From the NCBI GenBank assembly GCA_937871505.1, contig CALMPF010000035.1, positions 1-64,000 of the forward strand: a stretch of DNA of 64,000 nucleotides, given 5' to 3'. The notes under the pieces were generated by a model that was not told the DNA's origin, ran no database searches, and was given only the letters and a program-made list of their open reading frames with translations. Shown one piece after another: positions 1 to 64,000 of this stretch (positions are counted from its first letter, which is position 1; each line of letters starts with the position of its first letter). Source of the DNA: an uncultured Planctomycetia bacterium. GTDB lineage: Bacteria; Planctomycetota; Phycisphaerae; Phycisphaerales; SM1A02. The translations under genes were made by a program, and so were the position numbers.

Positions 1-374
1 CCGAGTGTCGCGGGGCCGCCTGGGCTATGGAAGACGGGGTTGGCGGAACGGACACAGGATGTTGTAACCAAGACCGCGTTCGGGACTCCGATGTGCGTCT
101 TGACGCCCACAATCTGCCGGGCGATTTCCACGCCGACCTTGTGGTCAGCGCGGTATCGCTTGCATTCCACGAGCCAGGAAGTCCGAAGCCCAGAAGGGTC
201 GGTGGTTAGCCCGAGGATATCGTAGCCGCCATCACGGGTAGGCGGAGTAACGCTGACCTTCCAGCCGAAGCCCGCGAGAAGCTCCGCCACCACGGCCTCA
301 AAGAGAACGGGATCCAGATCCCGGAGTTGCTCCGGGATCGTTGCGCAGCTCGCGATCGCCTCTTTAGCGTCCAT
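1..374 (-). CDS. Mrr-type restriction endonuclease domain protein, integron cassette (partial)
   Basis: The gene starts at an ATG (374) and runs off the left edge with no stop in 124 codons. The visible protein has the layout of an Mrr-type PD-(D/E)xK nuclease: an entry helix around DPVLFEAVVAELLAGFGW (residues 21-38), then TRDGGYDIL carrying the catalytic Asp, then WLVECKRYR with the E-x-K pair, and then a beta strand ending in VLVTTS. In the family this domain cleaves DNA, often modified DNA, and works in restriction or other defence. The start lies 10 bp beyond an attC site, so the gene is a mobile cassette. Its base composition is lower in GC than the rest of the window. The C-terminal part, including any partner domain, is outside the window. 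I am confident of the domain but not of the target. Confidence 0.82.
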   Translation of the reverse strand, partial: MDAKEAIASCATIPEQLRDLDPVLFEAVVAELLAGFGWKVSVTPPTRDGGYDILGLTTDPSGLRTSWLVECKRYRADHKVGVEIARQIVGVKTHIGVPNAVLVTTSCVRSANPVFHSPGGPATL

Positions 375-383
375 TCGTGGTGT

Positions 384-443
384 TGCGAACGCTTGAATTG
401 AGCCGAGCCGCGAAGCGGCTTCGGCTTGAGTGAATTGTTAGGC
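384..443 (-). mobile_element. Integron attC recombination site (59/60-base element)
   Basis: Read on the minus strand, the site opens with the core GCCTAAC (443-437). It continues through AATTCACTCAAGCCGAAGCC and a mirrored CGGCTCGGCTCAATTCAAGC arm, and closes at GCGTT (392-388). The arms pair into a long imperfect hairpin, as attC sites do, and the sequence is of the same type as the 59-base elements of antibiotic-resistance cassettes. The R' core reads GTTCGCA, which departs from the GTTRRRY consensus. The stop codon of the upstream gene (438-440) lies inside the R'' core, the usual cassette arrangement. The site belongs to the cassette at 438-1133 and separates it from the Mrr cassette. 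Confidence 0.88.
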
Positions 444-1133
444 CTTGTGGTCATAAGGCCCGGCGACGGTTTTCCCAAGCCGCGCTTGGAACAGGTCATT
501 GATAGCGCAGCTCGGATTGAGGCTGCTGAGCAATGGCCAAGGATCTTCGTCTAGTGGTGCTGCGCCGGCCCATGAGGCTGGATATCCCATTTCTTGAACT
601 GCATCAGCAAATGTCTTTCCGGAAGTCTGGAACGCTTCTTGAGTGAAGTACCACTGGGGATCGACGATTGTGCGGAACTTCACGTAGCAGTCGTAGACGA
701 CCTGAGTCACCGAGGTGAGATATGAGTCACATGCGCCCACCGCGTCAATCAACTGCTCGGAGCGTGGATGAACTAGAACGTGAGTTGGCGCAGTTCCGTC
801 GAATTGCGCAGCAAGGTACTGCCGGAGATGTGCGTGACCCACTTGGCCAATCGGGTTCTCTCCGGTCTTCTGTGACTTGTTTCTGAAGTCGACAAAGTGC
901 GGAGCAAGCGCGTCATGCTTAAGAGCTTCCTGGGCGGTGATATACCAGTCCTTGAACCCATCTACTTCGTGCAGGCAGGCTTGAAGTGCAAAAGTCACAC
1001 TGCGTGCCGCAGAGACGAACGCGCTGAAGCAGTACTCGGATTCCTGCGAGTGGCGGGAGGTCTTTGAAAGAAGATCGAAGAAATACTCGGCCTCTCTCAG
1101 CTTTTCCTCTACCAGTCCGAAGGAGCGTGTCAT
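438..1133 (-). CDS. Hypothetical protein, integron gene cassette
   Basis: This encodes 231 residues from ATG at 1133, six bases after a GTTAGGC core site. The stop lies inside attC, so the gene fills a cassette of about 750 bp with almost no spare sequence. The reading frame stays open further upstream, but that stretch crosses the recombination boundary and does not belong to the gene. I do not recognise a named family. The N-terminal half looks all-helical (EKLREAEYFFDLLSK, then a SAFVSAARSVTFALQACL stretch), and an FRNKSQKTG segment follows. This is loosely like helical HEPN-type proteins, but no diagnostic Rx4-6H motif is clear. The gene is GC-poor compared with its chromosomal neighbours, which fits recent lateral transfer. 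Confidence 0.72.
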   Translation of the reverse strand: MTRSFGLVEEKLREAEYFFDLLSKTSRHSQESEYCFSAFVSAARSVTFALQACLHEVDGFKDWYITAQEALKHDALAPHFVDFRNKSQKTGENPIGQVGHAHLRQYLAAQFDGTAPTHVLVHPRSEQLIDAVGACDSYLTSVTQVVYDCYVKFRTIVDPQWYFTQEAFQTSGKTFADAVQEMGYPASWAGAAPLDEDPWPLLSSLNPSCAINDLFQARLGKTVAGPYDHKA

Positions 1134-1138
1134 ACAAG

Positions 1139-1145
1139 GCCTAAC
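1139..1145 (-). other. Cassette boundary core site (GTTAGGC), possible attI or degraded attC
   Basis: The minus strand reads GTTAGGC just before the start codon of the cassette gene, matching the integron core GTTRRRY. The 60 bp upstream (1146-1205) contain no matching RYYYAAC partner and no attC-type mirror arm. This is therefore either an attI-like site at the head of the array or a decayed attC. No integrase gene is present to its right within the window. Confidence 0.5.
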
Positions 1146-1648
1146 AGGTGATTGTGCGGAATTCCGTATAACCGGCAACCGGGGCATGTTATCCCGTTTC
1201 CGGATAACTTGGCTCGGTGGTCGGATTATGCAGTCGAAGTCCCACATGCCGCCCTTGGCGGAGGCGATCCTGGCTGCCGCTGGCGAGCGAGTGGTCAAGG
1301 CTACCCAGCCGAGAGGAAGCCCCATCAGTCGGGCCATTGGAGTGATGTCGACATGCGCGGTCGGCAGGCCTTGCCTCGTCGCGTCGGCCCTTCCCTCCGG
1401 TGGGTTCGGTCGCCCCGTTTGCGGAGCACGCCCGTGAGGCGGGGCGACTCCGAGTTATCAGACATCACGCGCGTCGGAGGCCGTACAACGGCCGACGATC
1501 GCGTGGGAAGCCGAGGGGGACGAGGGATCGCGATGTCCCCGGCGGCTTCATGGCGGCGTGCTGCATTTCGCTTCGGTTCGCCGATTGCGTCGAATCATGA
1601 GGTAGGGTCTTCCGCCATGGCCCTTCGGGACGAGTTCACTGCCGGGCA
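1146..1648. other. Gene-free stretch right of the cassette array
   Basis: Open frames here are Arg/Gly/Pro-rich and resemble no family. A perfect 7-bp inverted repeat (GTTATCC, 7-nt loop, GGATAAC) lies at 1188-1208, and a CGGAATTCCG palindrome lies at 1157-1166, close to the cassette boundary. I found no integron integrase motifs in any frame. Confidence 0.4.
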
Positions 1649-1954
1649 CGGAAAAGGTGTCAGGATTCATTCATCGGCCGGGCGTCCTGCCCCCCCTCCT
1701 CTTCCACGGGCGCGATCGCCGGTGGGCCCTCCCGCGCCCGAAGAGCGGGTGGTGCTTGAAGCCACAACGCCACCTCGGCCTCTGCGGCGACGGCCGGAAG
1801 CGGCGTTCTGCGGCGCCAGATCTCGCAGAGCACCCACTTCCGACCGCCTCGCGATCAAGCCAGGCGGCGCCGTGGCCTTCACGTCCCGCACTCGCGGCCC
1901 GCAGAGCGCCTGCCGCGATCCGACGCGGGACAACGCATCCTGACACCTTTTCCG
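1649..1954. mobile_element. 306-bp element bounded by perfect 18-bp inverted repeats
   Basis: CGGAAAAGGTGTCAGGAT (1649-1666) recurs as its exact reverse complement at 1937-1954. The interior codes for nothing recognisable. The AAAGGTGTCAGGA core resembles, from memory, the terminal palindromes that accompany RAYT/IS200-type (REP-associated) transposases, so this may be a non-autonomous or decayed element of that kind. The inverted repeat is seen directly; the mobility and the RAYT link are inference. Confidence 0.5.
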
Positions 1955-2015
1955 ACCCGAAGAGGACTGAGAAGATTTGCTTGCATCGACGGCGCATCGC
2001 CGCGATCCTCCCCGC

Positions 2016-2022
2016 GGGAGGA
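2016..2022 (+). promoter_or_regulatory. Strong Shine-Dalgarno fixing the oxidase start
   Basis: GGGAGGA lies 7-8 bases before the ATG at 2030. It matches the anti-Shine-Dalgarno CCTCC at the 3' end of the 16S rRNA in this window, and so supports this start. Confidence 0.6.
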
Positions 2023-2029
2023 AACCTCG

Positions 2030-3847
2030 ATGATCACCACGGGAATGCTCGATGCGTGTGCGGCGGCGTGGATGGCTGCGGCGATCGCCTGTCCGCCGAT
2101 GCCGGAGTATCTCATCTCGGGCGCGGAGCACGACGCGCTGGCGGCGCTGGCGTGGGAGATGGGGGCGGCCGGAGTCGATCCGGCGTGGGTCGAGGTCTTC
2201 CTGCGGGCCAATGGGCTGGGCGGTCGTGACGACGACGGCAACGGGGACGACGGCAAGCAGGACGACGACAACGGGCGCGACAACCGCGACGACGGCAACG
2301 GGCGCGGTGACGGCGGCGTCGCGGGAGGGATCGATCCGGGCGTCTTCGGAATGTGGTCAGCGCCGATCGCGTGGCCGGTGATCGCCATCCATGGCGCGGT
2401 GATGCCGGACGGGCGCGTGCTTCACTACTCCTATCCGGATGCGACGCCGGGATCGCGGGCGCGGCTCTGGAACCCCTCCACCGGCACCTTCGCGCAGGTC
2501 AACGTCTCGACGGACATCTTCTGCTCGGGGCTCTCGCATCTGGAGGACGGCACGCTCTATGTGACCGGCGGCAACGACTACGCCTGCCAGTTCCAGGGGC
2601 GCGACGTCACCTTCACGTTCGACGGCACGAGCCAGCAGTGGACGCCGCGCGACGCGATGGCGACGCGGCGCTGGTACCCGAGCAACGTCACGCTCGGCGA
2701 CGGCAGCGTCATCGTCGTCAGCGGGCTCGACCAAGGGTGCGGCCTCACCGAGATCATGGAGCGCTACGTGCCCGGCGAGGGAATCGCGGTCGTTCCGATC
2801 GGCGAAGAGCTGCTCGATCTCTATCCGCGGCTGCACGTCCTCGGCGACGGCCGCGTCGCGCACGTCGGCCCCGAGGCGTGGGCGCGCACCTTCGACTTCG
2901 ACAAGGGGTGGGTGTTCTACGGATGGCAGTCGCAGGCGTGCTATCGCTATGCGGGAGGAAGCGTGCTCCTGCCGGGCACCACCGACGAGATCCTCGTCTT
3001 CGGGGGTTCCTGCGGACCCGCCGTCAAGACGGCGGAGCGGATCGATCTCTCGGCGGGCAATCCGCAGTGGCAGCCGCGCGCCTCGATGCACCACGCGCGG
3101 GCGCATCTCAATCCGGTCATCCTCCCGGACGGGACGATCTTCGCCGTGGGCGGAGGCACCGACGGTCTCTACGGAAGCCCGGTTCTCGTGCCCGAGCTCT
3201 ACCGCCCCGAGACGAACACATGGACCGTCCTTCCGCCGCACGTCTATCCGCGGATGTACCACTCGACGGCGATGCTCCTGCCCGACGGCCGCGTGATCGT
3301 GGCCGGGCAGGACAGCGGCGCGAGCGCGTACTTCGGCGAGCTCTACTCGCCCGCGTACCTCTTCCGCGGCGCCCGGCCGGAGATCGTGACGGCGCCGACG
3401 AGCGTCGTTCACGGGCAGACCTTCGGGATCTCGGTGCACGCGCCGGGAGGCCTTCCCATCGCGACGATGGCGCTGGTGCGGCTTGGCACGACGACCCACT
3501 CGGTGAACTTCGACCAGCGCCTCCTCAGACTTGACTTCGCAGAGCTGCCGACGGTGCCGCCCATCGGGACCGCCTTCGCCGTCGCGGCGCCCTCCTCGCC
3601 CAACGCGGCGCCCCCGGGGCACTACATGCTCTTCGCCCTCGATGCCGACGGCGTCCCCTCCGCGGCCCGGATCATCCAGGTGAGGCGCGGCGTGGTCGGC
3701 GACCTCAACGGCGACGGCACCGTGAACGGTGCAGACCTCGGCGTGCTCCTCGGCAACTGGGGCCCCGGGGCCACGCTCGGCGACCTCGACGGCGACGGAG
3801 ATGTGGATGGGGCAGACCTGGGCCTGCTCCTCGGGGCGTGGACGTGA
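2030..3847 (+). CDS. Copper radical oxidase (galactose oxidase-like) with dockerin-like tail
   Basis: This encodes 605 residues. After a short N-terminal region and an Asp/Gly/Asn-rich linker (64-99) comes a kelch beta-propeller (about 105-440), then the all-beta C-terminal domain of galactose oxidases (about 448-552). It ends with two calcium-loop repeats, [15 protein letters not shown] and [15 protein letters not shown] (557-597), of the dockerin type common in planctomycetes. All copper-radical residues of the family can be matched: Cys165 (IFCSG), Tyr216 (RRWYPS), Tyr410-His411 (RMYHS) and His490 ([11 protein letters not shown]). Cys165 and Tyr216 would form the thioether cofactor. The enzyme should oxidise a primary alcohol or aldehyde to the next oxidation state with release of H2O2; the substrate is unknown. 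Export is expected from the architecture, although no classical signal peptide is clear. It stands alone, with its own strong ribosome-binding site. Confidence 0.87.
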
Positions 3848-4062
3848 GGACTCGTCAGTCCAGCGTCGGATCGGGCCTTGCGACGGTCGTCCTCGTCGCG
3901 GTCGCGGCTGTGGCTGCGAGCGTGACCAGTTCCTCAGTCGCGTCGCATTGCCTCACGCTCTGAGCCGGAACGGTCGGTGCTCCCTTCGCCGAAGCCCGAG
4001 CGCTCGGGGGCCGAAGCTGGGACCGAGAGCGTCGACCGAGACCACCGGCTGAAACTGGTGAC

Positions 4063-4173
4063 TGAAGCCCGGGGGTTGAAGCCGGGGGACTGAAGCCGGG
4101 GGACTGAAGCCGGGGGCTGAAGCCCGGGGGTTGAAGCCCGGGGGTTGAAGCCCGGGGGCTGAAGCCGGCAGAC
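4063..4173. repeat. Tandem repeat, eight 13-14-bp units
   Basis: Eight consecutive copies of TGAAGCC(C)GGGGG followed by T, C or AC. A more diverged copy lies just upstream at about 4050. The array sits in the 600-bp spacer (3848-4449) between the oxidase gene and putA, which otherwise holds no recognisable gene. It is not a CRISPR: the units are contiguous with no spacers. Confidence 0.8.
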
Positions 4174-4449
4174 TGCGACCGCGGGGCTCCGACCGGAGAC
4201 TGAATCCGCGGGCACAGGGGAATGCGAGCACGGGACACCGGGGAGTGGGTGGTGGGTGGTGGGCACGGGACGTCGGCGGCGTCGGACCGAGAGAGCGCGT
4301 TCGTATACTCGCGGCCTTCGCGACCGCGCGCCGCGCGTCCCGCCCCACTGACGGCGACGCGGCACGCCGAAGGCACCCATCCGCCCGCACCCGCCAGTTC
4401 CTGACGCGACCTGCGCGCCCCGCGCAGCCATCGGTCCTCCCTCTCTCCA

Positions 4450-7400
4450 ATGGCCCTCTTCTTCAAGTCCCGCTCCGGCGGCAAGGCCTCGGCGCCAGCC
4501 GCCGACGTCACTCGTCCGGCGCCATCGACGTCGACCGGGAGCGAGCACGCCGACCTCGGCGTGGCGCTTCCGGTCGATCCCGCCCACGAGGCGCGGATCA
4601 GCCTCGTCGGCACGGAGCTTCTCGAGAGCGCCCGCGCCAACCGCTCGGGGATGATGTCGAGGCAGTTCTGGTCGGACAAGCTCATGGACTGGTCGATGAA
4701 GGACGAAGCCTTCAAGGTCCAGCTCTTCCGCTTCGTCGACGCCTTCCCGATGCTGCGAACGCCGGAGCAGATCCACGAGCACCTCGTCGACTATCTCACC
4801 CAGCCAGGCGTGACGCCGCCGCCGGGGCTGGATCTCGGCCTGCGCGTCGGCGGCCTCGCCAAGGGGCTTCTTGCGCGGACGATGTCGGGGCAGATCACGG
4901 GGATGGCGGAGAAGTTCATCGCGGGCACCGATGCGCGCAGCGCCCTCCCCAAGCTCCGCGCCCTCTGGAAGGAAGGGCTCGCGTTCTCCGTCGATCTGCT
5001 CGGGGAGGCGTGCGTCAGCGACGAGGAGGCCCTCGCCTACCGCGCGAAGTACCTCGACCTGGTCGAGAACCTCCCCGCCGAAGTGGCGACGTGGTCCCCG
5101 AATCCGCGGCTCGAACGGGATCACATCGGGCCGATCCCGCGCTGCAACGTCTCGATCAAGATCTCCTCGCTCCACGCCCGGACCGATCCGATCGACACGG
5201 AGGGATCGATCCGCGGGCTGATGGAGGGACTGCGTCCGATTCTGGAGGCGGCGCAGCGGCGCGGGGTGCTCGTCAACTTCGACATGGAGCAGTCCGCGCT
5301 GAAGGACCTCACACTCGAGCTCTTCATGCGCTGCTGCGAGGCGATCCCCTTCGAGGCGGGGCTGGCGATGCAGGCGTACCTGCGCAGCGGCGACGATGAC
5401 GCCCGGCGAGTCGTCGACTGGGCGAAGCGGACGGGGCGAGCCGTCACCGTCCGCCTGGTCAAGGGCGCCTATTGGGACTACGAGACGATCCTCGCCGAGC
5501 AGCAGGGCTGGCCGGTTCCGGTCTGGGGACGGAAGCGCGACACCGATGCCTGCTTCGAGCGCATGGCTTCGATCTTCATCGGGGCGATGCCCCGCCGCGC
5601 CGGCGAGGGCGGCGTGAAGCTCGCGCTCGGATCGCACAACGCGCGGTCGATCGCCCACGCGCTCGCCGAGCTCGACCGGCATGGCCTGCCGACTGCGGCG
5701 ATCGAGCTTCAGATGCTTCACGGCATGGCCGACCAGCTCAAGGCCGCCGCCGCGGAGCGCGGATTGCGCGTGCGCGAGTACGTCCCCGTCGGCGAGATGA
5801 TCCCGGGGATGGCGTATCTCGTGCGGCGGCTCTTGGAGAACACCAGCAACGAGAGCTGGCTCAAGGCGGGGTTCCTCGACAACGCCGCGCCGGAGGCGCT
5901 CCTTGCCTCGCCGCACCGGCGCCACGCGGTCGATCCTGCGGTCGAGCGGATCGCCCGCGCCCCGGAGCGCCACGCCCTCTCGCCCGCCGTGCCAGGCGTG
6001 GGCGACGGGCGGCCCTTCTTCACCGAGCCGATGCGCGACTTCTCCGTCGCTGCGGTGCGGAAGCGCTTCGCCGAGGCCGTTCGCGGCGCGTCCGTGCCGG
6101 TGGTCGCCAACGACGGGACCGCCGACGCGGCGAACCAGGCGATCGAGTCGCTGCATCGCTTCTTCCCCAGGTGGCGCGACACCGACCCGCGGGAACGGGC
6201 CGCGGTCCTCGTTCGCGCTGCGGCGATCATGCGCGACCGCCGCGACGAGCTCTCGGGCGTGGTCATCCGCGAGTCCGGCAAGCCGTGGCGCGAGGCGGAT
6301 GCGGACGTCTGCGAGGCGATCGACTTCTGCGAGTACTACGCCCGCATGGCGGTGCCGCTCTTCGAACCGGAGCGTCTCGGCCGCTTCGTCGGCGAGCTCG
6401 ACGAGCAGTGGTATCAGCCCCGCGGGGTCGCTGCGGTGATCGCCCCCTGGAACTTCCCGCTGGCGATCTGCGCGGGGATGACCGTCGCGGCGCTGGTCTG
6501 CGGCAACACCGTCGCGGTGAAGCCCGCGGAGCAGACACCGGGGATCGCTCGGCGCTTCGTCGAGATCCTGCTCGAGGCGGGCACGCCGCGCGACGCGATC
6601 GCCTTCCTCGCCGGGCCGGGCGAGACGGTCGGCGCCGCCCTGGTGCGGCATCCGCGAACGGCGCTGATCGCCTTCACCGGCAGCATGGCGGTCGGTCTGG
6701 ACATCATCGAGGCGGCAGGCCGCACCGATCCGCGCCGGCAGTCGGAGGTGAAGAAGGTGATCTGCGAGATGGGCGGGAAGAACGCCATCATCGTCGATGC
6801 CAGCGCCGATCTCGACGAGGCGGTCCTCGGGGTGCGCCACTCGGCGTTCGGATTCTGCGGCCAGAAGTGCTCCGCGTGCAGCCGCGTGATCGTCGTCGAG
6901 AGCGCTCACGACCACTTCCTGCACAGGCTCGTCGAAAGCACCCGCTCGCTCGTCATCGGCGACCCCATCGAGCCCGGCACCGACGTCGGCCCGGTGATCG
7001 ACGCCGAGGCCGCGGAGCGCATCCGCCGCTTCATCGAGATCGGTCGCTCGGAAGGCCGCGTCGAGCTCGAGCTTCCGATCCCCGCGGGCCTGTCCGAGCG
7101 GGTCGGAAAGCCGTACGTCGGCCCGACGATCATCTCTGGCATTCAACGCGAGCACCGGCTGGCGAACGAGGAGATCTTCGGTCCGGTGCTCGCGGTGATG
7201 CGGGCATCGAGCTTCGACGAGGCCCTCGAACTCGCCAATGCAACGTCCTACAAGCTCACCGGCGGCGTCTTCTCGCGGAAGCCGTCGCACCTCAGCCGGG
7301 CCCGGCGCGAGTACCGCGTCGGCAACCTCTACCTGAACCGCGGCATCACCGGCGCGCTGGTCGGACGCCAGCCCTTCGGCGGCTTCGGGATGAGCGGTGT

Positions 7401-7500
7401 CGGCAGCAAGGCGGGCGGGAGCGACTACCTGCTCCAGTTCGTCGAGCCCCGCGCCCTCTGCGAGAACACCATGCGCCGGGGATTCGCGCCGGGATTGTGA
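4450..7500 (+). CDS. putA: Bifunctional proline dehydrogenase / L-glutamate-gamma-semialdehyde dehydrogenase
   Basis: This 1016-residue enzyme oxidises proline to glutamate in two steps. The FAD-dependent proline dehydrogenase barrel comes first (about 65-470), with VSIKISSL, RLVKGAYWDYE (about 335), LGSHNARS and EYVPVGEMIPGMAYLVRR. The NAD-dependent aldehyde dehydrogenase follows (about 500-1000), with APWNFPLAI, AVKPAEQTPG, TGSMAVG, the general base Glu773 (CEMGGK) and the nucleophile Cys807 (GQKCSAC). It ends with the family signature FGGFGMSGVGSKAGG. The protein lacks the N-terminal DNA-binding region of the trifunctional enterobacterial PutA, so it should not repress its own gene. No Shine-Dalgarno is evident before the chosen ATG. 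The gene appears monocistronic. Identification is secure. Confidence 0.96.
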   Translation: MALFFKSRSGGKASAPAADVTRPAPSTSTGSEHADLGVALPVDPAHEARISLVGTELLESARANRSGMMSRQFWSDKLMDWSMKDEAFKVQLFRFVDAFPMLRTPEQIHEHLVDYLTQPGVTPPPGLDLGLRVGGLAKGLLARTMSGQITGMAEKFIAGTDARSALPKLRALWKEGLAFSVDLLGEACVSDEEALAYRAKYLDLVENLPAEVATWSPNPRLERDHIGPIPRCNVSIKISSLHARTDPIDTEGSIRGLMEGLRPILEAAQRRGVLVNFDMEQSALKDLTLELFMRCCEAIPFEAGLAMQAYLRSGDDDARRVVDWAKRTGRAVTVRLVKGAYWDYETILAEQQGWPVPVWGRKRDTDACFERMASIFIGAMPRRAGEGGVKLALGSHNARSIAHALAELDRHGLPTAAIELQMLHGMADQLKAAAAERGLRVREYVPVGEMIPGMAYLVRRLLENTSNESWLKAGFLDNAAPEALLASPHRRHAVDPAVERIARAPERHALSPAVPGVGDGRPFFTEPMRDFSVAAVRKRFAEAVRGASVPVVANDGTADAANQAIESLHRFFPRWRDTDPRERAAVLVRAAAIMRDRRDELSGVVIRESGKPWREADADVCEAIDFCEYYARMAVPLFEPERLGRFVGELDEQWYQPRGVAAVIAPWNFPLAICAGMTVAALVCGNTVAVKPAEQTPGIARRFVEILLEAGTPRDAIAFLAGPGETVGAALVRHPRTALIAFTGSMAVGLDIIEAAGRTDPRRQSEVKKVICEMGGKNAIIVDASADLDEAVLGVRHSAFGFCGQKCSACSRVIVVESAHDHFLHRLVESTRSLVIGDPIEPGTDVGPVIDAEAAERIRRFIEIGRSEGRVELELPIPAGLSERVGKPYVGPTIISGIQREHRLANEEIFGPVLAVMRASSFDEALELANATSYKLTGGVFSRKPSHLSRARREYRVGNLYLNRGITGALVGRQPFGGFGMSGVGSKAGGSDYLLQFVEPRALCENTMRRGFAPGL

Positions 7501-7836
7501 TGGACTGGCGAGACGCGCGCGATCACCGGAGTGCGCCGACGGGAGACTGAAGGAGCGAAGGCCGTCCTGCGGCCCGTGGCGGCCCGTGGCAGCCCGGCAG
7601 GAAGGACCACCGGGGCTCCGCGAACGCTGCCGCGACCGCGTTGCGGGTCCGAGGGACGCACATGGCTCGCCGCTCGCGTCCTTCACATCCCCCGGTGCCG
7701 GGGCTGGAAAGCCCCGGCGGGGACGTCGGCGCCCCGCCCGCGTCGCTCCTCCTCCGAACGCACGCGCCGCGACCGACCTCGCGACGAAGACGGGAGGCGC
7801 TGGCGCGCTCCGATGGCCTCCCGTCCGCAGGGCAGC
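7501..7836. other. Intergenic region, no gene seen
   Basis: This stretch between putA and the htrA terminator holds only short, Arg-rich open frames. No tRNA fold, repeat or recognisable promoter was seen. Confidence 0.4.
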
Positions 7837-7877
7837 GCAAAAACAGGTCCCCGCATCGGCACGCCGATGCGGGGACC
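7837..7877 (-). terminator. Rho-independent terminator
   Basis: A perfect 15-bp stem closes on a 2-base centre (7846-7877). On the minus strand it is followed by TGTTTTTG. The orientation fits transcription arriving from the htrA gene, whose stop is at 8140. On the plus strand no T-run follows the hairpin, so it is unlikely to serve putA. Confidence 0.8.
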
Positions 7878-8139
7878 CGGTGAGGGAGAGAGTCAGGAGA
7901 TCAGGAGAGGTCTGATGCCGCGATCTGGAGTGAGGGGTCCGCGGCGTCGTGCTGCTGGAGGGAGAGACTGAAGAGAGGTCTTCGAACGGACTGTCGGGCT
8001 TCGGCCCGCTGCCGGTCGTTCCACCTGTCCGACGGCTTCCTTCGAGGTCTCGCGGGGATTCGCGAGCTCGGACAGTGGCGGAACCTGAGAAGTACGCGGG
8101 TCAGCCGCCGGGGTTCGTCGCCGATGCGAAAATTCTCGC

Positions 8140-9789
8140 TCAGCGGATCACCACGAAGCGGACGAGTCCGCCGCTCGAGCGGACGCGCAGCCGGAGCGGG
8201 GACTCCGAGTCGCGCTCGTCGAGCGCCGCGGAGAGCCCTGCGAGATCCGCGATCTCCGCGCGTCCCACGGAGAGGATCACGTCGCCCGGCTGGAGGCCCG
8301 CCTGCGCCGCGGGCGAGTTGGGCGCGATCGCGGAGACCACGACGCCCGAGTCGTCGCCGATGGCGAAGCGCTGCCGCGCAGCGTCGTCGATCGGCGCCAC
8401 GCGCATTCCGAGTTCCTCGAGCGGATCAGGACGCGCAGGCTCCGCCTGCGGCCCGGAGTCCGCAGCGACGCGGTTCATCGAGGGACGCTGGCCGAGGACG
8501 GCATCGATCGTGCGCATCCGGCCATCGCGGAAGACGTCGAGCCGCGCGGATGCGCCGGGCGCCATCGAGCCGATCGCGTTGACGAGCTCGGCGGGCGACT
8601 CGATGGATCGGCCGTTGACCTTGGCGATGATGTCGCCTGCCCGGAGGCCGGCCTTCGCGCCAGGCTCGCCCTCGACCGCGTCGGCGACGAGCACGCCGCG
8701 ACCGTCGTAGTCGAAGCTCCGCGCCAGCGCCTCGTCGAGCGGCTGCGGGCGAACGCCGAGATACCCGCGCTCGACGCCGCCGCTGCGCAGTCCGTCGACG
8801 ACGGTGCGCACGGTGCTCGTGGGAATCGCGAAGCCGATGCCGTCGCTGCCCCCGGCGCCGCTGCGGATCGCGGTGTTGATGCCGACGACCTCGCCGCGCA
8901 GGTTCACCAGCGGGCCGCCCGAGTTCCCGGGGTTGATCGCGGCGTCGGTCTGGATGAAGTCCTCGAAGAGGGCGACGCCGACGTTGCCGCGCTGCGTCGC
9001 GCTGACGATTCCCGCGGTGACGGTCTGGCTGAGTCCGTATGGACTTCCGACCGCGACGACCCAGTCGCCCTGCTCGAGATCCTCGGAGCGACCGATCCTC
9101 GCGGCGATCAGGCTGCCCGATGCGGCAGCGTCGATCTTGATGACCGCGAGATCGGTCTCCGGATCGGTCCCGATCACGATCGCATCGAATCGGCGCCCGT
9201 CGTCGAGCGTCACCCTGAGCTCGGAGGCGCCGGCGATCACGTGGTTGTTGGTGACGATGTAGCCATCCTCGGCGACGATGACGCCGCTTCCCTGGCCGCG
9301 CATCTCGGGCATCGGCATCGGCAGCGGGCGCCCCTCGGGCGCGGCGCCTTCGCCGAAGAAGCGGCGGAAGAGCTCGTCGGGATCGGCGCCGGGTCCGGGT
9401 GCCGGCATCGGGATCATCCGCGGCGAGCGACCGGGGCCCCCCTGACTCGTGCGGCGCACGTCGGCACGGCGAATCGCCTCGATCGAGACCACCGACGGAC
9501 GGATCGTCTGCGTTGCGTTCCTGAAGGCGCTGGAGAGCGCGTTGGCGTGCTCGATCGCGGCGGCCGCGGCAGGATCGACCGGCGCCGCGGCGTGACGGCC
9601 GTCGCCCGCGACCGCCCAGCCGGTGACGAGCGACGACGTCGCGATGAGCGACGCGGCGCCCAGCGCGACCGCGGCCGCCACGGCGCTGCGGCGCAGCCCC
9701 TTCTGCCGGGCTGAGAGCCGCTGCGCGCAGCAGGACGCGGCGGGACCGGATCGACGTGCGTTGACGACCTGACGAAGCTCGATCGACAT
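8140..9789 (-). CDS. HtrA/Deg-family periplasmic serine protease with two PDZ domains
   Basis: This encodes 549 residues. A hydrophobic segment (about 36-61) gives a membrane anchor or signal sequence, and a Pro/Met-rich loop follows. The trypsin-like domain (about 95-330) carries the full triad: His183 (TNNHVI), Asp213 (TDLAVIK) and Ser290 (GNSGGPL). Two PDZ domains follow (about 345-430 and 460-545), the first around GYLGVRPQPL and GAKAGLRAGDIIAKVNG, the second around SPAAQAGLQPGDVILSVG. Members of this family degrade or refold misfolded envelope proteins. The length and the two PDZ domains match DegP/DegQ. The start is preceded by AAAGGGAAA on the minus strand. The gene ends about 260 bp before a strong terminator. 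The symbol is left blank because DegP, DegQ and MucD cannot be separated from sequence alone. Confidence 0.93.
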   Translation of the reverse strand: MSIELRQVVNARRSGPAASCCAQRLSARQKGLRRSAVAAAVALGAASLIATSSLVTGWAVAGDGRHAAAPVDPAAAAAIEHANALSSAFRNATQTIRPSVVSIEAIRRADVRRTSQGGPGRSPRMIPMPAPGPGADPDELFRRFFGEGAAPEGRPLPMPMPEMRGQGSGVIVAEDGYIVTNNHVIAGASELRVTLDDGRRFDAIVIGTDPETDLAVIKIDAAASGSLIAARIGRSEDLEQGDWVVAVGSPYGLSQTVTAGIVSATQRGNVGVALFEDFIQTDAAINPGNSGGPLVNLRGEVVGINTAIRSGAGGSDGIGFAIPTSTVRTVVDGLRSGGVERGYLGVRPQPLDEALARSFDYDGRGVLVADAVEGEPGAKAGLRAGDIIAKVNGRSIESPAELVNAIGSMAPGASARLDVFRDGRMRTIDAVLGQRPSMNRVAADSGPQAEPARPDPLEELGMRVAPIDDAARQRFAIGDDSGVVVSAIAPNSPAAQAGLQPGDVILSVGRAEIADLAGLSAALDERDSESPLRLRVRSSGGLVRFVVIR

Positions 9790-10259
9790 GGCTGGTTTCC
9801 CTTTGAGTTCCCTTTCGGGGGAGGGGGAGCGGATGACTTCCCATCACGGGACGCCGCCCGCCGCGACATCCGCGCGGCATGCGCTCCCGATCAGAGCAGG
9901 TCCGCGCTGACGGCAACCGCCTCCGCGGGCCGGCATCGAAACCTGCTCGTACGCGACGATCGGGCGCCCTGGCGCCGAACTCCGACGCTCGGAGCACGGC
10001 CTGCAACGCCCGGCTGCCGGACTGACCCGCTCTTCGGGATCCAATCGCCGGCGGACTCGGGCCTCGCCGCAGTGGCGGGGGCGGAAGCGTCAGGAGCTAC
10101 TACGAGCCATCGCGAAGCGGGTTCGTCGATCGGGTTCGATCCAGCCCCGCCGCGGACGTCGGCCCGCGCTCGCCTCGCGCAGGCGCCCGCCCCGCGCCTC
10201 CCCGCGCCACGCGAAGCCGCCGCTTCGCGCATCCCCCGGCCGCGCCCGGCGAACCTCGC
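9790..10259. other. Intergenic region, no gene seen
   Basis: This 470-bp spacer lies between two minus-strand genes. Frames on both strands are low-complexity Arg/Ala-rich. It probably contains the htrA promoter, but I could not pick out convincing -35/-10 elements. Confidence 0.35.
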
Positions 10260-10796
10260 CTACTCCGCGCGATCCGCGATGATCGCGCCGATCCGCTCGA
10301 GCAGCTCGATCTCCGCGGGCGTGAACCTCCGCTCGCGCCGGTTCGCGACGCCGAGCGTGCCGACGACCCTCTCCTGCCTGCGGATCGGCACGACGATGGC
10401 GCCTTCCATCCTCGTCGCCTTCGCTCCGGGGCGCACGTCCCCGCTGACGTCGGTCTGGATGTTGCATGCGTCGACCGGACGATTGCGCTCGGCACAGAGT
10501 CCCGCCATCCCCTTGCCGATCGGGACGACGCGGACGATCGCCTGGACCTCCACGGGGATGTTCACCGCCACCTGGAGATGGAGATCGCCATCTTCGCCGA
10601 GCAGGTGAATCGTGCCGCTGTCGGCATCGAGCGCCTCGACCGTCGCTGCGAGCACCGCGTTGAGGTCGCTCGCCGAGGCGATGCCGGCCAGCAGCGCGTC
10701 GCTCGAGCCCGGGTCGGTGCGGCCGGCGCGCTCCGGGTTGCGCCCGAGTTCGTCGTTGAGGTCGCCGGCTCCGTCGTTTCTGCGCGGTTCAGACAT
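10260..10796 (-). CDS. GAF domain protein
   Basis: This encodes 178 residues from the ATG at 10796; the frame is open further upstream, but that extension is low-complexity. After a polar N-terminus (1-40), a single GAF domain fills the rest: DLNAVLAATVEALDADSGTIHLL, then LHLQVAVNIP, IPIGKGMAG-type loop, MEGAIVVPIRRQERVVGTLGV and a closing FTPAEIELLERIGAIIADR helix. GAF domains bind small molecules or haem, or serve as redox or dimerisation modules. This one has no attached output domain, like free-standing GAF proteins of the fRMsr or phosphotransferase-associated kind, but the methionine-sulfoxide-reductase cysteines are not obvious. It is transcribed divergently from the CHAT/STAND genes and could sense a signal for them; that link is only positional. 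Confidence 0.8.
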   Translation of the reverse strand: MSEPRRNDGAGDLNDELGRNPERAGRTDPGSSDALLAGIASASDLNAVLAATVEALDADSGTIHLLGEDGDLHLQVAVNIPVEVQAIVRVVPIGKGMAGLCAERNRPVDACNIQTDVSGDVRPGAKATRMEGAIVVPIRRQERVVGTLGVANRRERRFTPAEIELLERIGAIIADRAE

Positions 10797-11053
10797 GAGC
10801 GTGATGGTACAGACGCCGCCAGCGACCCGACACCGATCGCTCCGGTCGAGCTCGAGTCGTCTCTGAGGCGTCGGTGCGGGCGCTGCGAATGGGCCGGCCC
10901 GAGAGCGCTCCGCCCGGAGTTCACGCGATCGCCGCGACCGCTCCGAGGCGTTCAGCCGCAAGGACCGAAGTCGCGGCGCCGTGCCGGACTGGACGAACGC
11001 GCCTCGGGCCGCGAACATGCCCGCTGCGGCTCCACGGCGCCGCGACGCTTCGG

Positions 11054-13135
11054 ATGGACACCGTCGTCGCACAGCTTCACGCGCCGGACCCCGGCCGGGG
11101 CATCCTTCCGGTCAAGCTCATCGACTGGAACGACCCGGCAGCGCCGCCCGCCGCGCCCTTCGCGGAGGCCGAGGTGCCCTGGCCTCCCGCGCCGCTTGCG
11201 CCGGCCGGCGGCGCGACGGCGCTCGGGCTGAGCGATGTGCCCGCGCCGCTGCGGGGAGATGAGGACGAACGGGGCCTGCGGAGCATCGGCAACTTCCTCC
11301 GAGGAGCGCTCGAGCACGGCCCGATCGCGCAGCGCCTCAGGGACGCAACGACCGACCCGAGAGGCCCCGGCGCAGCGCAGCAGCCGCCGACGCGGCTTCT
11401 CGTCGACTGCGGATCCGCGGCGCTCCGCGACCTTCCATGGGAGACGCTCGCACGCGACCACGGCTTCGTCGCCGCAAGCCGCAGGCGCATCCTCTCGAGG
11501 ATCGTGCTGCCTCGAGGCGCGGTCCCGGCTGCGCCGATCCACGGGCCGCTGCGGGTGCTTCTCGCCGTCGGCAGCGCCGAGAGCGATGCCTCAGCGAACA
11601 ACGCCGAAGCGATCGAGAAGCTCGAGGAGGCCTTGGTCGCGGGCGTCGGACCGTGCGTCGACGTGCACCTGCTCCGGGGGATCGACAAGGCGACGCTCGT
11701 CAGGGAGATCCGCGCCTTCGAGCCGCACGTCTTTCACTTCTACGGCCACGGCGAACCGGCCGGTGGCGGCCACGATGCCGCGCTCCTGCTCGAAAGCGAC
11801 GGCGGGCCGGGCGGCGGACCCGAGCCGTGGAGCGCCACCGACATCCGCGATGCCTTCCGCGACTGGGTCCCTCACCTGGCCGTGATCGCGGCGTGCCACT
11901 CCGCGTCGACGGCGGGAACCGGCGGTGGCTGGAGCGTCATCGAGCCATTTCTCGATCTCGGCGTCCACGCCGTCCTGGGGATGAACGGCGCGGTCGACGC
12001 GGCGACGACGCGCGAGCTCGTCCGGCGGTTCTACACCCACCTCATCCCGCGCTCCGCCGACGTGGGAGGCGCTGCGCTGCCCCTGGCTCCGATCGACGCT
12101 GCGCTGGCGGCGGCGCGCAGCGACCTCATGGGGACGATCGACTCGAGAGCGCGCGTTCACGTGCTGATGCCGACGCTCACGTTCCAGTGCCATCCCGATG
12201 CCGCGCTGCGGCGCGATGGCGGCGCGGACCGGCACGCTGCGATCGTCGGGTGCAGGAACGTTCACCATCGCCGCGAGTTCGCGGGCCGCTGGGAGGAGCG
12301 CCGCAAGGCGGTGTGCCATCTCACGTCGCTCCTTCGGACGTCCGGCGACGGCGCTTCGGCCGCCGGCGCGCTCCGCCCCGGAACGCCCAGCGTGATCCTC
12401 CTGAGGGGGGCGGACAAGACCGGCAAGACGGAGCTCGTCAAGGTGCTGCTCCAGCTCACCCTTGCGTCGGGGATATCGACCGCGTACGTCTCGATGCGCG
12501 AGGACCGATCGATCGGGTGGAAGGGCGTGCTCGCCAGGCTCCGCGCCGCGCTCGCGGAGGCGCCGCTCCTGGACCGCGCGCGGATCGCCGAGAGTTTCAG
12601 GGCGTTCGACCTTCGCCTGGCTGCCTTCGACGCCGCGAACGCCGCGGGGTCCGCCGCGCCGCTGACGCTCGGACCGACGCATGGTCACATCGAGGATGGG
12701 CGGGGCGAGCTCTTCGAACTCTTCATGGCGGCGGTGCGGGCGCTCGCCGAGTCGACGCCGCTCGTGCTCGTGCTCGATCAGCTCGCCGGCCTCCTCGATG
12801 ATGAGTGGCGGGCGGAGATCATGCCCCGGCTCGTCGGCCCGGCGGCGGCCTCCGCGGCGCTGGGCCGCTGCCGACTCGTGATCGTCGCCGACGAGCGCGA
12901 GGTCGCTCCGCTCGATCTGGCCACCGTCGTCGGAAGCGTCGAGACGATCAAGGTCGATCTGTTCGATCCGCGTCACTCCGAACGCATCGTGCGCGAGTGG
13001 CTTCTCCGGGGGTGGGGTTCGAGCCATGCCCGCGAGCACGGCGACCTGCATCAGAAGATCAGGCGCGCGTGGAAGCCGGAGACGTTCAATCTGCTTCGAC
13101 AGATCATCGAGCTCTCGGAGGAGCCCGGCTCATGA
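11054..13135 (+). CDS. CHAT protease fused to STAND-type NTPase
   Basis: This encodes 693 residues from ATG 11054. The first 380 residues form a CHAT (caspase-HetF-associated) domain with the entry motif LRDLPWETLA (125-134), the catalytic His232 in HFYGHGE and the catalytic Cys281 in AVIAACHSAS. The second half is a P-loop ATPase: Walker A GADKTGKT (452-459), a Walker B-like TPLVLVLDQL, and a downstream LVIVADEREV strand. CHAT proteins are caspase-like peptidases, and STAND ATPases are switches that oligomerise on sensing a trigger. The fusion suggests a protease whose activity is gated by ATP-dependent assembly. Its stop overlaps the next start (ATGA), so the two are translationally coupled. 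Function in defence or programmed death is inference from the family. Confidence 0.85.
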   Translation: MDTVVAQLHAPDPGRGILPVKLIDWNDPAAPPAAPFAEAEVPWPPAPLAPAGGATALGLSDVPAPLRGDEDERGLRSIGNFLRGALEHGPIAQRLRDATTDPRGPGAAQQPPTRLLVDCGSAALRDLPWETLARDHGFVAASRRRILSRIVLPRGAVPAAPIHGPLRVLLAVGSAESDASANNAEAIEKLEEALVAGVGPCVDVHLLRGIDKATLVREIRAFEPHVFHFYGHGEPAGGGHDAALLLESDGGPGGGPEPWSATDIRDAFRDWVPHLAVIAACHSASTAGTGGGWSVIEPFLDLGVHAVLGMNGAVDAATTRELVRRFYTHLIPRSADVGGAALPLAPIDAALAAARSDLMGTIDSRARVHVLMPTLTFQCHPDAALRRDGGADRHAAIVGCRNVHHRREFAGRWEERRKAVCHLTSLLRTSGDGASAAGALRPGTPSVILLRGADKTGKTELVKVLLQLTLASGISTAYVSMREDRSIGWKGVLARLRAALAEAPLLDRARIAESFRAFDLRLAAFDAANAAGSAAPLTLGPTHGHIEDGRGELFELFMAAVRALAESTPLVLVLDQLAGLLDDEWRAEIMPRLVGPAAASAALGRCRLVIVADEREVAPLDLATVVGSVETIKVDLFDPRHSERIVREWLLRGWGSSHAREHGDLHQKIRRAWKPETFNLLRQIIELSEEPGS

Positions 13136-16100
13136 AGGCCGCACGGCGCGCAGAGCTTCTCGCCGCGCTGGAGAGTGCGCTCGAGTCGGAGTCGGGACTC
13201 GACGCGTTCCTTTCCGGGATCCGCGCGCCGGCCACGGCGGCGCTGCTCGAGCAGCTCGCCGCCACCGCGATCTTCGACCGCGGGCTCGCGGAACTGATCC
13301 ACGCGCTCCCGGAGCTCGCCGGCCGCCATGCGGCCGAACCGTCGCTGGGGGCCCTCGGGCGATGGCTGGACCGTCCTGGGCTCCGCGCCTCGATCGGCGC
13401 GATCGCCGATGCGCTTGAGCAGGACCCCGCGGAGGCGATCGCCGGCCGGAGCCCCGTCGCCCGCCTCTGGGAGGACGCGCGGGCCATGGCGACTCGCCGC
13501 ACCGACGCCGTCGCGCCGCTCTTCGGCGACGGTGACATCGAGCCGATGGACGCGCCGCCCGGGTGGTTCCGGGTGCGCGCCGCCGCTCGCGACCGCCATC
13601 GCGGATGGAGCCGCCCGCGCGACGAGCGGATCGCCCTCGCGACGATCTTCGCCCTCTACGCGGCGGAGTGCGCTGCGGGAGATCGCAGAGACCGCGACGG
13701 GCATCGCAATCGGCTGCTTCATCATCTCTTCGCCATCGCCCCGGAGGCGGCGGTCGCTCGGTGGCGCCGCGCGCTCGACGAGGCCGACGGCGCCTTCGAC
13801 CTGCCGCGCTGCGCCGACCTGATCGCCGCCCTCGAGGCGAGCAGCGGACTCGGCGAGGACGAGGCGGCGGGCGCGCAGTCGCTGCCGTCGCAGACGAAGG
13901 CACGCCTGCTCGCCCGAGCGCGCGCCAGGCTCGAGGCGCGCCTCGTCACCTCGGACGCGTGGTATCGCTCGATGCGCTACTTCGAACGTCCGGCGCTTCA
14001 CGCCGCCATCGAGGCGCTGCTGGGTGATCGCGGCGGCGGCGCCGGCCGGAACGAGCTCGCGCAGCCTCCTCCGGTCATGCAGCGTGCGCGCGGAGCGCAG
14101 GGAAACCGGAGCCGGAGCGAGCGAAGCCGGGGCGAGGAGGACCGAGCCGCCGCGAACGTCGGAAGCGACGGCGTCGGACCGGCGCGCTGGATCCTGCACC
14201 TGCACGCCCCGGGCGGAGCGGGCAAGACGATGCTCCTTCGCTGGCTGGCGGCGCGGCGCTGCGCTCCCTCGGACATTCCCGTGGCGACCATCGACTTCGA
14301 CTCCTACGCCATCCGCCCGGATCTGTGGGAGCTGCTCCTTCGCGTCGCGGAGGCGATCGATCGCCAGCTCCCCGGGCGGCCGCTCGATCGCTTTCTCCGC
14401 GGCTTCGGCGACCCGCTTCGCCGCCTCGCCCAGCCGGTCGCCGCCGCGGTCGACACATCGCGCCGGGCCGGTCTCGGCGCCCGGGAGCGCCTCCAGCGAG
14501 AGCGCGAGACCGAGGCGGGCCGTCGAGAGCGCGCGGCCCTCGACGCACACGTGCCGGATGCGCTCGCGGAGCGCCTGCGCGAGGCCCTCGCGCGACCGAG
14601 CGCCGGGGCGACCGGAAGCGATGCCCGAGGCGACGCTGCGGCCGATGCCTTCGGCCGGTCAGCGCCCGACGCGCCGTCGAACGTCGTGATCGTCGTCGAC
14701 ACGATGGAGCAGGCGACCCACGCCCAGCGCACCGATCTGCCTTCCCTGATCGACGCGCTGCGGCGCCTGCACGACGCGGTGCCGCAGCTTCGCGTGCTGC
14801 TCGCCGGTCGCTACGACCTGCTCGCCCGTCGCGATGTCATTCCCGGCGACGCCGAGGTCCTCGCCGAGCTGCTCGAGCGCGAGGGGAGCGTGGTCCGCGT
14901 CGAGCCCTTCTCTGACGATGAGGCCCGCGCGTACCTGCTGGGACGCGGGCTGGGAGATCGCCGCAGTAGCGGCACGGAAGGTGCCGAGGTCGGTTCGGAG
15001 ATTCTCGACGCGATCGTCGAGAAGTGCAGAGGCAACCCGCTCAAGCTGGCGCTCTTTGCAGACATCGCGCAGTCGGCGCCGCTGACGCCGGCGGAGATCC
15101 GCGGACGCGCGGACATCGACCTGATCTACCTCGTCGAGCGCGTGCTCTCCAGGCTCGATCTCGTCGAGCTGCGCTGGATCATCCGCTACGGGGCGATCCC
15201 CCAGCGGCTCACCCGCGAGTACTTCTCGGAGGTCCTGCTCCCGACGCTCTCGGAGGCGGTCGCCGGAAGCGTCGAGTGGGACGATCCCGAGGTCGACCTC
15301 GAAGCGCTCCCCCCGTCGATGCGGCGCCGCGATCTCTTCGCGCGGACGGGACTGACGATCGCAGCGGCGGATGTCGACAGGCTCTGGGGCGAGCTCGGGC
15401 GCTTCGCCGCCGGGAGCTCGTGGGTCATGCCGGTCGCGGGCGATCCGAACGCGCTGGAGTTCCACTCGAGCGTGCTCGATCCGATGCGCAGGCTCCTGCG
15501 AAGCCACCGCGTCTTCGGGCTGCTGCATCGGCGCGCCGCGGCGCTCGCCGAACGCCGCGGCGAGGAGCTCCCCGATCGCCGCGCGGAGCTCCGCGCGGCC
15601 GCGCTGAAGCACCTCGTCGAGAGCGGTTCCGAGGGCGCCGAGGCGGCGATCCAGCGGTGGCGGCGGTGGCGCGACGAGGCGTTGGGGTCGGGCGACACGG
15701 AAGCGCGACTGGTGCTGGCGGGCGCGCTCGCCAGTCCACCGATGGAGGGCGCTGTCCCGCTTCCGACGGCGATGCTCGCCGAGGTCCGGCTCGATGAGGC
15801 CGAGGCGGCGGCGGCCCTGATCGCGGAGAGCGGCCCGACGGAGCGGCTGATCCGCTCCCTGCGAGATGCCGCCGGAGCGCTGGACGCACTCGGGGAGATG
15901 GATCCCGCCGCGCTCCGGACCGGCTCCATGGAACCCGCAGCGTGGACGCCGCGTCTTGCCTTCGTCCGCGGCGAGGCGGCGCGGCTTGTCGAGCGCGACG
16001 ACGACGCGCTGACGCACTACCACCTCGCCCTCGAGGGAACGAGCGACGCCGAGCGCCGCGCCGAGATCATCGCCCGCATCGATGCGATCGAGCGACGCCT

Positions 16101-19100
16101 CGCCGGACGGGATCATTCCCGGAAGCAGGAGCAGGCCGAAGTCGGCGCCGACGCGCTGGCGCGCTCGACGGAGCGGTTGATCGCGGCCCATGAGGCCGTC
16201 GTCGAGGCGCTCCTCCTTCGCGGCGAGATCGAACGGCGCGCGGATGGCCGGGTGATTGCCGGTCCCGATGCCGAGGCGCTCTGGCAGGGACTCGATCGGC
16301 TGGCGCCGAGGCTCCACTGGCTGGGCCGCTCGGGCGAGTTCGTGAACCGCCTTCTTCCGCAGATGCGCTTCGGGAAGCTGCAACGGGACGCGATCGCACC
16401 GCGCCTCACAACGCGTCTCGCTCTCGCCCTCGCGGGCCTGCACGCAACCGCCGCAGCCGCACTCCAGACCTCACGGCGCGTCGAGGCCCCGCTTCGCGCC
16501 TCCGATCAGCGCTCGAAGCTCAAGAGCGCCGCTCCTGCCGACGAGGCGATCCTCGGATTCGCCGCATCGATCGCATCGGCCGTCGATGCAGGAGACGTTC
16601 GCAGCGCGCTGGAGCACCTCGCGACGCTCGAGGCGGTCGAGGGGGCGTACGTCGAGCGCGCCTCTTCTCGGCGCAGCGCGAACGCGGAGCTGCTCTTCGA
16701 GCGCGGACGAGCGCTCAGCGCGCTCCTCTCCGAGCCCGAGGCTGCGGCGATGCTCGAGAGCGCGGCCACCGCAGCGAAGTCGGCGGGGTCGCCGCTGCTG
16801 GAGAGCCAGGCCACCGTCGCGCTCGCGGCGCACGAGCTCACCGTGCACGGCTCGATCCGCGCCGCGGCCGCCTGCGTCGATCGCGCGCTGCGTGCGTTGC
16901 CCTCGCCCGCGAGCCCGGCGCCGGACGACGACGCAGCGGGACGGTGGATCGTCTGGGTGGACGGCCTCCGACTCGACGCCCTCGCGCAGATCCGACAGGG
17001 CGACGGGGCGCGCAGCCTCCACTCGCTGGACGGTCCTCTTCAGCTCCTGCACCTGAATCGCGGCCCCGCACAGGGCGCGGCCAGGCTCGCGCTGGTCGCG
17101 ACCATGGCCGCGCAGGCGATCGCCGAGGAGCAGGTCGCCGCGGAGCGGGAAGAGACGAGGAAGGGTCGGCACGCCGTGCGCTCCGGCGGCGATTCACCTC
17201 AGGAGAGCGCTGAGTCGCCGCCGGCGTCGCGGGATCCCGGCGTGCCGAGCCTCCTCAGCGCCGGCGGCCTGCGGGGGCTCTCGGCGTGGTTCGGCTCCGT
17301 CGAGTGGCTCTTCTCGCGGATGCTCGACGAGCTCCGGAGGATCGACGCTCCGACCGCGCGAGCGGCGGCGCTCGACTGGCTCGCGATGCTCGGGCCGATC
17401 GAGGTCCCCGAGGAGGTCGGTGCGGACTTCGCGGCGCTCCTGCCGCTCGACGGACCGGATCGCATCCGGCTTCCCGAAGGCGAGTGCGCCCCGCTCGACC
17501 GCGTCAGCTACGACCTCGTCGCAGCGGAGGCGATGCGCGTCGTCGGCCGACCGCATCCGGCCGCAATGCTGCTTGGCCGAGCGTGGGAGGGAGCGGCCGA
17601 ACACCCGCTGGCGATGGCGCGGGTCCTCGAGTCGGCGACGAACCTGCTCCTCGACCAACGGTCGCGCGACCGGTGGGCGGGGTCGAACGCACCAGCGCTC
17701 GGGGCTTCGGCGCGCCGGGTCGACTCCGCCCCTGAGCTTGCTGCGCTTCCGACGATCGGGGCCGTCGAAGAGCGACTGGAGATCCACCTGCGCCGATTGC
17801 AGCCGCTCCCGGGCACCCTTGGGTTGATCGGCCGGATGCAGATCGCAGTCGGCGAGTATGCGGCCGCATCCGGGCGCGTCGGGACCGCGTCGCAGATGCT
17901 CGATCGCCTGGCGTTCGAATCCGGCGACGGCGATGGTCGGCGCGTGCGCGCGCCGGCGCTCGAGCGCAGGCGGCTCCTGCTCGAAGCGGAGATTGCAGGT
18001 GACGCGGAGCCGGCGCTGCGCGTCGCCACCATGGCGGCTCACGATGGCGATGAGCTCCTGCGCCGCCGGATCGAACGCGTCGTTGCGGCGCGCCGGAGCG
18101 ACGCGGTTCCGGATGAGCTCCCCCCGTCACCGCGCCGCGGCCGCAGCGGCGCTTCGAGGTCATCGACCCGGATGGCCTCCGGCCGGCAGGCACCTCCCTC
18201 CGCTGCGGCAAAGGAGCCCGAGGCCAGAGGGCCGGGCCGCGCCGCGTCGGCGGTCGCGCGGCTTCGATCGGCGCTCGACCTCGACGCTCCGGTGCAGATC
18301 GTCGCTCGGATCGGACTGCGGCCGCTCGCAGCGCGCACCGTCGGGCGGACGCTGAAGACCAGCCGCGCGGAGCCCCCCGGAACGCCACCGGAGACGGACG
18401 GCCTCGCAGTCGTCGCCAGCTTCGAGGGCGAGACCTTCGCGTCATGGATGTCGCTGGCGGAGCGCCCTGCATGGCTCTCCCCGAGGTGGCGCGAGCAGCG
18501 GAGCGTCATCGACCGCGATGTCGCCAAGCGCCTGCTTGGCGAGGGCGAGAGCTTCCGTGCCGCCCTCGCAGCCGCGCTCCTTCCGTCGAGGTTCAACCCC
18601 GCGCTCTCGCGGAGGAGCTCCCGCCCGCGCATCGGCCTGCGCCTCGAGCTCGACGACGCCGTCCTCTTCCCCCTGCCGTGGGAGTGGGCGCTGGCGCCGA
18701 GGATCGCGCCGCGGACCCTCTCGACAGGTGCGACCTCGGAGACCGGGGCCCTCGCGCTGGGGAGCTACCGCGGAATCGAGCGCGTCGCAGCGGACCGCGA
18801 GAGCGTCGCGTGGCTCCAGAGCGCACTCAACCTCCTCGGCGAGAAGCTGATGGTCGACGGCGTGGTCGGCCCGAGCACGCTCCGGGCGATCGAGTCGATG
18901 GTCGAGCGCCGCGAGGCCGCACGGGGCGGATCGGCGTCTGCGAGCGCGAGCGATGCCGACCGAACCTCGGCATCGCGCAGCGCTCGTGGCAGTCGTCGCC
19001 GCGACGAGCGCCATGAGTCGCCGGGGGCGCCGGCGGAGCCGGAGGCGGATCCGACGACCGACGTCGCCAAGGCGCTCCTGGATCGGCTGCGCGAACGGCT

Positions 19101-19779
19101 CGGCCCGGCGAAGGTGCTCATCGTCTCGGCGGAGCGGGGGCGGCCCGAGGCGTACGCCGCGGCGGGCCTCGCGGTCGAGCACGTCCGGCCGACGCATCCC
19201 AAGGAGCTCGCCTCGATCGTGGCAGGGATGGCGCCGCAGATCGTGCTTCTCGAGGGCGGCTTCTCGAGCGACGTCTCGAGCGGGAGGCTCGAGCTCGATC
19301 TGCACCAGGGAAGCGGCCGACGGCGGAGCAGCCGTGAGGACGCCGGCCGAGATGCCTGCGAGCCGTCGGATCTCGACATGCTCGTCTCGGTGCTGCCCCG
19401 CGGGCGGCGCCCGATGCTCGTGCTCGACGCGCTCCCCGCAGCGGGTCCCCTCGACGCGGCGGAGCAGCTCCTTGCGAGGAACGCCTTCGCGGGCGAGACC
19501 TTTCGCCTCGGGAACGCACCCGCGATCGTCGCCCGCGGAGGGCTCGCGCCCGACGGCCGAGGCGAACGCGACCCGGTCGACGTGGCGCTCGCCGCCGCGC
19601 TGGGCGCCGGTCAGCCGCTCGCCGAGGCGATCGTCTCGATGCGCCGTGCCGTGATCGAGCGCGGCGCGGCGCGGCAGTCCTCCGCTGCGCCGTTCGAGGA
19701 CGCCGCGTTCATCGAGGTGGTCCTGTACGCGCATGACCCTCGGTGGCGCCCGGCGGTGGGACGGCCGAAGGTCGGATGA
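13132..19779 (+). CDS. Giant STAND NTPase with helical repeats and a degenerate CHAT domain
   Basis: This encodes 2215 residues, overlapping the previous stop by ATGA. The N-terminal 60 residues form a helical bundle that could be an effector-associated adaptor domain. A STAND NTPase follows: Walker A GGAGKT (361-366), Walker B VVIVVDTMEQ with Asp523, a VLLAGRYDLL strand, and the GNPLKLAL motif typical of the STAND helical region. About 1000 residues of Ala/Leu-rich helical repeats, TPR-like, come next. The C-terminus resembles CHAT: LFPLPWEWAL (1847-1856) matches the PWE entry motif and AFIEVVLYAHDP the closing strand. Where CHAT has catalytic His and Cys, this protein has LLEGGF (2039-2044) and VLDALPAAG (2097-2105), so it should be inactive. 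A peptidoglycan-binding-like segment (about 1891-1926) sits between these motifs. It may act as a sensor or scaffold for the active CHAT partner. Confidence 0.8.
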   Translation: MKAARRAELLAALESALESESGLDAFLSGIRAPATAALLEQLAATAIFDRGLAELIHALPELAGRHAAEPSLGALGRWLDRPGLRASIGAIADALEQDPAEAIAGRSPVARLWEDARAMATRRTDAVAPLFGDGDIEPMDAPPGWFRVRAAARDRHRGWSRPRDERIALATIFALYAAECAAGDRRDRDGHRNRLLHHLFAIAPEAAVARWRRALDEADGAFDLPRCADLIAALEASSGLGEDEAAGAQSLPSQTKARLLARARARLEARLVTSDAWYRSMRYFERPALHAAIEALLGDRGGGAGRNELAQPPPVMQRARGAQGNRSRSERSRGEEDRAAANVGSDGVGPARWILHLHAPGGAGKTMLLRWLAARRCAPSDIPVATIDFDSYAIRPDLWELLLRVAEAIDRQLPGRPLDRFLRGFGDPLRRLAQPVAAAVDTSRRAGLGARERLQRERETEAGRRERAALDAHVPDALAERLREALARPSAGATGSDARGDAAADAFGRSAPDAPSNVVIVVDTMEQATHAQRTDLPSLIDALRRLHDAVPQLRVLLAGRYDLLARRDVIPGDAEVLAELLEREGSVVRVEPFSDDEARAYLLGRGLGDRRSSGTEGAEVGSEILDAIVEKCRGNPLKLALFADIAQSAPLTPAEIRGRADIDLIYLVERVLSRLDLVELRWIIRYGAIPQRLTREYFSEVLLPTLSEAVAGSVEWDDPEVDLEALPPSMRRRDLFARTGLTIAAADVDRLWGELGRFAAGSSWVMPVAGDPNALEFHSSVLDPMRRLLRSHRVFGLLHRRAAALAERRGEELPDRRAELRAAALKHLVESGSEGAEAAIQRWRRWRDEALGSGDTEARLVLAGALASPPMEGAVPLPTAMLAEVRLDEAEAAAALIAESGPTERLIRSLRDAAGALDALGEMDPAALRTGSMEPAAWTPRLAFVRGEAARLVERDDDALTHYHLALEGTSDAERRAEIIARIDAIERRLAGRDHSRKQEQAEVGADALARSTERLIAAHEAVVEALLLRGEIERRADGRVIAGPDAEALWQGLDRLAPRLHWLGRSGEFVNRLLPQMRFGKLQRDAIAPRLTTRLALALAGLHATAAAALQTSRRVEAPLRASDQRSKLKSAAPADEAILGFAASIASAVDAGDVRSALEHLATLEAVEGAYVERASSRRSANAELLFERGRALSALLSEPEAAAMLESAATAAKSAGSPLLESQATVALAAHELTVHGSIRAAAACVDRALRALPSPASPAPDDDAAGRWIVWVDGLRLDALAQIRQGDGARSLHSLDGPLQLLHLNRGPAQGAARLALVATMAAQAIAEEQVAAEREETRKGRHAVRSGGDSPQESAESPPASRDPGVPSLLSAGGLRGLSAWFGSVEWLFSRMLDELRRIDAPTARAAALDWLAMLGPIEVPEEVGADFAALLPLDGPDRIRLPEGECAPLDRVSYDLVAAEAMRVVGRPHPAAMLLGRAWEGAAEHPLAMARVLESATNLLLDQRSRDRWAGSNAPALGASARRVDSAPELAALPTIGAVEERLEIHLRRLQPLPGTLGLIGRMQIAVGEYAAASGRVGTASQMLDRLAFESGDGDGRRVRAPALERRRLLLEAEIAGDAEPALRVATMAAHDGDELLRRRIERVVAARRSDAVPDELPPSPRRGRSGASRSSTRMASGRQAPPSAAAKEPEARGPGRAASAVARLRSALDLDAPVQIVARIGLRPLAARTVGRTLKTSRAEPPGTPPETDGLAVVASFEGETFASWMSLAERPAWLSPRWREQRSVIDRDVAKRLLGEGESFRAALAAALLPSRFNPALSRRSSRPRIGLRLELDDAVLFPLPWEWALAPRIAPRTLSTGATSETGALALGSYRGIERVAADRESVAWLQSALNLLGEKLMVDGVVGPSTLRAIESMVERREAARGGSASASASDADRTSASRSARGSRRRDERHESPGAPAEPEADPTTDVAKALLDRLRERLGPAKVLIVSAERGRPEAYAAAGLAVEHVRPTHPKELASIVAGMAPQIVLLEGGFSSDVSSGRLELDLHQGSGRRRSSREDAGRDACEPSDLDMLVSVLPRGRRPMLVLDALPAAGPLDAAEQLLARNAFAGETFRLGNAPAIVARGGLAPDGRGERDPVDVALAAALGAGQPLAEAIVSMRRAVIERGAARQSSAAPFEDAAFIEVVLYAHDPRWRPAVGRPKVG

Positions 19780-19809
19780 GCCGGCGCCCCCGTCACAGGA
19801 GCGGAGATC

Positions 19810-21279
19810 ATGCCCTCGTTCGATGAACGCAAGACCCGGGAGCTTCAGGCGAAGATCGATGGCGTCGCGATCGAGCTCGACGCATGGCGCGGGCTCGCGC
19901 AGGCGCAGGGACCGCTCGAGAAGCACCACACGCAGATGCGGCGGATCGGCGCGGTGATCGACGATGCGCTCGCGAGCCTCCGTGACGAGCTGCGGAACGC
20001 GAAAACGAATGGGACGATCCTCTCCAGGTCGCCGCATCTGGAGACGAAGGTCCTCGCGCTGCACCGGGTGTGGGCGTTCTTCAGGGACAAGCTGGCCCTG
20101 CGCCTCGTCGGACATACGCGGCCGTTCCTCCGGACCGCCGACGCGCTGGCGTGGTCGATCGTCGGACCGCTCCTCGGGGCGCGGCGCGACGATGACCGGT
20201 TCGTCAGGGCGCGGCGCGGCGAACCCCCGCTGGTCTATCTCGCGACGCCGATCGCCGGGAGCCTCGCCAACACCCCGTTCGCGCTCGGTCGCGAGTTCAA
20301 CGTCGCCCGCGAGCTTGCCGAGTTCGGCGATCCGCACGACGACGCCATCACGAAGATCGATGCGCGGCTCCGCAGCGCCATCGACAAGGTTCCGGTGCCG
20401 CTCATCGGCGTCCCGTGGTACCAGCTCGCCTTCCCCGGCGATCTCGCCCTGGTCGCTCACGAGGCGGCGCACGTCGCGGAGTTCGACCTCGGGCTCGAGT
20501 CCGTCCTCGACGCCGCCGTCGACGGCGCGCTGGCCGCGGCAGGAGCGCCGGACCCGCGGCGGCGGCTCTGGCACGCGTGGCGCGTCGAGGTCTTCGCGGA
20601 TGTCGTCGCCGCCGCCGCGCTCGGGCCGGCGTACGCCTCGGCGCTCGGCGCGTTTCTCGCCGCCCCGAAGGAGCAGATCACGGCGGAACGTGCCTGCGAG
20701 CGCTCCTCGTACCCGCCGACGACGCTGCGGGTCGCTCTCGCCGCCATCGCCGCGACCCCGACCGGGACTCCGGCGGCGGACTCGGACGCCGAGCGCGCCG
20801 CGGCGATCCGGGACCGCTGGTGCGCTGCCTTCCCGCCGCAGTACGACGGGGCGCTCGACGGCGATGCGGCGATCGTCGTCACCGCGCTGCTCGACACACC
20901 GCTGACCGCGCTCGGAGGCGCGACCATCCGGAGCATCGTCGGCCTCTCCGCGCCGCAGCGTCGGGCAGCGGAAGAGGTCGCCCGAAGGGTGGCGCGCGGC
21001 CAGAGGGTCGATCCGCAGGACGTCCGCGTGCTCGTTGCAGGGGCATGCCTCGCGCTCTGCGACTCGCCCAGCGCGTTCGATGACCGCGCCCGGATCACCG
21101 CTCTGCTCGGAGCCGCCGACGCCTCGATCGCCGCGGGCGTGCTCTCCGGCCGGACGTCCGGCGCCCCGTCGCAGGCCGCCGCGGATGCGACCCGGCGCGC
21201 GGATCGCGCGCGGGCGGCTGAGCTTCTGGCGCTCTTCGGCGAAGAGGCGGCCGCCGACGCGGCGCCGGGAATCGGTTGA
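19810..21279 (+). CDS. HEXXH zinc metallopeptidase-like protein in the CHAT/STAND locus
   Basis: This encodes 489 residues, with AGGAG eight bases before the ATG. The key region is DLALVAHEAAHVAEFDLGLE, with His217, Glu218 and His221, followed 40 residues later by WRVEVFADVV, where Glu260 could be the third zinc ligand. This is the gluzincin layout (HEXXH...E). The first 110 residues look like long helices, and the C-terminal 130 are Ala-rich helical. I do not recognise a named family. It lies 30 bp after the giant STAND gene on the same strand and very likely belongs to the same transcription unit. That would give the locus a caspase-like and a metallo-type peptidase together, perhaps as successive steps of a proteolytic cascade. 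The metallopeptidase fold is well supported by motif; the substrate and role are unknown. Confidence 0.72.
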   Translation: MPSFDERKTRELQAKIDGVAIELDAWRGLAQAQGPLEKHHTQMRRIGAVIDDALASLRDELRNAKTNGTILSRSPHLETKVLALHRVWAFFRDKLALRLVGHTRPFLRTADALAWSIVGPLLGARRDDDRFVRARRGEPPLVYLATPIAGSLANTPFALGREFNVARELAEFGDPHDDAITKIDARLRSAIDKVPVPLIGVPWYQLAFPGDLALVAHEAAHVAEFDLGLESVLDAAVDGALAAAGAPDPRRRLWHAWRVEVFADVVAAAALGPAYASALGAFLAAPKEQITAERACERSSYPPTTLRVALAAIAATPTGTPAADSDAERAAAIRDRWCAAFPPQYDGALDGDAAIVVTALLDTPLTALGGATIRSIVGLSAPQRRAAEEVARRVARGQRVDPQDVRVLVAGACLALCDSPSAFDDRARITALLGAADASIAAGVLSGRTSGAPSQAAADATRRADRARAAELLALFGEEAAADAAPGIG

Positions 21280-21321
21280 TGACGAGGGCGATCCCTGACG
21301 AGAGCGCCGCTGCTCCGCCGT

Positions 21322-21359
21322 GCGCCGACCGGTATGGATCGGAATCGACCGGCCGGCGC
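21322..21359. terminator. Candidate hairpin between convergent genes
   Basis: GCGCCGaCCGG pairs with CCGGcCGGCGC across a 16-base loop, inside the 96-bp gap where the plus-strand CHAT/STAND operon and the minus-strand GTPase genes end. No T-run follows on either strand, so a terminator role is only suggested by position. Confidence 0.35.
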
Positions 21360-21375
21360 CCGGACCCAGGCAGCG

Positions 21376-22635
21376 TCACTCGATCTCCCGCGGCGGTTCC
21401 ACCGCGCTGACTTCCATGATGAGATCGCGGAGCTGCATCTCGAGCTTGGTGAGCTCGCTGAGCTCCCAGACGCCCCTCCGCGCGCCGCTCGTTCCGGTCT
21501 TCCCCGGCTTCTCGAGCTCCTCAAGCCCCTCGGTCATGGCTGGCCGCTTGCTGCGGTCGCCCTCGGCAGCGACCGCCGCTGTCATGCCGGCCAAAGCCGC
21601 CTCGACCCTGCGCAGCGTCGCGAGCGCCTGCTCAAGGCCCGCGGCAATCCGGCGGCGGCTCGCCTGGCCCTCGGCGGCGAGATCGAGCAGGAGCACGCGC
21701 TCGCCGGCGGCGATCGCGATCTCGGTCTCGAGCCGCTCGATCTCGGCGCCCTGGCGCTCGATCCGTCGCCCGCGCTCCGCGAGCGCCGAAGACGACCACA
21801 CGACCGCCGCGACCGCGATCGTCGTGGCGAGCGCTGCCGTGATCCAGCCAAGGGAGGAAGTCCAGGCGGCGCGAGTTCCAGCTCGCTCATCTCCCGAACC
21901 GAGCCGCATCGCCCTCGCGGTCGAACCACCGCGAATCCGGTCTTCGGAGGTGACGTCGCCGTGAGGGTCGAGGATCGGTCCGGCGTTCCACGTGCAGCTC
22001 GATGGAGAAGCGAGCAGAAGGCGAACCGGGGCGCGCTCCATCGCCGCGCTGAGCCGGGCGAGCGTCCGCGCGGCCGCGCGGGGTCCGTCGGTCTTGGCAC
22101 TCCAGCGCCCCTTGTCTCCTGCTGCGGCCTCCGGCGCCTGAAGGTCGACCTCGATGGCACCGTCCGCGATCGGGCCGATCGGCCATGCCGCAGGGTCGAG
22201 GAGGGCGGCGATGCGAGCCGGTGCCGGACCGGCGCCGTCGACGCTCTCCTGCGCGCCCGGCTCCCGCTCCATCGGTCCAGGCCCATCCGCCGTGGCGCTG
22301 GGCGCGTCGACTGCCGCCGGGCGGCCGATCAGCGCCGCCTCGATCCGGACCTGATGGGGACGTCCCAGCTCGTCGCTTCCCCCGTCGAGGATGCGGGCGA
22401 TGATCCACCCCAGCTCGTCGTCGCTGAGGAGCGCGAAGACCGCACGATGCCGGGCGCCGTGCTTCGAATGCGGGCGCCACGCAAACGCGGGCGCGATCGC
22501 GTCGGAAACGACCTGCGCGAGCGCGGCGCGGCGGGGATCGCCGCGCGCGGTCTCGACGGCGCGGTACGACATCGGAAGGCCCTCGGCGAGCGGACGCCGC
22601 GCGAAGACGACCACGGGGAAGCGGAGTCGACTCAT
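21376..22635 (-). CDS. Membrane-anchored coiled-coil protein next to the GTPase gene
   Basis: This encodes 419 residues. The N-terminal 110 residues are compact and globular (RLRFPVVVFARRPLAEG to ELGRPHQVRIEAAL), and a Pro/Ala-rich linker and a second small domain (about 145-215) follow. One transmembrane helix (262-283) leads into a long Glu/Arg-rich coiled coil (285-355) and a polar tail with a second short helix near the end. The globular start, with its GRPH pattern, is faintly like the N-domains of GTPase-associated proteins in bacterial conflict systems, but this is weak. The start overlaps the stop of the GTPase gene (ATGA), so the two proteins are made together and probably interact. 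I do not know its function. Confidence 0.65.
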   Translation of the reverse strand: MSRLRFPVVVFARRPLAEGLPMSYRAVETARGDPRRAALAQVVSDAIAPAFAWRPHSKHGARHRAVFALLSDDELGWIIARILDGGSDELGRPHQVRIEAALIGRPAAVDAPSATADGPGPMEREPGAQESVDGAGPAPARIAALLDPAAWPIGPIADGAIEVDLQAPEAAAGDKGRWSAKTDGPRAAARTLARLSAAMERAPVRLLLASPSSCTWNAGPILDPHGDVTSEDRIRGGSTARAMRLGSGDERAGTRAAWTSSLGWITAALATTIAVAAVVWSSSALAERGRRIERQGAEIERLETEIAIAAGERVLLLDLAAEGQASRRRIAAGLEQALATLRRVEAALAGMTAAVAAEGDRSKRPAMTEGLEELEKPGKTGTSGARRGVWELSELTKLEMQLRDLIMEVSAVEPPREIE

Positions 22636-25079
22636 CGGCCGTCCCCGAGGATGTGCCGGTCGAGGAGCGACCACGTCTCGCCGGTGAAGGGCTCGCCGCC
22701 GAGCGGGCGGAGTTCGATCTCGATCGTCGCCTCGCCGAACGAGGTCGCCCAGCGCCGGTCATGGGGAAACGCGACCAGCCGATGCGATCCGGAGAGATGC
22801 CGCAGGGAGAGCGGATGAACCTCCGGCGTGGCCGCGGGAATCTGGGCATAGCCGCTGCCGCCCCACCACCCATCGAACCACGGCCCGCGCACGCCGATGC
22901 CGACGTTGATCGCGACCCGGTCGCCGGGACGGAGCTGGAGCACGCGCTCCGCGCGATCGCGCGCTCCGGGGCGATGGCGGGTCGCGGAGGCCCGGCTCTC
23001 CCAGCTCCAGAGCCGCTTCGGACGCACGGCGCCCTCCGCGGCGCGCGATGCTCCCTCCGGAGCGGCTTCGAACCGATCGATCTGGACATAGAGCTGCCGC
23101 GGCTCCGGGAAGGGACCGGCGGAGAGGACCGTCACCTGCCAATCGCGCGTCTCGGCGAGGCGCCGCGCGGCGGCCGCCGCGCGGCGCCGCTCGGCGCGGT
23201 CCTCGGGCTGGAGCAGGGCGAGCGGGTGGTCGGCGTACGCCTCCAGCGCCGCTGATCTCTTCAGGAGAAACTCGCCCATCCGATCAGGCCGCGCCGGATC
23301 CCAGCGCACCTCGGCGACGCGGCGCCGCAGGTCGGCATCGACCAGCCGCGCCATCGCCGCGTGCTTCGCCTGAAGCGCGGCAAACCGATCGCTGCCCGGA
23401 AACGCCTCGCGGAAGCGGGCGACGGCGGCGAGGTGGGCGCGGATCGAGGCCTCGGAGGGGTTCGGGTCCGGTGCGAGCAGCTCGGCGCTCCACGCGTCGT
23501 GCATCTGCCTTCGGGCCTCCGCGTCCAGCGCCGTGATCCGCTCGCTCCGCTGCCGCGCTTCGGGGTCCGCATCGAGCGACGGCCGCATTCCCAGGAGCAG
23601 CGAAAGCGCCGGAACGACCGACTCGCGCAGCACCGTCAGCGTCGGCCCGCGCTCGAGCGTCCGCGCGAGCGCGTCCAGCTCGGCGTCGAGGCGCGCGAGA
23701 CGGGCCTCGCGTCCGGGTGCGGCAAGGCCCTCGGCGGGCATCCGCGCGAGCACCTCGATTCCGGAGAGAGGATCGCGAAGCGCGCGCTCGCGCTCGAGGC
23801 GCAGCGCCACCACCGCCGATCCCGCGATCACGAGGCAGAGCGCCGCCAGCGCGGCGAACCACGAAGCCCGTCGGACCATCGGCGCTCGGTCGATGGCGCG
23901 GCGGCTCGCCACCAGCCAGTCGAGCAGCGCCTCGTAGCCGCACGGCTGGGGGTCCCTCTTCGGGCGCATCAGGAGCCTCCCGGACTCATCGCGGATCGGC
24001 TCGACGGCGCCGACCGCTGAGAGCGCGAAGACGCGCGGCGCCCGCGCCCAGCGACGGATGCGCTCGATGAAGGGCGCTCGGCGCTCGGCGAGGAGTCGGA
24101 ACGCAGCCCCCTGATCGATCGTGGTGACCGACGCCTCCGCGCGCCCGGACGGCGCTGCGCCGGCACCCGACGAGCACTGCCCCTTCGAGGCGCTCCGAGC
24201 GCTCCCGTCCGCCGGTCGAGCCGCGGTGCGACGAACCAGCTCGGGCACGAGATCTGCCTTGGTGACGACGATCGCCACGTCCGGCTCCCTGCGGCGCGCG
24301 GTCGCAGCCTGTCGTCTCGCCTGATCGATCGCGTCCATCAAGGCGAGCACCAGCGCCGACGCGCGATCCTGAAGCGCGTTCTCGCGGGCGCCGAGCGCGA
24401 GGCGATCGGCCGCGTCGCGTGCGGCGGAGTCATGGGCGCCGATGGACGTCGACTCCAGCGCGCGGAGGGTGGCGCTGCGCTCATCGCGCCGGGGATGCGC
24501 ACCGGCGATCCGGGCTTCCCCGCCGACCGCCTCACCGACGTCGGCGCCCAGCCCGAGGTCCACGACGGGATCGACCATGAGGAGAATCGCATCCGCATCG
24601 CGAAGGCGCTCCGCAAGCAGGGGGATCGACTCCCGATCGCCCGCGTTCGCACCCGCGCGGAAGCGTTCACCGGCGAAGTCGATCAGGCGCAGCCGCAGGA
24701 TCGCGCCGCGGTGCACGACGGTCGCCGCGATCGACCGGGTCGCGGTCGTCGCAGGCGGGAACTCCCCGCGGCGAAGCGCCGATCGCAGGTCGTGCAGGAA
24801 CGACTGGCTCGCAGGATCGTCGCCGCGGACGATGAGCCCGCCCGTGCGGTCGGCATCCCCCATGAGGGCGAGACCCCCGAGAAAGGACGTCTTGCCGACG
24901 CCCTCGGCGCCGATGACGACGACCTCGAGCGTCCGCCCGTCGCGCTCGCGAGCGCCGCCGCTCTCAGAGCCGGCCGCCGCCCGGGGCAGCGTGCCGCCGC
25001 GCGCCGACGCGGCGTCCGCGGGCTCGACGCGAGCGCCGGGGCGTGCGGTCGGGGATGGTGCTGCCGTCTCTGGAGCCAT
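22632..25079 (-). CDS. Membrane-anchored TRAFAC-type GTPase
   Basis: This encodes 815 residues from ATG 25079. The GTPase domain (about 50-360) has G1 GAEGVGKTS (57-65), G3 DFAGE (134-138), G4 VTKADL (272-277) and a possible G5 ALSAVGA (352-358). The G4 motif has Thr where Asn is usual, a common variant. A transmembrane helix (405-427) follows, then a helical region rich in Arg/Glu, and a C-terminal beta-rich domain (about 670-800) with repeated Trp/Gly turns. Large GTPases with a membrane anchor and paired accessory proteins occur in bacterial NTP-dependent conflict systems, and also as IcmF-like secretion components; no secretion genes are present here. It is translationally coupled to the coiled-coil gene downstream. 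The GTPase assignment is good; the biological role is open. Confidence 0.75.
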   Translation of the reverse strand: MAPETAAPSPTARPGARVEPADAASARGGTLPRAAAGSESGGARERDGRTLEVVVIGAEGVGKTSFLGGLALMGDADRTGGLIVRGDDPASQSFLHDLRSALRRGEFPPATTATRSIAATVVHRGAILRLRLIDFAGERFRAGANAGDRESIPLLAERLRDADAILLMVDPVVDLGLGADVGEAVGGEARIAGAHPRRDERSATLRALESTSIGAHDSAARDAADRLALGARENALQDRASALVLALMDAIDQARRQAATARRREPDVAIVVTKADLVPELVRRTAARPADGSARSASKGQCSSGAGAAPSGRAEASVTTIDQGAAFRLLAERRAPFIERIRRWARAPRVFALSAVGAVEPIRDESGRLLMRPKRDPQPCGYEALLDWLVASRRAIDRAPMVRRASWFAALAALCLVIAGSAVVALRLERERALRDPLSGIEVLARMPAEGLAAPGREARLARLDAELDALARTLERGPTLTVLRESVVPALSLLLGMRPSLDADPEARQRSERITALDAEARRQMHDAWSAELLAPDPNPSEASIRAHLAAVARFREAFPGSDRFAALQAKHAAMARLVDADLRRRVAEVRWDPARPDRMGEFLLKRSAALEAYADHPLALLQPEDRAERRRAAAAARRLAETRDWQVTVLSAGPFPEPRQLYVQIDRFEAAPEGASRAAEGAVRPKRLWSWESRASATRHRPGARDRAERVLQLRPGDRVAINVGIGVRGPWFDGWWGGSGYAQIPAATPEVHPLSLRHLSGSHRLVAFPHDRRWATSFGEATIEIELRPLGGEPFTGETWSLLDRHILGDGR

Positions 25080-25159
25080 GTCGATGGGCCGCTTCTGAGG
25101 CCAGCGATCGGGTCGCGTGCCGGGCCAGCCGGCATGTCGCCCATTGCGGTGCCAGCTTC

Positions 25160-25231
25160 GATGCCACTTGCGAAGCCAACCGCGATGCCACTTGCGAAGC
25201 GAGTTGCGACGCCGCTCGTGCCGCTGGTCGC
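25160..25231. repeat. Three 24-bp imperfect tandem repeats
   Basis: Two near-identical units beginning GATGCCACTTGCGAAGC are followed by a diverged third. They lie in the 242-bp gap (25080-25321) between the GTPase gene and the upstream membrane-protein gene. The gap holds no other recognisable feature. Confidence 0.65.
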
Positions 25232-25321
25232 GCCGCGTTCCTTCCGGCTGCCGTCTCCTGGGGGTGGGCGCCCCCGGTCGTCCTCTTGGGAACTCCTCGC
25301 GCGGCCTTCGGTCCGAGCTCG

Positions 25322-27391
25322 CTACGCGGGGCGCGCCAACGCGCGATCTCGCATCCTGCGCACAAGCAGGTACGCCGGCCACGAAAGAAGGATCGCGAGG
25401 ACGGCCCACCAGATCGCGCTGCGACCGAGGGCGCCGAGCGGTCCGCTTCCGGCAAAGGCCGCTTCCAGCGCGGCGGCGATCGCCGTTCCGACCGACTCGA
25501 GCGCCTGCCGCGCGGCGAGACCGCCCGCGGCGCCGACCGCGGCCGCGACCTCGGGAAGGCGGGGAATCGTCCGCTCGTTGAGCGTCACGAAGAGCATGGC
25601 GCCGCCGACGACGCGAAGCGCCCAGCGGCGCGCCGCGGGCGGCATTCCGCGCCACCCCTGGCGAAGGCCGGCTGTGATCGCGTCGCCGCCGGCGACGACG
25701 CTTCCGAAGGCGCGGAGCGACCATCGAATCGGGGCCACCGAGACGGCGCTTCGTCCGGCGCGAACCAAGAAGGTGCTCCGCTCCGCACCCGCTGCGCCGA
25801 CGCGGAGGGCGGCTCCGGCCTCCGCGCGGGCTGCGCCGCGCCCCGCGCCGCGCGCGCCCGCGCGGAGTCCCTGTCGGACCCCCTGGGTGGCGGCGCTGCC
25901 GGCCCCGAAGCTCGCAACGAGGACGACGCTGTCGGCGACATCCCAGAGCGCCCAGCCGTACTCGCTCCAGGCGTTGGGCACGCCGTCGAGCCAGTTGCGC
26001 ACGACGGCGATCGGCGCCCCCACCAGCGGAACCGCGTGCCAGGCGCTCTCCTGCCGCGGAGTGCCGTCGGGCAGGAAGTACTTGGCGATCCACGCGGGCG
26101 ACTCCGCCACGCGATCAAGTCCTGCATCTCCATGCATGGCGAGATAGGGGACGATCGCCGCACCGACATCCTCGCGCCGCAGAGCGGCGCGGAAGCGAGG
26201 ATCGTCGGAATAGGCCTCGATCGCCCAGACCGCGAGATCGCCGAATCGATCGAGGGCTGCGAGGAGCTTGGGGATCTCGCGCTCGTCGAACTCCGCCACC
26301 AGCATCGGCGCCACGTCGAGATCGCCGAAGCGTTCGAGGACCGCGGCCGCATGCGCCGGGGCCAGGCGGTCGAGACGCAGGGCGAGGGGGTACCTTCGGG
26401 CGAGCTCCCAGAGCTGCGGGCGATCGCGTCGAACCTCGGCAAGCCGACCCGCGCCGCGCTCGACGGCGCCGCGCGCGGCCCCCTCGGCGCCGCCGACGGC
26501 CGCAGCCTCGAACTGATCGGCGTTGGCGAAGATCACCTCGATCGTCTCGTCCAGCGGAAGGCCATGGCGGTCGACCGCCACCCGAACGACCTCGCCAAAG
26601 CGACGGAGGACGGCAAAGGCGGGCGCACCGAGTCGTTCGTTGCGCAGCACCGGCTCGACGATCGTCCAGTGAGCGCGCGCGATGGCAAGATCGGCGGCGA
26701 GCAGGGTCCGCAGCTCCGCTGGCGGCGCAGATCCATCGAGGTCGACGAGGCCGACGACGAGCTCTGAGAGCAGCTCGCGGTTCTCGGCGTAGAAGCCCCA
26801 GAGGGCCGGGTCGTCGCCGACGGCGCTCCAAACCGCGAGCGCCAGCGGATCGTCGACGACGACCGGCCACGCGCCGCCGTCGCGGCTGGCGATCTCGAGG
26901 ACGTCGATGTAGCTCGCCACAGTGGCGAGGCCCCCGTCGCCGCGGCGCAGGAGCTCGATCGCGGCCCCCTGCGCTTCCAGCATCCGACGAAGGCGATCGT
27001 GATCGCCGACCAGGCGAGCATCGACGGCAAGCTGCGCCAGCGCGATCTCCGGCGGCACGCCATCGCCGTGGCGCAGGCTCTCTGCGAGACGGGAGAGCGC
27101 TGTGGCCGAGCCCTCGGAGCGGATCGCGTCGACCCCCGCGGCGACGACGCGGAGGTCGCGCTCCCGCGCCAGCTCCGCGAGTCGCTGCGCCGCGACGGGG
27201 TCGCGTCGCCGGAGCTCGCGCTCCGCACGCTCGACGGCAGCGCCCGGAGCGTCTCCGAGCCGGGCGACCGCATTCCCGCCGACGAAGAGCCACGCGACCG
27301 CGGCGCCGAGCAGCGCGATGGCGACGACGCGCGGAATGATCCACGCGCATGCCGAGCTTCCGACGATGGTCCGAAGGGCGACGCCGAGCAC
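25322..27391 (-). CDS. Large membrane protein of unknown function
   Basis: This encodes about 689 residues if the GTG at 27391 is used; the frame is open upstream and the start is uncertain. A hydrophobic helix (IIPRVVAIALLGAAVAWLFV) sits near the N-terminus. A long Leu/Ala/Arg-rich helical domain follows, with repeated 20-40-residue helical pairs (for example AENRELLSELVVGLVDL), then Ala/Gly-rich amphipathic stretches (about 500-600) and a C-terminal helix (SAIWWAVLAILLSWPAYLLV). The topology suggests a large domain held between two anchors, probably outside the cytoplasm. I recognise no family. It is the first of three minus-strand genes (with the GTPase and the coiled-coil protein) that converge on the CHAT/STAND operon, and it lies 100 bp after plsC, so it may be co-transcribed with cmk-plsC. 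Confidence 0.62.
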   Translation of the reverse strand: MLGVALRTIVGSSACAWIIPRVVAIALLGAAVAWLFVGGNAVARLGDAPGAAVERAERELRRRDPVAAQRLAELARERDLRVVAAGVDAIRSEGSATALSRLAESLRHGDGVPPEIALAQLAVDARLVGDHDRLRRMLEAQGAAIELLRRGDGGLATVASYIDVLEIASRDGGAWPVVVDDPLALAVWSAVGDDPALWGFYAENRELLSELVVGLVDLDGSAPPAELRTLLAADLAIARAHWTIVEPVLRNERLGAPAFAVLRRFGEVVRVAVDRHGLPLDETIEVIFANADQFEAAAVGGAEGAARGAVERGAGRLAEVRRDRPQLWELARRYPLALRLDRLAPAHAAAVLERFGDLDVAPMLVAEFDEREIPKLLAALDRFGDLAVWAIEAYSDDPRFRAALRREDVGAAIVPYLAMHGDAGLDRVAESPAWIAKYFLPDGTPRQESAWHAVPLVGAPIAVVRNWLDGVPNAWSEYGWALWDVADSVVLVASFGAGSAATQGVRQGLRAGARGAGRGAARAEAGAALRVGAAGAERSTFLVRAGRSAVSVAPIRWSLRAFGSVVAGGDAITAGLRQGWRGMPPAARRWALRVVGGAMLFVTLNERTIPRLPEVAAAVGAAGGLAARQALESVGTAIAAALEAAFAGSGPLGALGRSAIWWAVLAILLSWPAYLLVRRMRDRALARPA

Positions 27392-27491
27392 GTCGAAGAT
27401 GACGGTAGCAGCCTGTGGGTGCGGGCTCCGAGAAGGTCGCCCGAGGCAGCGCACCGCGGGCCCGCGCTCGTCGGTGCGCGGTCCGCCGGCG

Positions 27492-28337
27492 TCAGGCGCG
27501 GTCGCCGGCGCAATCGCTGGCGTCCGCCGGCGCTCGCGGCGACGGCGCCCCTGCGGCCTCAGCGGCGCTCTGAGGCGCCGCGACCCGCGCCCAGTACGGC
27601 TCGTCGGTGGGTCCCGGCAACGGCCATCGGCCCCCGCTGGCCCGGCGCATTTCGCCGCGGAGCCCCAGACGCAGCGACTCGACCTCGCGGCGAAGACGCT
27701 CGAGTCCCGCCTCGATGCCGTCGCGGAGCAGCTCATCGCAGGGAATCGGCTCGCCGACGCGTACGCCGACGCGTCCGCGCAGCGCCGGCCGCGCGCGGTC
27801 TGGCGGCCACACATCGAACGCCCCATCGACCGCCATCGGCAAGACCGGGACCTTCGCCCGCTTGATCAGGAGCCCGACACCGCGCTTGAACTCCTGGATC
27901 GAGCCATCGTCGCTCCGCGAGCCCTCCGGGTAGATCAGGACGCACCGCCCGGCGGCCAGCTCGGCGAGGGCGGCGCGCATCGCACCCGCGTCGCCGCGCT
28001 CGTCCCGGATCGCGATGGCGCCATAAGAGCGCAGCAACCAGGCGAAGGCGCGGTTGCGGAAGAGCGTCTCGCGGGCGATCGCGGTGAGCTGGCGATCGAC
28101 GACGGGCATGCCGTTGAGTATCGGATCGAGAAACGACTGGTGGTTCGAGACGAAGACCACCGGCCCCTCCTCGGGGACGTGACGCTCACCTTCGATCCGG
28201 AGCCCGTACCAGAGCCTGAAGGACGCGCGGCAGGCGGACTCGCAGAAGTCGTACCAGAGAATCTGGTACCAAGGCCGTCCGGGCACGCGTCGGCGGAACT
28301 CGAACCGCCGGAGAATCGCGCGCCACAGCGTCCGCAT
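27492..28337 (-). CDS. plsC: 1-acyl-sn-glycerol-3-phosphate acyltransferase
   Basis: This encodes 281 residues from ATG 28337. The PlsC motifs are present in order: NHQSFLDP (motif I, NHx4D, His/Asp charge relay), a middle RNRAFAWLLRSYGAIAI segment (motif II), YPEGSRS (motif III, phosphate binding) and VPVLPMAVDG (motif IV). The enzyme adds the second acyl chain to lysophosphatidic acid in phospholipid synthesis at the inner membrane. The C-terminal 60 residues beyond the domain are Pro/Ala-rich and probably disordered. A GTG at 28349 overlaps the cmk stop as GTGA and could be the real start, which would couple translation to cmk. The cmk-plsC order is common in bacteria and supports both calls. 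Confidence 0.9.
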   Translation of the reverse strand: MRTLWRAILRRFEFRRRVPGRPWYQILWYDFCESACRASFRLWYGLRIEGERHVPEEGPVVFVSNHQSFLDPILNGMPVVDRQLTAIARETLFRNRAFAWLLRSYGAIAIRDERGDAGAMRAALAELAAGRCVLIYPEGSRSDDGSIQEFKRGVGLLIKRAKVPVLPMAVDGAFDVWPPDRARPALRGRVGVRVGEPIPCDELLRDGIEAGLERLRREVESLRLGLRGEMRRASGGRWPLPGPTDEPYWARVAAPQSAAEAAGAPSPRAPADASDCAGDRA

Positions 28338-28345
28338 CGGCTCGA

Positions 28346-29218
28346 TCACCCGCCGAGCGATGCCACCGGGGCGGACGACGCGCCCGCGCGGGTCGACCGC
28401 GACTGAGCCTCGGCCAAAGGGCGCTGCCCAACTTTCGGGTCCTGCCTCAGCCCCGCGTCCGGCAGCCGGTCGCGCACGATCGCCTCGAGGGCGTCGACGA
28501 CCGCGTCGAGGGAGAGATCGGTCGTGTCGAGCTCGATCGCCCCGACAGGCCGGACGAGCGGCCCCTCGGCGCGCGATGCGTCGAGGCGGTCGCGGGTGGC
28601 GATGTCGGCGCGGATCGCCTCCGCAGCGACGCGCTTGCCCTGCTCTTCGAGCTGCCGAGTCCGGCGCGCGGCACGGACCTCGGGATCGGCGTCGAGGAAG
28701 AACCGGATCGGCGCGTCGGGAAAGACGACCGAGCCCTGGTCGCGGCCCTCCGTGACCAGTCGGGGGTGCTCCTCCGCGATCCGGCGCTGCTCGCCGACCA
28801 TGACCTGGCGCACCTCGGTGCACCCCGCGACGATCGACACGATCGCGCTGACATCGAGTTCGCGGATGCGGTCGCTCACATCGCGCCCGCCGAGCAGAAC
28901 CGCAGGTCGCCTCGTGCCCCAGAGGAAGCGCACGCCTTCGCGCCCGACCGCCGCCGCGATCGCGGGGCCGTCGTCGGGACGGAGCCCGCGCTCGATCGCC
29001 AGCAGCGATGCCGCGCGGTACATCGCGCCGGTGTCGAGGAACTCCAGGCCCAGCCGCGCTGCAAGCTTGCCCGCCACCGACGACTTGCCGGTGCCTGCGG
29101 GCCCGTCGATGGTGATGATCACCCGGCGCCGCGCGTCCCTCGTCGACGACGGGTCCGCTGCGACCTCCCCGCCGGGGCAGTCGCTCGACGCCGCTCCGCG
29201 GCTCGCGGTGGCGCTCAT
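28346..29218 (-). CDS. cmk: Cytidylate kinase
   Basis: This encodes 290 residues. After a 30-residue polar leader comes the P-loop GPAGTGKSS, then LEFLDTGAMYRAASLLAIERG, the NMP-binding region with LVTEGRDQGSVVFPDAPIRF, and the LID region RRTRQLEEQGKRV. It phosphorylates CMP and dCMP with ATP, feeding pyrimidine nucleotides into RNA, DNA and CDP-lipid synthesis. The length beyond the usual 225 residues comes from the N-terminal leader and a C-terminal tail. Its start overlaps the stop of the isomerase-like gene (ATGA), and its stop abuts plsC, so the three form one operon. Confidence 0.93.
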   Translation of the reverse strand: MSATASRGAASSDCPGGEVAADPSSTRDARRRVIITIDGPAGTGKSSVAGKLAARLGLEFLDTGAMYRAASLLAIERGLRPDDGPAIAAAVGREGVRFLWGTRRPAVLLGGRDVSDRIRELDVSAIVSIVAGCTEVRQVMVGEQRRIAEEHPRLVTEGRDQGSVVFPDAPIRFFLDADPEVRAARRTRQLEEQGKRVAAEAIRADIATRDRLDASRAEGPLVRPVGAIELDTTDLSLDAVVDALEAIVRDRLPDAGLRQDPKVGQRPLAEAQSRSTRAGASSAPVASLGG

Positions 29219-30105
29219 GACTCGGCCTCCTCGCTGCCTTCGGCGTCGTCGATTCCCTCCTCGGCGCCGAGCAGCTCGGCGACAAGCGCGTCATCGAGAT
29301 CGCTCTCGCCCTTGATCGCGTTCGCCAGGATGTCGCGCGCCCGGAGGATGTCCTTCACGCAGTCGCCGCTGCCGGCGTACTCGATCGCGACGGTGCTCTG
29401 GTAGCCGACACTCCGGATCGCCTCGATGCACTCGGCGAGGTCGGGGCCGAGATGCGATCCGTCCGCCGCGAAGCCCTCGATCGTCGCGTGGATGCCCCCT
29501 GCATACGGCGCGAGCTTCCGGAGCGTCTGGATCGGGTCGCCCGAGCGACCTGCCTGGCCGAAATCGGGGAGCGAGCCGATGCGGAAGCCGCCGACGCGCT
29601 TGATCAGGTCCGTCAGCCGCGCCGGATCGTCTCCGAGACCGGGCGTGGGTCGGAGCAGGACGTTGAGTTCGTGACGGTCGATCGTCGTGAGCGCCGACTT
29701 GATCGAGGTGATCGTCCGCTCGAACGCCTCGTCATTGCCCCCCTTGCAGCCGATCGCCACCCCGTTGCAACCAAGCCGATGCGCCGCGGCGGCGAGGCGC
29801 GAGAAGCGGTCCTCGCTGGCGCTGCGGGTCGCCGCGCTCGCGGCGCCGAGATTGAGGATCTCGTCGTCGACAAGCAGGAGGCAGGGACATGCCGCCTTGT
29901 CGGCGATCTCGCGGAGCTCCTCGAGGTCTGACGCCTTCCACCCCTTGAGCATCCACGCCGGAACGTTGACGCCGTGAAGGCCGAGGGTCTCGCGCGCGAA
30001 GCGGGGAATGTCCTTGACCGTTGCGATCGGCGACTCGACGTCGCAGTTCGCGGAGTGCTCCGGCAGGAGCGGGCGGAGCGAGCTTGCGGCGAGCGTCAGG
30101 AGCAT
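29215..30105 (-). CDS. Sugar phosphate isomerase/epimerase-like TIM-barrel protein
   Basis: This encodes 296 residues from ATG 30105. The strand-helix pattern is that of the xylose-isomerase/endonuclease-IV barrel: LGLHGVNVPAWMLKG, CPCLLLVDDEI, CNGVAIGCKGG, ELNVLLRPTPGLGDDP, GGFRIGSLPDFG, GGIHATIEGFAADG and TVAIEYAGSGD. Acidic and His residues at the strand ends could form the divalent-metal site of the family. Substrates in this family range from hydroxypyruvate to inosose, and none can be chosen here. An in-frame extension upstream to 30408 is Arg/Ser-rich and unlikely to be translated. The gene heads the minus-strand operon with cmk and plsC. The C-terminal 30 residues are acidic and probably disordered. 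Confidence 0.82.
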   Translation of the reverse strand: MLLTLAASSLRPLLPEHSANCDVESPIATVKDIPRFARETLGLHGVNVPAWMLKGWKASDLEELREIADKAACPCLLLVDDEILNLGAASAATRSASEDRFSRLAAAAHRLGCNGVAIGCKGGNDEAFERTITSIKSALTTIDRHELNVLLRPTPGLGDDPARLTDLIKRVGGFRIGSLPDFGQAGRSGDPIQTLRKLAPYAGGIHATIEGFAADGSHLGPDLAECIEAIRSVGYQSTVAIEYAGSGDCVKDILRARDILANAIKGESDLDDALVAELLGAEEGIDDAEGSEEAES

Positions 30106-30543
30106 CACGTGGGCGGACGGAGCGGGATCGCGGCCAGTGTAGGGACTGACGAAGCGGAACGCGCTCTGCGACGGTCGCCTCGGAAGCGAGCGGCGCCGGA
30201 GTGCTCGCAGCCCACCCGCCAAGCGCGCGCTGCATGCAGTCGCGATGCGCGCGACCGAAGGGCGGGAAGACCAGCGAAGCACCGCATCGCGCTCGCGAGA
30301 GCATGACCCGCGACCCCTGAGGGCGCCGGCGGCGCGAAGGACCGCCGAAGCGTCCTGCGCGGTCAGGTTTCGGATCGTCGCCCGCTCCGTCGCGCGCGCG
30401 CTCGCCACCGGCCACGGGGTTCGCTGGGGGGTCGCTGGAAGTCGCTCACGGATCGCTCGGCGACCGATGTCGACCCGCGCTCCACCCGGCTCGCCGCGCG
30501 GAGAGCCTGCGCGCAGAAACCGCGCGGAGAGCCCGCGCGCCGG

Positions 30544-30580
30544 GGAGAAGAAAACGCCGGCCGAAAAGGCCGACGTTTTC
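30544..30580 (-). terminator. Rho-independent terminator of candidate small RNA
   Basis: The stem GAAAACG.CGGCC with its mirrored arm closes on a TTTT loop (30550-30580), and on the minus strand it runs into TTTTCTTCT. No annotated gene ends here on either strand, so it most plausibly ends the small transcript described next. The A-rich opposite flank means it could also act weakly on the plus strand. Confidence 0.7.
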
Positions 30581-30649
30581 CGGAGGGGAGAAAGATCCGA
30601 AGCGTCGCTGGCCTGATCTGTCTGCCCGAAGGCAGACTTCAGCGACGCT
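30545..30649 (-). ncRNA. Candidate small RNA, about 105 nt, unclassified
   Basis: The predicted transcript begins at about 30646-30649 with the outer stem strand AGCGTCGCTG. It continues through an inner 7-bp hairpin GTCTGCC-TTCG-GGCAGAC with a stable UUCG tetraloop, then closes the outer stem with CAGCGACGCT (30610-30601) after an asymmetric bulge of 9 against 2 bases. It then runs through a single-stranded CU-rich stretch into the terminator. A promoter lies just upstream (30653-30680). The fold does not match SRP RNA, 6S RNA, tmRNA or any riboswitch that I know. An alternative is an attenuator in a long leader of the isomerase-like gene, which starts about 440 nt downstream. Confidence 0.5.
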
Positions 30650-30652
30650 CCA

Positions 30653-30680
30653 ATCCTAACTCAGATTCGGAGTCTGGCAA
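30653..30680 (-). promoter_or_regulatory. Sigma-70-type promoter for the candidate small RNA
   Basis: On the minus strand, TTGCCA (30680-30675) and TAGGAT (30658-30653) are separated by 16 bases. This places transcription start at the base of the outer stem of the small RNA. Confidence 0.5.
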
Positions 30681-30900
30681 GGGCTTCGGGCGCCAAATCT
30701 GAGCGCCGCGAACATCGGACTCTCGCGCTCTGCCCCAAGGGATGGCGGTCCTGGCCTGCAAAGGCCCTAGAACCGGTGGACAAGCTGACGACTCTGAATA
30801 CCAAACAAAAACCTATCAGCGTGCCCCTGAGCCACCTCGCAGCAGCGACTCGCGGCTCATTGACAACGGCCTACCGGCCTCCGTCTGGCCGCCGACCCAA

Positions 30901-30930
30901 ATCAAGCCGCACCAGATCAAGCCGGACCAG
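30901..30930. repeat. Two 15-bp tandem repeats
   Basis: ATCAAGCCGCACCAG is repeated with one change, followed by the start of a third copy. It is the first of three unrelated short tandem repeats in the gene-free spacer 30681-31398 upstream of gcvH. Confidence 0.6.
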
Positions 30931-31093
30931 ATCAGGGGATGGCGAGCGACCGCTCGCACTCCGCGCGGGTGCGCTGGCCGACCGAAGAGCCCCGGTGGGA
31001 CCCCGGAGCGCCGCCGTCGCTGATCCCAGTGCGACTCCGCCGCGGTACCGACAACCGCGCTGGATCGATGAACCGCACGCCGACTCTGCCAAG

Positions 31094-31129
31094 GGGGGCT
31101 CCGGGGGCTCCGGGGGCTCCGGGGGCTCC
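31094..31129. repeat. Four perfect 9-bp tandem repeats
   Basis: GGGGGCTCC is repeated four times, followed by degenerate copies. It lies in the gene-free spacer upstream of gcvH and has no coding role in any recognised gene. Confidence 0.8.
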
Positions 31130-31300
31130 TGCGGCTCGGGGGCTGCGGAGCGGCGGGAGCGCGTGCGCTGCGCGGAGGAGGTCCAGCTACCATGGCCGCT
31201 TCGACGAGATCGGCGTTCTCCCGAGCGCGAAGCGACCGAACGCCGGCGCCCCACCGGCCCAGTTCCAGCCCCAGACCAAGCCAGCTCGAGCCAGCTCGAC

Positions 31301-31366
31301 CCAGACCCGATCCAGACCCGATCCAGACCCGATCCAGATTCGATCCAGATTCGATCCAGATCCGAT
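31301..31366. repeat. Six 11-bp tandem repeats
   Basis: Three copies of CCAGACCCGAT, two of CCAGATTCGAT and one of CCAGATCCGAT end 32 bp before the gcvH start. They are preceded by two CCAGCTCGA(G/C) units. Their closeness to the start codon means that copy-number change could affect the leader of the gcvH transcript. Confidence 0.85.
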
Positions 31367-31398
31367 CACGGCTCTGGCCACCCTCCGCCCGACGCCCC

Positions 31399-31782
31399 AT
31401 GCCCAGCCCATCTGATCGCCGATACTCCGCGTCGCACGAATGGTTCAAGGTCGAGGGCGATCTCGTGACGATCGGGATCACCCAGTTCGCCGCTGACGAG
31501 CTGACCGACATCACCTATGTGGCCATGAAGCCGGCGGGGACGAAGGTCGCTGTCGGTTCGTCGGTCGGCGAGGTCGAGTCTGTCAAGACCACCAGCGACG
31601 TCTACTCCGTCGTCGGCGGGGAGATCGTCGAGGCGAACGCCGCGGTCGCAAAGGACCCTGCCCTGGTCAACAGCGATCCCTTCGGCGCCGGCTGGCTCGT
31701 GAGACTGCGTTCATCGGATGTCGCGCCGATCGCCGGCTTGATGGATGCGTCGATCTACGACCAGAAGCATCCGACCGGCTGA
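31399..31782 (+). CDS. gcvH: Glycine cleavage system H protein
   Basis: This encodes 127 residues, the usual length. It opens with RRYSASHEWFKVEGDLVTIGIT, continues with ADELTDITYVAMKPAGTKV, and carries the lipoylation site in GEVESVKTTSDVYS, where the Lys receives lipoate. C-terminal landmarks are GGEIVEANAAV and VNSDPFGAGWLVRL. The protein shuttles the aminomethyl group between the P, T and L proteins when glycine is degraded. The other gcv genes are not in the window. The frame is open upstream but there consists of the tandem repeat, so the ATG at 31399 is the sensible start. The identification is secure. Confidence 0.95.
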   Translation: MPSPSDRRYSASHEWFKVEGDLVTIGITQFAADELTDITYVAMKPAGTKVAVGSSVGEVESVKTTSDVYSVVGGEIVEANAAVAKDPALVNSDPFGAGWLVRLRSSDVAPIAGLMDASIYDQKHPTG

Positions 31783-31801
31783 GCCTGCGAACCGCTCCCC
31801 A

Positions 31802-32629
31802 ATGCTGGCCGAACCCCCGCCCGCCGGGCCCCCGCCCGTCGTCGGGCTCGCAGCCGAATCGAATCACGTGATCACTCCGCACGACCTTCCGATCGTCGAC
31901 GTCGTCGGGGTCGTGAAGCGGTACCGCCTTGGCAATCGCAGCGTCGAGGCGCTTCGGGGGATCGACCTGCGGATCGACTCGCCGGGCCTCCACGCGATCA
32001 TGGGACGCTCCGGCAGCGGGAAGAGCACGCTGCTGCACCTGCTCGCGGGGCTCGACCGTCCCGACTCGGGGGCGATATCCGTCTCAGGAGCGCGGATCGA
32101 CGCGCTCGACGAGCGCGGCCTGACCCGCTACCGGCGCCGGCGGATCGGCGTCATCTTCCAGCAGTTCAACCTGCTGCCGACGCTCACCGCCGAGGAGAAC
32201 GTGATGCTCCCGGGCGTGCTCGACGGGATCCCCCGCCGCGACCGGCTCGATCGCGCCCGCGAGCTGCTCGCGCGGCTCGGGCTCGCCGAGAGGGCAGGGC
32301 ACCGGCCAGACGCGCTCTCCGGCGGCGAGCAGCAGCGCATCGCCATCGCGCGGGCGCTCTTCTTCGAGCCCTCCCTGCTCCTCGCGGATGAGCCGACGGG
32401 CAACCTCGATTCGGCGAGCAGCGACCTGCTCTGGGCGCTGCTGGGCGAGATCGCCGCGCAGGAGCGTCTCACCGTCCTCATGGTCACGCACGAGCCGGCC
32501 GCGGCGGCGCGGTGCGAGCGCGTTCACGTTCTCCGCGACGGCGTCGTCGCGGACGCATTCGAAGTCGAAGGAGCCGATGCAGGCGAGCTGGCACATCGCG
32601 CGGAGCGCGCTGTCGGGGCGACGCGGTAG
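31802..32629 (+). CDS. ABC transporter ATP-binding protein, LolD/MacB type
   Basis: This encodes 275 residues. A 45-residue Pro-rich leader precedes the ATPase: Walker A GRSGSGKST, Q-loop IFQQFNLLPTLTAEENV, signature LSGGEQQR, Walker B LLLADEPTGNLDS and the switch His in MVTHE. The Q-loop and GNLDS wording are those of the LolD/MacB/FtsE group, which works with FtsX-fold permeases and does mechanical work across the envelope instead of pumping through a classical channel. The gene overlaps the permease gene by 53 bp, which confirms the pair. Substrates in this group are lipoproteins, peptides or macrolides. No periplasmic partner gene is present, so the substrate remains open. Confidence 0.92.
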   Translation: MLAEPPPAGPPPVVGLAAESNHVITPHDLPIVDVVGVVKRYRLGNRSVEALRGIDLRIDSPGLHAIMGRSGSGKSTLLHLLAGLDRPDSGAISVSGARIDALDERGLTRYRRRRIGVIFQQFNLLPTLTAEENVMLPGVLDGIPRRDRLDRARELLARLGLAERAGHRPDALSGGEQQRIAIARALFFEPSLLLADEPTGNLDSASSDLLWALLGEIAAQERLTVLMVTHEPAAAARCERVHVLRDGVVADAFEVEGADAGELAHRAERAVGATR

Positions 32630-35156
32630 AAGCGTCCTGCTGGCGATCGCAGTGGCGCTCGCCTCCTGCATGGTCGTGGCCGTCGCCTGCGCCGTCGGAA
32701 GCCTCCGTCGCTCGGTCGAGTGGCGGCTCGACCGCCTGATCGGCGCAGTCGACGCACGGATCATCGACGAGAACGGCAATCGGTTCGACGCGGACCTGCT
32801 CGAGGAGGTCGCCGGCTGGCCGGGCGTCGAGGCCGCGGGAGCCAGGCTCTTCGCGAGCATCACGGTCCTGAACGGCTCCGCCGTCGACCGCGGCGCGGAG
32901 CGGCCCCGGTCCAACCTCCAGGTGCGCGGCGTCGACCTCGGCACCATCGACCGATTCGGCCAGATCGATCTCGTCGAGGGTCGGCTTCCCGAGACCGATG
33001 AGGAGATCCTCCTCGATCCGATGGCGTTCAGCGCCCTCGATGCGCGGCTCGGCGACACGCTCACGCTCCAGCGCTTCGGAGCGCCGATGCGCTTCGTCGT
33101 GGTCGGCCGCTACGACCGTCCGACGCTCGGGGTGCTCCAGCGCGCCGGAGCTGCGATGAGCCGCCGGGCGCTGGGCGAGGCGACGGGACGCCGCGGCGAG
33201 GCCTCGGTGATCTCCCTGATCCTCGCCGAGGGGACCGACATCGCCGCGTGGTGCGAGGCGAACCAGCCGCGCCTCGAAGGGGGGCTGGTCCTCGAGCCGG
33301 CGGAACTCTTCACCACGGGGTTCGACCGGCAGCTCCGTTCGTCGCGGCTGAGCTTTCTCATCGCGTCGATCGTCGCGTTCCTCGCGTGCAGCTTCATCGT
33401 CGCCACCGGCATGACGACCGCGGTCGTCGAGCAGCAGCGCCTGCTCGCGGTCACGCGGTGCATCGGGGCAGCCCGGGGACACCTCTTTCTCGCGCAGCTT
33501 CTCGTCGGTGCTTCACTCTGCGGCCTCGGAGGACTCGCGGGAGTCCCGCTCGGGATCGCGCTGGCGGGGATCGTCGTCCGGGCGCTCCGCGAGTACATCC
33601 CGACCGGCCTCGCGGTCGAGCCCTTCGGGATCGCGCTGGCCCTCGCGGGCTCGCTCGCGGCGGGCGTCGGCGGCGCGCTCTACCCGGCCTGGCGCGCTGC
33701 GCGGACCTCGCCGCTGACGGCGCTCTCGGCAGGGGCGCAGGAGCCGACCGGCGGCGGCCTCGCCACCTGCGCCGCGGCCGGGATCGCCTGCCTGCTCCTT
33801 CAGGCGGCGCTGCTGCTCCTGCCCGATGCCCAGCATCGCTTCTGGGCGTACGTCTTCGGCGGTCTCACGCTGGCCCATCTCGGCTGGTTCCTGCTCTCGC
33901 CCGCGGCGCTGGTTCTTGCGACGCGAGCGGTCGGGCCGGCGATCGAGCGGATCGCGGCGCTTCCGCGCGGGCTGCTCGTCGGCTCGCTCCTCGCGACGCC
34001 CTTTCGGGCGGGCTTCACCGCCGGTGCCTTGATGGTCGGCATCTCCATCCTCGTGAGCACATGGTCCAACGGCAGGTCCCTTCTGGAGGACTGGGTCGGC
34101 AGGATCCGGTTCGGCGACGGCTTCGTGTTCCGGCTGACGGGGATCTCCGCCGATGAGCAGCAGCGCATCGCGGAGCTCCCCTTCGTCGTCGGAAGCGTGC
34201 CGATGACCTATCTGCCGCTCCGCGTCGTCGGCGACGCGGCCCTGGGCGTCCGCGGGCTCGCGCCGCCGAACGTCGTCTGCGTGGGGTTCGACCCGCGCGC
34301 GTTCATCGAGATGACCACCCTGGAGTGGAAGCAGGGGTCGCCGGAGGAGGCCATTCCGCTGATGGAGGAAGGCGACGGCCTGCTCGTCGCCGAGCAGTTT
34401 CTCGTCGCGCACGGCATCGGCGTCGGAGACACGATCCGGCTCGCCGGGGGCCGGACCGAGCACGAATTCCGCATCGTCGGAGTCGTCGACGCCGCGGGGC
34501 TCGACATCGCCACGCAGTGGTTCGGCATCCGCAACGCCCGGATGGAGCATGCGATGTCCTGCGTGCTTGCGGACATCGGCGCCGTCCGACGGCTCTTCGG
34601 CACGGAGGATGCGCTGATCATGCAGCTCGCCCTCGATCCGAGCGCGAGCGACGACGAAGTGGCCGCCGCGATCGGCGAGGTCGCGCCGGGGAGCCTTTAT
34701 TCGAGCGGGCGCGCCATCCGCCGGATGATCGACGACGTCGGGCGCGGGATGCTCGCGGCCTCCAGCGCGGTGGCGCTGATGGCGCTGCTCCTGGGCTGCT
34801 TCGGCGTCGGGAACGTCATCGCCGCCGGGATCCACGCGCGGCGGCAGGAGTTCGGCGTGCTTCGCGCCATCGGAGGAAGCTCGTGGCTTCCGGCACGGCT
34901 GGTCTGCGGCGAGGCAGCGGTCATGGCGATCGCCGGCTCTCTTACGGGCACGGCGCTCGGCATGCATCTGGCATGGGTCTCGGTGATCCTCCACCGGGAC
35001 CTCCTGGGGCTGCCGATGCGGCTGATCTTCCCGGCCGGTCCAGCGGTCGCAGGTCTGCTCGTCGCCATCCTGCTCGCCCTTCTCGCCGCGCTGCCGGCCT
35101 CCTGGCTGCTCGCACGTCGCTCGCCGCGCGAGCTCCTCGCGGCCGGTCGCGGCTGA
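32577..35156 (+). CDS. FtsX-family ABC transporter permease
   Basis: This encodes 859 residues. An N-terminal helix (about 19-41) is followed by a large periplasmic domain (about 45-250) and then a block of membrane helices (about 258-450). A second periplasmic domain (about 480-715) and three C-terminal helices (about 725-752, 779-805 and 819-850) complete the layout. This is the duplicated FtsX arrangement of about ten helices found in large predicted exporters; LolC/E and MacB have only four helices. The typical FtsX helix wording (MALLLGCFGVGNVIAAGI, LRAIGGSSW) is present. It partners the ATPase encoded just upstream, overlapping it by 53 bp. The start is the ATG at 32577, since upstream residues belong to the ATPase reading. 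The cargo is unknown; lipoprotein or lipid transfer is a reasonable guess. Confidence 0.9.
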   Translation: MQASWHIARSALSGRRGRSVLLAIAVALASCMVVAVACAVGSLRRSVEWRLDRLIGAVDARIIDENGNRFDADLLEEVAGWPGVEAAGARLFASITVLNGSAVDRGAERPRSNLQVRGVDLGTIDRFGQIDLVEGRLPETDEEILLDPMAFSALDARLGDTLTLQRFGAPMRFVVVGRYDRPTLGVLQRAGAAMSRRALGEATGRRGEASVISLILAEGTDIAAWCEANQPRLEGGLVLEPAELFTTGFDRQLRSSRLSFLIASIVAFLACSFIVATGMTTAVVEQQRLLAVTRCIGAARGHLFLAQLLVGASLCGLGGLAGVPLGIALAGIVVRALREYIPTGLAVEPFGIALALAGSLAAGVGGALYPAWRAARTSPLTALSAGAQEPTGGGLATCAAAGIACLLLQAALLLLPDAQHRFWAYVFGGLTLAHLGWFLLSPAALVLATRAVGPAIERIAALPRGLLVGSLLATPFRAGFTAGALMVGISILVSTWSNGRSLLEDWVGRIRFGDGFVFRLTGISADEQQRIAELPFVVGSVPMTYLPLRVVGDAALGVRGLAPPNVVCVGFDPRAFIEMTTLEWKQGSPEEAIPLMEEGDGLLVAEQFLVAHGIGVGDTIRLAGGRTEHEFRIVGVVDAAGLDIATQWFGIRNARMEHAMSCVLADIGAVRRLFGTEDALIMQLALDPSASDDEVAAAIGEVAPGSLYSSGRAIRRMIDDVGRGMLAASSAVALMALLLGCFGVGNVIAAGIHARRQEFGVLRAIGGSSWLPARLVCGEAAVMAIAGSLTGTALGMHLAWVSVILHRDLLGLPMRLIFPAGPAVAGLLVAILLALLAALPASWLLARRSPRELLAAGRG

Positions 35157-35224
35157 GGCGCCGTCGACCGATCGCCGCGCGCCGGCGACGCACGGCCGCG
35201 GCGCCCGCGCTACCGTGGCGCTCC

Positions 35225-35998
35225 GTGCGCTCGACTCCCGACAACCGGACGATCGTCGTTCACGCCGATCCCGAGGCGCTCGCGGAGGGCGCGGCGCGGC
35301 GGATCGAGCTGCTCGCGGCGGAGGCGATCGCCGCGCGCGGCCGGTTCATCATCGCCCTCGCCGGAGGGTCGACGCCGAAGCGGACGTATGAGCTGCTGGC
35401 TCGGCGCGGAGCGCAGATCGACTGGCGGCAGGTGTACGTCGTGGTCGGCGACGAACGCCTGGTGCCGCGCGGGGATCCCCAGAGCAACTTCGGGATGGCC
35501 CAGGAAGCGCTGCTCTCGCGGATTCCGATCCCGGCTGCGCACGTCTTCCCCGTTCCGGTCGAGCTCGACGACGAAGCGCGGATCGCCGCCACCTACGCGG
35601 ACCTTCTCACCGCGCTGGCAGGAGACGAGCCCGGCCCGCCGAAGCTCGACCTGATCCTCCTCGGTCTCGGAAGCGATGGACACACCGCGTCGCTCTTCCC
35701 CGGCCACCCGGCGCTCGACGAGCGCAGCGCGTGGGTCGTCGCCACCGCTCCGGGAACCCTGCCCCCGCCGGTCCGACGGGTCACGATGACCTTCCCTGTC
35801 CTCAACGCGGCGCGGCATGTGCTCTTTCTCGTCGCCGGGTCGGACAAGTCCGAGGCCCTCGCCGCCATCATCTCCGGCGATGCGAGCGTCCGGGTTCATC
35901 CGGCGGTCGCCGTGAGGCCCGAGCGCGGAACGCTCGAGTGGTACATCGACCGCGCCGCCGCCGCGCTCCTCCCTGCCGAGCGCTCGGACACGGCATAG
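35225..35998 (+). CDS. pgl: 6-phosphogluconolactonase
   Basis: This encodes 257 residues from a GTG start, the usual length for the DevB/NagB-fold lactonase. Motifs include FIIALAGGSTPKRTYELLA near the N-terminus, the VVVGDERLVPRGDPQSNFGMA segment, and the signature LGLGSDGHTASLFPG. The enzyme hydrolyses 6-phosphogluconolactone to 6-phosphogluconate in the pentose phosphate pathway. The SDGHTASLFPG wording separates it from glucosamine-6-phosphate deaminase. No ATG lies near the domain start, so GTG at 35225 is preferred. It sits between the ABC exporter and mnmA on the same strand, with no functional link apparent. Confidence 0.93.
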   Translation: MRSTPDNRTIVVHADPEALAEGAARRIELLAAEAIAARGRFIIALAGGSTPKRTYELLARRGAQIDWRQVYVVVGDERLVPRGDPQSNFGMAQEALLSRIPIPAAHVFPVPVELDDEARIAATYADLLTALAGDEPGPPKLDLILLGLGSDGHTASLFPGHPALDERSAWVVATAPGTLPPPVRRVTMTFPVLNAARHVLFLVAGSDKSEALAAIISGDASVRVHPAVAVRPERGTLEWYIDRAAAALLPAERSDTA

Positions 35999-36021
35999 CT
36001 CCGTACGATCGATCCGCTTCC

Positions 36022-37233
36022 ATGGCTGCGGCGTCGAGATCATCCGATCGCCCTCGCGTGCTGCTGGCGATGAGCGGCGGGGTCGATTCCTCCGTCGCCG
36101 CCGCGCTGCTGCTGCGCGACGGCTACGAGGTGCTCGGCTGCTTCATGCGGCTGGGGTCGGTCGGAGAGGCGCTCGACGGACCGGCGTGCGACGCCCCTGA
36201 GGATGCGGCGGCGTCGGCCGCGGCGCGGCCGCGCTCCCCTGCGAAGGCGCCGCGCGCGCTCCCGCTGCGCATCCACCATCAGGGCTGCTGTTCCATCAAC
36301 GACGCCGCCGATGCGAGACGGGTCGCATCCCGGCTGGGCACTCCCTTCTACGTCGTCAACTTCCGGCGCGACTTCGACCGGATCATCGAGCACTTCGTCG
36401 ACGAGTACAACGCGGGACGCACGCCGAACCCCTGCGTGCGCTGCAACGACTGGCTCAAGTTCGGGAAGCTGCACGAGTACGCGCGGCAGGTCGATGCCGA
36501 CTTCGTCGCCAGCGGGCACTACGCGCAGATCGCCCGCGGCCCCGGCGGCGCGGCGGCGAGCGACCTCCAGCTTCGGCGCGGCGTCGACCGCGACAAGGAC
36601 CAGAGCTACGTCCTCTTCGGAGTGCCCCGCGGGCGGCTGGGCCGGATGCTCCTTCCCGTCGGCGGGATGCGCAAGGCCGAGGTTCGGGCCCTCGCACGGG
36701 AGCTCGGACTGCCGGTCTTCGACAAGCCGGATTCGCAGGAGATCTGCTTCGTGCCGGACGACGACTACGCGGGGCTGGTCCGTCGTCGAACGCCGGATCG
36801 CGTCGAGCCGGGGGCGATCGTCGACGGAACCGGCCGCGTCCTCGGCGAGCATCCCGGCCATCAGCACTTCACCGTCGGCCAGCGCCGCGGCCTCGGTGTC
36901 GCGGTCGGGACCCCGCTCTACGTGGTCCAGCGCGACGCCGCGAGCAACCGCGTCGTCGTCGGCCCGCGCGAGGCGACCGCGTCGGCGGGGTGCCGCGCGA
37001 CGGATGTCAACTGGCTCGTCGATCCCCCGGCGCTCGGCGCCGAGCGCCGCTGCGAGGCGGCGATCAGGGCGCATGGCGAGGCCGTGCCGGCGTGCGTCCG
37101 TCGGCGCGATGACGGCTCGATCGACGTCTGCTTCGACCGACCCGTCCATGCGGTGGCACCCGGGCAGGCCGTCGTCCTCTATGAGGGAGAGGTGGTCCTT
37201 GGCGGCGGGTGGATCACGGCGGCGCTGCCGTGA
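36022..37233 (+). CDS. mnmA: tRNA-specific 2-thiouridylase MnmA
   Basis: This encodes 403 residues. The PP-loop AMSGGVDSSVAA near the start binds ATP. Two cysteines needed for sulfur transfer are visible, one in TPNPCVRCNDWLKFG and the other in DSQEICFVPDDDY. LRRGVDRDKDQSYVLFGV and HQHFTVGQRRGLGVAVG complete the family pattern. The enzyme installs the 2-thio group on the wobble uridine of Glu, Gln and Lys tRNAs. It is about 35 residues longer than the E. coli protein because of an Ala/Arg/Pro-rich insertion after FMRLG (residues about 48-85), next to the QGCCSINDA segment seen in many non-proteobacterial members. Identification is secure. Confidence 0.95.
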   Translation: MAAASRSSDRPRVLLAMSGGVDSSVAAALLLRDGYEVLGCFMRLGSVGEALDGPACDAPEDAAASAAARPRSPAKAPRALPLRIHHQGCCSINDAADARRVASRLGTPFYVVNFRRDFDRIIEHFVDEYNAGRTPNPCVRCNDWLKFGKLHEYARQVDADFVASGHYAQIARGPGGAAASDLQLRRGVDRDKDQSYVLFGVPRGRLGRMLLPVGGMRKAEVRALARELGLPVFDKPDSQEICFVPDDDYAGLVRRRTPDRVEPGAIVDGTGRVLGEHPGHQHFTVGQRRGLGVAVGTPLYVVQRDAASNRVVVGPREATASAGCRATDVNWLVDPPALGAERRCEAAIRAHGEAVPACVRRRDDGSIDVCFDRPVHAVAPGQAVVLYEGEVVLGGGWITAALP

Positions 37234-37317
37234 GGAGCCGGTGCCCCGAGAAGCTCCCCGATTCCGGCGCAGCGCACTTCCGCAGCGCGTCCGTCGGTCG
37301 TCGCCCGCAGGCTCATC

Positions 37318-37755
37318 TCATCGCGAGGCCGCCATGGCGCGATCAAGCCGCGCGGCGAGCAGTTCGATCAGCGCGCACGCAGCTTCCGGGGAAACCCGGC
37401 GAACCGCCTCTCCGACGGGCATCCACTCGCGCCGGCGCTCGGCCTGCTCCGGCCACGCGCGATGGACGGCAACGACCCGCATCGGGTAGAGCTCGACGAT
37501 GCAGCCCCGCCCCTCCTTGCGCCGGGCGAAGCTCCCGAGCAGGGCGCCGACGACGCCGCTCACGCCCGCTTCCTCCCGGGCCTCGCGCAGCGCCGCGTCA
37601 CGCGGATCAAGCGACCTCGGAACATCGCCCTTGGGGAGCGTCCACCGGCCGCGTCGGCGCGTCGTCACCAGCAGCACCTCGAGCTCCCCGACCGCATCGC
37701 GCCGCCACGGAATCGTCCCCGCCTGTCGGAGCAGTCCGTCGTCTCGGCGCGCCAT
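37318..37755 (-). CDS. Nudix hydrolase
   Basis: This encodes 145 residues. The Nudix box is recognisable as WTLPKGDVPRSLDP followed by ALREAREEAGVSG: the REAREEAG core with the metal-binding glutamates is intact, while the first half is atypical (Leu-Asp where Gly-Glu is usual). It opens with AGTIPWRRD and an EVLLVTTRRRGRW strand, as in the MutT/DIPP subgroups. A PMRVVAVHRAWPEQAERRREWM segment and a long C-terminal helix follow, as in diphosphoinositol-polyphosphate or Ap4A hydrolase-like members. It should hydrolyse a nucleoside diphosphate derivative; the substrate is not predictable. It is transcribed toward mnmA. Confidence 0.87.
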   Translation of the reverse strand: MARRDDGLLRQAGTIPWRRDAVGELEVLLVTTRRRGRWTLPKGDVPRSLDPRDAALREAREEAGVSGVVGALLGSFARRKEGRGCIVELYPMRVVAVHRAWPEQAERRREWMPVGEAVRRVSPEAACALIELLAARLDRAMAASR

Positions 37756-38018
37756 GGTCCCGGTTCATCGACAGGATCCGGGGCCGAACCTGAAACCCGC
37801 GAAGGCGGACCGCCGCCCCGGCCGCTCAGGGGGCTTCCATTCCCTCCCCGCTTCGACGATGCTCTCGGCACGGAGCGGACGAGGATGGCCTTGAAGGACC
37901 CTCCCGATCGCACCGGTCGCCCGCCCAAGGCGCGGAAGCGCCGCTTCGCCTGGAGTCCGCCGGCCGGATCGACTCCGACAGGCCCGCGCTCGGCCGCTCC
38001 GATGAATGATCCGCCAGG

Positions 38019-40073
38019 ATGACCGCCTCCATGAGCCAACAACCTGCGCGCACTCACCAGCGTCTGCTCGCCAAGACGCTCCTGCTGCTGCTGCTCCCCG
38101 TGATCCTGGTCGTCGTGCTGATCACCTCGGTCAACGCCATCCGAGTGCGGGATCGACTCGGCGCGGCGCTCAAGCGCGAACTGGTCGCGGCCGCGGATCT
38201 CGCCGCCGCGACCATCGACGGGATCAACCGGCAGGACGCCAACGTCGCCAGGTCGCTCGCCCTGGCCCAGGAGGCGGGGCTCTTCGCCCAGCGGGAGCGG
38301 ACGCTCGATCACCTGCGTGCGGTGCTGACCGCGCATCCGACGCTGCACGGCACGTTCATCGCCTACGAGCCCGACGCGGACATGATCGGCGCCGTCGCCC
38401 TCGAGACCGGGCTGCCGCGCGAGTCGATGGACGCCTCCGGCCGGTTCCTTCCCTATCTCAAGCGGAAGCGGCCGGACTCGCCTGAGATCCTGCTCACGAC
38501 CGTCACGGAGGTCGACGATCCCACCAACCTCTGGTACCACGGGACCCTGCGGCAGCTTCGCGAGCTCCGTCGCGCGGAAGTGATGGTCACGGCGCCCTAC
38601 GACGACGAGGGCGCGCTGATCGTCGAGTTCGTCTACCCCATCGTGATCGGCGGCGTCGCCAAGGGCGTCGCCGGCGTCGAGAGGACGCTCGCCGAGTACG
38701 AGCGGATTCTCCGGACGATCAGCGGGCAGTCCGGGGTCGAGCTGCTCGTCGCGACGCGCGGCAAGGTGATCGCCTCGACGTTCGGCGAGGACTGGGCGGC
38801 GCCGCTGCGCCTGATCGCAGAGTCGCCGCTGGCGACGCTCTTCACCGGGACCGGGCGGCCTCCGGCCGGCACCCTCTTCGAGCTCGCGGAGAGCGACGAC
38901 GACGAGTCGCACGAGTATGTGTTCGCGACCGTGCCCACCGGCGACTGGACGCTGCTCGTCCGGATGCCTCGGGGGGCGTTCTTCGCCGAGCTCCGATCGA
39001 CGCTGATCGGCAACGCGATCTCGGCGTCGCTCGGGCTGCTCGTCGTCGCGGGCCTCATCGTCGCCTTTGCGCTCGCCATTCGAAGCCGGGTGCGACGGGC
39101 CCTGCTCGCGACGGAGCGAATCGCGGCGGGCGACCTGACTCAGCCGGTCGAGGTCGACCGCGCCCGCGACGAGACCGCCGACCTTCTCCGCGGCCTCAAC
39201 ACCATGAGCGACCATCTCAATGGCCTCGTCGCGAACGTCCAGCATGCGAGCATCCGCATCAACTCGACGGCGAACGAGCTCGCCGCGACCAGCCGTCAGC
39301 AGGAGGAGACCGTCAGCGCATTCGGCGCCTCGACGAGCGAGATCGCCGCGGCTGCGCGGCAGATCGCGGCGACCTCGACCGAACTCGGTCAGACAATGGA
39401 GTCGGTCGAGGCACTCTCCTGCGAGACGTCGACGCTCGCGCGGAGCGGCCGCTCCGGACTGGACGAGATGGACCGCTCGATGCGCCGCCTCGACGAGGCG
39501 ACGCGGTCGATCGCGGAGAAGCTCGGGACGATCAGCGAGAAGGCCTCGGCGATCACGGGGATGGTCACCACGATCTCGCGCGTCGCGGACCAGACGAACC
39601 TGCTCTCGGTCAACGCCGCCATCGAGGCGGAGAAGGCGGGCGACTACGGCGCCGGCTTCCTCGTCGTCGCCCGCGAGATCAGGCGGCTTGCCGACCAGAC
39701 GGGAAGCGCGACGGTCGACATCGAGCGGATGGTCGGACAGATGCAGTCGGCGGTCTCCAGCGGCGTGATGGAGATGGACCGCTTCGCGGAGGCCGTGCGC
39801 CACGGCGTCGGCGAGGTCGAGCGGATCGGGGCGCAGTTCACCCGGATCATCGAGCAGGTCGAGGAGGGCAACGAGCGCTTCACCACGGTCAACGAGGGAA
39901 TGCGGAGCCAGTCCGAGGGCGCGGCGCAGATCAGCGAGGCGATGGGCACGCTCACGTCGGGAGCGCGCCAGACGATGGAGGCCGCGGGCGGCTTCGCCCA
40001 GGCGGCGCGCGATCTCCAGGAGGCCATCGCCGGGCTCAAGTCCTCCATCGCGATCTTCCGGCTTCGTCAGTAG
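38019..40073 (+). CDS. Methyl-accepting chemotaxis protein, WspA-like sensor
   Basis: This encodes 684 residues. A transmembrane helix (about 15-40), a large extracytoplasmic dCache-like sensor (about 45-325) with FIAYEPDADMIGAVAL and FPYLKRKRPDSPEIL-type strands, and a second helix (about 331-353) are followed by a HAMP linker (354-405). A long helical signalling domain comes next, with the hairpin tip EKAGDYGAGFLVVAREIRRLADQ at about 537-559. It should sense an outside cue and control the CheA kinase encoded four genes later. It heads a complete chemosensory operon. An ATG at 38031 lies 11 bases after AGGA and may be the true start. Confidence 0.93.
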   Translation: MTASMSQQPARTHQRLLAKTLLLLLLPVILVVVLITSVNAIRVRDRLGAALKRELVAAADLAAATIDGINRQDANVARSLALAQEAGLFAQRERTLDHLRAVLTAHPTLHGTFIAYEPDADMIGAVALETGLPRESMDASGRFLPYLKRKRPDSPEILLTTVTEVDDPTNLWYHGTLRQLRELRRAEVMVTAPYDDEGALIVEFVYPIVIGGVAKGVAGVERTLAEYERILRTISGQSGVELLVATRGKVIASTFGEDWAAPLRLIAESPLATLFTGTGRPPAGTLFELAESDDDESHEYVFATVPTGDWTLLVRMPRGAFFAELRSTLIGNAISASLGLLVVAGLIVAFALAIRSRVRRALLATERIAAGDLTQPVEVDRARDETADLLRGLNTMSDHLNGLVANVQHASIRINSTANELAATSRQQEETVSAFGASTSEIAAAARQIAATSTELGQTMESVEALSCETSTLARSGRSGLDEMDRSMRRLDEATRSIAEKLGTISEKASAITGMVTTISRVADQTNLLSVNAAIEAEKAGDYGAGFLVVAREIRRLADQTGSATVDIERMVGQMQSAVSSGVMEMDRFAEAVRHGVGEVERIGAQFTRIIEQVEEGNERFTTVNEGMRSQSEGAAQISEAMGTLTSGARQTMEAAGGFAQAARDLQEAIAGLKSSIAIFRLRQ

Positions 40074-40109
40074 GACCCCCGAGCGCCGGACCCGAGAGCG
40101 CGACGCAGC

Positions 40110-40817
40110 ATGGATCAACAGCGCAGTCCATCTCTGGGAGACACCGCTCGACATGGCGCCCGGGCCGATCGCGGTGCCGCGCCGACCCGCGCGCTCATCG
40201 TGTCGATCGCCGGCGCGGCGTACGCCGTCGCGATCGAGGAGATCGTCGAGGTCCTTCCGATGGTCGAGTCGCGGCCGATCCCGGCGGCGCCGAGCTGGCT
40301 GCTCGGCGCCATCAATCGCCGCGGCCGGCTTCTGCCGCTGATCGACGGCGGCCTGCTGCTCGGCGGCGCTGCGGTCGAACCCCGCCGATCATCACGCGTG
40401 GTGCTGATCCGCGTCGACGAAGCAGCGGAGCGGATCGTCGGGCTCCTCGTCGAGGCGACGGGTGCGCTCGCCGAGATCGACTTCTCCGCGCCAGGGACCC
40501 ACCCCGGCCTGGCGGTCGAGGGCGGTGAGCATCTGGGAGCGCTGGCACCCGCGCCGGCGGGGCCGGTCCAGTCGCTTCGGCTGTCGCGAGCGCTCGGCGC
40601 CGACGGCTGGCGCGCCCTCTTCGGTCGCATCGACGGCGACGGCGGGAGCGACGGCGGGGAAGGGGCCTTCGCAGAGGCGACGGCCGCGGCCGACAATGAC
40701 CGCGGGTCGGCGAGCGCCCCGGCGGAGGATCAGCGGTCGGCTTCAACGATGGCCGACGCAAGCGCGGCGGAGGGCGCTCGGTCGCCGAGCGCCGATTCGA
40801 AGGAGATCGGCCGATGA
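40110..40817 (+). CDS. CheW-domain coupling protein, WspB-like
   Basis: This encodes 235 residues. The CheW fold spans about 25-180: ALIVSIAGAAYAVAIEEIVEVLP, PSWLLGAINRRGRLLPLIDGG, VVLIRVDEAAERIVGLLVEA. A low-complexity Ala/Ser/Asp tail of about 55 residues follows. CheW proteins bridge receptor and CheA. The gene lies between the receptor and cheR and overlaps cheR by ATGA. Two CheW proteins in one operon, one before and one after cheR, is the Wsp gene order (wspB, wspD). Confidence 0.88.
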   Translation: MDQQRSPSLGDTARHGARADRGAAPTRALIVSIAGAAYAVAIEEIVEVLPMVESRPIPAAPSWLLGAINRRGRLLPLIDGGLLLGGAAVEPRRSSRVVLIRVDEAAERIVGLLVEATGALAEIDFSAPGTHPGLAVEGGEHLGALAPAPAGPVQSLRLSRALGADGWRALFGRIDGDGGSDGGEGAFAEATAAADNDRGSASAPAEDQRSASTMADASAAEGARSPSADSKEIGR

Positions 40818-42151
40818 GCGCCGCGGCGATCCGCGCATGGCTGCTCAGGCACACGCCGCTGGCTGAGGACCTGCTCGCGGGCCGGGCATTCGAGGAGACG
40901 ATCCGGGCGCGGCGGATCGCCCTTGGCGACGGCGATGAGCGGGCCTACCTGCGGCGGCTCGAGGCCGACGCCGACGAGTCGATCCGGCTCCAGGTCGCCT
41001 TCGCCGTGCCGGAGACCTGGCTCTTCCGCTATCGGGCGAGCTTCGACTGGCTGCGCGGGCATCTGCTCGGGCTTCGCGCCGCCGGCCTGACCAGCTTGCG
41101 CGTGCTCTGCGCTCCCTGCGCTCGCGGCGCCGAGGCGTACTCGATGGCGGCGACCGCGGCTGCCGCGGAGTTCACCTTCGCGGCGATCGAGGTGACGGCG
41201 ATCGACCTCGCCGAGTCCCACCTCGAGGTGGCGCGCCGGGGCGTCGCGCCTCTGTCGGCGCTGCGCGAGTCGATGCCCGAGTGGGCGAGCTCGTTCTTCG
41301 TCGCCGATCCGCGGAACGGAGTGGCCCTCAGGCCCGAGCTGCTGGCCCGGATTCGATTCGTCCAAGCGGATCTCGTCGCGGCGGCGGACCCGATCGCCGG
41401 GACCTTCGACGTGGTCGCCTGCCGCAACCTCCTCATCTATCTCGGCCGCGGCGCCCGTGAGCGGCTCGTCGAGCGGCTTCGCCGCTGGACCTCCAGCGAG
41501 GGCGTCCTGCTCGTCGGCCACGCCGACGCGGCCGGCGTGCTCTCCGCGCGCTTCGAGACAGTGGATCATCGCGCCTTCGCCTGGCGCCCGCGAGCATCCG
41601 CGGCGGTCCCGCGTCGCGCCGCCGAGGGCGGCGGGACGACCTCCCAGCGCTACCTCCCTCGTTCGGAAGCGCCTGCCGAAGCCCGCGCGGGCGTTCCTGC
41701 GAGGCCGCGGGATGCCGTCACGGCCCCGGAGTCGAGCCGCCCGGCCGCGACGACGAAGATCGCATCGGGCGAGCCGCGCGGCGGGCGCTCCGGCGCAGCG
41801 GGCGCACCGCCCGATCGCGACGGCGCCGAGCGGACGTTCCGCGCCGCATTGGCGAGCGGTCGCCCGGCGGAGGTCGTCGCGGCCGCCGAAGCGCTCCTGC
41901 GCATCAAGCCCGATGCCGTCGATGCGCTGCTCGCGCTCGCCAGGGTCCGACTGCCCGACGACCGCTCCGGTGCGGAGTCGCTCTACCGACGCGCGCTGTA
42001 CCTTGAGCCAGGCTGCGAGCCGGCGCTGCTCGGCCTCGCGACGCTTCTCGATCACGATGGCCGCCACGCCGAGGCGGAGCGGCTGCGCCGCCGCGCGCTC
42101 AGGACTCACCTGGCGAGTGCCGAGCGAGCCGCCGACGCTGAGACCCGATGA
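40814..42151 (+). CDS. CheR methyltransferase with C-terminal TPRs, WspC-like
   Basis: This encodes 445 residues. The N-terminal helical subdomain is followed by a SAM-binding fold with VLCAPCARGAEAYSMA (motif I), VTAIDLAESHLEVARRG, and the CRNLLIYLGRGARERLVERL motif. A Pro/Ala-rich linker (about 260-325) leads to TPR-like helices (about 330-440; AEALLRIKPDAVDALLALARV, YRRALYLEPGCEPALLGLATL). The enzyme methylates glutamates on the receptor. CheR fused to TPRs is the form found in Wsp and similar alternative-function systems; it does not need the receptor's C-terminal pentapeptide tether. The start overlaps the preceding stop (ATGA). Confidence 0.92.
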   Translation: MSAAAIRAWLLRHTPLAEDLLAGRAFEETIRARRIALGDGDERAYLRRLEADADESIRLQVAFAVPETWLFRYRASFDWLRGHLLGLRAAGLTSLRVLCAPCARGAEAYSMAATAAAAEFTFAAIEVTAIDLAESHLEVARRGVAPLSALRESMPEWASSFFVADPRNGVALRPELLARIRFVQADLVAAADPIAGTFDVVACRNLLIYLGRGARERLVERLRRWTSSEGVLLVGHADAAGVLSARFETVDHRAFAWRPRASAAVPRRAAEGGGTTSQRYLPRSEAPAEARAGVPARPRDAVTAPESSRPAATTKIASGEPRGGRSGAAGAPPDRDGAERTFRAALASGRPAEVVAAAEALLRIKPDAVDALLALARVRLPDDRSGAESLYRRALYLEPGCEPALLGLATLLDHDGRHAEAERLRRRALRTHLASAERAADAETR

Positions 42152-42244
42152 GGCTCCCCGGCACCGATCGAGCAACGTGCTCATAATGGCGATGGCCGCC
42201 GCGCCAGAGGCCGCTCGCCGCACCGATCAGCGCATCCCTCCGGA

Positions 42245-42868
42245 ATGGACCGCTCCTCCCAGAATGCCCCGTCTCCTCGCTCGCGCCTCGATGCGCCGGC
42301 GGTGGATCCGGACAACGCGGCGACCGGGCCGGACGGCGCGGAGTACCTCGCGCGGAGGCTCTCCGCAGACGAGATCGCCGAACAGACTCGCCGGGTCGCC
42401 GAGCCTGCGGGTCGCACCATGGCCGAGCCGGTCACGCTTCTGGTGATGCAACTCGGCGCGGAGCGGCTCGCGATGCCCGCCATCGATGCTCGGCGCGTGG
42501 TGCGGAGGGCTCCGGTGCGACGCGTGCCGCATCGGATGAGCCCCTTCTTCGCAGGCCTCTGCGCCGTCGATGGCCGGCTCGTTCCGGCGGCGAACCTCCG
42601 CAGGCTCCTCGAGCTTCAGGAGACCCAGCTCCCGGCCGGAGCCGCGCGGACGATCGTCTTCGGCGACCAGCGCGGCGACTGGGCCGTCGAGGTCGATCGC
42701 GTCGAAGGCGTCCGCCGCGCCGACCTTTCCAGCTTCGTCGAGCCCCCTGCCACGGTCGCTCTCACCATGGGCCGCTATATCCGCGCCCTGGGCGAGTTCG
42801 GCGGCGCCCGCGGCGCCGTGCTCGACACCGGGCGGGTGCTTTCCGCCTTCGCCGGAGCCCTTCGGTGA
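42245..42868 (+). CDS. CheW-domain protein, WspD-like
   Basis: This encodes 207 residues with a CheW domain at about 62-205 (VTLLVMQLGAERLAMPAIDA, FFAGLCAVDGRLVPAANLRRLL, FGDQRGDWAVEVDRVEGVRR) after a polar 60-residue leader. It is the second coupling protein of the operon, placed directly before cheA, and its stop overlaps the cheA start as GTGA. Two distinct CheW proteins may link different parts of the array or give different CheA activities. Confidence 0.9.
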   Translation: MDRSSQNAPSPRSRLDAPAVDPDNAATGPDGAEYLARRLSADEIAEQTRRVAEPAGRTMAEPVTLLVMQLGAERLAMPAIDARRVVRRAPVRRVPHRMSPFFAGLCAVDGRLVPAANLRRLLELQETQLPAGAARTIVFGDQRGDWAVEVDRVEGVRRADLSSFVEPPATVALTMGRYIRALGEFGGARGAVLDTGRVLSAFAGALR

Positions 42869-45312
42869 GCGGATTCTCGCTCTTCGATCTCTTCCGCGAG
42901 GATGCCTCGACCCAGCTCGCCGTCCTCAACGACGGACTCCTGAGCCTTGAGCGCGATCCCGCCGGCACGGCCCTGATCGAGCCCCTGATGCGCGCGGCGC
43001 ACTCGATCAAGGGCGCTGCCCGGATCGTCAACCTGGCGCCGGTCGTCGAAGTCGCCCACGCGATGGAGGACGTGCTCGTCGCGGCGCAGCGCGGCCAGGA
43101 GAAGCTCGGCGCGGCGCGGATCGACCAGCTCCTCCGCGCAACCGACCTGCTGGCCGCGGCGGCAGCCCTCGACGGCGATTCGATCGCCGGTTGGTGCGAG
43201 GCGCACCGAGACGCCGTCGCCTCGATCACCGCCGAGCTCCACGCGCCCGCTCCGGCGGGCGCAGCCGCGGGGGCGATGCCTGCCACCGCCCCATCGACGT
43301 CGGCGCCGCGCTCGGCCGGCCTTGAAGCGCCGGGCCCCGCTGCGGCGGGCGCCGCCGCAACGGAGTCCCGCGCATCCGCGGCCGCCGCATCCGTCGCCGC
43401 GTCAGAGGAACCCTCCGGGAATCCCGGGTCGGCCGTCCCGGTGGGTCCGGTGGTTCCGGCCGTCTCGGTGGATCCCTTCGGGGCGGCTCCCGTCGCGGAG
43501 GCTCCCTCGGCAAGGATGCCGCCGCAGGAGGCTCCGGCCGCGCCGGCCCCGGGGGGCTTCTCGTCCGCGCGCGGCAGCGAGGCGGTTCGGGTCGCAGCCG
43601 ATCGACTCGAGCGGATCATGCAGCTCGCTGGAGAGATCATGGTCGCAGGGCGGCAGATGGACTCGATGCGGCAGGACGTGCTCGGCATCAGGCGCACGCT
43701 CGGCGACGCCGAGGACGCCATCGGGGCGCTCCGGCAGGCGACCTCGCGCGAGGCCGACCAGGCGCGCGATGCGCTCGCCATGGCGGTGGGCGCCGCGCAA
43801 CTGGATGTCCGCAGCCATCTCGAGGCGGTCGAGACGCTCACGCGCAGAACGGAGGAGCTCTCGGCATCGCTCTACAACGCGGCGCTCGGAAGCAGGCTGC
43901 GGCCCTTCGGCGACATCGCGGGGGGGTTCCCGCGGATGGTCCGCGACATCGCGCGGCAGCTCGGGAAGCGCGTCAGGCTGGAGATCCAGGGAGAGCAGGT
44001 CGCGGTCGATCGCGAGCTGCTCGCGCGGATCGAGGCGCCGCTGAGCCACCTGCTGCGGAACGCGCTCGACCACGGCGTCGAGCCGCCGGAGGCGCGCGAG
44101 GCCGCGGGCAAGTCGCCCGAGGCGCGCATCCTCCTCGAGGCGCGGCATCATGCGGGGCGGCTGATGATCCGCGTCGTCGATGACGGCCGCGGGATCGACG
44201 TCGAGGCAGTCCGGCGCCGCGCGGTCGAGCGCGGACTCGCTCCCGCCGATCTCGCCGCCGGACTTGGCGAGCGCGAGGTGCTCGAGTTCCTGTTCCTTCC
44301 GGCGTTCTCGACCGCGACGCAGGTCAGCGAGATCTCGGGGCGGGGAGTCGGGCTGGACATCGTGCAGACGATGGCTCACGAGGTCGGAGGCAGCGCCCGC
44401 GTGGAGACGCGGGCCGGCGAGGGAAGCACCTTCACGCTCGTGCTTCCAGTGGCCGTCTCGGTGCTGCGGGCCGCCATCGCCGAGATCGCCGGAGAGCCCT
44501 TCGCCTTCCCGCTCGCGCGGCTCTCCCGCGTGGTGCGCTTCTCGATCGAGGAGCTCTCGACCGTGCAGGGAAGGGAGCAGATCCTCCTCGAAGGCCGTTC
44601 GATCGGGCTCGTCAGCGCCGCCGAGCTGCTGGAGCTCGCGCCCGCGCGCGATGCCGCGGGTTCAAGGCAGGATCGCTTCGCGATCGTCCTCGAAGATGAC
44701 GGCGCCCGCTTCGGACTCGTGGTCGATCAGCTCCTGGGCGAGGAGGATCTCGTGGTGCGGACGCTGGATCCGCGCCTGGGGAAGGTGCCGCATGTGCTCG
44801 CGGGCGCCATGCTCGAGCGCGGCGATCCGTGCCTGATCCTCGACGTGGAGGACCTCGTCGCCTCGCTCCGCCAGCTCCTGCTCGAAGGGCGCCGCATCGG
44901 GATGTCGAGAGCGGATGCGGGCGATCGCTCGAAGCGCCGACGGATCCTCGTCGTGGACGACTCGGCGACGGTCCGCGAGGTCGAGCGGCAGCTTCTGGTC
45001 CGCGAGGGGTATGTCGTCGAGACCGCGGTCGATGGCGTCGACGGGTGGAACTCGCTCTCCGTCGGCCAGTTCGATCTGCTGGTGACCGACGTCGACATGC
45101 CGCGGCTGAACGGCATCGAGCTGGTGCGCCGAGTGCGCGCCGACGACCGCCTTCGCCGGCTGCCCGTGGTCATCGTCAGCTATAAGGACCGCGAGGAGGA
45201 CCGGCTTCGAGGTCTCGAGGTCGGCGCCGACGCATACCTCACCAAGGGGAGCTTCCAGGACGAGACCTTCGCGTCGACCATCCGCGATCTCGTGGGAGGC
45301 GCCGAGGCGTGA
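42865..45312 (+). CDS. CheA hybrid histidine kinase with receiver, WspE-like
   Basis: This encodes 815 residues from a GTG start. It contains an Hpt domain with His46 ([13 protein letters not shown]), an Ala/Pro-rich linker (about 125-235), a dimerisation region and a GHKL ATPase with [23 protein letters not shown] and [13 protein letters not shown] CheW-like regulatory domain (about 525-680) and a C-terminal receiver (about 694-812) follow, the receiver with the phospho-acceptor Asp742 in VTDVDMP and the conserved Lys in AYLTKG. It autophosphorylates on His46 and passes phosphate to CheB and to the output regulator; its own receiver is probably a phosphate sink or adaptation element. It has no separate CheY-binding P2 domain. 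CheA-REC hybrids are typical of Wsp and Frz-like systems. Confidence 0.94.
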
Positions 45313-46457
45313 GGGTCGCCGTCGTCAACGACCTTCGGATCGCCACCGAGGCGCTGGTCCGTTCGCTCCGAGGAGGCGGGCACGAGATCGCGTGGACTGC
45401 GGCGGACGGAGTCGAGGCGGTCGAGCGCTGCGCCGCGGACAGGCCGGACCTCGTGCTCATGGATCTCATCATGCCGGTGATGGACGGCGTCGAGGCGACG
45501 CGGCGGATCATGGGAGGGTCCCCGTGCCCGATCCTGGTCGTGACCGCGACGGTCTCCGGCAATGCGACCCGCGTCTACGAAGCGCTGGGCGCCGGCGCCC
45601 TCGACGCGGTCGACACGCCGGTGCTCGGTCCCGCCGGGGACGTCTCGGGAGCGGCACCTCTGCTCCGGCGAATCGAGCTGGTCGCGCGGATCGCAGCGGA
45701 GACGGCGCCTGCGGCGGGCGGGGCATCGGCGGTCTCTTCGCCGCCGCAGGCCTCCGCGCAGCAGAGCGCGCTCGCGGCGCCGCCGCGATCGGTGAGACCG
45801 CAGCGCCCCGCTGCGGAGGCGGCGCCGCACGCCGGTGGTGCGTCGCGGCCGCAGGGATCCCCGCCGCCGCTGCCGCCGATCGTCGCCATCGGCACCTCGA
45901 CTGGCGGCCCGCAGGCGATGGCGCGGGTCCTCGGGGCGCTTCCCGCTCCGCTTCCCTGCGCGGTCGTCGCGGTCCAGCACATCGGCGCTCCGTTCGCGGC
46001 GGGGCTCGTCGAGTGGCTCGGGCGCGAGATCCGCCGGCCCGTGCGGCTGGCAGAGGAGGGCCGGACGATCGAGCGCGGGACGGTCCTGCTTCCCCCGGGC
46101 GATCGGCACCTGACGGTCGCCCCTGACGGCACCCTTCGCACGCGGTCGACCCCGGAGAGCCTCCATCGTCCGAGCGTCGATGAGCTCTTCAAGAGCCTCG
46201 CGGCGCTGCCGAATGCGGGAGTCGCGGTGCTCATGACCGGCATGGGAAGCGACGGCGCGGCAGGCCTCGCGGCGCTGCGCAGCGCGCGTTGGTGGACGAT
46301 CGCGCAGGACGAGGCCACCAGCGTCGTCTGGGGAATGCCGCAGGCGGCGATCCGCCTCGGCGCAGCGTGCGAGGTGCTGCCGCTCGAGGGCATCGCCTCC
46401 GCCATCGAGCGCGCGCTCGCGCGCCAGGCCGGTACTGTCCGACGAGGAGCCCCCTGA
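45309..46457 (+). CDS. cheB: CheB methylesterase, WspF-like
   Basis: This encodes 382 residues from a GTG start that overlaps the cheA stop (GTGA). A receiver domain (1-120) carries Asp52 (LMDLIMP). The acidic patch normally formed by two residues reads VVND, so one acidic residue is replaced by Asn. The esterase domain has the catalytic Ser in IGTSTGGP, His in VQHI and Asp in GMGSDGA. It removes methyl groups, and deamidates, receptor glutamates to reset the sensor. Two adjacent adaptation enzymes (CheR and CheB) show that this system adapts. Confidence 0.94.
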
Positions 46458-46458
46458 G

Positions 46459-47637
46459 ATGTCCAGCGATTCGACGCCCGTGAGCCCGACAATCGTCCTG
46501 CTCGTCGACGACCAGCCCATCGTCGGGGAGGCGGTGCGACGGATGCTCGCCGCCGATCCGTCGATCGCCTTTCACTTCTGCCGCGATCCGCGCGAGGCGA
46601 TCGAGACCGCGACGCGCGTCCGGCCGACGGTGATCCTCCAGGATCTCGTGATGCCCGAGATCGACGGTCTCGACCTCGTGACCGAGTACCGCCGGACCGA
46701 AGTCGCACGCGAGGTGCCGCTGATCGTCCTCTCCTCGCGCGAGGAGGCGACGACCAAGGCGGAGGCGTTCGCGCGGGGGGCGAACGACTATCTCGTCAAG
46801 CTGCCGGACCCCATCGAGCTCCTGGCTCGCGTGCGGCATCACTCGCGCGGCTACACGGCGCTGCTTGAGCGGAACGCTGCGTTCGCCGCGCTGGAGTCGA
46901 GCCGAAAGCACCTCGCCGACGAGATCGACCGCGCCGCCGAGTACGTCCGCTCCCTGCTCGATCCGCCCATCTCCGGGAGGGTCGGGGTGCGCTGGACCTT
47001 CCTGCCGTCGTCGTCGCTCGGCGGCGACTGCTTCGGATACCGGTGGATCGACAACGACCGCTTCGCGATCTTCATCCTCGATGTCTGCGGCCACGGCGTG
47101 GGTCCCGCGCTCCTGGGGGTGACGGCGCTGAACGACATCCGCGCCGCGATCGCCGATCCGGCCATGGGAAGCGATCCGGCGGCGCTGCTCGCGAGGATCA
47201 ACGAGGCGTTTCCGATGCGGCGGCATCGGAACATGTACTTCACGATGTGGTACGGCGTGGTCGACCGCGGCGCGGGGACGCTGACCTATTCGGGCGCTGC
47301 CCATCCGCCGGCGGTCCTTTTCCGCGCCGGGCGTGCAGAGTACGAGCGACTCGACTCCGACGGCCTGCCGATCGGGGTGGCTCCCTCGCCGGAGTCGACC
47401 AACCGCGCAGTGCCCATCGGCGAGGGAGACTTGCTCTACCTGTACAGCGACGGCGTCTTCGAGATCCAGCAGCGGGATGGCACGATGTGGTCGATGGAGG
47501 AGTTCCTCGAGTTCATGGCGGCGGCGCCGGCGACCGATCGCATCGGGGCGATCGCCGCGCACACACGGGCGATGCTTGATGCGGACGGCTACGCCGACGA
47601 CTTCTCCATCGTCGAGGCGACGATCGGGCCGCGGTGA
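46459..47637 (+). CDS. Response regulator with PP2C (RsbU/SpoIIE-type) phosphatase output
   Basis: This encodes 392 residues, two bases after the cheB stop. The receiver (1-130) has the acceptor Asp62 in LQDLVMPEIDG and a REC wording like that of WspR. A coiled coil (about 130-170) leads to a PP2C-type phosphatase (about 190-390) with the metal-binding LGGDCFGY, ILDVCGHGVGPAL, TYSGAAHPP and the C-terminal SDGVFE and DDFSIV motifs. In Wsp the equivalent regulator carries a GGDEF diguanylate cyclase. Here the phosphatase should dephosphorylate an anti-sigma-factor antagonist, so the signal probably ends in a sigma-factor partner switch. No such partner is encoded in the window. Confidence 0.92.
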   Translation: MSSDSTPVSPTIVLLVDDQPIVGEAVRRMLAADPSIAFHFCRDPREAIETATRVRPTVILQDLVMPEIDGLDLVTEYRRTEVAREVPLIVLSSREEATTKAEAFARGANDYLVKLPDPIELLARVRHHSRGYTALLERNAAFAALESSRKHLADEIDRAAEYVRSLLDPPISGRVGVRWTFLPSSSLGGDCFGYRWIDNDRFAIFILDVCGHGVGPALLGVTALNDIRAAIADPAMGSDPAALLARINEAFPMRRHRNMYFTMWYGVVDRGAGTLTYSGAAHPPAVLFRAGRAEYERLDSDGLPIGVAPSPESTNRAVPIGEGDLLYLYSDGVFEIQQRDGTMWSMEEFLEFMAAAPATDRIGAIAAHTRAMLDADGYADDFSIVEATIGPR

Positions 47638-48084
47638 CGCGCGGAGCGGCAGGGGCCTCCGCAACGGAACATCAAGCCAAGGATTCGAGCTTCGCCCGAC
47701 CCGGACCTCCGCTCCCAGCCGCCTCGAGCCGGAGCCGCAGGCTGCTCCGGGCTGCGGCGGCATCGAGGACGCCCCGGATGCCCTGAAACAATGCGGGCGA
47801 GAGGGAACCCCAGAGGGGGAGGAGCGGCAGCCGAACAGCCTGACCAAGATCAGGGATCCGAGTCGGATCGCCACCCGAACGGCGGGAGCGCCCAGCGCGA
47901 GCGGATACTCTTGCGCGGCGCAGCGCTCTCTCAGGAGCGCTTGGAAGGTCGGTCGAAGTGATCCGGTCAGCCGCTCAGCAACCTCGCTGAGGTCGCTGCG
48001 CGGCACGCCCTCGCAGCCCATCACGGAGGTCGCTCGGGCTTCCGCGCAGCCGGAAGCCGAGACGCCCACAGAGGAGGCAACCCA
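47638..48084. other. Intergenic region, no gene seen
   Basis: This 447-bp spacer follows the chemosensory operon. Only low-complexity open frames are present on either strand. A ribosome-binding GAGGAGG at its end (about 48071-48077) belongs to the thioredoxin-like gene. No terminator hairpin with a T-run was found behind the operon. Confidence 0.4.
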
Positions 48085-48540
48085 ATGACCCGCGGCACCA
48101 GGCTCATCAGCGGAATCGTCGCTTCTGTTGCGGCGATCGCGACGATCGCGATCGTCGTGGCGAACTCGCCGTCCCGGACCGCGCCCGCCGAGACGCCGCC
48201 GATCTTCAGCGACCTCACGCTGACGGAGGCGCTGGAGCAGAACCAGAGCGACGGACGAATCCTCTTCGTCAAGGGCACCGCGAAGTGGTGCCCGCCCTGC
48301 GTGCAAATGGACCGCACGTCGCTGCGCGACGACTCCCTCGCGGCGTGGATGAAGGAGCGCGGCACCGCGATTGCGCTCGACGTCGACCGCTCGCCGCAGG
48401 ATGCGCAGCGGCTGGGGATCACAGCCATGCCGACCATGATCGCCTTCCGGGACGGCGTCGAAGTCGGCCGTGCCGTGGGCTTCCGCTCAGGAGCCGACCT
48501 CCTCGCGTGGCTCGAGGGGCTGGATCGCCGGAGTCGATGA
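48085..48540 (+). CDS. Thioredoxin-fold protein, membrane-anchored or exported
   Basis: This encodes 151 residues. A hydrophobic segment (about 7-27) provides a signal or anchor. The thioredoxin fold follows with the active site WCPPC (about 70-74; GTAKWCPPCVQMDRTSL), a TAIALDVDRSPQDAQRLGI segment, the cis-Pro in AMPTMIAF, and GRAVGFRSGADLLAWLEGL. CPPC with this spacing resembles DsbD-gamma and similar periplasmic thiol reductases instead of cytoplasmic thioredoxin (CGPC). It probably reduces disulfides outside the cytoplasm. It is isolated between the chemosensory operon and the rRNA gene. GAGGAGG lies at good spacing before the ATG. Confidence 0.88.
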   Translation: MTRGTRLISGIVASVAAIATIAIVVANSPSRTAPAETPPIFSDLTLTEALEQNQSDGRILFVKGTAKWCPPCVQMDRTSLRDDSLAAWMKERGTAIALDVDRSPQDAQRLGITAMPTMIAFRDGVEVGRAVGFRSGADLLAWLEGLDRRSR

Positions 48541-48902
48541 ACGGCGGCGACGGCCGCGCGCGGTACGCACCCGGGAGCGCCGGCGTGCCCGCAGGCAGTC
48601 AGGAGATCCGAGGACGCGGACGGATGTCCCGGACTCCCGCACCCCGGGCACCCCCGTACCCCCGCACCCCCATCCTCCCGAGGCTGGCGCGACCCAGGTG
48701 CCGCATTCGAGCGTGTCGCGCTGAGAGCCTGTGGCGAAAGTGCTTTGGAGGCGAGGGCGAGGAGGAGGCAAACATCGAGGAGCCGCCGCAGCGCAGCATC
48801 CGCAGCGATGCGAGCGAGTTGCGGCGACGGCGAGATTCGCCTGTCCGCTCGTCCGAAGCCCGAATGACCTTCGCCAAAGGCCGCTCGGCAGAGCACCAAC
48901 GA
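48541..48902. other. Intergenic region, low-complexity
   Basis: There is no gene, only C-rich runs (CCCCGTACCCCCGCACCCCC type, about 48645-48680). It lies between the thioredoxin-like gene and the hairpin behind the 16S gene. Confidence 0.4.
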
Positions 48903-48933
48903 CAGCAGCCTCGCGATGAACGCGAGGCTGCTG
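48903..48933 (-). terminator. Candidate terminator behind the 16S rRNA gene
   Basis: A perfect 13-bp stem (CAGCAGCCTCGCG and its complement) surrounds a 5-base loop. It lies 135 bp downstream of the 16S 3' end on the minus strand. No clear T-run follows (TCGTTGG), so termination might need a factor. It could also be a processing hairpin. Confidence 0.5.
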
Positions 48934-49065
48934 GCTATGGAACAGGAACAGTTGGGGTGCCTTTGCCGCACGTCGCCGTGCGGCGCTCCGCTCGAGGGCG
49001 GACGAGAGACGAGCTGACTTGGTCGCCGATGCAGATCGCTCTGCTTCGACGTCTACTGGATCCCG

Positions 49066-50562
<1,497 letters not shown>

Positions 50563-50777
50563 GATATTCGTTGCACGCACCGCCGCCTCGCGGCGGACGA
50601 TGCGAATGCTTCGATTGAAGGGTCCCGCACGCGGCACCAAAGTGCCTCGGCGGGTTCCTGGCGACCCGGCCATCACCGACGCCTCTCGGCGACGGCACGA
50701 CCGGGTCGGTCTTCGCCGCGCCGTCGTATGACGGACGCGACGCCGGCAGGCGGCTAGACCTGCCGGAATTTACGGAC

Positions 50778-50815
50778 ATCACTACCTGACCGGCCAAAGC
50801 CGGTCACGTGGTGAT
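50778..50815 (-). other. Hairpin in the 16S leader
   Basis: An 8-bp perfect stem (TGACCGGC) with a 4-base loop is extended by ATCAC/GTGAT outside an internal loop. It lies about 220 bp upstream of mature 16S and is a candidate processing element. Confidence 0.5.
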
Positions 50816-50954
50816 TCCTTGGAATCGACCAATGTATGGCATCACAAGGATGTCCGAAGGACGCCGTCTGTGAGGTCGGCGCCCCGTGGATCCCCCGCCT
50901 CGACCGACGTGTGACCGTCGACCGGTTGGGGACTCATCCTCGCGGCATTCCCAA

Positions 50955-50974
50955 CTGTTCACTTGTCAAAGAAA
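50955..50974 (-). promoter_or_regulatory. boxA-like antitermination element in the rRNA leader
   Basis: The minus strand reads TTTCTTTGACAAGTGAACAG, which resembles boxA (TGCTCTTTAACA) bound by NusB/NusE in rRNA leaders. It lies about 25 nt downstream of the boxB-like hairpin, the usual boxB-boxA order. Confidence 0.55.
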
Positions 50975-50999
50975 GCCAGTCGGCGGCGACGGAAGCGCC

Positions 51000-51031
51000 G
51001 CGGGCGAGCCAGTGATTCGGGGCTCGCCCGC
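51000..51031 (-). promoter_or_regulatory. boxB-like hairpin in the rRNA leader
   Basis: A perfect 11-bp GC-rich stem (GCGGGCGAGCC) with a 10-base loop lies 33 bp downstream of the promoter -10 element and just upstream of the boxA-like sequence. It could be the antitermination hairpin. Confidence 0.5.
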
Positions 51032-51063
51032 TTCGATTCAGTCATCGCTGACTGGGACGGGAC

Positions 51064-51091
51064 AGTATACGCCCGGCGGCGTGCCTGTCAA
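51064..51091 (-). promoter_or_regulatory. Consensus sigma-70 promoter for 16S rRNA
   Basis: On the minus strand, a perfect TTGACA (51091-51086) and TATACT (51069-51064) are separated by 16 bp. Predicted transcription start is near 51056, giving a leader of about 490 nt before mature 16S. It lies in the gap after the comF stop. Confidence 0.85.
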
Positions 51092-51224
51092 GACTCCTTC
51101 TACGTTCTGTGTGCCCGGACGGTTCGATCGCCCCGCCGAGAATCCCCGGAACCGTCCTGACCGCCGGCGATTTCCTGGCCCAAGGGTGGTCACGGAGCCC
51201 TCTCGGGGGCGATTCCCGCTCGAT

Positions 51225-52493
51225 TCAGACCCCCTCACGAGCTGCCATCGCACTCGGACCGGACTTCCGCTGGCGCCCCCGGATCCGTCTGCGGCCCGCC
51301 TGTTGGGCGGTCGCGACGACGGCGACCACGATTCTCGCGGGACCGAGGGAGCGCAGGAGGCTGACGGCGACCTCGAGCGATCGGCCGGTCGTCCGTATGT
51401 CGTCGACCAGGATCACCGTCCGTCCAGACAATCCCCAACCCATCCACCGATGGCGAACGTATGCCCGAGCGGGGGCTGATCTCGGCTCCGCGCCCAAGCC
51501 GCCGATCCGAGACCGATCGAGTCGGGCATCCAGTCGAGGCCCTTCCCAGGGGCCGCGGAGGGCCCCCCGCGCCGGCACGGCCACTCCGATCACCGACCTC
51601 CAGAGCGCGCCGAGTCCCTTGAGCGACCCCTCCAGGCGGGTGCGTCGGATCCGGATGCGCCTCCCGCCGAGTCGGCGGCGAGCGCTTGACCGTCGTCCTG
51701 CCTGAGTCGAGTCGGCACCGCTTCGGAGGGGCTGGCGGACGACGCCGCCAACCTCCGCGGCAACGGCATCTGCAAGCACCCTGGCGTGGTCGATCCCGCG
51801 ATGCACCCGGCGCAGGAACGGCATCGGCATCGGGACGACCACGGGCATCGAGTCCCCAGCCCGAGTCGGCCCCAGCGCCTCCAGAACGGCGTTGCCCAGC
51901 TCGCGTCCGAGCAGCTCCCCGATGGCCTGCCAGCGCGTGTACTTCAACGCAAGCAACCAGTCGCGCAGCGGCGCGTCGTAGCGCCCGAGGCGGATCACGC
52001 GATCGCCAAGGCGAGGCATCCCGCCGCGATCGGCGCAGGCCGCGCAGCCGGCGATTCGACTCCCGAGGCGGATCTCGCCTTCGAGCGCGCCCGATCCCCG
52101 ATGGCCCCGCGCGCCGAGTCCGGAGTCCTGAGCACGTCGCTCTCGATCGTCGCTCGGTTCGCGCGTCAGTGCGAGCGTCGCATCTTCCGGCGCCGCCGGA
52201 ACCGCACTTGGGCCGATCACGGCGAGCGCGTCTCGGTGGTGTGCCTCCGCCCGGAACCGCGCGTCCGCCTCCGTCGACTGGTCTCGCCTCGGACGATCGC
52301 AGCCGCAACGCGGGCAGTACGCTTCGACGGCGTCGCGAGACCAGCCTGAGCTTCGCACGTGCCCCCGCGCATCGGGCCGAGACTCTCCGAGAAGCTCGTG
52401 CTCGACCCGAGCGAGGACCGCACCAGCCCAGCGACCCGCTGCGGCGATGCCCCGCAGCGCGATGGCGATCAGGAAGGCGCGGCACCGCTGCAC
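51225..52493 (-). CDS. ComF-family amidophosphoribosyltransferase-like protein
   Basis: This encodes about 422 residues if the GTG at 52493 is the start. The N-terminal region has two CxxC pairs (AYCPRCG and AGCAACA), which could bind zinc as in ComF, separated by an unusually long Ala/Arg-rich stretch. The core follows: DRVIRLGRYDAPLRDWLLALKY, GELLGRELGNAVLEAL, VVVPMPMPFLRRVHRGIDHA (the PMP...RG.(D/N)HA pattern), and the PRPP-binding loop VILVDDIRTTGRSL. ComF proteins are needed for DNA uptake in competent bacteria, though the family is also present in non-competent species. It is longer than the usual 230 residues. The true start is uncertain because the frame stays open to about 52715 through a short tandem repeat. 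Confidence 0.8.
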   Translation of the reverse strand: MQRCRAFLIAIALRGIAAAGRWAGAVLARVEHELLGESRPDARGHVRSSGWSRDAVEAYCPRCGCDRPRRDQSTEADARFRAEAHHRDALAVIGPSAVPAAPEDATLALTREPSDDRERRAQDSGLGARGHRGSGALEGEIRLGSRIAGCAACADRGGMPRLGDRVIRLGRYDAPLRDWLLALKYTRWQAIGELLGRELGNAVLEALGPTRAGDSMPVVVPMPMPFLRRVHRGIDHARVLADAVAAEVGGVVRQPLRSGADSTQAGRRSSARRRLGGRRIRIRRTRLEGSLKGLGALWRSVIGVAVPARGALRGPWEGPRLDARLDRSRIGGLGAEPRSAPARAYVRHRWMGWGLSGRTVILVDDIRTTGRSLEVAVSLLRSLGPARIVVAVVATAQQAGRRRIRGRQRKSGPSAMAAREGV

Positions 52494-52629
52494 TGGCGGT
52501 GCGGTCGCCCCGAGCAGCACGTCGCGCGGATCCGAGCCGGTCGGACACCGGCGCGGCTCAGCACCGTGCCTGCTCGCGAGGCCTGCCGGTTCGCGGTCGA
52601 CCGGCCGAATCGCCCTCGCCGACACTTCC

Positions 52630-52683
52630 GGAATCGACGGTGCCGATGGCACCGGTCGCACCGATGGCACCGACGGAACCCCC
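52630..52683. repeat. Six 9-bp imperfect tandem repeats
   Basis: Units such as GGTGCCGAT, GGCACCGGT and GGCACCGAC lie in the 430-bp divergent gap between comF and the UbiB-like gene. The gap holds no recognisable gene. Confidence 0.6.
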
Positions 52684-52926
52684 TGGGACGACCCTGGATC
52701 GAGCGCGGCCACCAAGGCCTTCTAACCCACGGAATCGGCCATCTCGGCCGAATGGAAGATCGTCAATTCGATACAGTCGCCCGCCTCCAGAACGGAGCGA
52801 TTCCCGTGTCCCCCTCCACCGCCCGCAGTCGGCCTCCGGCGGCGCCGCCGACGGCAACCCAGCATCGTTCCGATGCGCGACCCGGGCGCGGCCCAGCAGC
52901 GACGAAAGCCGCGCATCCCCATCACC

Positions 52927-54645
52927 ATGGCACTTCCCTTCCAGCACACCTTCCGGAATGTCCGCCGCTACCAGCAGGTCCTGCGCGTGCTCGCCCGCTA
53001 CGGCTTCGGCGGCTTCGTCCACGAGGCGGGGCTGGACCGCCTGCTCGAGCGCGGATTCCGGCTCTTCGGGAGCGAGGTTCCGACGTCGATCGCCTCGATG
53101 ACGCCCGCCGAGCGCGTCCGCCGCGCGATGGAGGAGCTCGGGCCGACGTTCATCAAGCTGGGCCAGATCCTCAGCACCCGTCGCGATCTCATCCCCGACG
53201 ACTGGGCGGTCGAGTTCTCAAGGCTTCAGGACAGCGTTCCCGCGGATCCCTGGGCAGAGGTCAAGGTCAGGCTCGACGAGGCGTTCGGGGAGGAGCTGGC
53301 GACGCTCTTCGCGTTCATCGACGAGAAGCCGCTTGCCGCAGCCTCGATGGCGCAGGTGCACGCCGCGCGGCGCCCGGACGGCCGCGAGGTCGTCCTGAAG
53401 ATCCTCAGGCCAGGGCTCCACGACATGGTCGACAGCGACATGGAGGCGCTGCGGTTCATCGCTCACCAGATCGAAGGTCACGTCTCCAATGTCGGCGTGA
53501 GCCCGGTCGAAGTCGTCGACGAGTTCGCGCGGCAGCTCAAGCGCGAGCTCGATCTCACCCACGAGGGACGCTCGACGGACCGCCTCCGCGCCGCCTTCGC
53601 GGACGATCCCGGCGTCGGCTTTCCCGAAGTGCACTGGGACGCGACGGCGGACACCGTGCTCACCCTCCAGCGGATCGACGGCGTCCCGCTCTCCCGAGCC
53701 GACATCCCCGCGATCCCCCTCGAAGAGCGCAAGCTCGCCGTCGACCACGGCGCGAAGGCGGTGCTGCGCCAGTGCCTCGAACTGGGCTTCTTCCACGCCG
53801 ATCCGCACCCCGGAAATCTCTTCCTGGTTCCCGGCGGCAAGATCGTCTTCATCGACATGGGGATGACCGGGCGGATCGAGCCTCAGACCCGGAAGACCAT
53901 CGCCAGGCTGGTGCACGGGACCGCGACAGGCGACGTCGAGGAGGTCGCGCGGGCCGCACTGGCCATCGGCGACGTCGATCCGGAGACGGTCGACGAGCGG
54001 GCTCTGCGGCAGGATGTCCAGGAGATCGTCGGCTTCTTTCACGATGTGCCGCTGGAGCGATTCGACCTCTCCGAGCTGCTCGAGATGTTCTTCTCCGCGC
54101 TGCGCCGCCATCACGTGAAGGTCCCCGCCGACCTCGCCCTGCTCATCAAGGCGCTCAGCTCGATCGAGGGCGTCGGCAAGATGCTCGACCCCGACTTCGA
54201 CATGGTCGCCTATGTCCGCCCGTACATCGAGCGCATCATGCTCGAGCAGGCGAGCCCGCTCGCGGTGGCGCGGCGCATGAAGGAGGCGGCGCTGGTGTAC
54301 GCGCAGCTCGCGGAGACGCTTCCGCAGGAGCTGCTCGATCTCATGACGCGGCTGCGGCGGAGCCGCCTGACCGTCAACCTCGAGCATCGCGGTCTCTCGG
54401 AAGTCACGACGGTGATCGAGCACGCGAGCCGGAACATCGCCTATGCGCTGACGATCGCGGCGCTGGTCGTCGGCAGCTCGATCATCGTGCTCGCGTCGCG
54501 CACCGCAGGCGGCGCTCCGGCCTGGCACATCGTCGGCATCTGCGGCCTGATCCTCGCCGGGATGATCGCGCTGCTCTTCATCCGCGACAACCGGCGCTTC
54601 CGGAAGCGCGAGCTCTCGCCGCGCAAGCCCGGAATCCGGCGGTAG
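52927..54645 (+). CDS. UbiB/ABC1-family atypical protein kinase-like protein
   Basis: This encodes 572 residues from ATG 52927. The family hallmarks are present in order: the KxGQ motif in TFIKLGQILSTR, the Ala-rich nucleotide loop PLAAASMAQVHAA, VVLKILRPG with the Lys, an ELDLTHEGR helix, the catalytic-loop HADPHPGNLF and the metal-binding FIDMGMTGR. Two transmembrane helices close the protein (about 496-520 and 525-545). UbiB proteins bind ATP and act on lipid substrates in quinone synthesis or as ABC1-type regulators; protein-kinase activity is not typical. Because no ubi genes surround it, a role in quinone or lipid homeostasis is only inferred. An upstream ATG at 52873 is possible but adds a non-conserved leader. 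Confidence 0.92.
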   Translation: MALPFQHTFRNVRRYQQVLRVLARYGFGGFVHEAGLDRLLERGFRLFGSEVPTSIASMTPAERVRRAMEELGPTFIKLGQILSTRRDLIPDDWAVEFSRLQDSVPADPWAEVKVRLDEAFGEELATLFAFIDEKPLAAASMAQVHAARRPDGREVVLKILRPGLHDMVDSDMEALRFIAHQIEGHVSNVGVSPVEVVDEFARQLKRELDLTHEGRSTDRLRAAFADDPGVGFPEVHWDATADTVLTLQRIDGVPLSRADIPAIPLEERKLAVDHGAKAVLRQCLELGFFHADPHPGNLFLVPGGKIVFIDMGMTGRIEPQTRKTIARLVHGTATGDVEEVARAALAIGDVDPETVDERALRQDVQEIVGFFHDVPLERFDLSELLEMFFSALRRHHVKVPADLALLIKALSSIEGVGKMLDPDFDMVAYVRPYIERIMLEQASPLAVARRMKEAALVYAQLAETLPQELLDLMTRLRRSRLTVNLEHRGLSEVTTVIEHASRNIAYALTIAALVVGSSIIVLASRTAGGAPAWHIVGICGLILAGMIALLFIRDNRRFRKRELSPRKPGIRR

Positions 54646-54766
54646 GCCGCGGCATCCGGCCGCCGCTGCCGCCCGATGGCGGGGCCGTCCGGCTGCGCAC
54701 GAGGCGGCGGACGACTCCCCGCGGCGCCCCGACTCGATCCGGTCAGCCGACTTCGGGGCGCGACGC

Positions 54767-55699
54767 TCAGCGACCTCGGGTCTTCGCGCGCGGAGCGCCG
54801 CGCGAGCCCGACCGGCCGCTCTGCGCGCCGGTCTTGTGCAGGCCTTCTCCCAATCCCTCGCCCAGGCCGCTCAGAATGCCGCCGACAGAGGTCATCAGGT
54901 GCGATGCCGTCCCGGAAGCGAGGCGCGACGCCGCCTTCAGGGACTCGCGGGCGAGCTGCGCCGGATCGTCGCCGACCGCGTTCGCCACGCGCTCGACGGC
55001 CGGGCGCATCTCCGAAGCGGCCCGGCGAGCGTCGTCCACGAGCGTCGAGACCTGGTCGCGCAGCGAGCCGGCGAGCGTCCTCGAGTACTCCATCATCGCG
55101 TCGAACGCGGCGCTGCCCGCCTTGGTCATCGACTCCTGAAGCGGCGTCAGCGCCTCGGTGACCGCCCGCGCTTGCTTCTTCGCTCCCGCCGCGCCGCGCC
55201 GGCCGGCGTCCACGGCGGCGTCGGCGCCCTCGGCGACGCCACGGACCACCTCTCGAAGGGCGCTCTCCCGCGCCGACGGCATCGCGTCCCGGAGCGCCTC
55301 GACCGCGCCGCCGAGCATCGTCTCGGCGACGTCGCGGATCGCGCGGGGCGAGACTCCCTGCCCGTGCAGTGCCTTGGTGGTCAGCTCGCGCATCTCGGCG
55401 CGGATGCGATCGCCGCGGAGCGGAGATCCTGCCGCCGCTGCGCGGCCCGCGGATCGCGCCGGGGCGGCCCGCCTGGTTCCCGCGGTCGCTCCTCGCACCG
55501 CGGTCGGCTTCGCGCCCGCCCGCTTCCTCGCGGGCGCAGCGGGCGGGGCCGCCGAACGCGTCTTCTTCGCCGATGCCGCGGGCTTCTCGGCCGTCCCCGT
55601 CCTGCGCCTCGATGCGCCGTCCTTCGCAGATGCCGCTGCGCCCCCCGCCTTGCCGGAGCTCTTGCGCGTCGCCTTCTTCGCCGCCGTCTTCCGTGCCAT
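54767..55699 (-). CDS. Hypothetical protein with a histone-like basic N-terminus
   Basis: This encodes 310 residues from ATG 55699 (a GTG at 55705 is in frame). The first 95 residues are a Lys/Ala/Arg-rich tail with repeated AKK, KKA and RKR, resembling the tails of bacterial H1-like and PhaF-like proteins. The rest is Ala-rich amphipathic helix, with MRELTTKALHGQGVSPRAIRDVAE and repeated ALREVVRGVAEGADAAVD-type segments. It is reminiscent of the DUF6781 group, but I could not confirm that. A DNA- or polymer-binding scaffold is a possible role. It lies six bases after the neighbouring membrane protein gene, and both probably belong to the unit starting at ribH. Confidence 0.72.
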   Translation of the reverse strand: MARKTAAKKATRKSSGKAGGAAASAKDGASRRRTGTAEKPAASAKKTRSAAPPAAPARKRAGAKPTAVRGATAGTRRAAPARSAGRAAAAGSPLRGDRIRAEMRELTTKALHGQGVSPRAIRDVAETMLGGAVEALRDAMPSARESALREVVRGVAEGADAAVDAGRRGAAGAKKQARAVTEALTPLQESMTKAGSAAFDAMMEYSRTLAGSLRDQVSTLVDDARRAASEMRPAVERVANAVGDDPAQLARESLKAASRLASGTASHLMTSVGGILSGLGEGLGEGLHKTGAQSGRSGSRGAPRAKTRGR

Positions 55700-55705
55700 G
55701 ACCAC

Positions 55706-56407
55706 TCACTCCCTGACGATGTGATCGCGCAGGTCCGTGAGGAATCGCACGATCTGACCCTGTTCCTTGGGCGTCGAGGCCGCCTCGACGTCCTGCTGCC
55801 AGAAGTCGAGGAAGCGGATCGCTCCCTCGGTCTCGAATGTCACCGGCCTCCGCGGGCGGCGCTCCGCTTCGCGCCGGCCGTCGCGCCGCGCCTCGGCGAG
55901 GCGGTCTGCGTCGCTGACCGTGCGCTCGCGTCCTTCGGCGATCCGCTCGCCCATGCGCATCCACTCGACGACCCACTCGTCGAGGAAGCGCCGTCGCTCC
56001 GCCTCGTCTCCGATCGCGAGGTACCTCCCCGCGCCATCCGCGAGGATCTCCTTCGCCATGAGCCTGACGTTCTGCCGCAGCGTCTCCCGCGCCGGGCCGG
56101 AGAGGCCCGCAAGAAAGCCGGCGAGCACCGCCGACTCGGACTGGCTCAGGCCGCGGAAGCGATCGGCGAAATCCCGCAGGAAGCGGATGCGCTCCTCGAT
56201 CGGAAGCCTGCTGAAATCCTCCATCGCGAGGTACGCCATCACCCCGTCGACGGGCGAGTCGAAGATGCTCGGCGGCGGCTTCCACCGCGACGACCACCAC
56301 GCGGCTCCGCCCGCGACGAGCCCGGCGATGGCGAGCGCCGCCGCAGTCGCCACGACCGCACGGCGGTGGCGCGAAAGAAGGTCGGCGATGGAGTCGCGGT
56401 CCATCAT
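55706..56407 (-). CDS. Hypothetical single-pass membrane protein
   Basis: This encodes 233 residues. A transmembrane helix (about 17-40; AVVATAAALAIAGLVAGGAAWW) is followed by an extracytoplasmic helical domain with FLRDFADRFRGLSQSESAVLAGFLAGL and FLDEWVVEWMRMGERIAEGR, ending in LRDHIVRE. The tail is rich in Arg/Glu. I do not recognise a family, though the layout is common among planctomycete hypotheticals. It starts two bases after the pseudopilin gene and precedes the histone-like gene, so it is translated from the same message. Confidence 0.75.
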   Translation of the reverse strand: MMDRDSIADLLSRHRRAVVATAAALAIAGLVAGGAAWWSSRWKPPPSIFDSPVDGVMAYLAMEDFSRLPIEERIRFLRDFADRFRGLSQSESAVLAGFLAGLSGPARETLRQNVRLMAKEILADGAGRYLAIGDEAERRRFLDEWVVEWMRMGERIAEGRERTVSDADRLAEARRDGRREAERRPRRPVTFETEGAIRFLDFWQQDVEAASTPKEQGQIVRFLTDLRDHIVRE

Positions 56408-56409
56408 CG

Positions 56410-57039
56410 TCAGTCCAGTGCCGTCTCCGGCTCGAGCGGCTCCGGCGGAGCGGCGATCCGCGCGCTGCCGTCGATGTAGAGGGCGTTGCGCGGAACGCGG
56501 TCGCCGATCTTGTGGCGCTCCTGAGTGTCGAGGAGGACGGGAATCGTGTTGGAAGCCGCGCGCTCATAGAGCGCGGTGACGACCCGCGCCTCGAGCTCCT
56601 TCCGCTGCCGCGGCGGCATGAAGAGCGCGTTCGGCGGAAGCTGGAACTGCACTTCGGGGGTGAGAACGTAAAGCCCCGGCAGATAGAGATAGCTCGTGCC
56701 GGTCTCGTAGGACTCCGGATCAAAGTCCCCCGGACATCGCCATGCGGGGTTGTCGCGCGGAATGTACGAGCGGAGCGCCCACGGGAGCCCGCCGACCGGG
56801 CCGCCGGGGGTGACCACGGGAATCGGATCGGTGTTGGGGAGCAGCGACGCATTCGCCGAGCGGAATGCGTCGATGCCTCCGTGAAGCTGGCGAAGGTTCG
56901 AGAGGCAGCCGGTCGAGTGCGCTTCCGCCTGGATTCGCCCGATCACCGGAAAGAGCAGCCCGACGAGCACGATCAGGATCGAGATCACCACCAGCGCCTC
57001 GACCAGCGTGAAGCCGCGATGACTCCTCTCCCGACGCAC
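56410..57039 (-). CDS. Type II secretion pseudopilin-like protein
   Basis: This encodes 209 residues from GTG 57039. The prepilin signature RG^FTLVEALVVISILIVLVGLLFPVIG is at residues 8-34 (cleavage after Gly9, Glu at +5), giving a hydrophobic N-terminal helix. The following domain has CLSNLRQLHGGIDAFR, typical of planctomycete prepilin-type N-methylated proteins, a conserved Cys pair (CLSN and WRCPGDF), and a polar C-terminus with NALYIDGSARI. It should be processed by a prepilin peptidase and inserted into a pseudopilus or sit in the envelope. The frame is open upstream but lacks features there. Confidence 0.85.
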   Translation of the reverse strand: MRRERSHRGFTLVEALVVISILIVLVGLLFPVIGRIQAEAHSTGCLSNLRQLHGGIDAFRSANASLLPNTDPIPVVTPGGPVGGLPWALRSYIPRDNPAWRCPGDFDPESYETGTSYLYLPGLYVLTPEVQFQLPPNALFMPPRQRKELEARVVTALYERAASNTIPVLLDTQERHKIGDRVPRNALYIDGSARIAAPPEPLEPETALD

Positions 57040-57187
57040 GGGGCGAGTATAGCGATCGGCGCTCGCGCTCCATCGACCTCCGCCGATCGCATCCCGTCGC
57101 GCCCGATCGCGTCCGGTCGGCGAGCCTGCGATGGACGTCTGAAGCCGAGCGTGCGGCCTCGAGCCGGGGCTGCGGCGCCCGGCCCGA

Positions 57188-58165
57188 TCAGTCGCCTCCG
57201 CCGTCGCCGCCTCCGCCGTCGTCACCGCCGCCGCTCCCGTCGCCGGCCTCGAAGATCGTGTCGATGAACCCCTCGGGATCGAATGGCTGAACGTCCTCCG
57301 GCCGCTCGCCGACTCCAACGAGCTTGACCGGCACGTCGAGGGTGTCGCGGATCGCGACGACGATCCCGCCCTTGGCGGTGCCGTCGAGCTTGGCGAGGAA
57401 GATCCCGGTCACGTCGATGGCCTGCTTGAAGAGCTCCGCCTGCCGGATCGCGTTCTGCCCGCTCGTGGCGTCTAGGACCAGCAGCACCTCGTGCGGCCCG
57501 TCCGGGATCTTCTTGCGCACCACGTTGCGGATCTTGGTGAGCTGCCGCATCAGGTTCTCCTGCGTATGCAGGCGGCCCGCCGTGTCGATCAGCAGCACAT
57601 CGACGCCGCGGGCCAGAGCGGCGTCGACGGCGTCGAAGACCACGGCAGCCGGATCGGCACCCTGCGCGCCCTTGACGATCTCCACGCCGAGCCGCTGCGC
57701 CCAGATCTCGAGCTGGGCGACGGCGCCCGCGCGGAAGGTGTCCGCAGCCGCGAGGAGGACGCTTCGACCCTGGTCCCGAAGCGTCCGGGCGATCTTGGCG
57801 ACGCTGGTCGTCTTGCCGGCGCCGTTGATCCCCGCCACCAGGATCACGGTCGGACGCGTCGGAGCCATGGTGATGGCGCACTCGGCCTCGGACCAGCGGC
57901 TCTTGAGCTGTGCCTTGAGGAAGGCCAGCGCGTCCTCGCCGCGATCCACCTTCCCCGAGCGGAAGTCCGCTCGGAGGCGATCGATGATCTCCCGCGTCGC
58001 CTTCACGCCCACATCGGCCCCGATCAGCCTCGCTTCGATCTCATCGATGAGCTCCTCGCTCAGACGACGGCCGTGCAGGATCGAGCGGAGCCCGGCGCCG
58101 AGCGCATCCGCGGTCTTCCGCAGGCCTCGGCGAAGAAGTGCGATCGTGGACGTGAAGAGACCCAT
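57188..58165 (-). CDS. ftsY: Signal recognition particle receptor FtsY
   Basis: This encodes 325 residues from ATG 58165 (a TTG at 58180 is in frame). The N-domain helices (about 1-95) precede the GTPase: P-loop INGAGKTTSVAKIA, then DTFRAGAVAQL, DTAGRLHTQENLM and AKLDGTAKGG. The closing segment has VGVGERPEDVQPFDPEGF. FtsY docks the SRP-ribosome complex at the membrane for co-translational insertion. The N-terminus is short, without the acidic A-domain of E. coli. The C-terminal 18 residues are a Gly/Asp-rich tail, unusual for the family. The gene sits between nusB and a pseudopilin gene. Confidence 0.95.
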   Translation of the reverse strand: MGLFTSTIALLRRGLRKTADALGAGLRSILHGRRLSEELIDEIEARLIGADVGVKATREIIDRLRADFRSGKVDRGEDALAFLKAQLKSRWSEAECAITMAPTRPTVILVAGINGAGKTTSVAKIARTLRDQGRSVLLAAADTFRAGAVAQLEIWAQRLGVEIVKGAQGADPAAVVFDAVDAALARGVDVLLIDTAGRLHTQENLMRQLTKIRNVVRKKIPDGPHEVLLVLDATSGQNAIRQAELFKQAIDVTGIFLAKLDGTAKGGIVVAIRDTLDVPVKLVGVGERPEDVQPFDPEGFIDTIFEAGDGSGGGDDGGGGDGGGD

Positions 58166-58291
58166 CAGAGTCGAAAGCAAGGGGAAGGGGCGGATCGCTC
58201 CGGGCGGCGTCGGCGCCTGAGTGAAGCGGCGGCGAGAGACGTGCGCGAGCGTCGAGGAACCGGCGACCGGCGGGAGCTCCGCTCCGCGGCG

Positions 58292-58765
58292 TCAGGGCGT
58301 CGAAGGCTGCTCGCGCGATCCGAGCTCCGGCTGCTCCGCGGGACCGAGGCGCTCGCGGAAGAGCCGGTCGAGCACGCCATTCACGAAGGCAGGACTCCGC
58401 TCTCCGCCGAACTCTCGGGCCAGCTCGACGGACTCGTTGATGGCGACCTTCGGCGGCACCTCGCCGCGGACGACCTCATACCAGGCCAGCCGAAGGATGT
58501 TGCGATCGACCAGCGGCTGCCGGTGGAGCGGCCACTCTGGCACGAGGGGCCGGATCGCGGCATCCGCCTCGTCGCGGAACTCCCACGCGAGCGTCGCGAG
58601 ATCGTGGCCCCGCGCTGCGAGCTCCTCGGAGACCACGCTCTCGCTCGGATCGCGCGGCTCGTGCTCGGGCTCCTGCCAGAGCGAGCCGGGCACGCCCGAG
58701 CCTCCCGCATCGAACTGATAGAGGCACTGAAGCGCACAGCGGCGCACGGGGCGCGCCGAGCTCAC
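58292..58765 (-). CDS. nusB: Transcription antitermination factor NusB
   Basis: This encodes 157 residues from GTG 58765, overlapping the ribH stop by GTGA. It opens with RPVRRCALQCLYQFDAGG, has the helical wording VDRNILRLAWYEVVRG, and ends with PKVAINESVELAREFGGERSPAFVNGVLDRLFRE, the family signature. NusB with NusE binds boxA in rRNA leaders. A boxA-like element lies in this window upstream of the 16S gene. ribH-nusB coupling is a common bacterial arrangement. Confidence 0.95.
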   Translation of the reverse strand: MSSARPVRRCALQCLYQFDAGGSGVPGSLWQEPEHEPRDPSESVVSEELAARGHDLATLAWEFRDEADAAIRPLVPEWPLHRQPLVDRNILRLAWYEVVRGEVPPKVAINESVELAREFGGERSPAFVNGVLDRLFRERLGPAEQPELGSREQPSTP

Positions 58766-59325
58766 CGGTCGTCCTCGCCCCAGGTGCCCGAGTCCCCGTC
58801 CTCGAGTCCGTCGTCGTCGAGGTCGTTCTCAACCAGGCGCTCGAACCGCTCGCCCTCGAGGTCCGCCGCCTCGATGGCGTGGCTCGCCTCGATCGCGGCG
58901 ACCATCGCCTCCGCCCCCTTGTTGCCCTTGCTTCCCCCTGAGCGCTCCCGAGCCTGGTCGAGGTTCGCGACCGTGAGCACGCCGAACGCGACCGGCACGC
59001 CGGTCTCGATGGCGACGGCTGCGCAGGCGTTCGCGACCGCGGAGGCGAGGTACTCGTCGTGCCGGGTCTCGCCGGTGACGACGCAGCCGAGGACCACCAC
59101 GGCGTCGACGCTTCCTCCATGCGCGAGCCGCGCGGCGATCACCGGCAGCTCGAAGGTGCCCGGCGCCCCGAGGACCACGAGATCCTCGCTCGCATCTCCG
59201 CCGGCGCGGGCGAAGGCATCGGTCGCACCGGCGAGCAGCGCCGAAGTGATCGCGTCGTGATAGCGGCTCACGACGATGCCGATGCGCAGTTGCTCCGCCG
59301 AGGTCTGCGGCGTGGGGACATGCAT
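58762..59325 (-). CDS. ribH: 6,7-dimethyl-8-ribityllumazine synthase
   Basis: This encodes 187 residues. The core covers IGIVVSRYHDAITSALLAGATDAF, VVLGAPGTFELPVIAARLA, VDAVVVLGCVVTGETRHDEYLASAVANACAAVAIE (with the catalytic-site His), GVPVAFGVLTVANLDQARERSGG and KGAEAMVAAIEASH. It condenses a ribityl-pyrimidine with dihydroxybutanone phosphate in riboflavin synthesis and forms hollow capsids in many bacteria. The C-terminal 35 residues are acidic and extra to the fold. It is the first gene of the ribH-nusB-ftsY run and is divergent from the dehydrogenase gene. Confidence 0.95.
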   Translation of the reverse strand: MHVPTPQTSAEQLRIGIVVSRYHDAITSALLAGATDAFARAGGDASEDLVVLGAPGTFELPVIAARLAHGGSVDAVVVLGCVVTGETRHDEYLASAVANACAAVAIETGVPVAFGVLTVANLDQARERSGGSKGNKGAEAMVAAIEASHAIEAADLEGERFERLVENDLDDDGLEDGDSGTWGEDDR

Positions 59326-59541
59326 GGGGGCGATGGTAGTCGGGCGGACGGGGCGCATCGGCCGAGCGGCGCCCTCCGGGTGCATCGCGACCGCGGGCGG
59401 TGGCGGCGGATCCGGACGGGGAGACGACGCCGATGGAGCGCGGACGGCCGCTCGATCCTCGATCGCGCCTCCGAGGCGAGGCCGGGCGCGGAGCGGATGC
59501 CGCCGCGCCGGGCACCCCTGGCGCGGCGGTAGCATGGCCGC

Positions 59542-60564
59542 ATGAGCACGCGAAGAGTGCGCTGCGGCGTCGTCGGAGTCGGTCGGATGGGTCGGCACCA
59601 CGCGCGGCTCTACGCCCAGGTCGACGGCGCCGAGCTCGTCGGCGTCGTCGACGCCGATCCGCAGCGCCGCAGCATCGTCGTCGAGGAGTATGGCGGCGTC
59701 GCCTGCGCGACCGTCGAGGAGCTGCTCGCGCTCGGGGTCGAGGCCGTGACCGTCGCCGTCCCGACCGTCCACCACCGGCGCGTCGCCGAGCCGCTGCTCT
59801 CGGCGGGCGTCGCCTGCCTGATCGAGAAGCCGCTTGCGCCGGATGTCGCCGAAGCGCGAGCCATCGCCGATCTGGCGGATCGCAGCGGGTCGGTGCTCCA
59901 GGTCGGTCATGTCGTGCGCTACGACCCGGTGATGGTCGCGATCCGGGCCCTGCCGGGAGTCGTGCCGCGCTTCGTCGAGGTCGACCGGATCTCGCCGATG
60001 ACCTTCCGCAGCGTCGATGTCGGCGTCGTCCTCGACATGATGATCCACGACATCGACCTCCTGCTCATGCTCGTCGGACGCGAGCCGGACGAGGTTCACG
60101 CGAGCGCCGTCGGCGTCCTCGGCGAGGCCGAGGATGTCTGCAACGCCCGACTCGTCTTCCGCCCCCGCGGCGGGGCCCCGGAGTGCGTGGCGAACGTCAC
60201 CGCGAGCCGCCTCGCGCTCAAGACGGAGCGCAAGATCCGGGTGATCGGCGAGGAGCTCTACGTCTCCGCGGACTTCGTCGCCCGCACCGGCACGGTTGTC
60301 CGCAAGACAGCCAACGCCGAGCGGCTGAGTGACCTGCGCCGACGGCTCCGCGACGGCGAAGACCTGTCGGGGCTGGATTTCCGCGAGCTCGTGACCATCG
60401 ACGCGCTGGAGGTCGGCAGCGACGAACCCCTGCGCCGCCAGCTTGACGAGTTCCTCGCCGCGGTGCGCGGCGAACGCCGCCCACAGGTGGATGCCGAGGC
60501 CGGCTTCGCCGCGGTTCGCACGGCGGAGCGGATCGTCGCCGCCGCGGGTTCGGGGCGCGTTTAG
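59542..60564 (+). CDS. Gfo/Idh/MocA-family NAD(P)-dependent oxidoreductase
   Basis: This encodes 340 residues. The Rossmann domain opens with VRCGVVGVGRMGRHHARLYA (GxGxxG), has GVVDADPQRR, AVTVAVPTVHHRRVAEPLL, and the conserved CLIEKPLA with the Lys. The C-terminal sheet domain has the active-site-like DVGVVLDMMIHDIDLLLML, with the His of the HDID motif. Members of this family oxidise or epimerise sugars, inositols or UDP-sugars. It ends with an EVGSDEPLRRQLDEFLAAVRGERRP segment typical of the group. No sugar genes adjoin it, so no substrate can be assigned. It is divergent from ribH across 216 bp. Confidence 0.92.
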   Translation: MSTRRVRCGVVGVGRMGRHHARLYAQVDGAELVGVVDADPQRRSIVVEEYGGVACATVEELLALGVEAVTVAVPTVHHRRVAEPLLSAGVACLIEKPLAPDVAEARAIADLADRSGSVLQVGHVVRYDPVMVAIRALPGVVPRFVEVDRISPMTFRSVDVGVVLDMMIHDIDLLLMLVGREPDEVHASAVGVLGEAEDVCNARLVFRPRGGAPECVANVTASRLALKTERKIRVIGEELYVSADFVARTGTVVRKTANAERLSDLRRRLRDGEDLSGLDFRELVTIDALEVGSDEPLRRQLDEFLAAVRGERRPQVDAEAGFAAVRTAERIVAAAGSGRV

Positions 60565-60685
60565 CTCCAGCGCAGCCCTCGGAACCTCGAGCGACGCGAC
60601 CGCCCGAACAGCGTGCAGAGCTCGGGGTGAACCACGCCGCACTCGGCGCGGTTCGCTCGCACCGGGATCACCGCGCGCTGGAGCA

Positions 60686-63139
60686 TCACGTCCGCCAGCG
60701 CCCGACCGGGGCCGGCCCCGGGGGGCGCTGCGGCGGCGGCGGCGGCGCTGCCGCACCGGGGTCGCCTTCGCGCGGACCGCGCCGGCGCTCCCCGCCTCGC
60801 CGTCCCGGACCATCGGCGCGGCGCGGACCCTCGCGCGGGGCGATCTCGCGCCCCGCGATCTCGGTCCGCGCCGGACCTTCGGCGGCGCGCGGTCCGCGAC
60901 GCGCCGAGCTCTCCGGATCCTCGTCCGCGCCGCGCGAGACGCCCGCGGGCTGCGCCGCGCCGCCGCCGGCGAACTCGCGGTCGTCCCGATCGAGCTCCTC
61001 GGTCGCAAGCGCGATCGCGGCGGGCAGCAGCGTCACGTCGCGAAGGTGCGCAATCCGCCAGCGCGCGGTGGTCAGGTCGATCACGGCCTCCCAGACCGTC
61101 GCGGGCGAGAGGGGACCTTCGGGATCGTCGCTCTCCACCTCGCCCGCAGCGACGCGCACGCGCCACAGGAACGACCGCGTGGTCGCGCGTCCGGCGAGAC
61201 CCTCCATCACGGCGCCATCGACGATGCCTCTGCGGAGCGGCCAGATCGGCGTCGCGCGGTCCTCGGACGGGAGGGCATCGCGCTGGCGCACGATCTCGGC
61301 AGCCACCGTCGGCGTCACGCCCGGGAGCGAGAGCAGCGCCTCGTAGCGCGCGGTGTTCAGGTCGAGCCGGCCGCCGTGCAGCTCGTCGGGGTCGGTCGTG
61401 AACGCGTCGACCAGGTCCGGCCACGCCTGCTGCGGAACCTCGCGCACCCGCAGCGCAGCGAGGATGCTCGCCTCGTCGCGCAGGGCGCCCGACTCGACCA
61501 GTCCCTTCACGGCGACGGCAACGTCGTTGCCGAACTGCCGCTCGATCGCGACGGCAAGCTCGTCCGACCAGCCCTGTCCGATTCGGTGGCGCGGGGAGCC
61601 GCTGCGCTGGAGCATCGGCTCGACGGCGTGGACGGTCGCGACATCGAGAAGACCGCGCGCCGTCTGGGGAACGCCGCCGCGGGCCCGCAGGCCGCCTGCG
61701 TTCGCACCGCGCCCGGCGATGACGTCCGCCCACGCCGCAGCGTCGATCTCGCCGACAAGCCGCCGCACCGGGACGCCCGGCGCGCCGAGCAGGTCGAGCT
61801 CGGACTGAAGGCGACCGCCGAGCGCGGTCCGACGAGCGACGATCGCCTTGGCCTCCTCGAGGTCGACGAGTCCCGTCGCGGCGATCTGCGCGGCATCGGC
61901 CCGGTTGAGATCGACGCAGCCGGCCTCGGCGCGGAAGAGCGCGGCCTCGCCTGTCGGGGCCTCGAAGGGGAGGAGCCTGGCGACGGCGATCCGACCACGA
62001 CCGTCGCTCCCGCCGCCATCGTCGATGACGAGCTGGCCGGGCAGCGTCGGCAGTTCGCCCGCGAGGATCCGGTCGCGCTGCGCGTCGAGCGCCGCCGCGT
62101 ACGCCTGCACGCCCGACCATGCGAGCGCCGCAGCCTGGGCGCGCCGCTCCCGCGCCGCCGCCGACGTGCTCTCGGCGCGGACCATGGAGAGGACGCCGAG
62201 GACGACAAGCGCTCCGACCGCCGCGGCGACGACGACCGCGATCAGGATGAAGCCGCGGCGCGCGGTTCGGCGCCGCATCGCGGCTCCGCGGGCCCGGGTG
62301 CGCCCGGTCGAACGCCGCACTGCACTCCTCCGGGCGCGGTGGCCGCCGAGCGCGGCTCCGCGCAGGGTCGCGGCCGCGAGCGGTCGAGCATCGTCGCCCG
62401 GCGCGTCCTTCGGCGCCGCCGCGTCGACCTCCGAGGGGCGGGCATCGGGAATCGCGATCACGCGCAGTCGATCCGGTCTCCGCGCGGGCGCCGCACCGGC
62501 GTCGTCCGCGAGACGATCATCGGGCGCGAGCGCCGTCTCCATCCCGAGCTCCGCCGCCACATCGAGTTCCTCCCCGGCGGCGCCCTCCGCGGCCCCCTCG
62601 AACCAGATCGCCACTTCGACGGCCATCGGCAGCGCGCGGCGCTGGAGCGAGTCGAAGGAGTCCTGCCAAGTCCGGCCGTCGAAGTACCGAAACCTCAGGC
62701 CCTCGAGCGGCGCCGCGACGACGATCGCCGCTTCCGCCGACCGACGCGAAGAGCCGTCGGCGGGCGCGCGGCGCGGCGCGGACCGGCGGGCGGTCGCATG
62801 CCGAGCGTCCGCCTCGAACCGGTACTCGTGGCGGTGCATGTCGGCGAGGGCCGCCGCGGGATCGGGATCCCCGGGAAGGACGCCGCGGGTGAGGAGCGTG
62901 AGCGTCTCGGAAGTGCCCGCAACGCCCGCGCCGAGGGCAGGATCGCCGACGATGGCCATCGCGAGATCCTGCTCGATCCGGTCGATGAGCATCGAGACCA
63001 TCGCCTGCCGCTCCCCGACGGTGCGGACCCGCGCGCGCGCGGCGAGCAGATCGCCGACGAACGTGAAGAGCGCGCCAAGGAGCAGGAGCACCATCGCAAT
63101 CGAGACGAGCAGCTCCACCAGGGTGATCGCGCGCCGCAC
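60686..63139 (-). CDS. Fused GspJ-like and GspK-like type II secretion pseudopilins
   Basis: This encodes 817 residues in one frame. The first part begins with a prepilin-type leader RRA^ITLVELLVSIAMVLLLL (Ala instead of Gly before the cut) and continues as a GspJ-like domain to about residue 285. With no stop codon in between, a second leader RRG^FILIAVVVAAAVGALVVLG starts at about residue 293 (ATG at 62278). From there the protein is GspK-like, with two helix-hairpin-helix-type segments (VDLNRADAAQIAATGLVDLEE, LDLNTARYEALLSLPGVTPT), and ends with a long Pro/Arg-rich tail. The two parts are separate proteins (GspJ, GspK) in standard secretion systems, forming the pseudopilus tip. Either this is a real fusion or translation restarts at 62278. 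Confidence 0.75.
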   Translation of the reverse strand: MRRAITLVELLVSIAMVLLLLGALFTFVGDLLAARARVRTVGERQAMVSMLIDRIEQDLAMAIVGDPALGAGVAGTSETLTLLTRGVLPGDPDPAAALADMHRHEYRFEADARHATARRSAPRRAPADGSSRRSAEAAIVVAAPLEGLRFRYFDGRTWQDSFDSLQRRALPMAVEVAIWFEGAAEGAAGEELDVAAELGMETALAPDDRLADDAGAAPARRPDRLRVIAIPDARPSEVDAAAPKDAPGDDARPLAAATLRGAALGGHRARRSAVRRSTGRTRARGAAMRRRTARRGFILIAVVVAAAVGALVVLGVLSMVRAESTSAAARERRAQAAALAWSGVQAYAAALDAQRDRILAGELPTLPGQLVIDDGGGSDGRGRIAVARLLPFEAPTGEAALFRAEAGCVDLNRADAAQIAATGLVDLEEAKAIVARRTALGGRLQSELDLLGAPGVPVRRLVGEIDAAAWADVIAGRGANAGGLRARGGVPQTARGLLDVATVHAVEPMLQRSGSPRHRIGQGWSDELAVAIERQFGNDVAVAVKGLVESGALRDEASILAALRVREVPQQAWPDLVDAFTTDPDELHGGRLDLNTARYEALLSLPGVTPTVAAEIVRQRDALPSEDRATPIWPLRRGIVDGAVMEGLAGRATTRSFLWRVRVAAGEVESDDPEGPLSPATVWEAVIDLTTARWRIAHLRDVTLLPAAIALATEELDRDDREFAGGGAAQPAGVSRGADEDPESSARRGPRAAEGPARTEIAGREIAPREGPRRADGPGRRGGERRRGPREGDPGAAAPPPPPQRPPGPAPVGRWRT

Positions 63140-63142
63140 CGT

Positions 63143-63610
63143 TCAGCCCTCCTCCGCCCGCGCAGCCTCTGCGCCCGGACCCGCATCGCCGTCGTCGCGG
63201 CGCAGCTCCACGAGCTGCCGCAGCGAGACGAGCGGCGACGCATCTGCTGGATCGGCCCGGTCGCGGATCTCGATCTCGACGACGGTGAGCCCGGGGTGCG
63301 GACTCCGACGCGTCGCGACGCTGACGCGGAACCGGGCGGCATCGCCTGCGGGCTCGTCGCGGCCGCTGCGCTCGGCGTCGACGCGCCCGGCGCGAAGGTC
63401 GGCGAGGTTGATCGCCCCCGACTCCAGCCGCGCGAGGGCGCTGCGGGCGAGATCGACCGCTGCGGAGCGGCGCTCAGCGCGGTCGAGGGCCGAGAGAGCG
63501 TCGGTCGAGAGTCGAAGCAGCAATCCCGCAGCGGCGACGAAGATCGCCACCGCGACAAGCGTCTCGAGGAGCACACCGCCCCGCCTCCGCCGTGCCGACC
63601 GCGCGCTCAT
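63143..63610 (-). CDS. GspI-like type II secretion minor pseudopilin
   Basis: This encodes 155 residues. The leader RRRRGG^VLLETLVAVAIFVAAAGLLL is of prepilin type (hydrophobic after Gly; Glu at +5). The remainder is a short alpha/beta domain rich in Arg/Ala with VTRRSPHPGLTVVEIEI-type strands. It lies four bases before the fused GspJ/K gene and shares an A with the stop of the gene upstream (TGATG). The set GspH-I-J-K forms the tip complex of a type II secretion pseudopilus. The assignment as GspI rests on gene order and the leader. Confidence 0.75.
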   Translation of the reverse strand: MSARSARRRRGGVLLETLVAVAIFVAAAGLLLRLSTDALSALDRAERRSAAVDLARSALARLESGAINLADLRAGRVDAERSGRDEPAGDAARFRVSVATRRSPHPGLTVVEIEIRDRADPADASPLVSLRQLVELRRDDGDAGPGAEAARAEEG

Positions 63611-64000
63611 CACCGCCCCATCCCTCCTCGCGGGCCGCGCTGCTCCGCGGGGCCGCTGAGAGGCGGCGCCTTGGGCTCCTCCGGCGCGGGGGCGTCGACG
63701 GCGGCCGGGGGCTCGTCCTCGGACGGCAACTCCTCGGGATCGGCGCCGAGCAGCACGGGCAGCCCTGCGTCCTCTCGAAGCGAGGCGATGCCGGTGAACG
63801 GATTGACCGCGATCGAGGCCCGTCGGCCCGCCGCATCGGTCGCCCGGATCTCGCCGCCGAAAGGCGCCGAGCCGTCGGGAAGAAAGAGCGCGAGCCGGAT
63901 GTCGCGCGGCGAACCGCCGAGATCGTCGGCGATGCCCGCGCCGCCGCCCAACTCCAGCGGATCCAGATCGATCAGTCCCCGCTCCGAAGCGTCGCCCGCG
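63610..64000 (-). CDS. GspH-like or other pseudopilin, C-terminal part (partial)
   Basis: The frame is open to the right edge, so the start is outside the window. The visible 129 residues include LIDLDPLELGGGAG, GSPRDIRLALFLPDGSAPFGGEI, RRASIAVNPFTGIASLRED and a Pro/Glu-rich tail. FTGIASL-type strands occur in GspH/FimT-like pseudopilins, and the position before GspI supports this. The prepilin leader is not visible. Most likely it is the GspH component of the secretion cluster running off the window. Confidence 0.6.
   Translation of the reverse strand, partial: AGDASERGLIDLDPLELGGGAGIADDLGGSPRDIRLALFLPDGSAPFGGEIRATDAAGRRASIAVNPFTGIASLREDAGLPVLLGADPEELPSEDEPPAAVDAPAPEEPKAPPLSGPAEQRGPRGGMGR

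Follow-up and report, generated by a model that had tools for sequence, protein, structure and literature searches.

Integron attachment sites found at the end of a draft contig raise the question of whether they mark the edge of a longer cassette array or something smaller that is complete in itself. We examined this question in a window, the whole stretch of 64,000 nucleotides that was analysed, which comprises bases 1-64000 of contig C35 (104,101 bp) from a 4.23-Mb genome in 72 contigs that is 93% complete. As base 1 of the window is also base 1 of the contig, the left edge is a contig end and not an arbitrary cut. An earlier reading of the sequence alone had placed the locus in a planctomycete-like genome; the first chromosomal gene encodes dockerin-like repeats, which agree with a planctomycete host, probably one near the Phycisphaerae. 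The features of the segment are as follows.

1-55, no strand assigned: terminus of an IS66-family element within mrr, and end of the contig; 54 bases are common to the starts of contigs C52 and C55.
56-374, minus strand: 5' portion of a gene for an mrr-type restriction nuclease, interrupted by the IS at base 55 (Pfam Mrr_cat, 3.9e-16).
384-443, minus strand: attC of 60 bp, with R'' GCCTAAC at 443-437, R' GTTCGCA at 390-384 and the crossover between 390 and 389.
390-1144, minus strand: complete gene cassette of 755 bp with its own attC; its first six bases, TTAGGC, complement the R'' box.
438-1133, minus strand: cassette gene of 231 aa, family unassigned, perhaps HEPN-like, with its stop inside R''.
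1139-1145, minus strand: core GTTAGGC at the 5' limit of the cassette; the genome has 11 copies of this heptamer.
1146-1215, no strand assigned: low-GC flank 5' of the cassette (GC 0.53), in which neither attC nor attI was recognised.

A genuine attC site bounds a complete cassette

The minus strand from 443 to 384 reads GCCTAACAATTCACTCAAGCCGAAGCCGCTTCGCGGCTCGGCTCAATTCAAGCGTTCGCA and is a genuine attC. In a search of the whole 4.2-Mb genome it scored 57.2 bits (E 4.5e-9) with a covariance model that is biased towards this type of site, the viral training loci having been found by a pattern modelled on the window attC family. The model was built from 19 attCs with the window site left out, 18 from plasmid and viral-contig loci plus the aadA1 site. 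The score lies well over background and rules out a chance resemblance. Matches among 72,556 plasmids need no covariance model and therefore support the attC independently of this bias: the best DNA matches were cassette attCs with 90-94% identity, mostly those of fosE cassettes in class 1 integrons (~92-93% identical to the window attC), and identity to the aadA1 and catB3 attCs was 87% over 55 bases. The site also has the properties by which attCs are recognised, namely RYYYAAC and GTTRRRY boxes, an imperfect inverted repeat and a hairpin. The bottom strand of the attC corresponds to the plus strand here, and it folds better than each of 200 shuffles (z-score -3.4). R'' fits its consensus, and the in-place downstream R', GTTCGCA, retains just the GTT of GTTRRRY.

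With bounds set by crossovers at G^TT, the interval from 1144 to 390 is one complete integron gene cassette. Its 5' core, GTTAGGC at 1145-1139 on the minus strand, is a heptamer that occurs 11 times genome-wide and would be expected by chance ~0.001 times per 1 kb on the required strand. Because the initial TTAGGC complements R'', the attC of the closed circle would read GCCTAAC...GTTAGGC, a perfect pair. One ORF fills the cassette; its ATG, at 1133, lies 11 nt from the crossover, while its TAA, at 440-438, falls inside the GCCTAAC box, so that the segment combines a single ORF, a start near the 5' core, a 3' attC and complementary ends, as a circularisable unit does. The cassette ORF has a GC of 0.55 and the mrr fragment one of 0.61, versus 0.72 in the remaining window. 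The sequence-only reading was borne out in its description of a canonical 60-bp attC, a stop codon within its core, a second GTTAGGC core and lowered GC; it had also proposed a covariance-model scan as a check.

The low GC persists for ~70 bp on the upstream side, and the foreign segment may therefore be larger than the cassette itself. To the right the sequence passes into high-GC contig DNA, and past 1145 the flank leads into intergenic DNA and then a galactose-oxidase-like gene at 2030. An element of ~305 bp with 23-nt inverted ends (GGAAAAGGTGTCAGGAT) lies at window positions 1649-1954, and C20:114837-115002 holds a copy of it with 89% identity over 166 bases.

The attC type and its distribution among planctomycetes

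Ghaly et al. (2021, PMC8352920) described a Xanthomonadales-like attC type that includes the aadA1, catB3 and fosE cassettes; 99.4% of its occurrence in their survey fell within Xanthomonadales. Sequence identity to the fosE, aadA1 and catB3 attCs would place the window attC with this type. The cassette differs from those three in that its host is a planctomycete and its gene is not a resistance gene. Integron attCs have already been reported in Planctomycetes (PMC8352920); in our samples they were detected in 47 of 294 genomes of the phylum at E ≤1e-4 and in 23 of 298 genomes of the class at E ≤1e-3. Sites 89-95% identical to the window attC occur in other sampled planctomycetes, and this attC type is thus not unique to the present genome. 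Within the same order, one genome (G088:C1, ~1,346,573-1,349,681; L122) has a regular array of at least seven similar attC-like sites of 108-110 bp, spaced ~330-550 bp apart.

The cassette gene represents an undescribed family

Searches of Pfam, NCBIfam and PADLOC gave no significant match to the 231-aa protein, and the cassette gene is a member of an undescribed family. Its relatives, with 25-49% identity, are found in Alphaproteobacteria, Betaproteobacteria, one actinobacterial MAG and others. One plasmid relative adjoins a cytosine methyltransferase and an ATPase, and another adjoins an Eco29kI-type restriction-modification system. No attC was found near relatives at 13 loci, and the viral contigs searched contained relatives of neither this protein nor Mrr.

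The predicted structure has an N-terminal helical bundle (pLDDT 76). HEPN domains were judged by an R-x4-6-H motif in an all-helical fold; at the motif position the window protein has RNKSQK, and two of ten relatives have RRVTQH and RNAEIH. This pattern suggests a HEPN-like domain that would lack the catalytic histidine. No known fold was established for the model: Foldseek returned no significant match, and VIA-align recovered generic helical bundles only, with HEPN structures at Z 6-7, no better than unrelated helical bundles.

An IS66-family element ends the contig within mrr

Beyond the attC, a gene with the Mrr_cat domain (PF04471) begins 15 nt past the crossover, in the same orientation as the cassette. 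It shares this domain, including an ECK motif, with Mrr-type restriction endonucleases, and differs from its planctomycete homologues in being truncated by the IS and in lacking their N-terminal part. The domain match reaches profile position 88 of 115 and breaks off at base 54, against the IS. The contig contains neither the 3' end of mrr nor any attC that the gene may have had. The gene is cut and probably inactive. The sequence-only reading had taken the nuclease to be carried by a cassette; the Mrr-type domain stands (3.9e-16), whereas mrr has not been established as a cassette, because it would start with TTCGCA where TTRRRY is expected, its 3' end is lost, and no attC was found within ~1.5 kb of its homologues in 11 planctomycetes.

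Several observations identify the contig end. First, contigs C52 and C55 both open with 54 bases that match window bases 2-55 exactly, and beyond them all three sequences diverge. Second, the last 18 of these shared bases, GGTTGGCGGAACGGACAC, occur at seven places in the genome including C35, the others being the starts of C29 and C46 as well as C52 and C55, a position near the end of C51, and a position on C15 after a transposase ORF of the IS66 family (DDE_Tnp_IS66, 6.4e-83). Lastly, 8-bp duplications pair C46 (AGCGAAAC) with C52 (GTTTCGCT) and C15 (CGATGAAG) with C55 (CTTCATCG). The shared terminus, the IS66 transposase and the 8-bp duplications together show that the end of C35 is an IS66 terminus lying inside mrr. 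The far side of this copy would be expected to carry the terminal repeat GGGGTTGGCGGAACGGACAC, then the duplication AACATCCT, then the 3' end of mrr; a partner end with the expected start AACATCCT was absent among the seven places found. This multicopy element, with its 8-bp target duplications, breaks the assembly at several contig ends (C15, C29, C35, C46, C51, C52 and C55).

Search for an integron around the cassette

No integron integrase was found in the whole 93%-complete genome using the model TIGR02249 at its cut-off of 265 bits. Two matches on other contigs reached 76 and 67 bits; in both, the match is broken between model positions ~175 and 240, and we read these recombinases as Xer-like. 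Upstream of 1145, positions 1146-1260 gave no attC match and no unusual fold, and no attI was recognised 5' of the cassette; attI has no general model, and a decayed one would escape recognition.

The locus thus has one attC, no attC or attI upstream, only GTT at the downstream junction, no intI, and an IS66 terminus at its left edge. These results do not support the view in the sequence-only reading that the segment is the edge of a cassette array continuing past base 1. Of the refuting conditions that it had set, intI is found neither on the contig nor elsewhere in the assembly, but the attC score lies far over background; further attC sites are absent from C35, with one present elsewhere in the genome on different contigs. 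In the terms of IntegronFinder, no intI stands beside an array as it does in a complete integron; at least two close attCs without an integrase, which define a CALIN, are not present before the contig ends at the IS; and a single attC without an integron-integrase, on a contig ending at base 1, corresponds to a SALIN. Like a SALIN, the window has one attC with its cassette and no integrase nearby or in the assembly; the second attC of the genome is unlinked to this locus, and the contig end may hide further attCs of the element.

A second attC and other candidate cassettes in the genome

The sole other attC recovered by the covariance model lies at the start of a contig (C61:52-110; 39.2 bits, E 5.9e-5). 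This attC is apparently split at its R'' box by a MITE, one copy of which seems to supply the starts of both C54 and C61, each contig starting within one of its ends; their matching CTAA leads us to infer that they are the two sides of a single MITE insertion. CTAA is present at the MITE junction on both contigs and at both junctions of some other copies, including a well-bounded copy of 180 bp. With the MITE removed, C54:51-56 joined to C61:52-110 would read GGGCCTAACAGCGGCATGC...GTTCGGC, and a SpoIID-domain gene on C54 has its stop codon within the R'' box of this joined attC. A near-identical attC is present in another planctomycete (L086). Cassettes have therefore probably reached this genome on two or more occasions, at places that are not linked. 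We rejected the idea that an array continues on C54 and C61, as the 50 bp they share are the ends of one MITE and not attC repeats.

The MITE-like family itself is ~180 bp long, with inverted ends CACTMCAGCGC that often occur as plus/minus pairs ~169 bp apart; this end motif occurs 195 times in the genome, versus 8 for the reversed pattern. One copy lies at L024:18619-18798 (~78.6 kb on C35), and a single motif is found at window position 22098.

We mapped every one of the 11 GTTAGGC sites and inspected the sequence around those lying beyond the window; integron-like surroundings were seen only at C34 and at C54/C61. The site on C34 (C34:75471-77054; L020:5472-7054) is a toxin-antitoxin cluster with BrnT/BrnA genes between GTTAGGC and GCCTAAC, with the BrnA stop in the box, beside DUF433 and DUF5615 genes. 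The attC model gave this unit just 15.5 bits (E 0.4, not significant), and it was not accepted as a cassette; it is perhaps a decayed one.

Origin of the cassette

We favour, with about even confidence, a single complete cassette outside any detectable integron, that is, a SALIN in a planctomycete host, captured probably at an attG-like site beside mrr. The target would have been a G^TT site upstream of the low-GC mrr gene, approximately CACCTG^TTCGCA and attG-like (CACCTGTTCGCA), with which the attC of the circular cassette, as a folded strand, would have been recombined by an integron integrase that worked in trans or has since disappeared. If the junctions are CACCTG and TTCGCA, the uninterrupted mrr locus would read CACCTGTTCGCAACACC. 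An IS66-family element would later have entered mrr and split off its 3' end, and the assembly would have broken there. The integrase step, a target other than attI, and an mrr gene that was resident rather than a second cassette are what we infer; the lack of an attC or unusual fold upstream of 1145 and the GTT-only junction fit insertion at a G^TT site that is neither attI nor attC. A search of 100 relatives gave no empty site, either flank being matched over short stretches only.

Insertions at attG sites are known to us from Loot et al. (2024) as that work is cited in PMC12901181, PMC12444791 and PMC11023631. As far as these citing papers portray them, such cassettes likewise have G^TT boundaries with no recognised attI or attC at the target, and the window would differ from them as a natural planctomycete case in which the empty target site is reconstructed. 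A fuller account, which we regard as doubtful, would make the locus a natural cross-phylum capture of the attG type, in which an integrase, trans-acting or since lost, placed a cassette with a Xanthomonadales-like attC and an undescribed HEPN-like, defence-associated gene directly upstream of a restriction nuclease already resident in an integron-less planctomycete.

Several points count against a lone cassette: mrr is placed and oriented as the next cassette would be and has lowered GC, the low GC extends upstream of the cassette, the relatives show no empty site, a decayed attI would be overlooked, and intI and more cassettes could lie in unassembled sequence. It is possible, at a tentative level, that the locus is instead a remnant array (CALIN) in which mrr is a second cassette starting with TTCGCA, its attC and any further cassettes lie beyond the IS66 element, and intI has been lost. 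The 15-nt distance from the crossover, the shared orientation and the GC of 0.61 all suit such an array, restriction genes, like those for abortive infection, are known to occur in cassettes (PMC12444791), and the genome holds a second attC. However, TTCGCA departs from TTRRRY, no attC of mrr is seen, its homologues in 11 planctomycetes have none nearby, and nothing array-like lies 5' of the first cassette, and an array fits the facts less well than one cassette at a G^TT site.

We consider it unlikely that the segment is the edge of a larger, complete integron, as first proposed from the sequence, with intI and the remaining cassettes outside the assembly. With 93% completeness and no contig continuing past the IS, the assembly could lack these parts, and draft assemblies are known to split integrons, attCs at contig borders often belonging to complete ones (PMC9024848); but the multicopy IS66 element explains the contig break, and the side of the first cassette, where intI and attI would be expected, is assembled through the next genes and contains neither. 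That the segment is a chance resemblance or a chimera of foreign and planctomycete DNA, as its position at a contig end and its deviating GC might allow, is scarcely credible in view of the E value of 4.5e-9, the ~92-93% identity to known cassette attCs, the matching boundary boxes, the left-end IS that is multicopy in the same genome, and the continuation of the right end into high-GC contig DNA.

Implications

The locus carries a practical lesson: a contig edge beside an attC is no proof of an array, and at this site the edge was formed by the end of a transposon. The 231-aa cassette gene is a candidate for anti-phage testing, since two of its plasmid relatives neighbour methyltransferase or restriction-modification genes. 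The locus also adds to the integron cassettes known from genomes in which no integron is detected, here within a class that seldom has attCs (23 of 298 sampled genomes), and the cassette is a genuine but ordinary trace of genes passing between distantly related bacteria.
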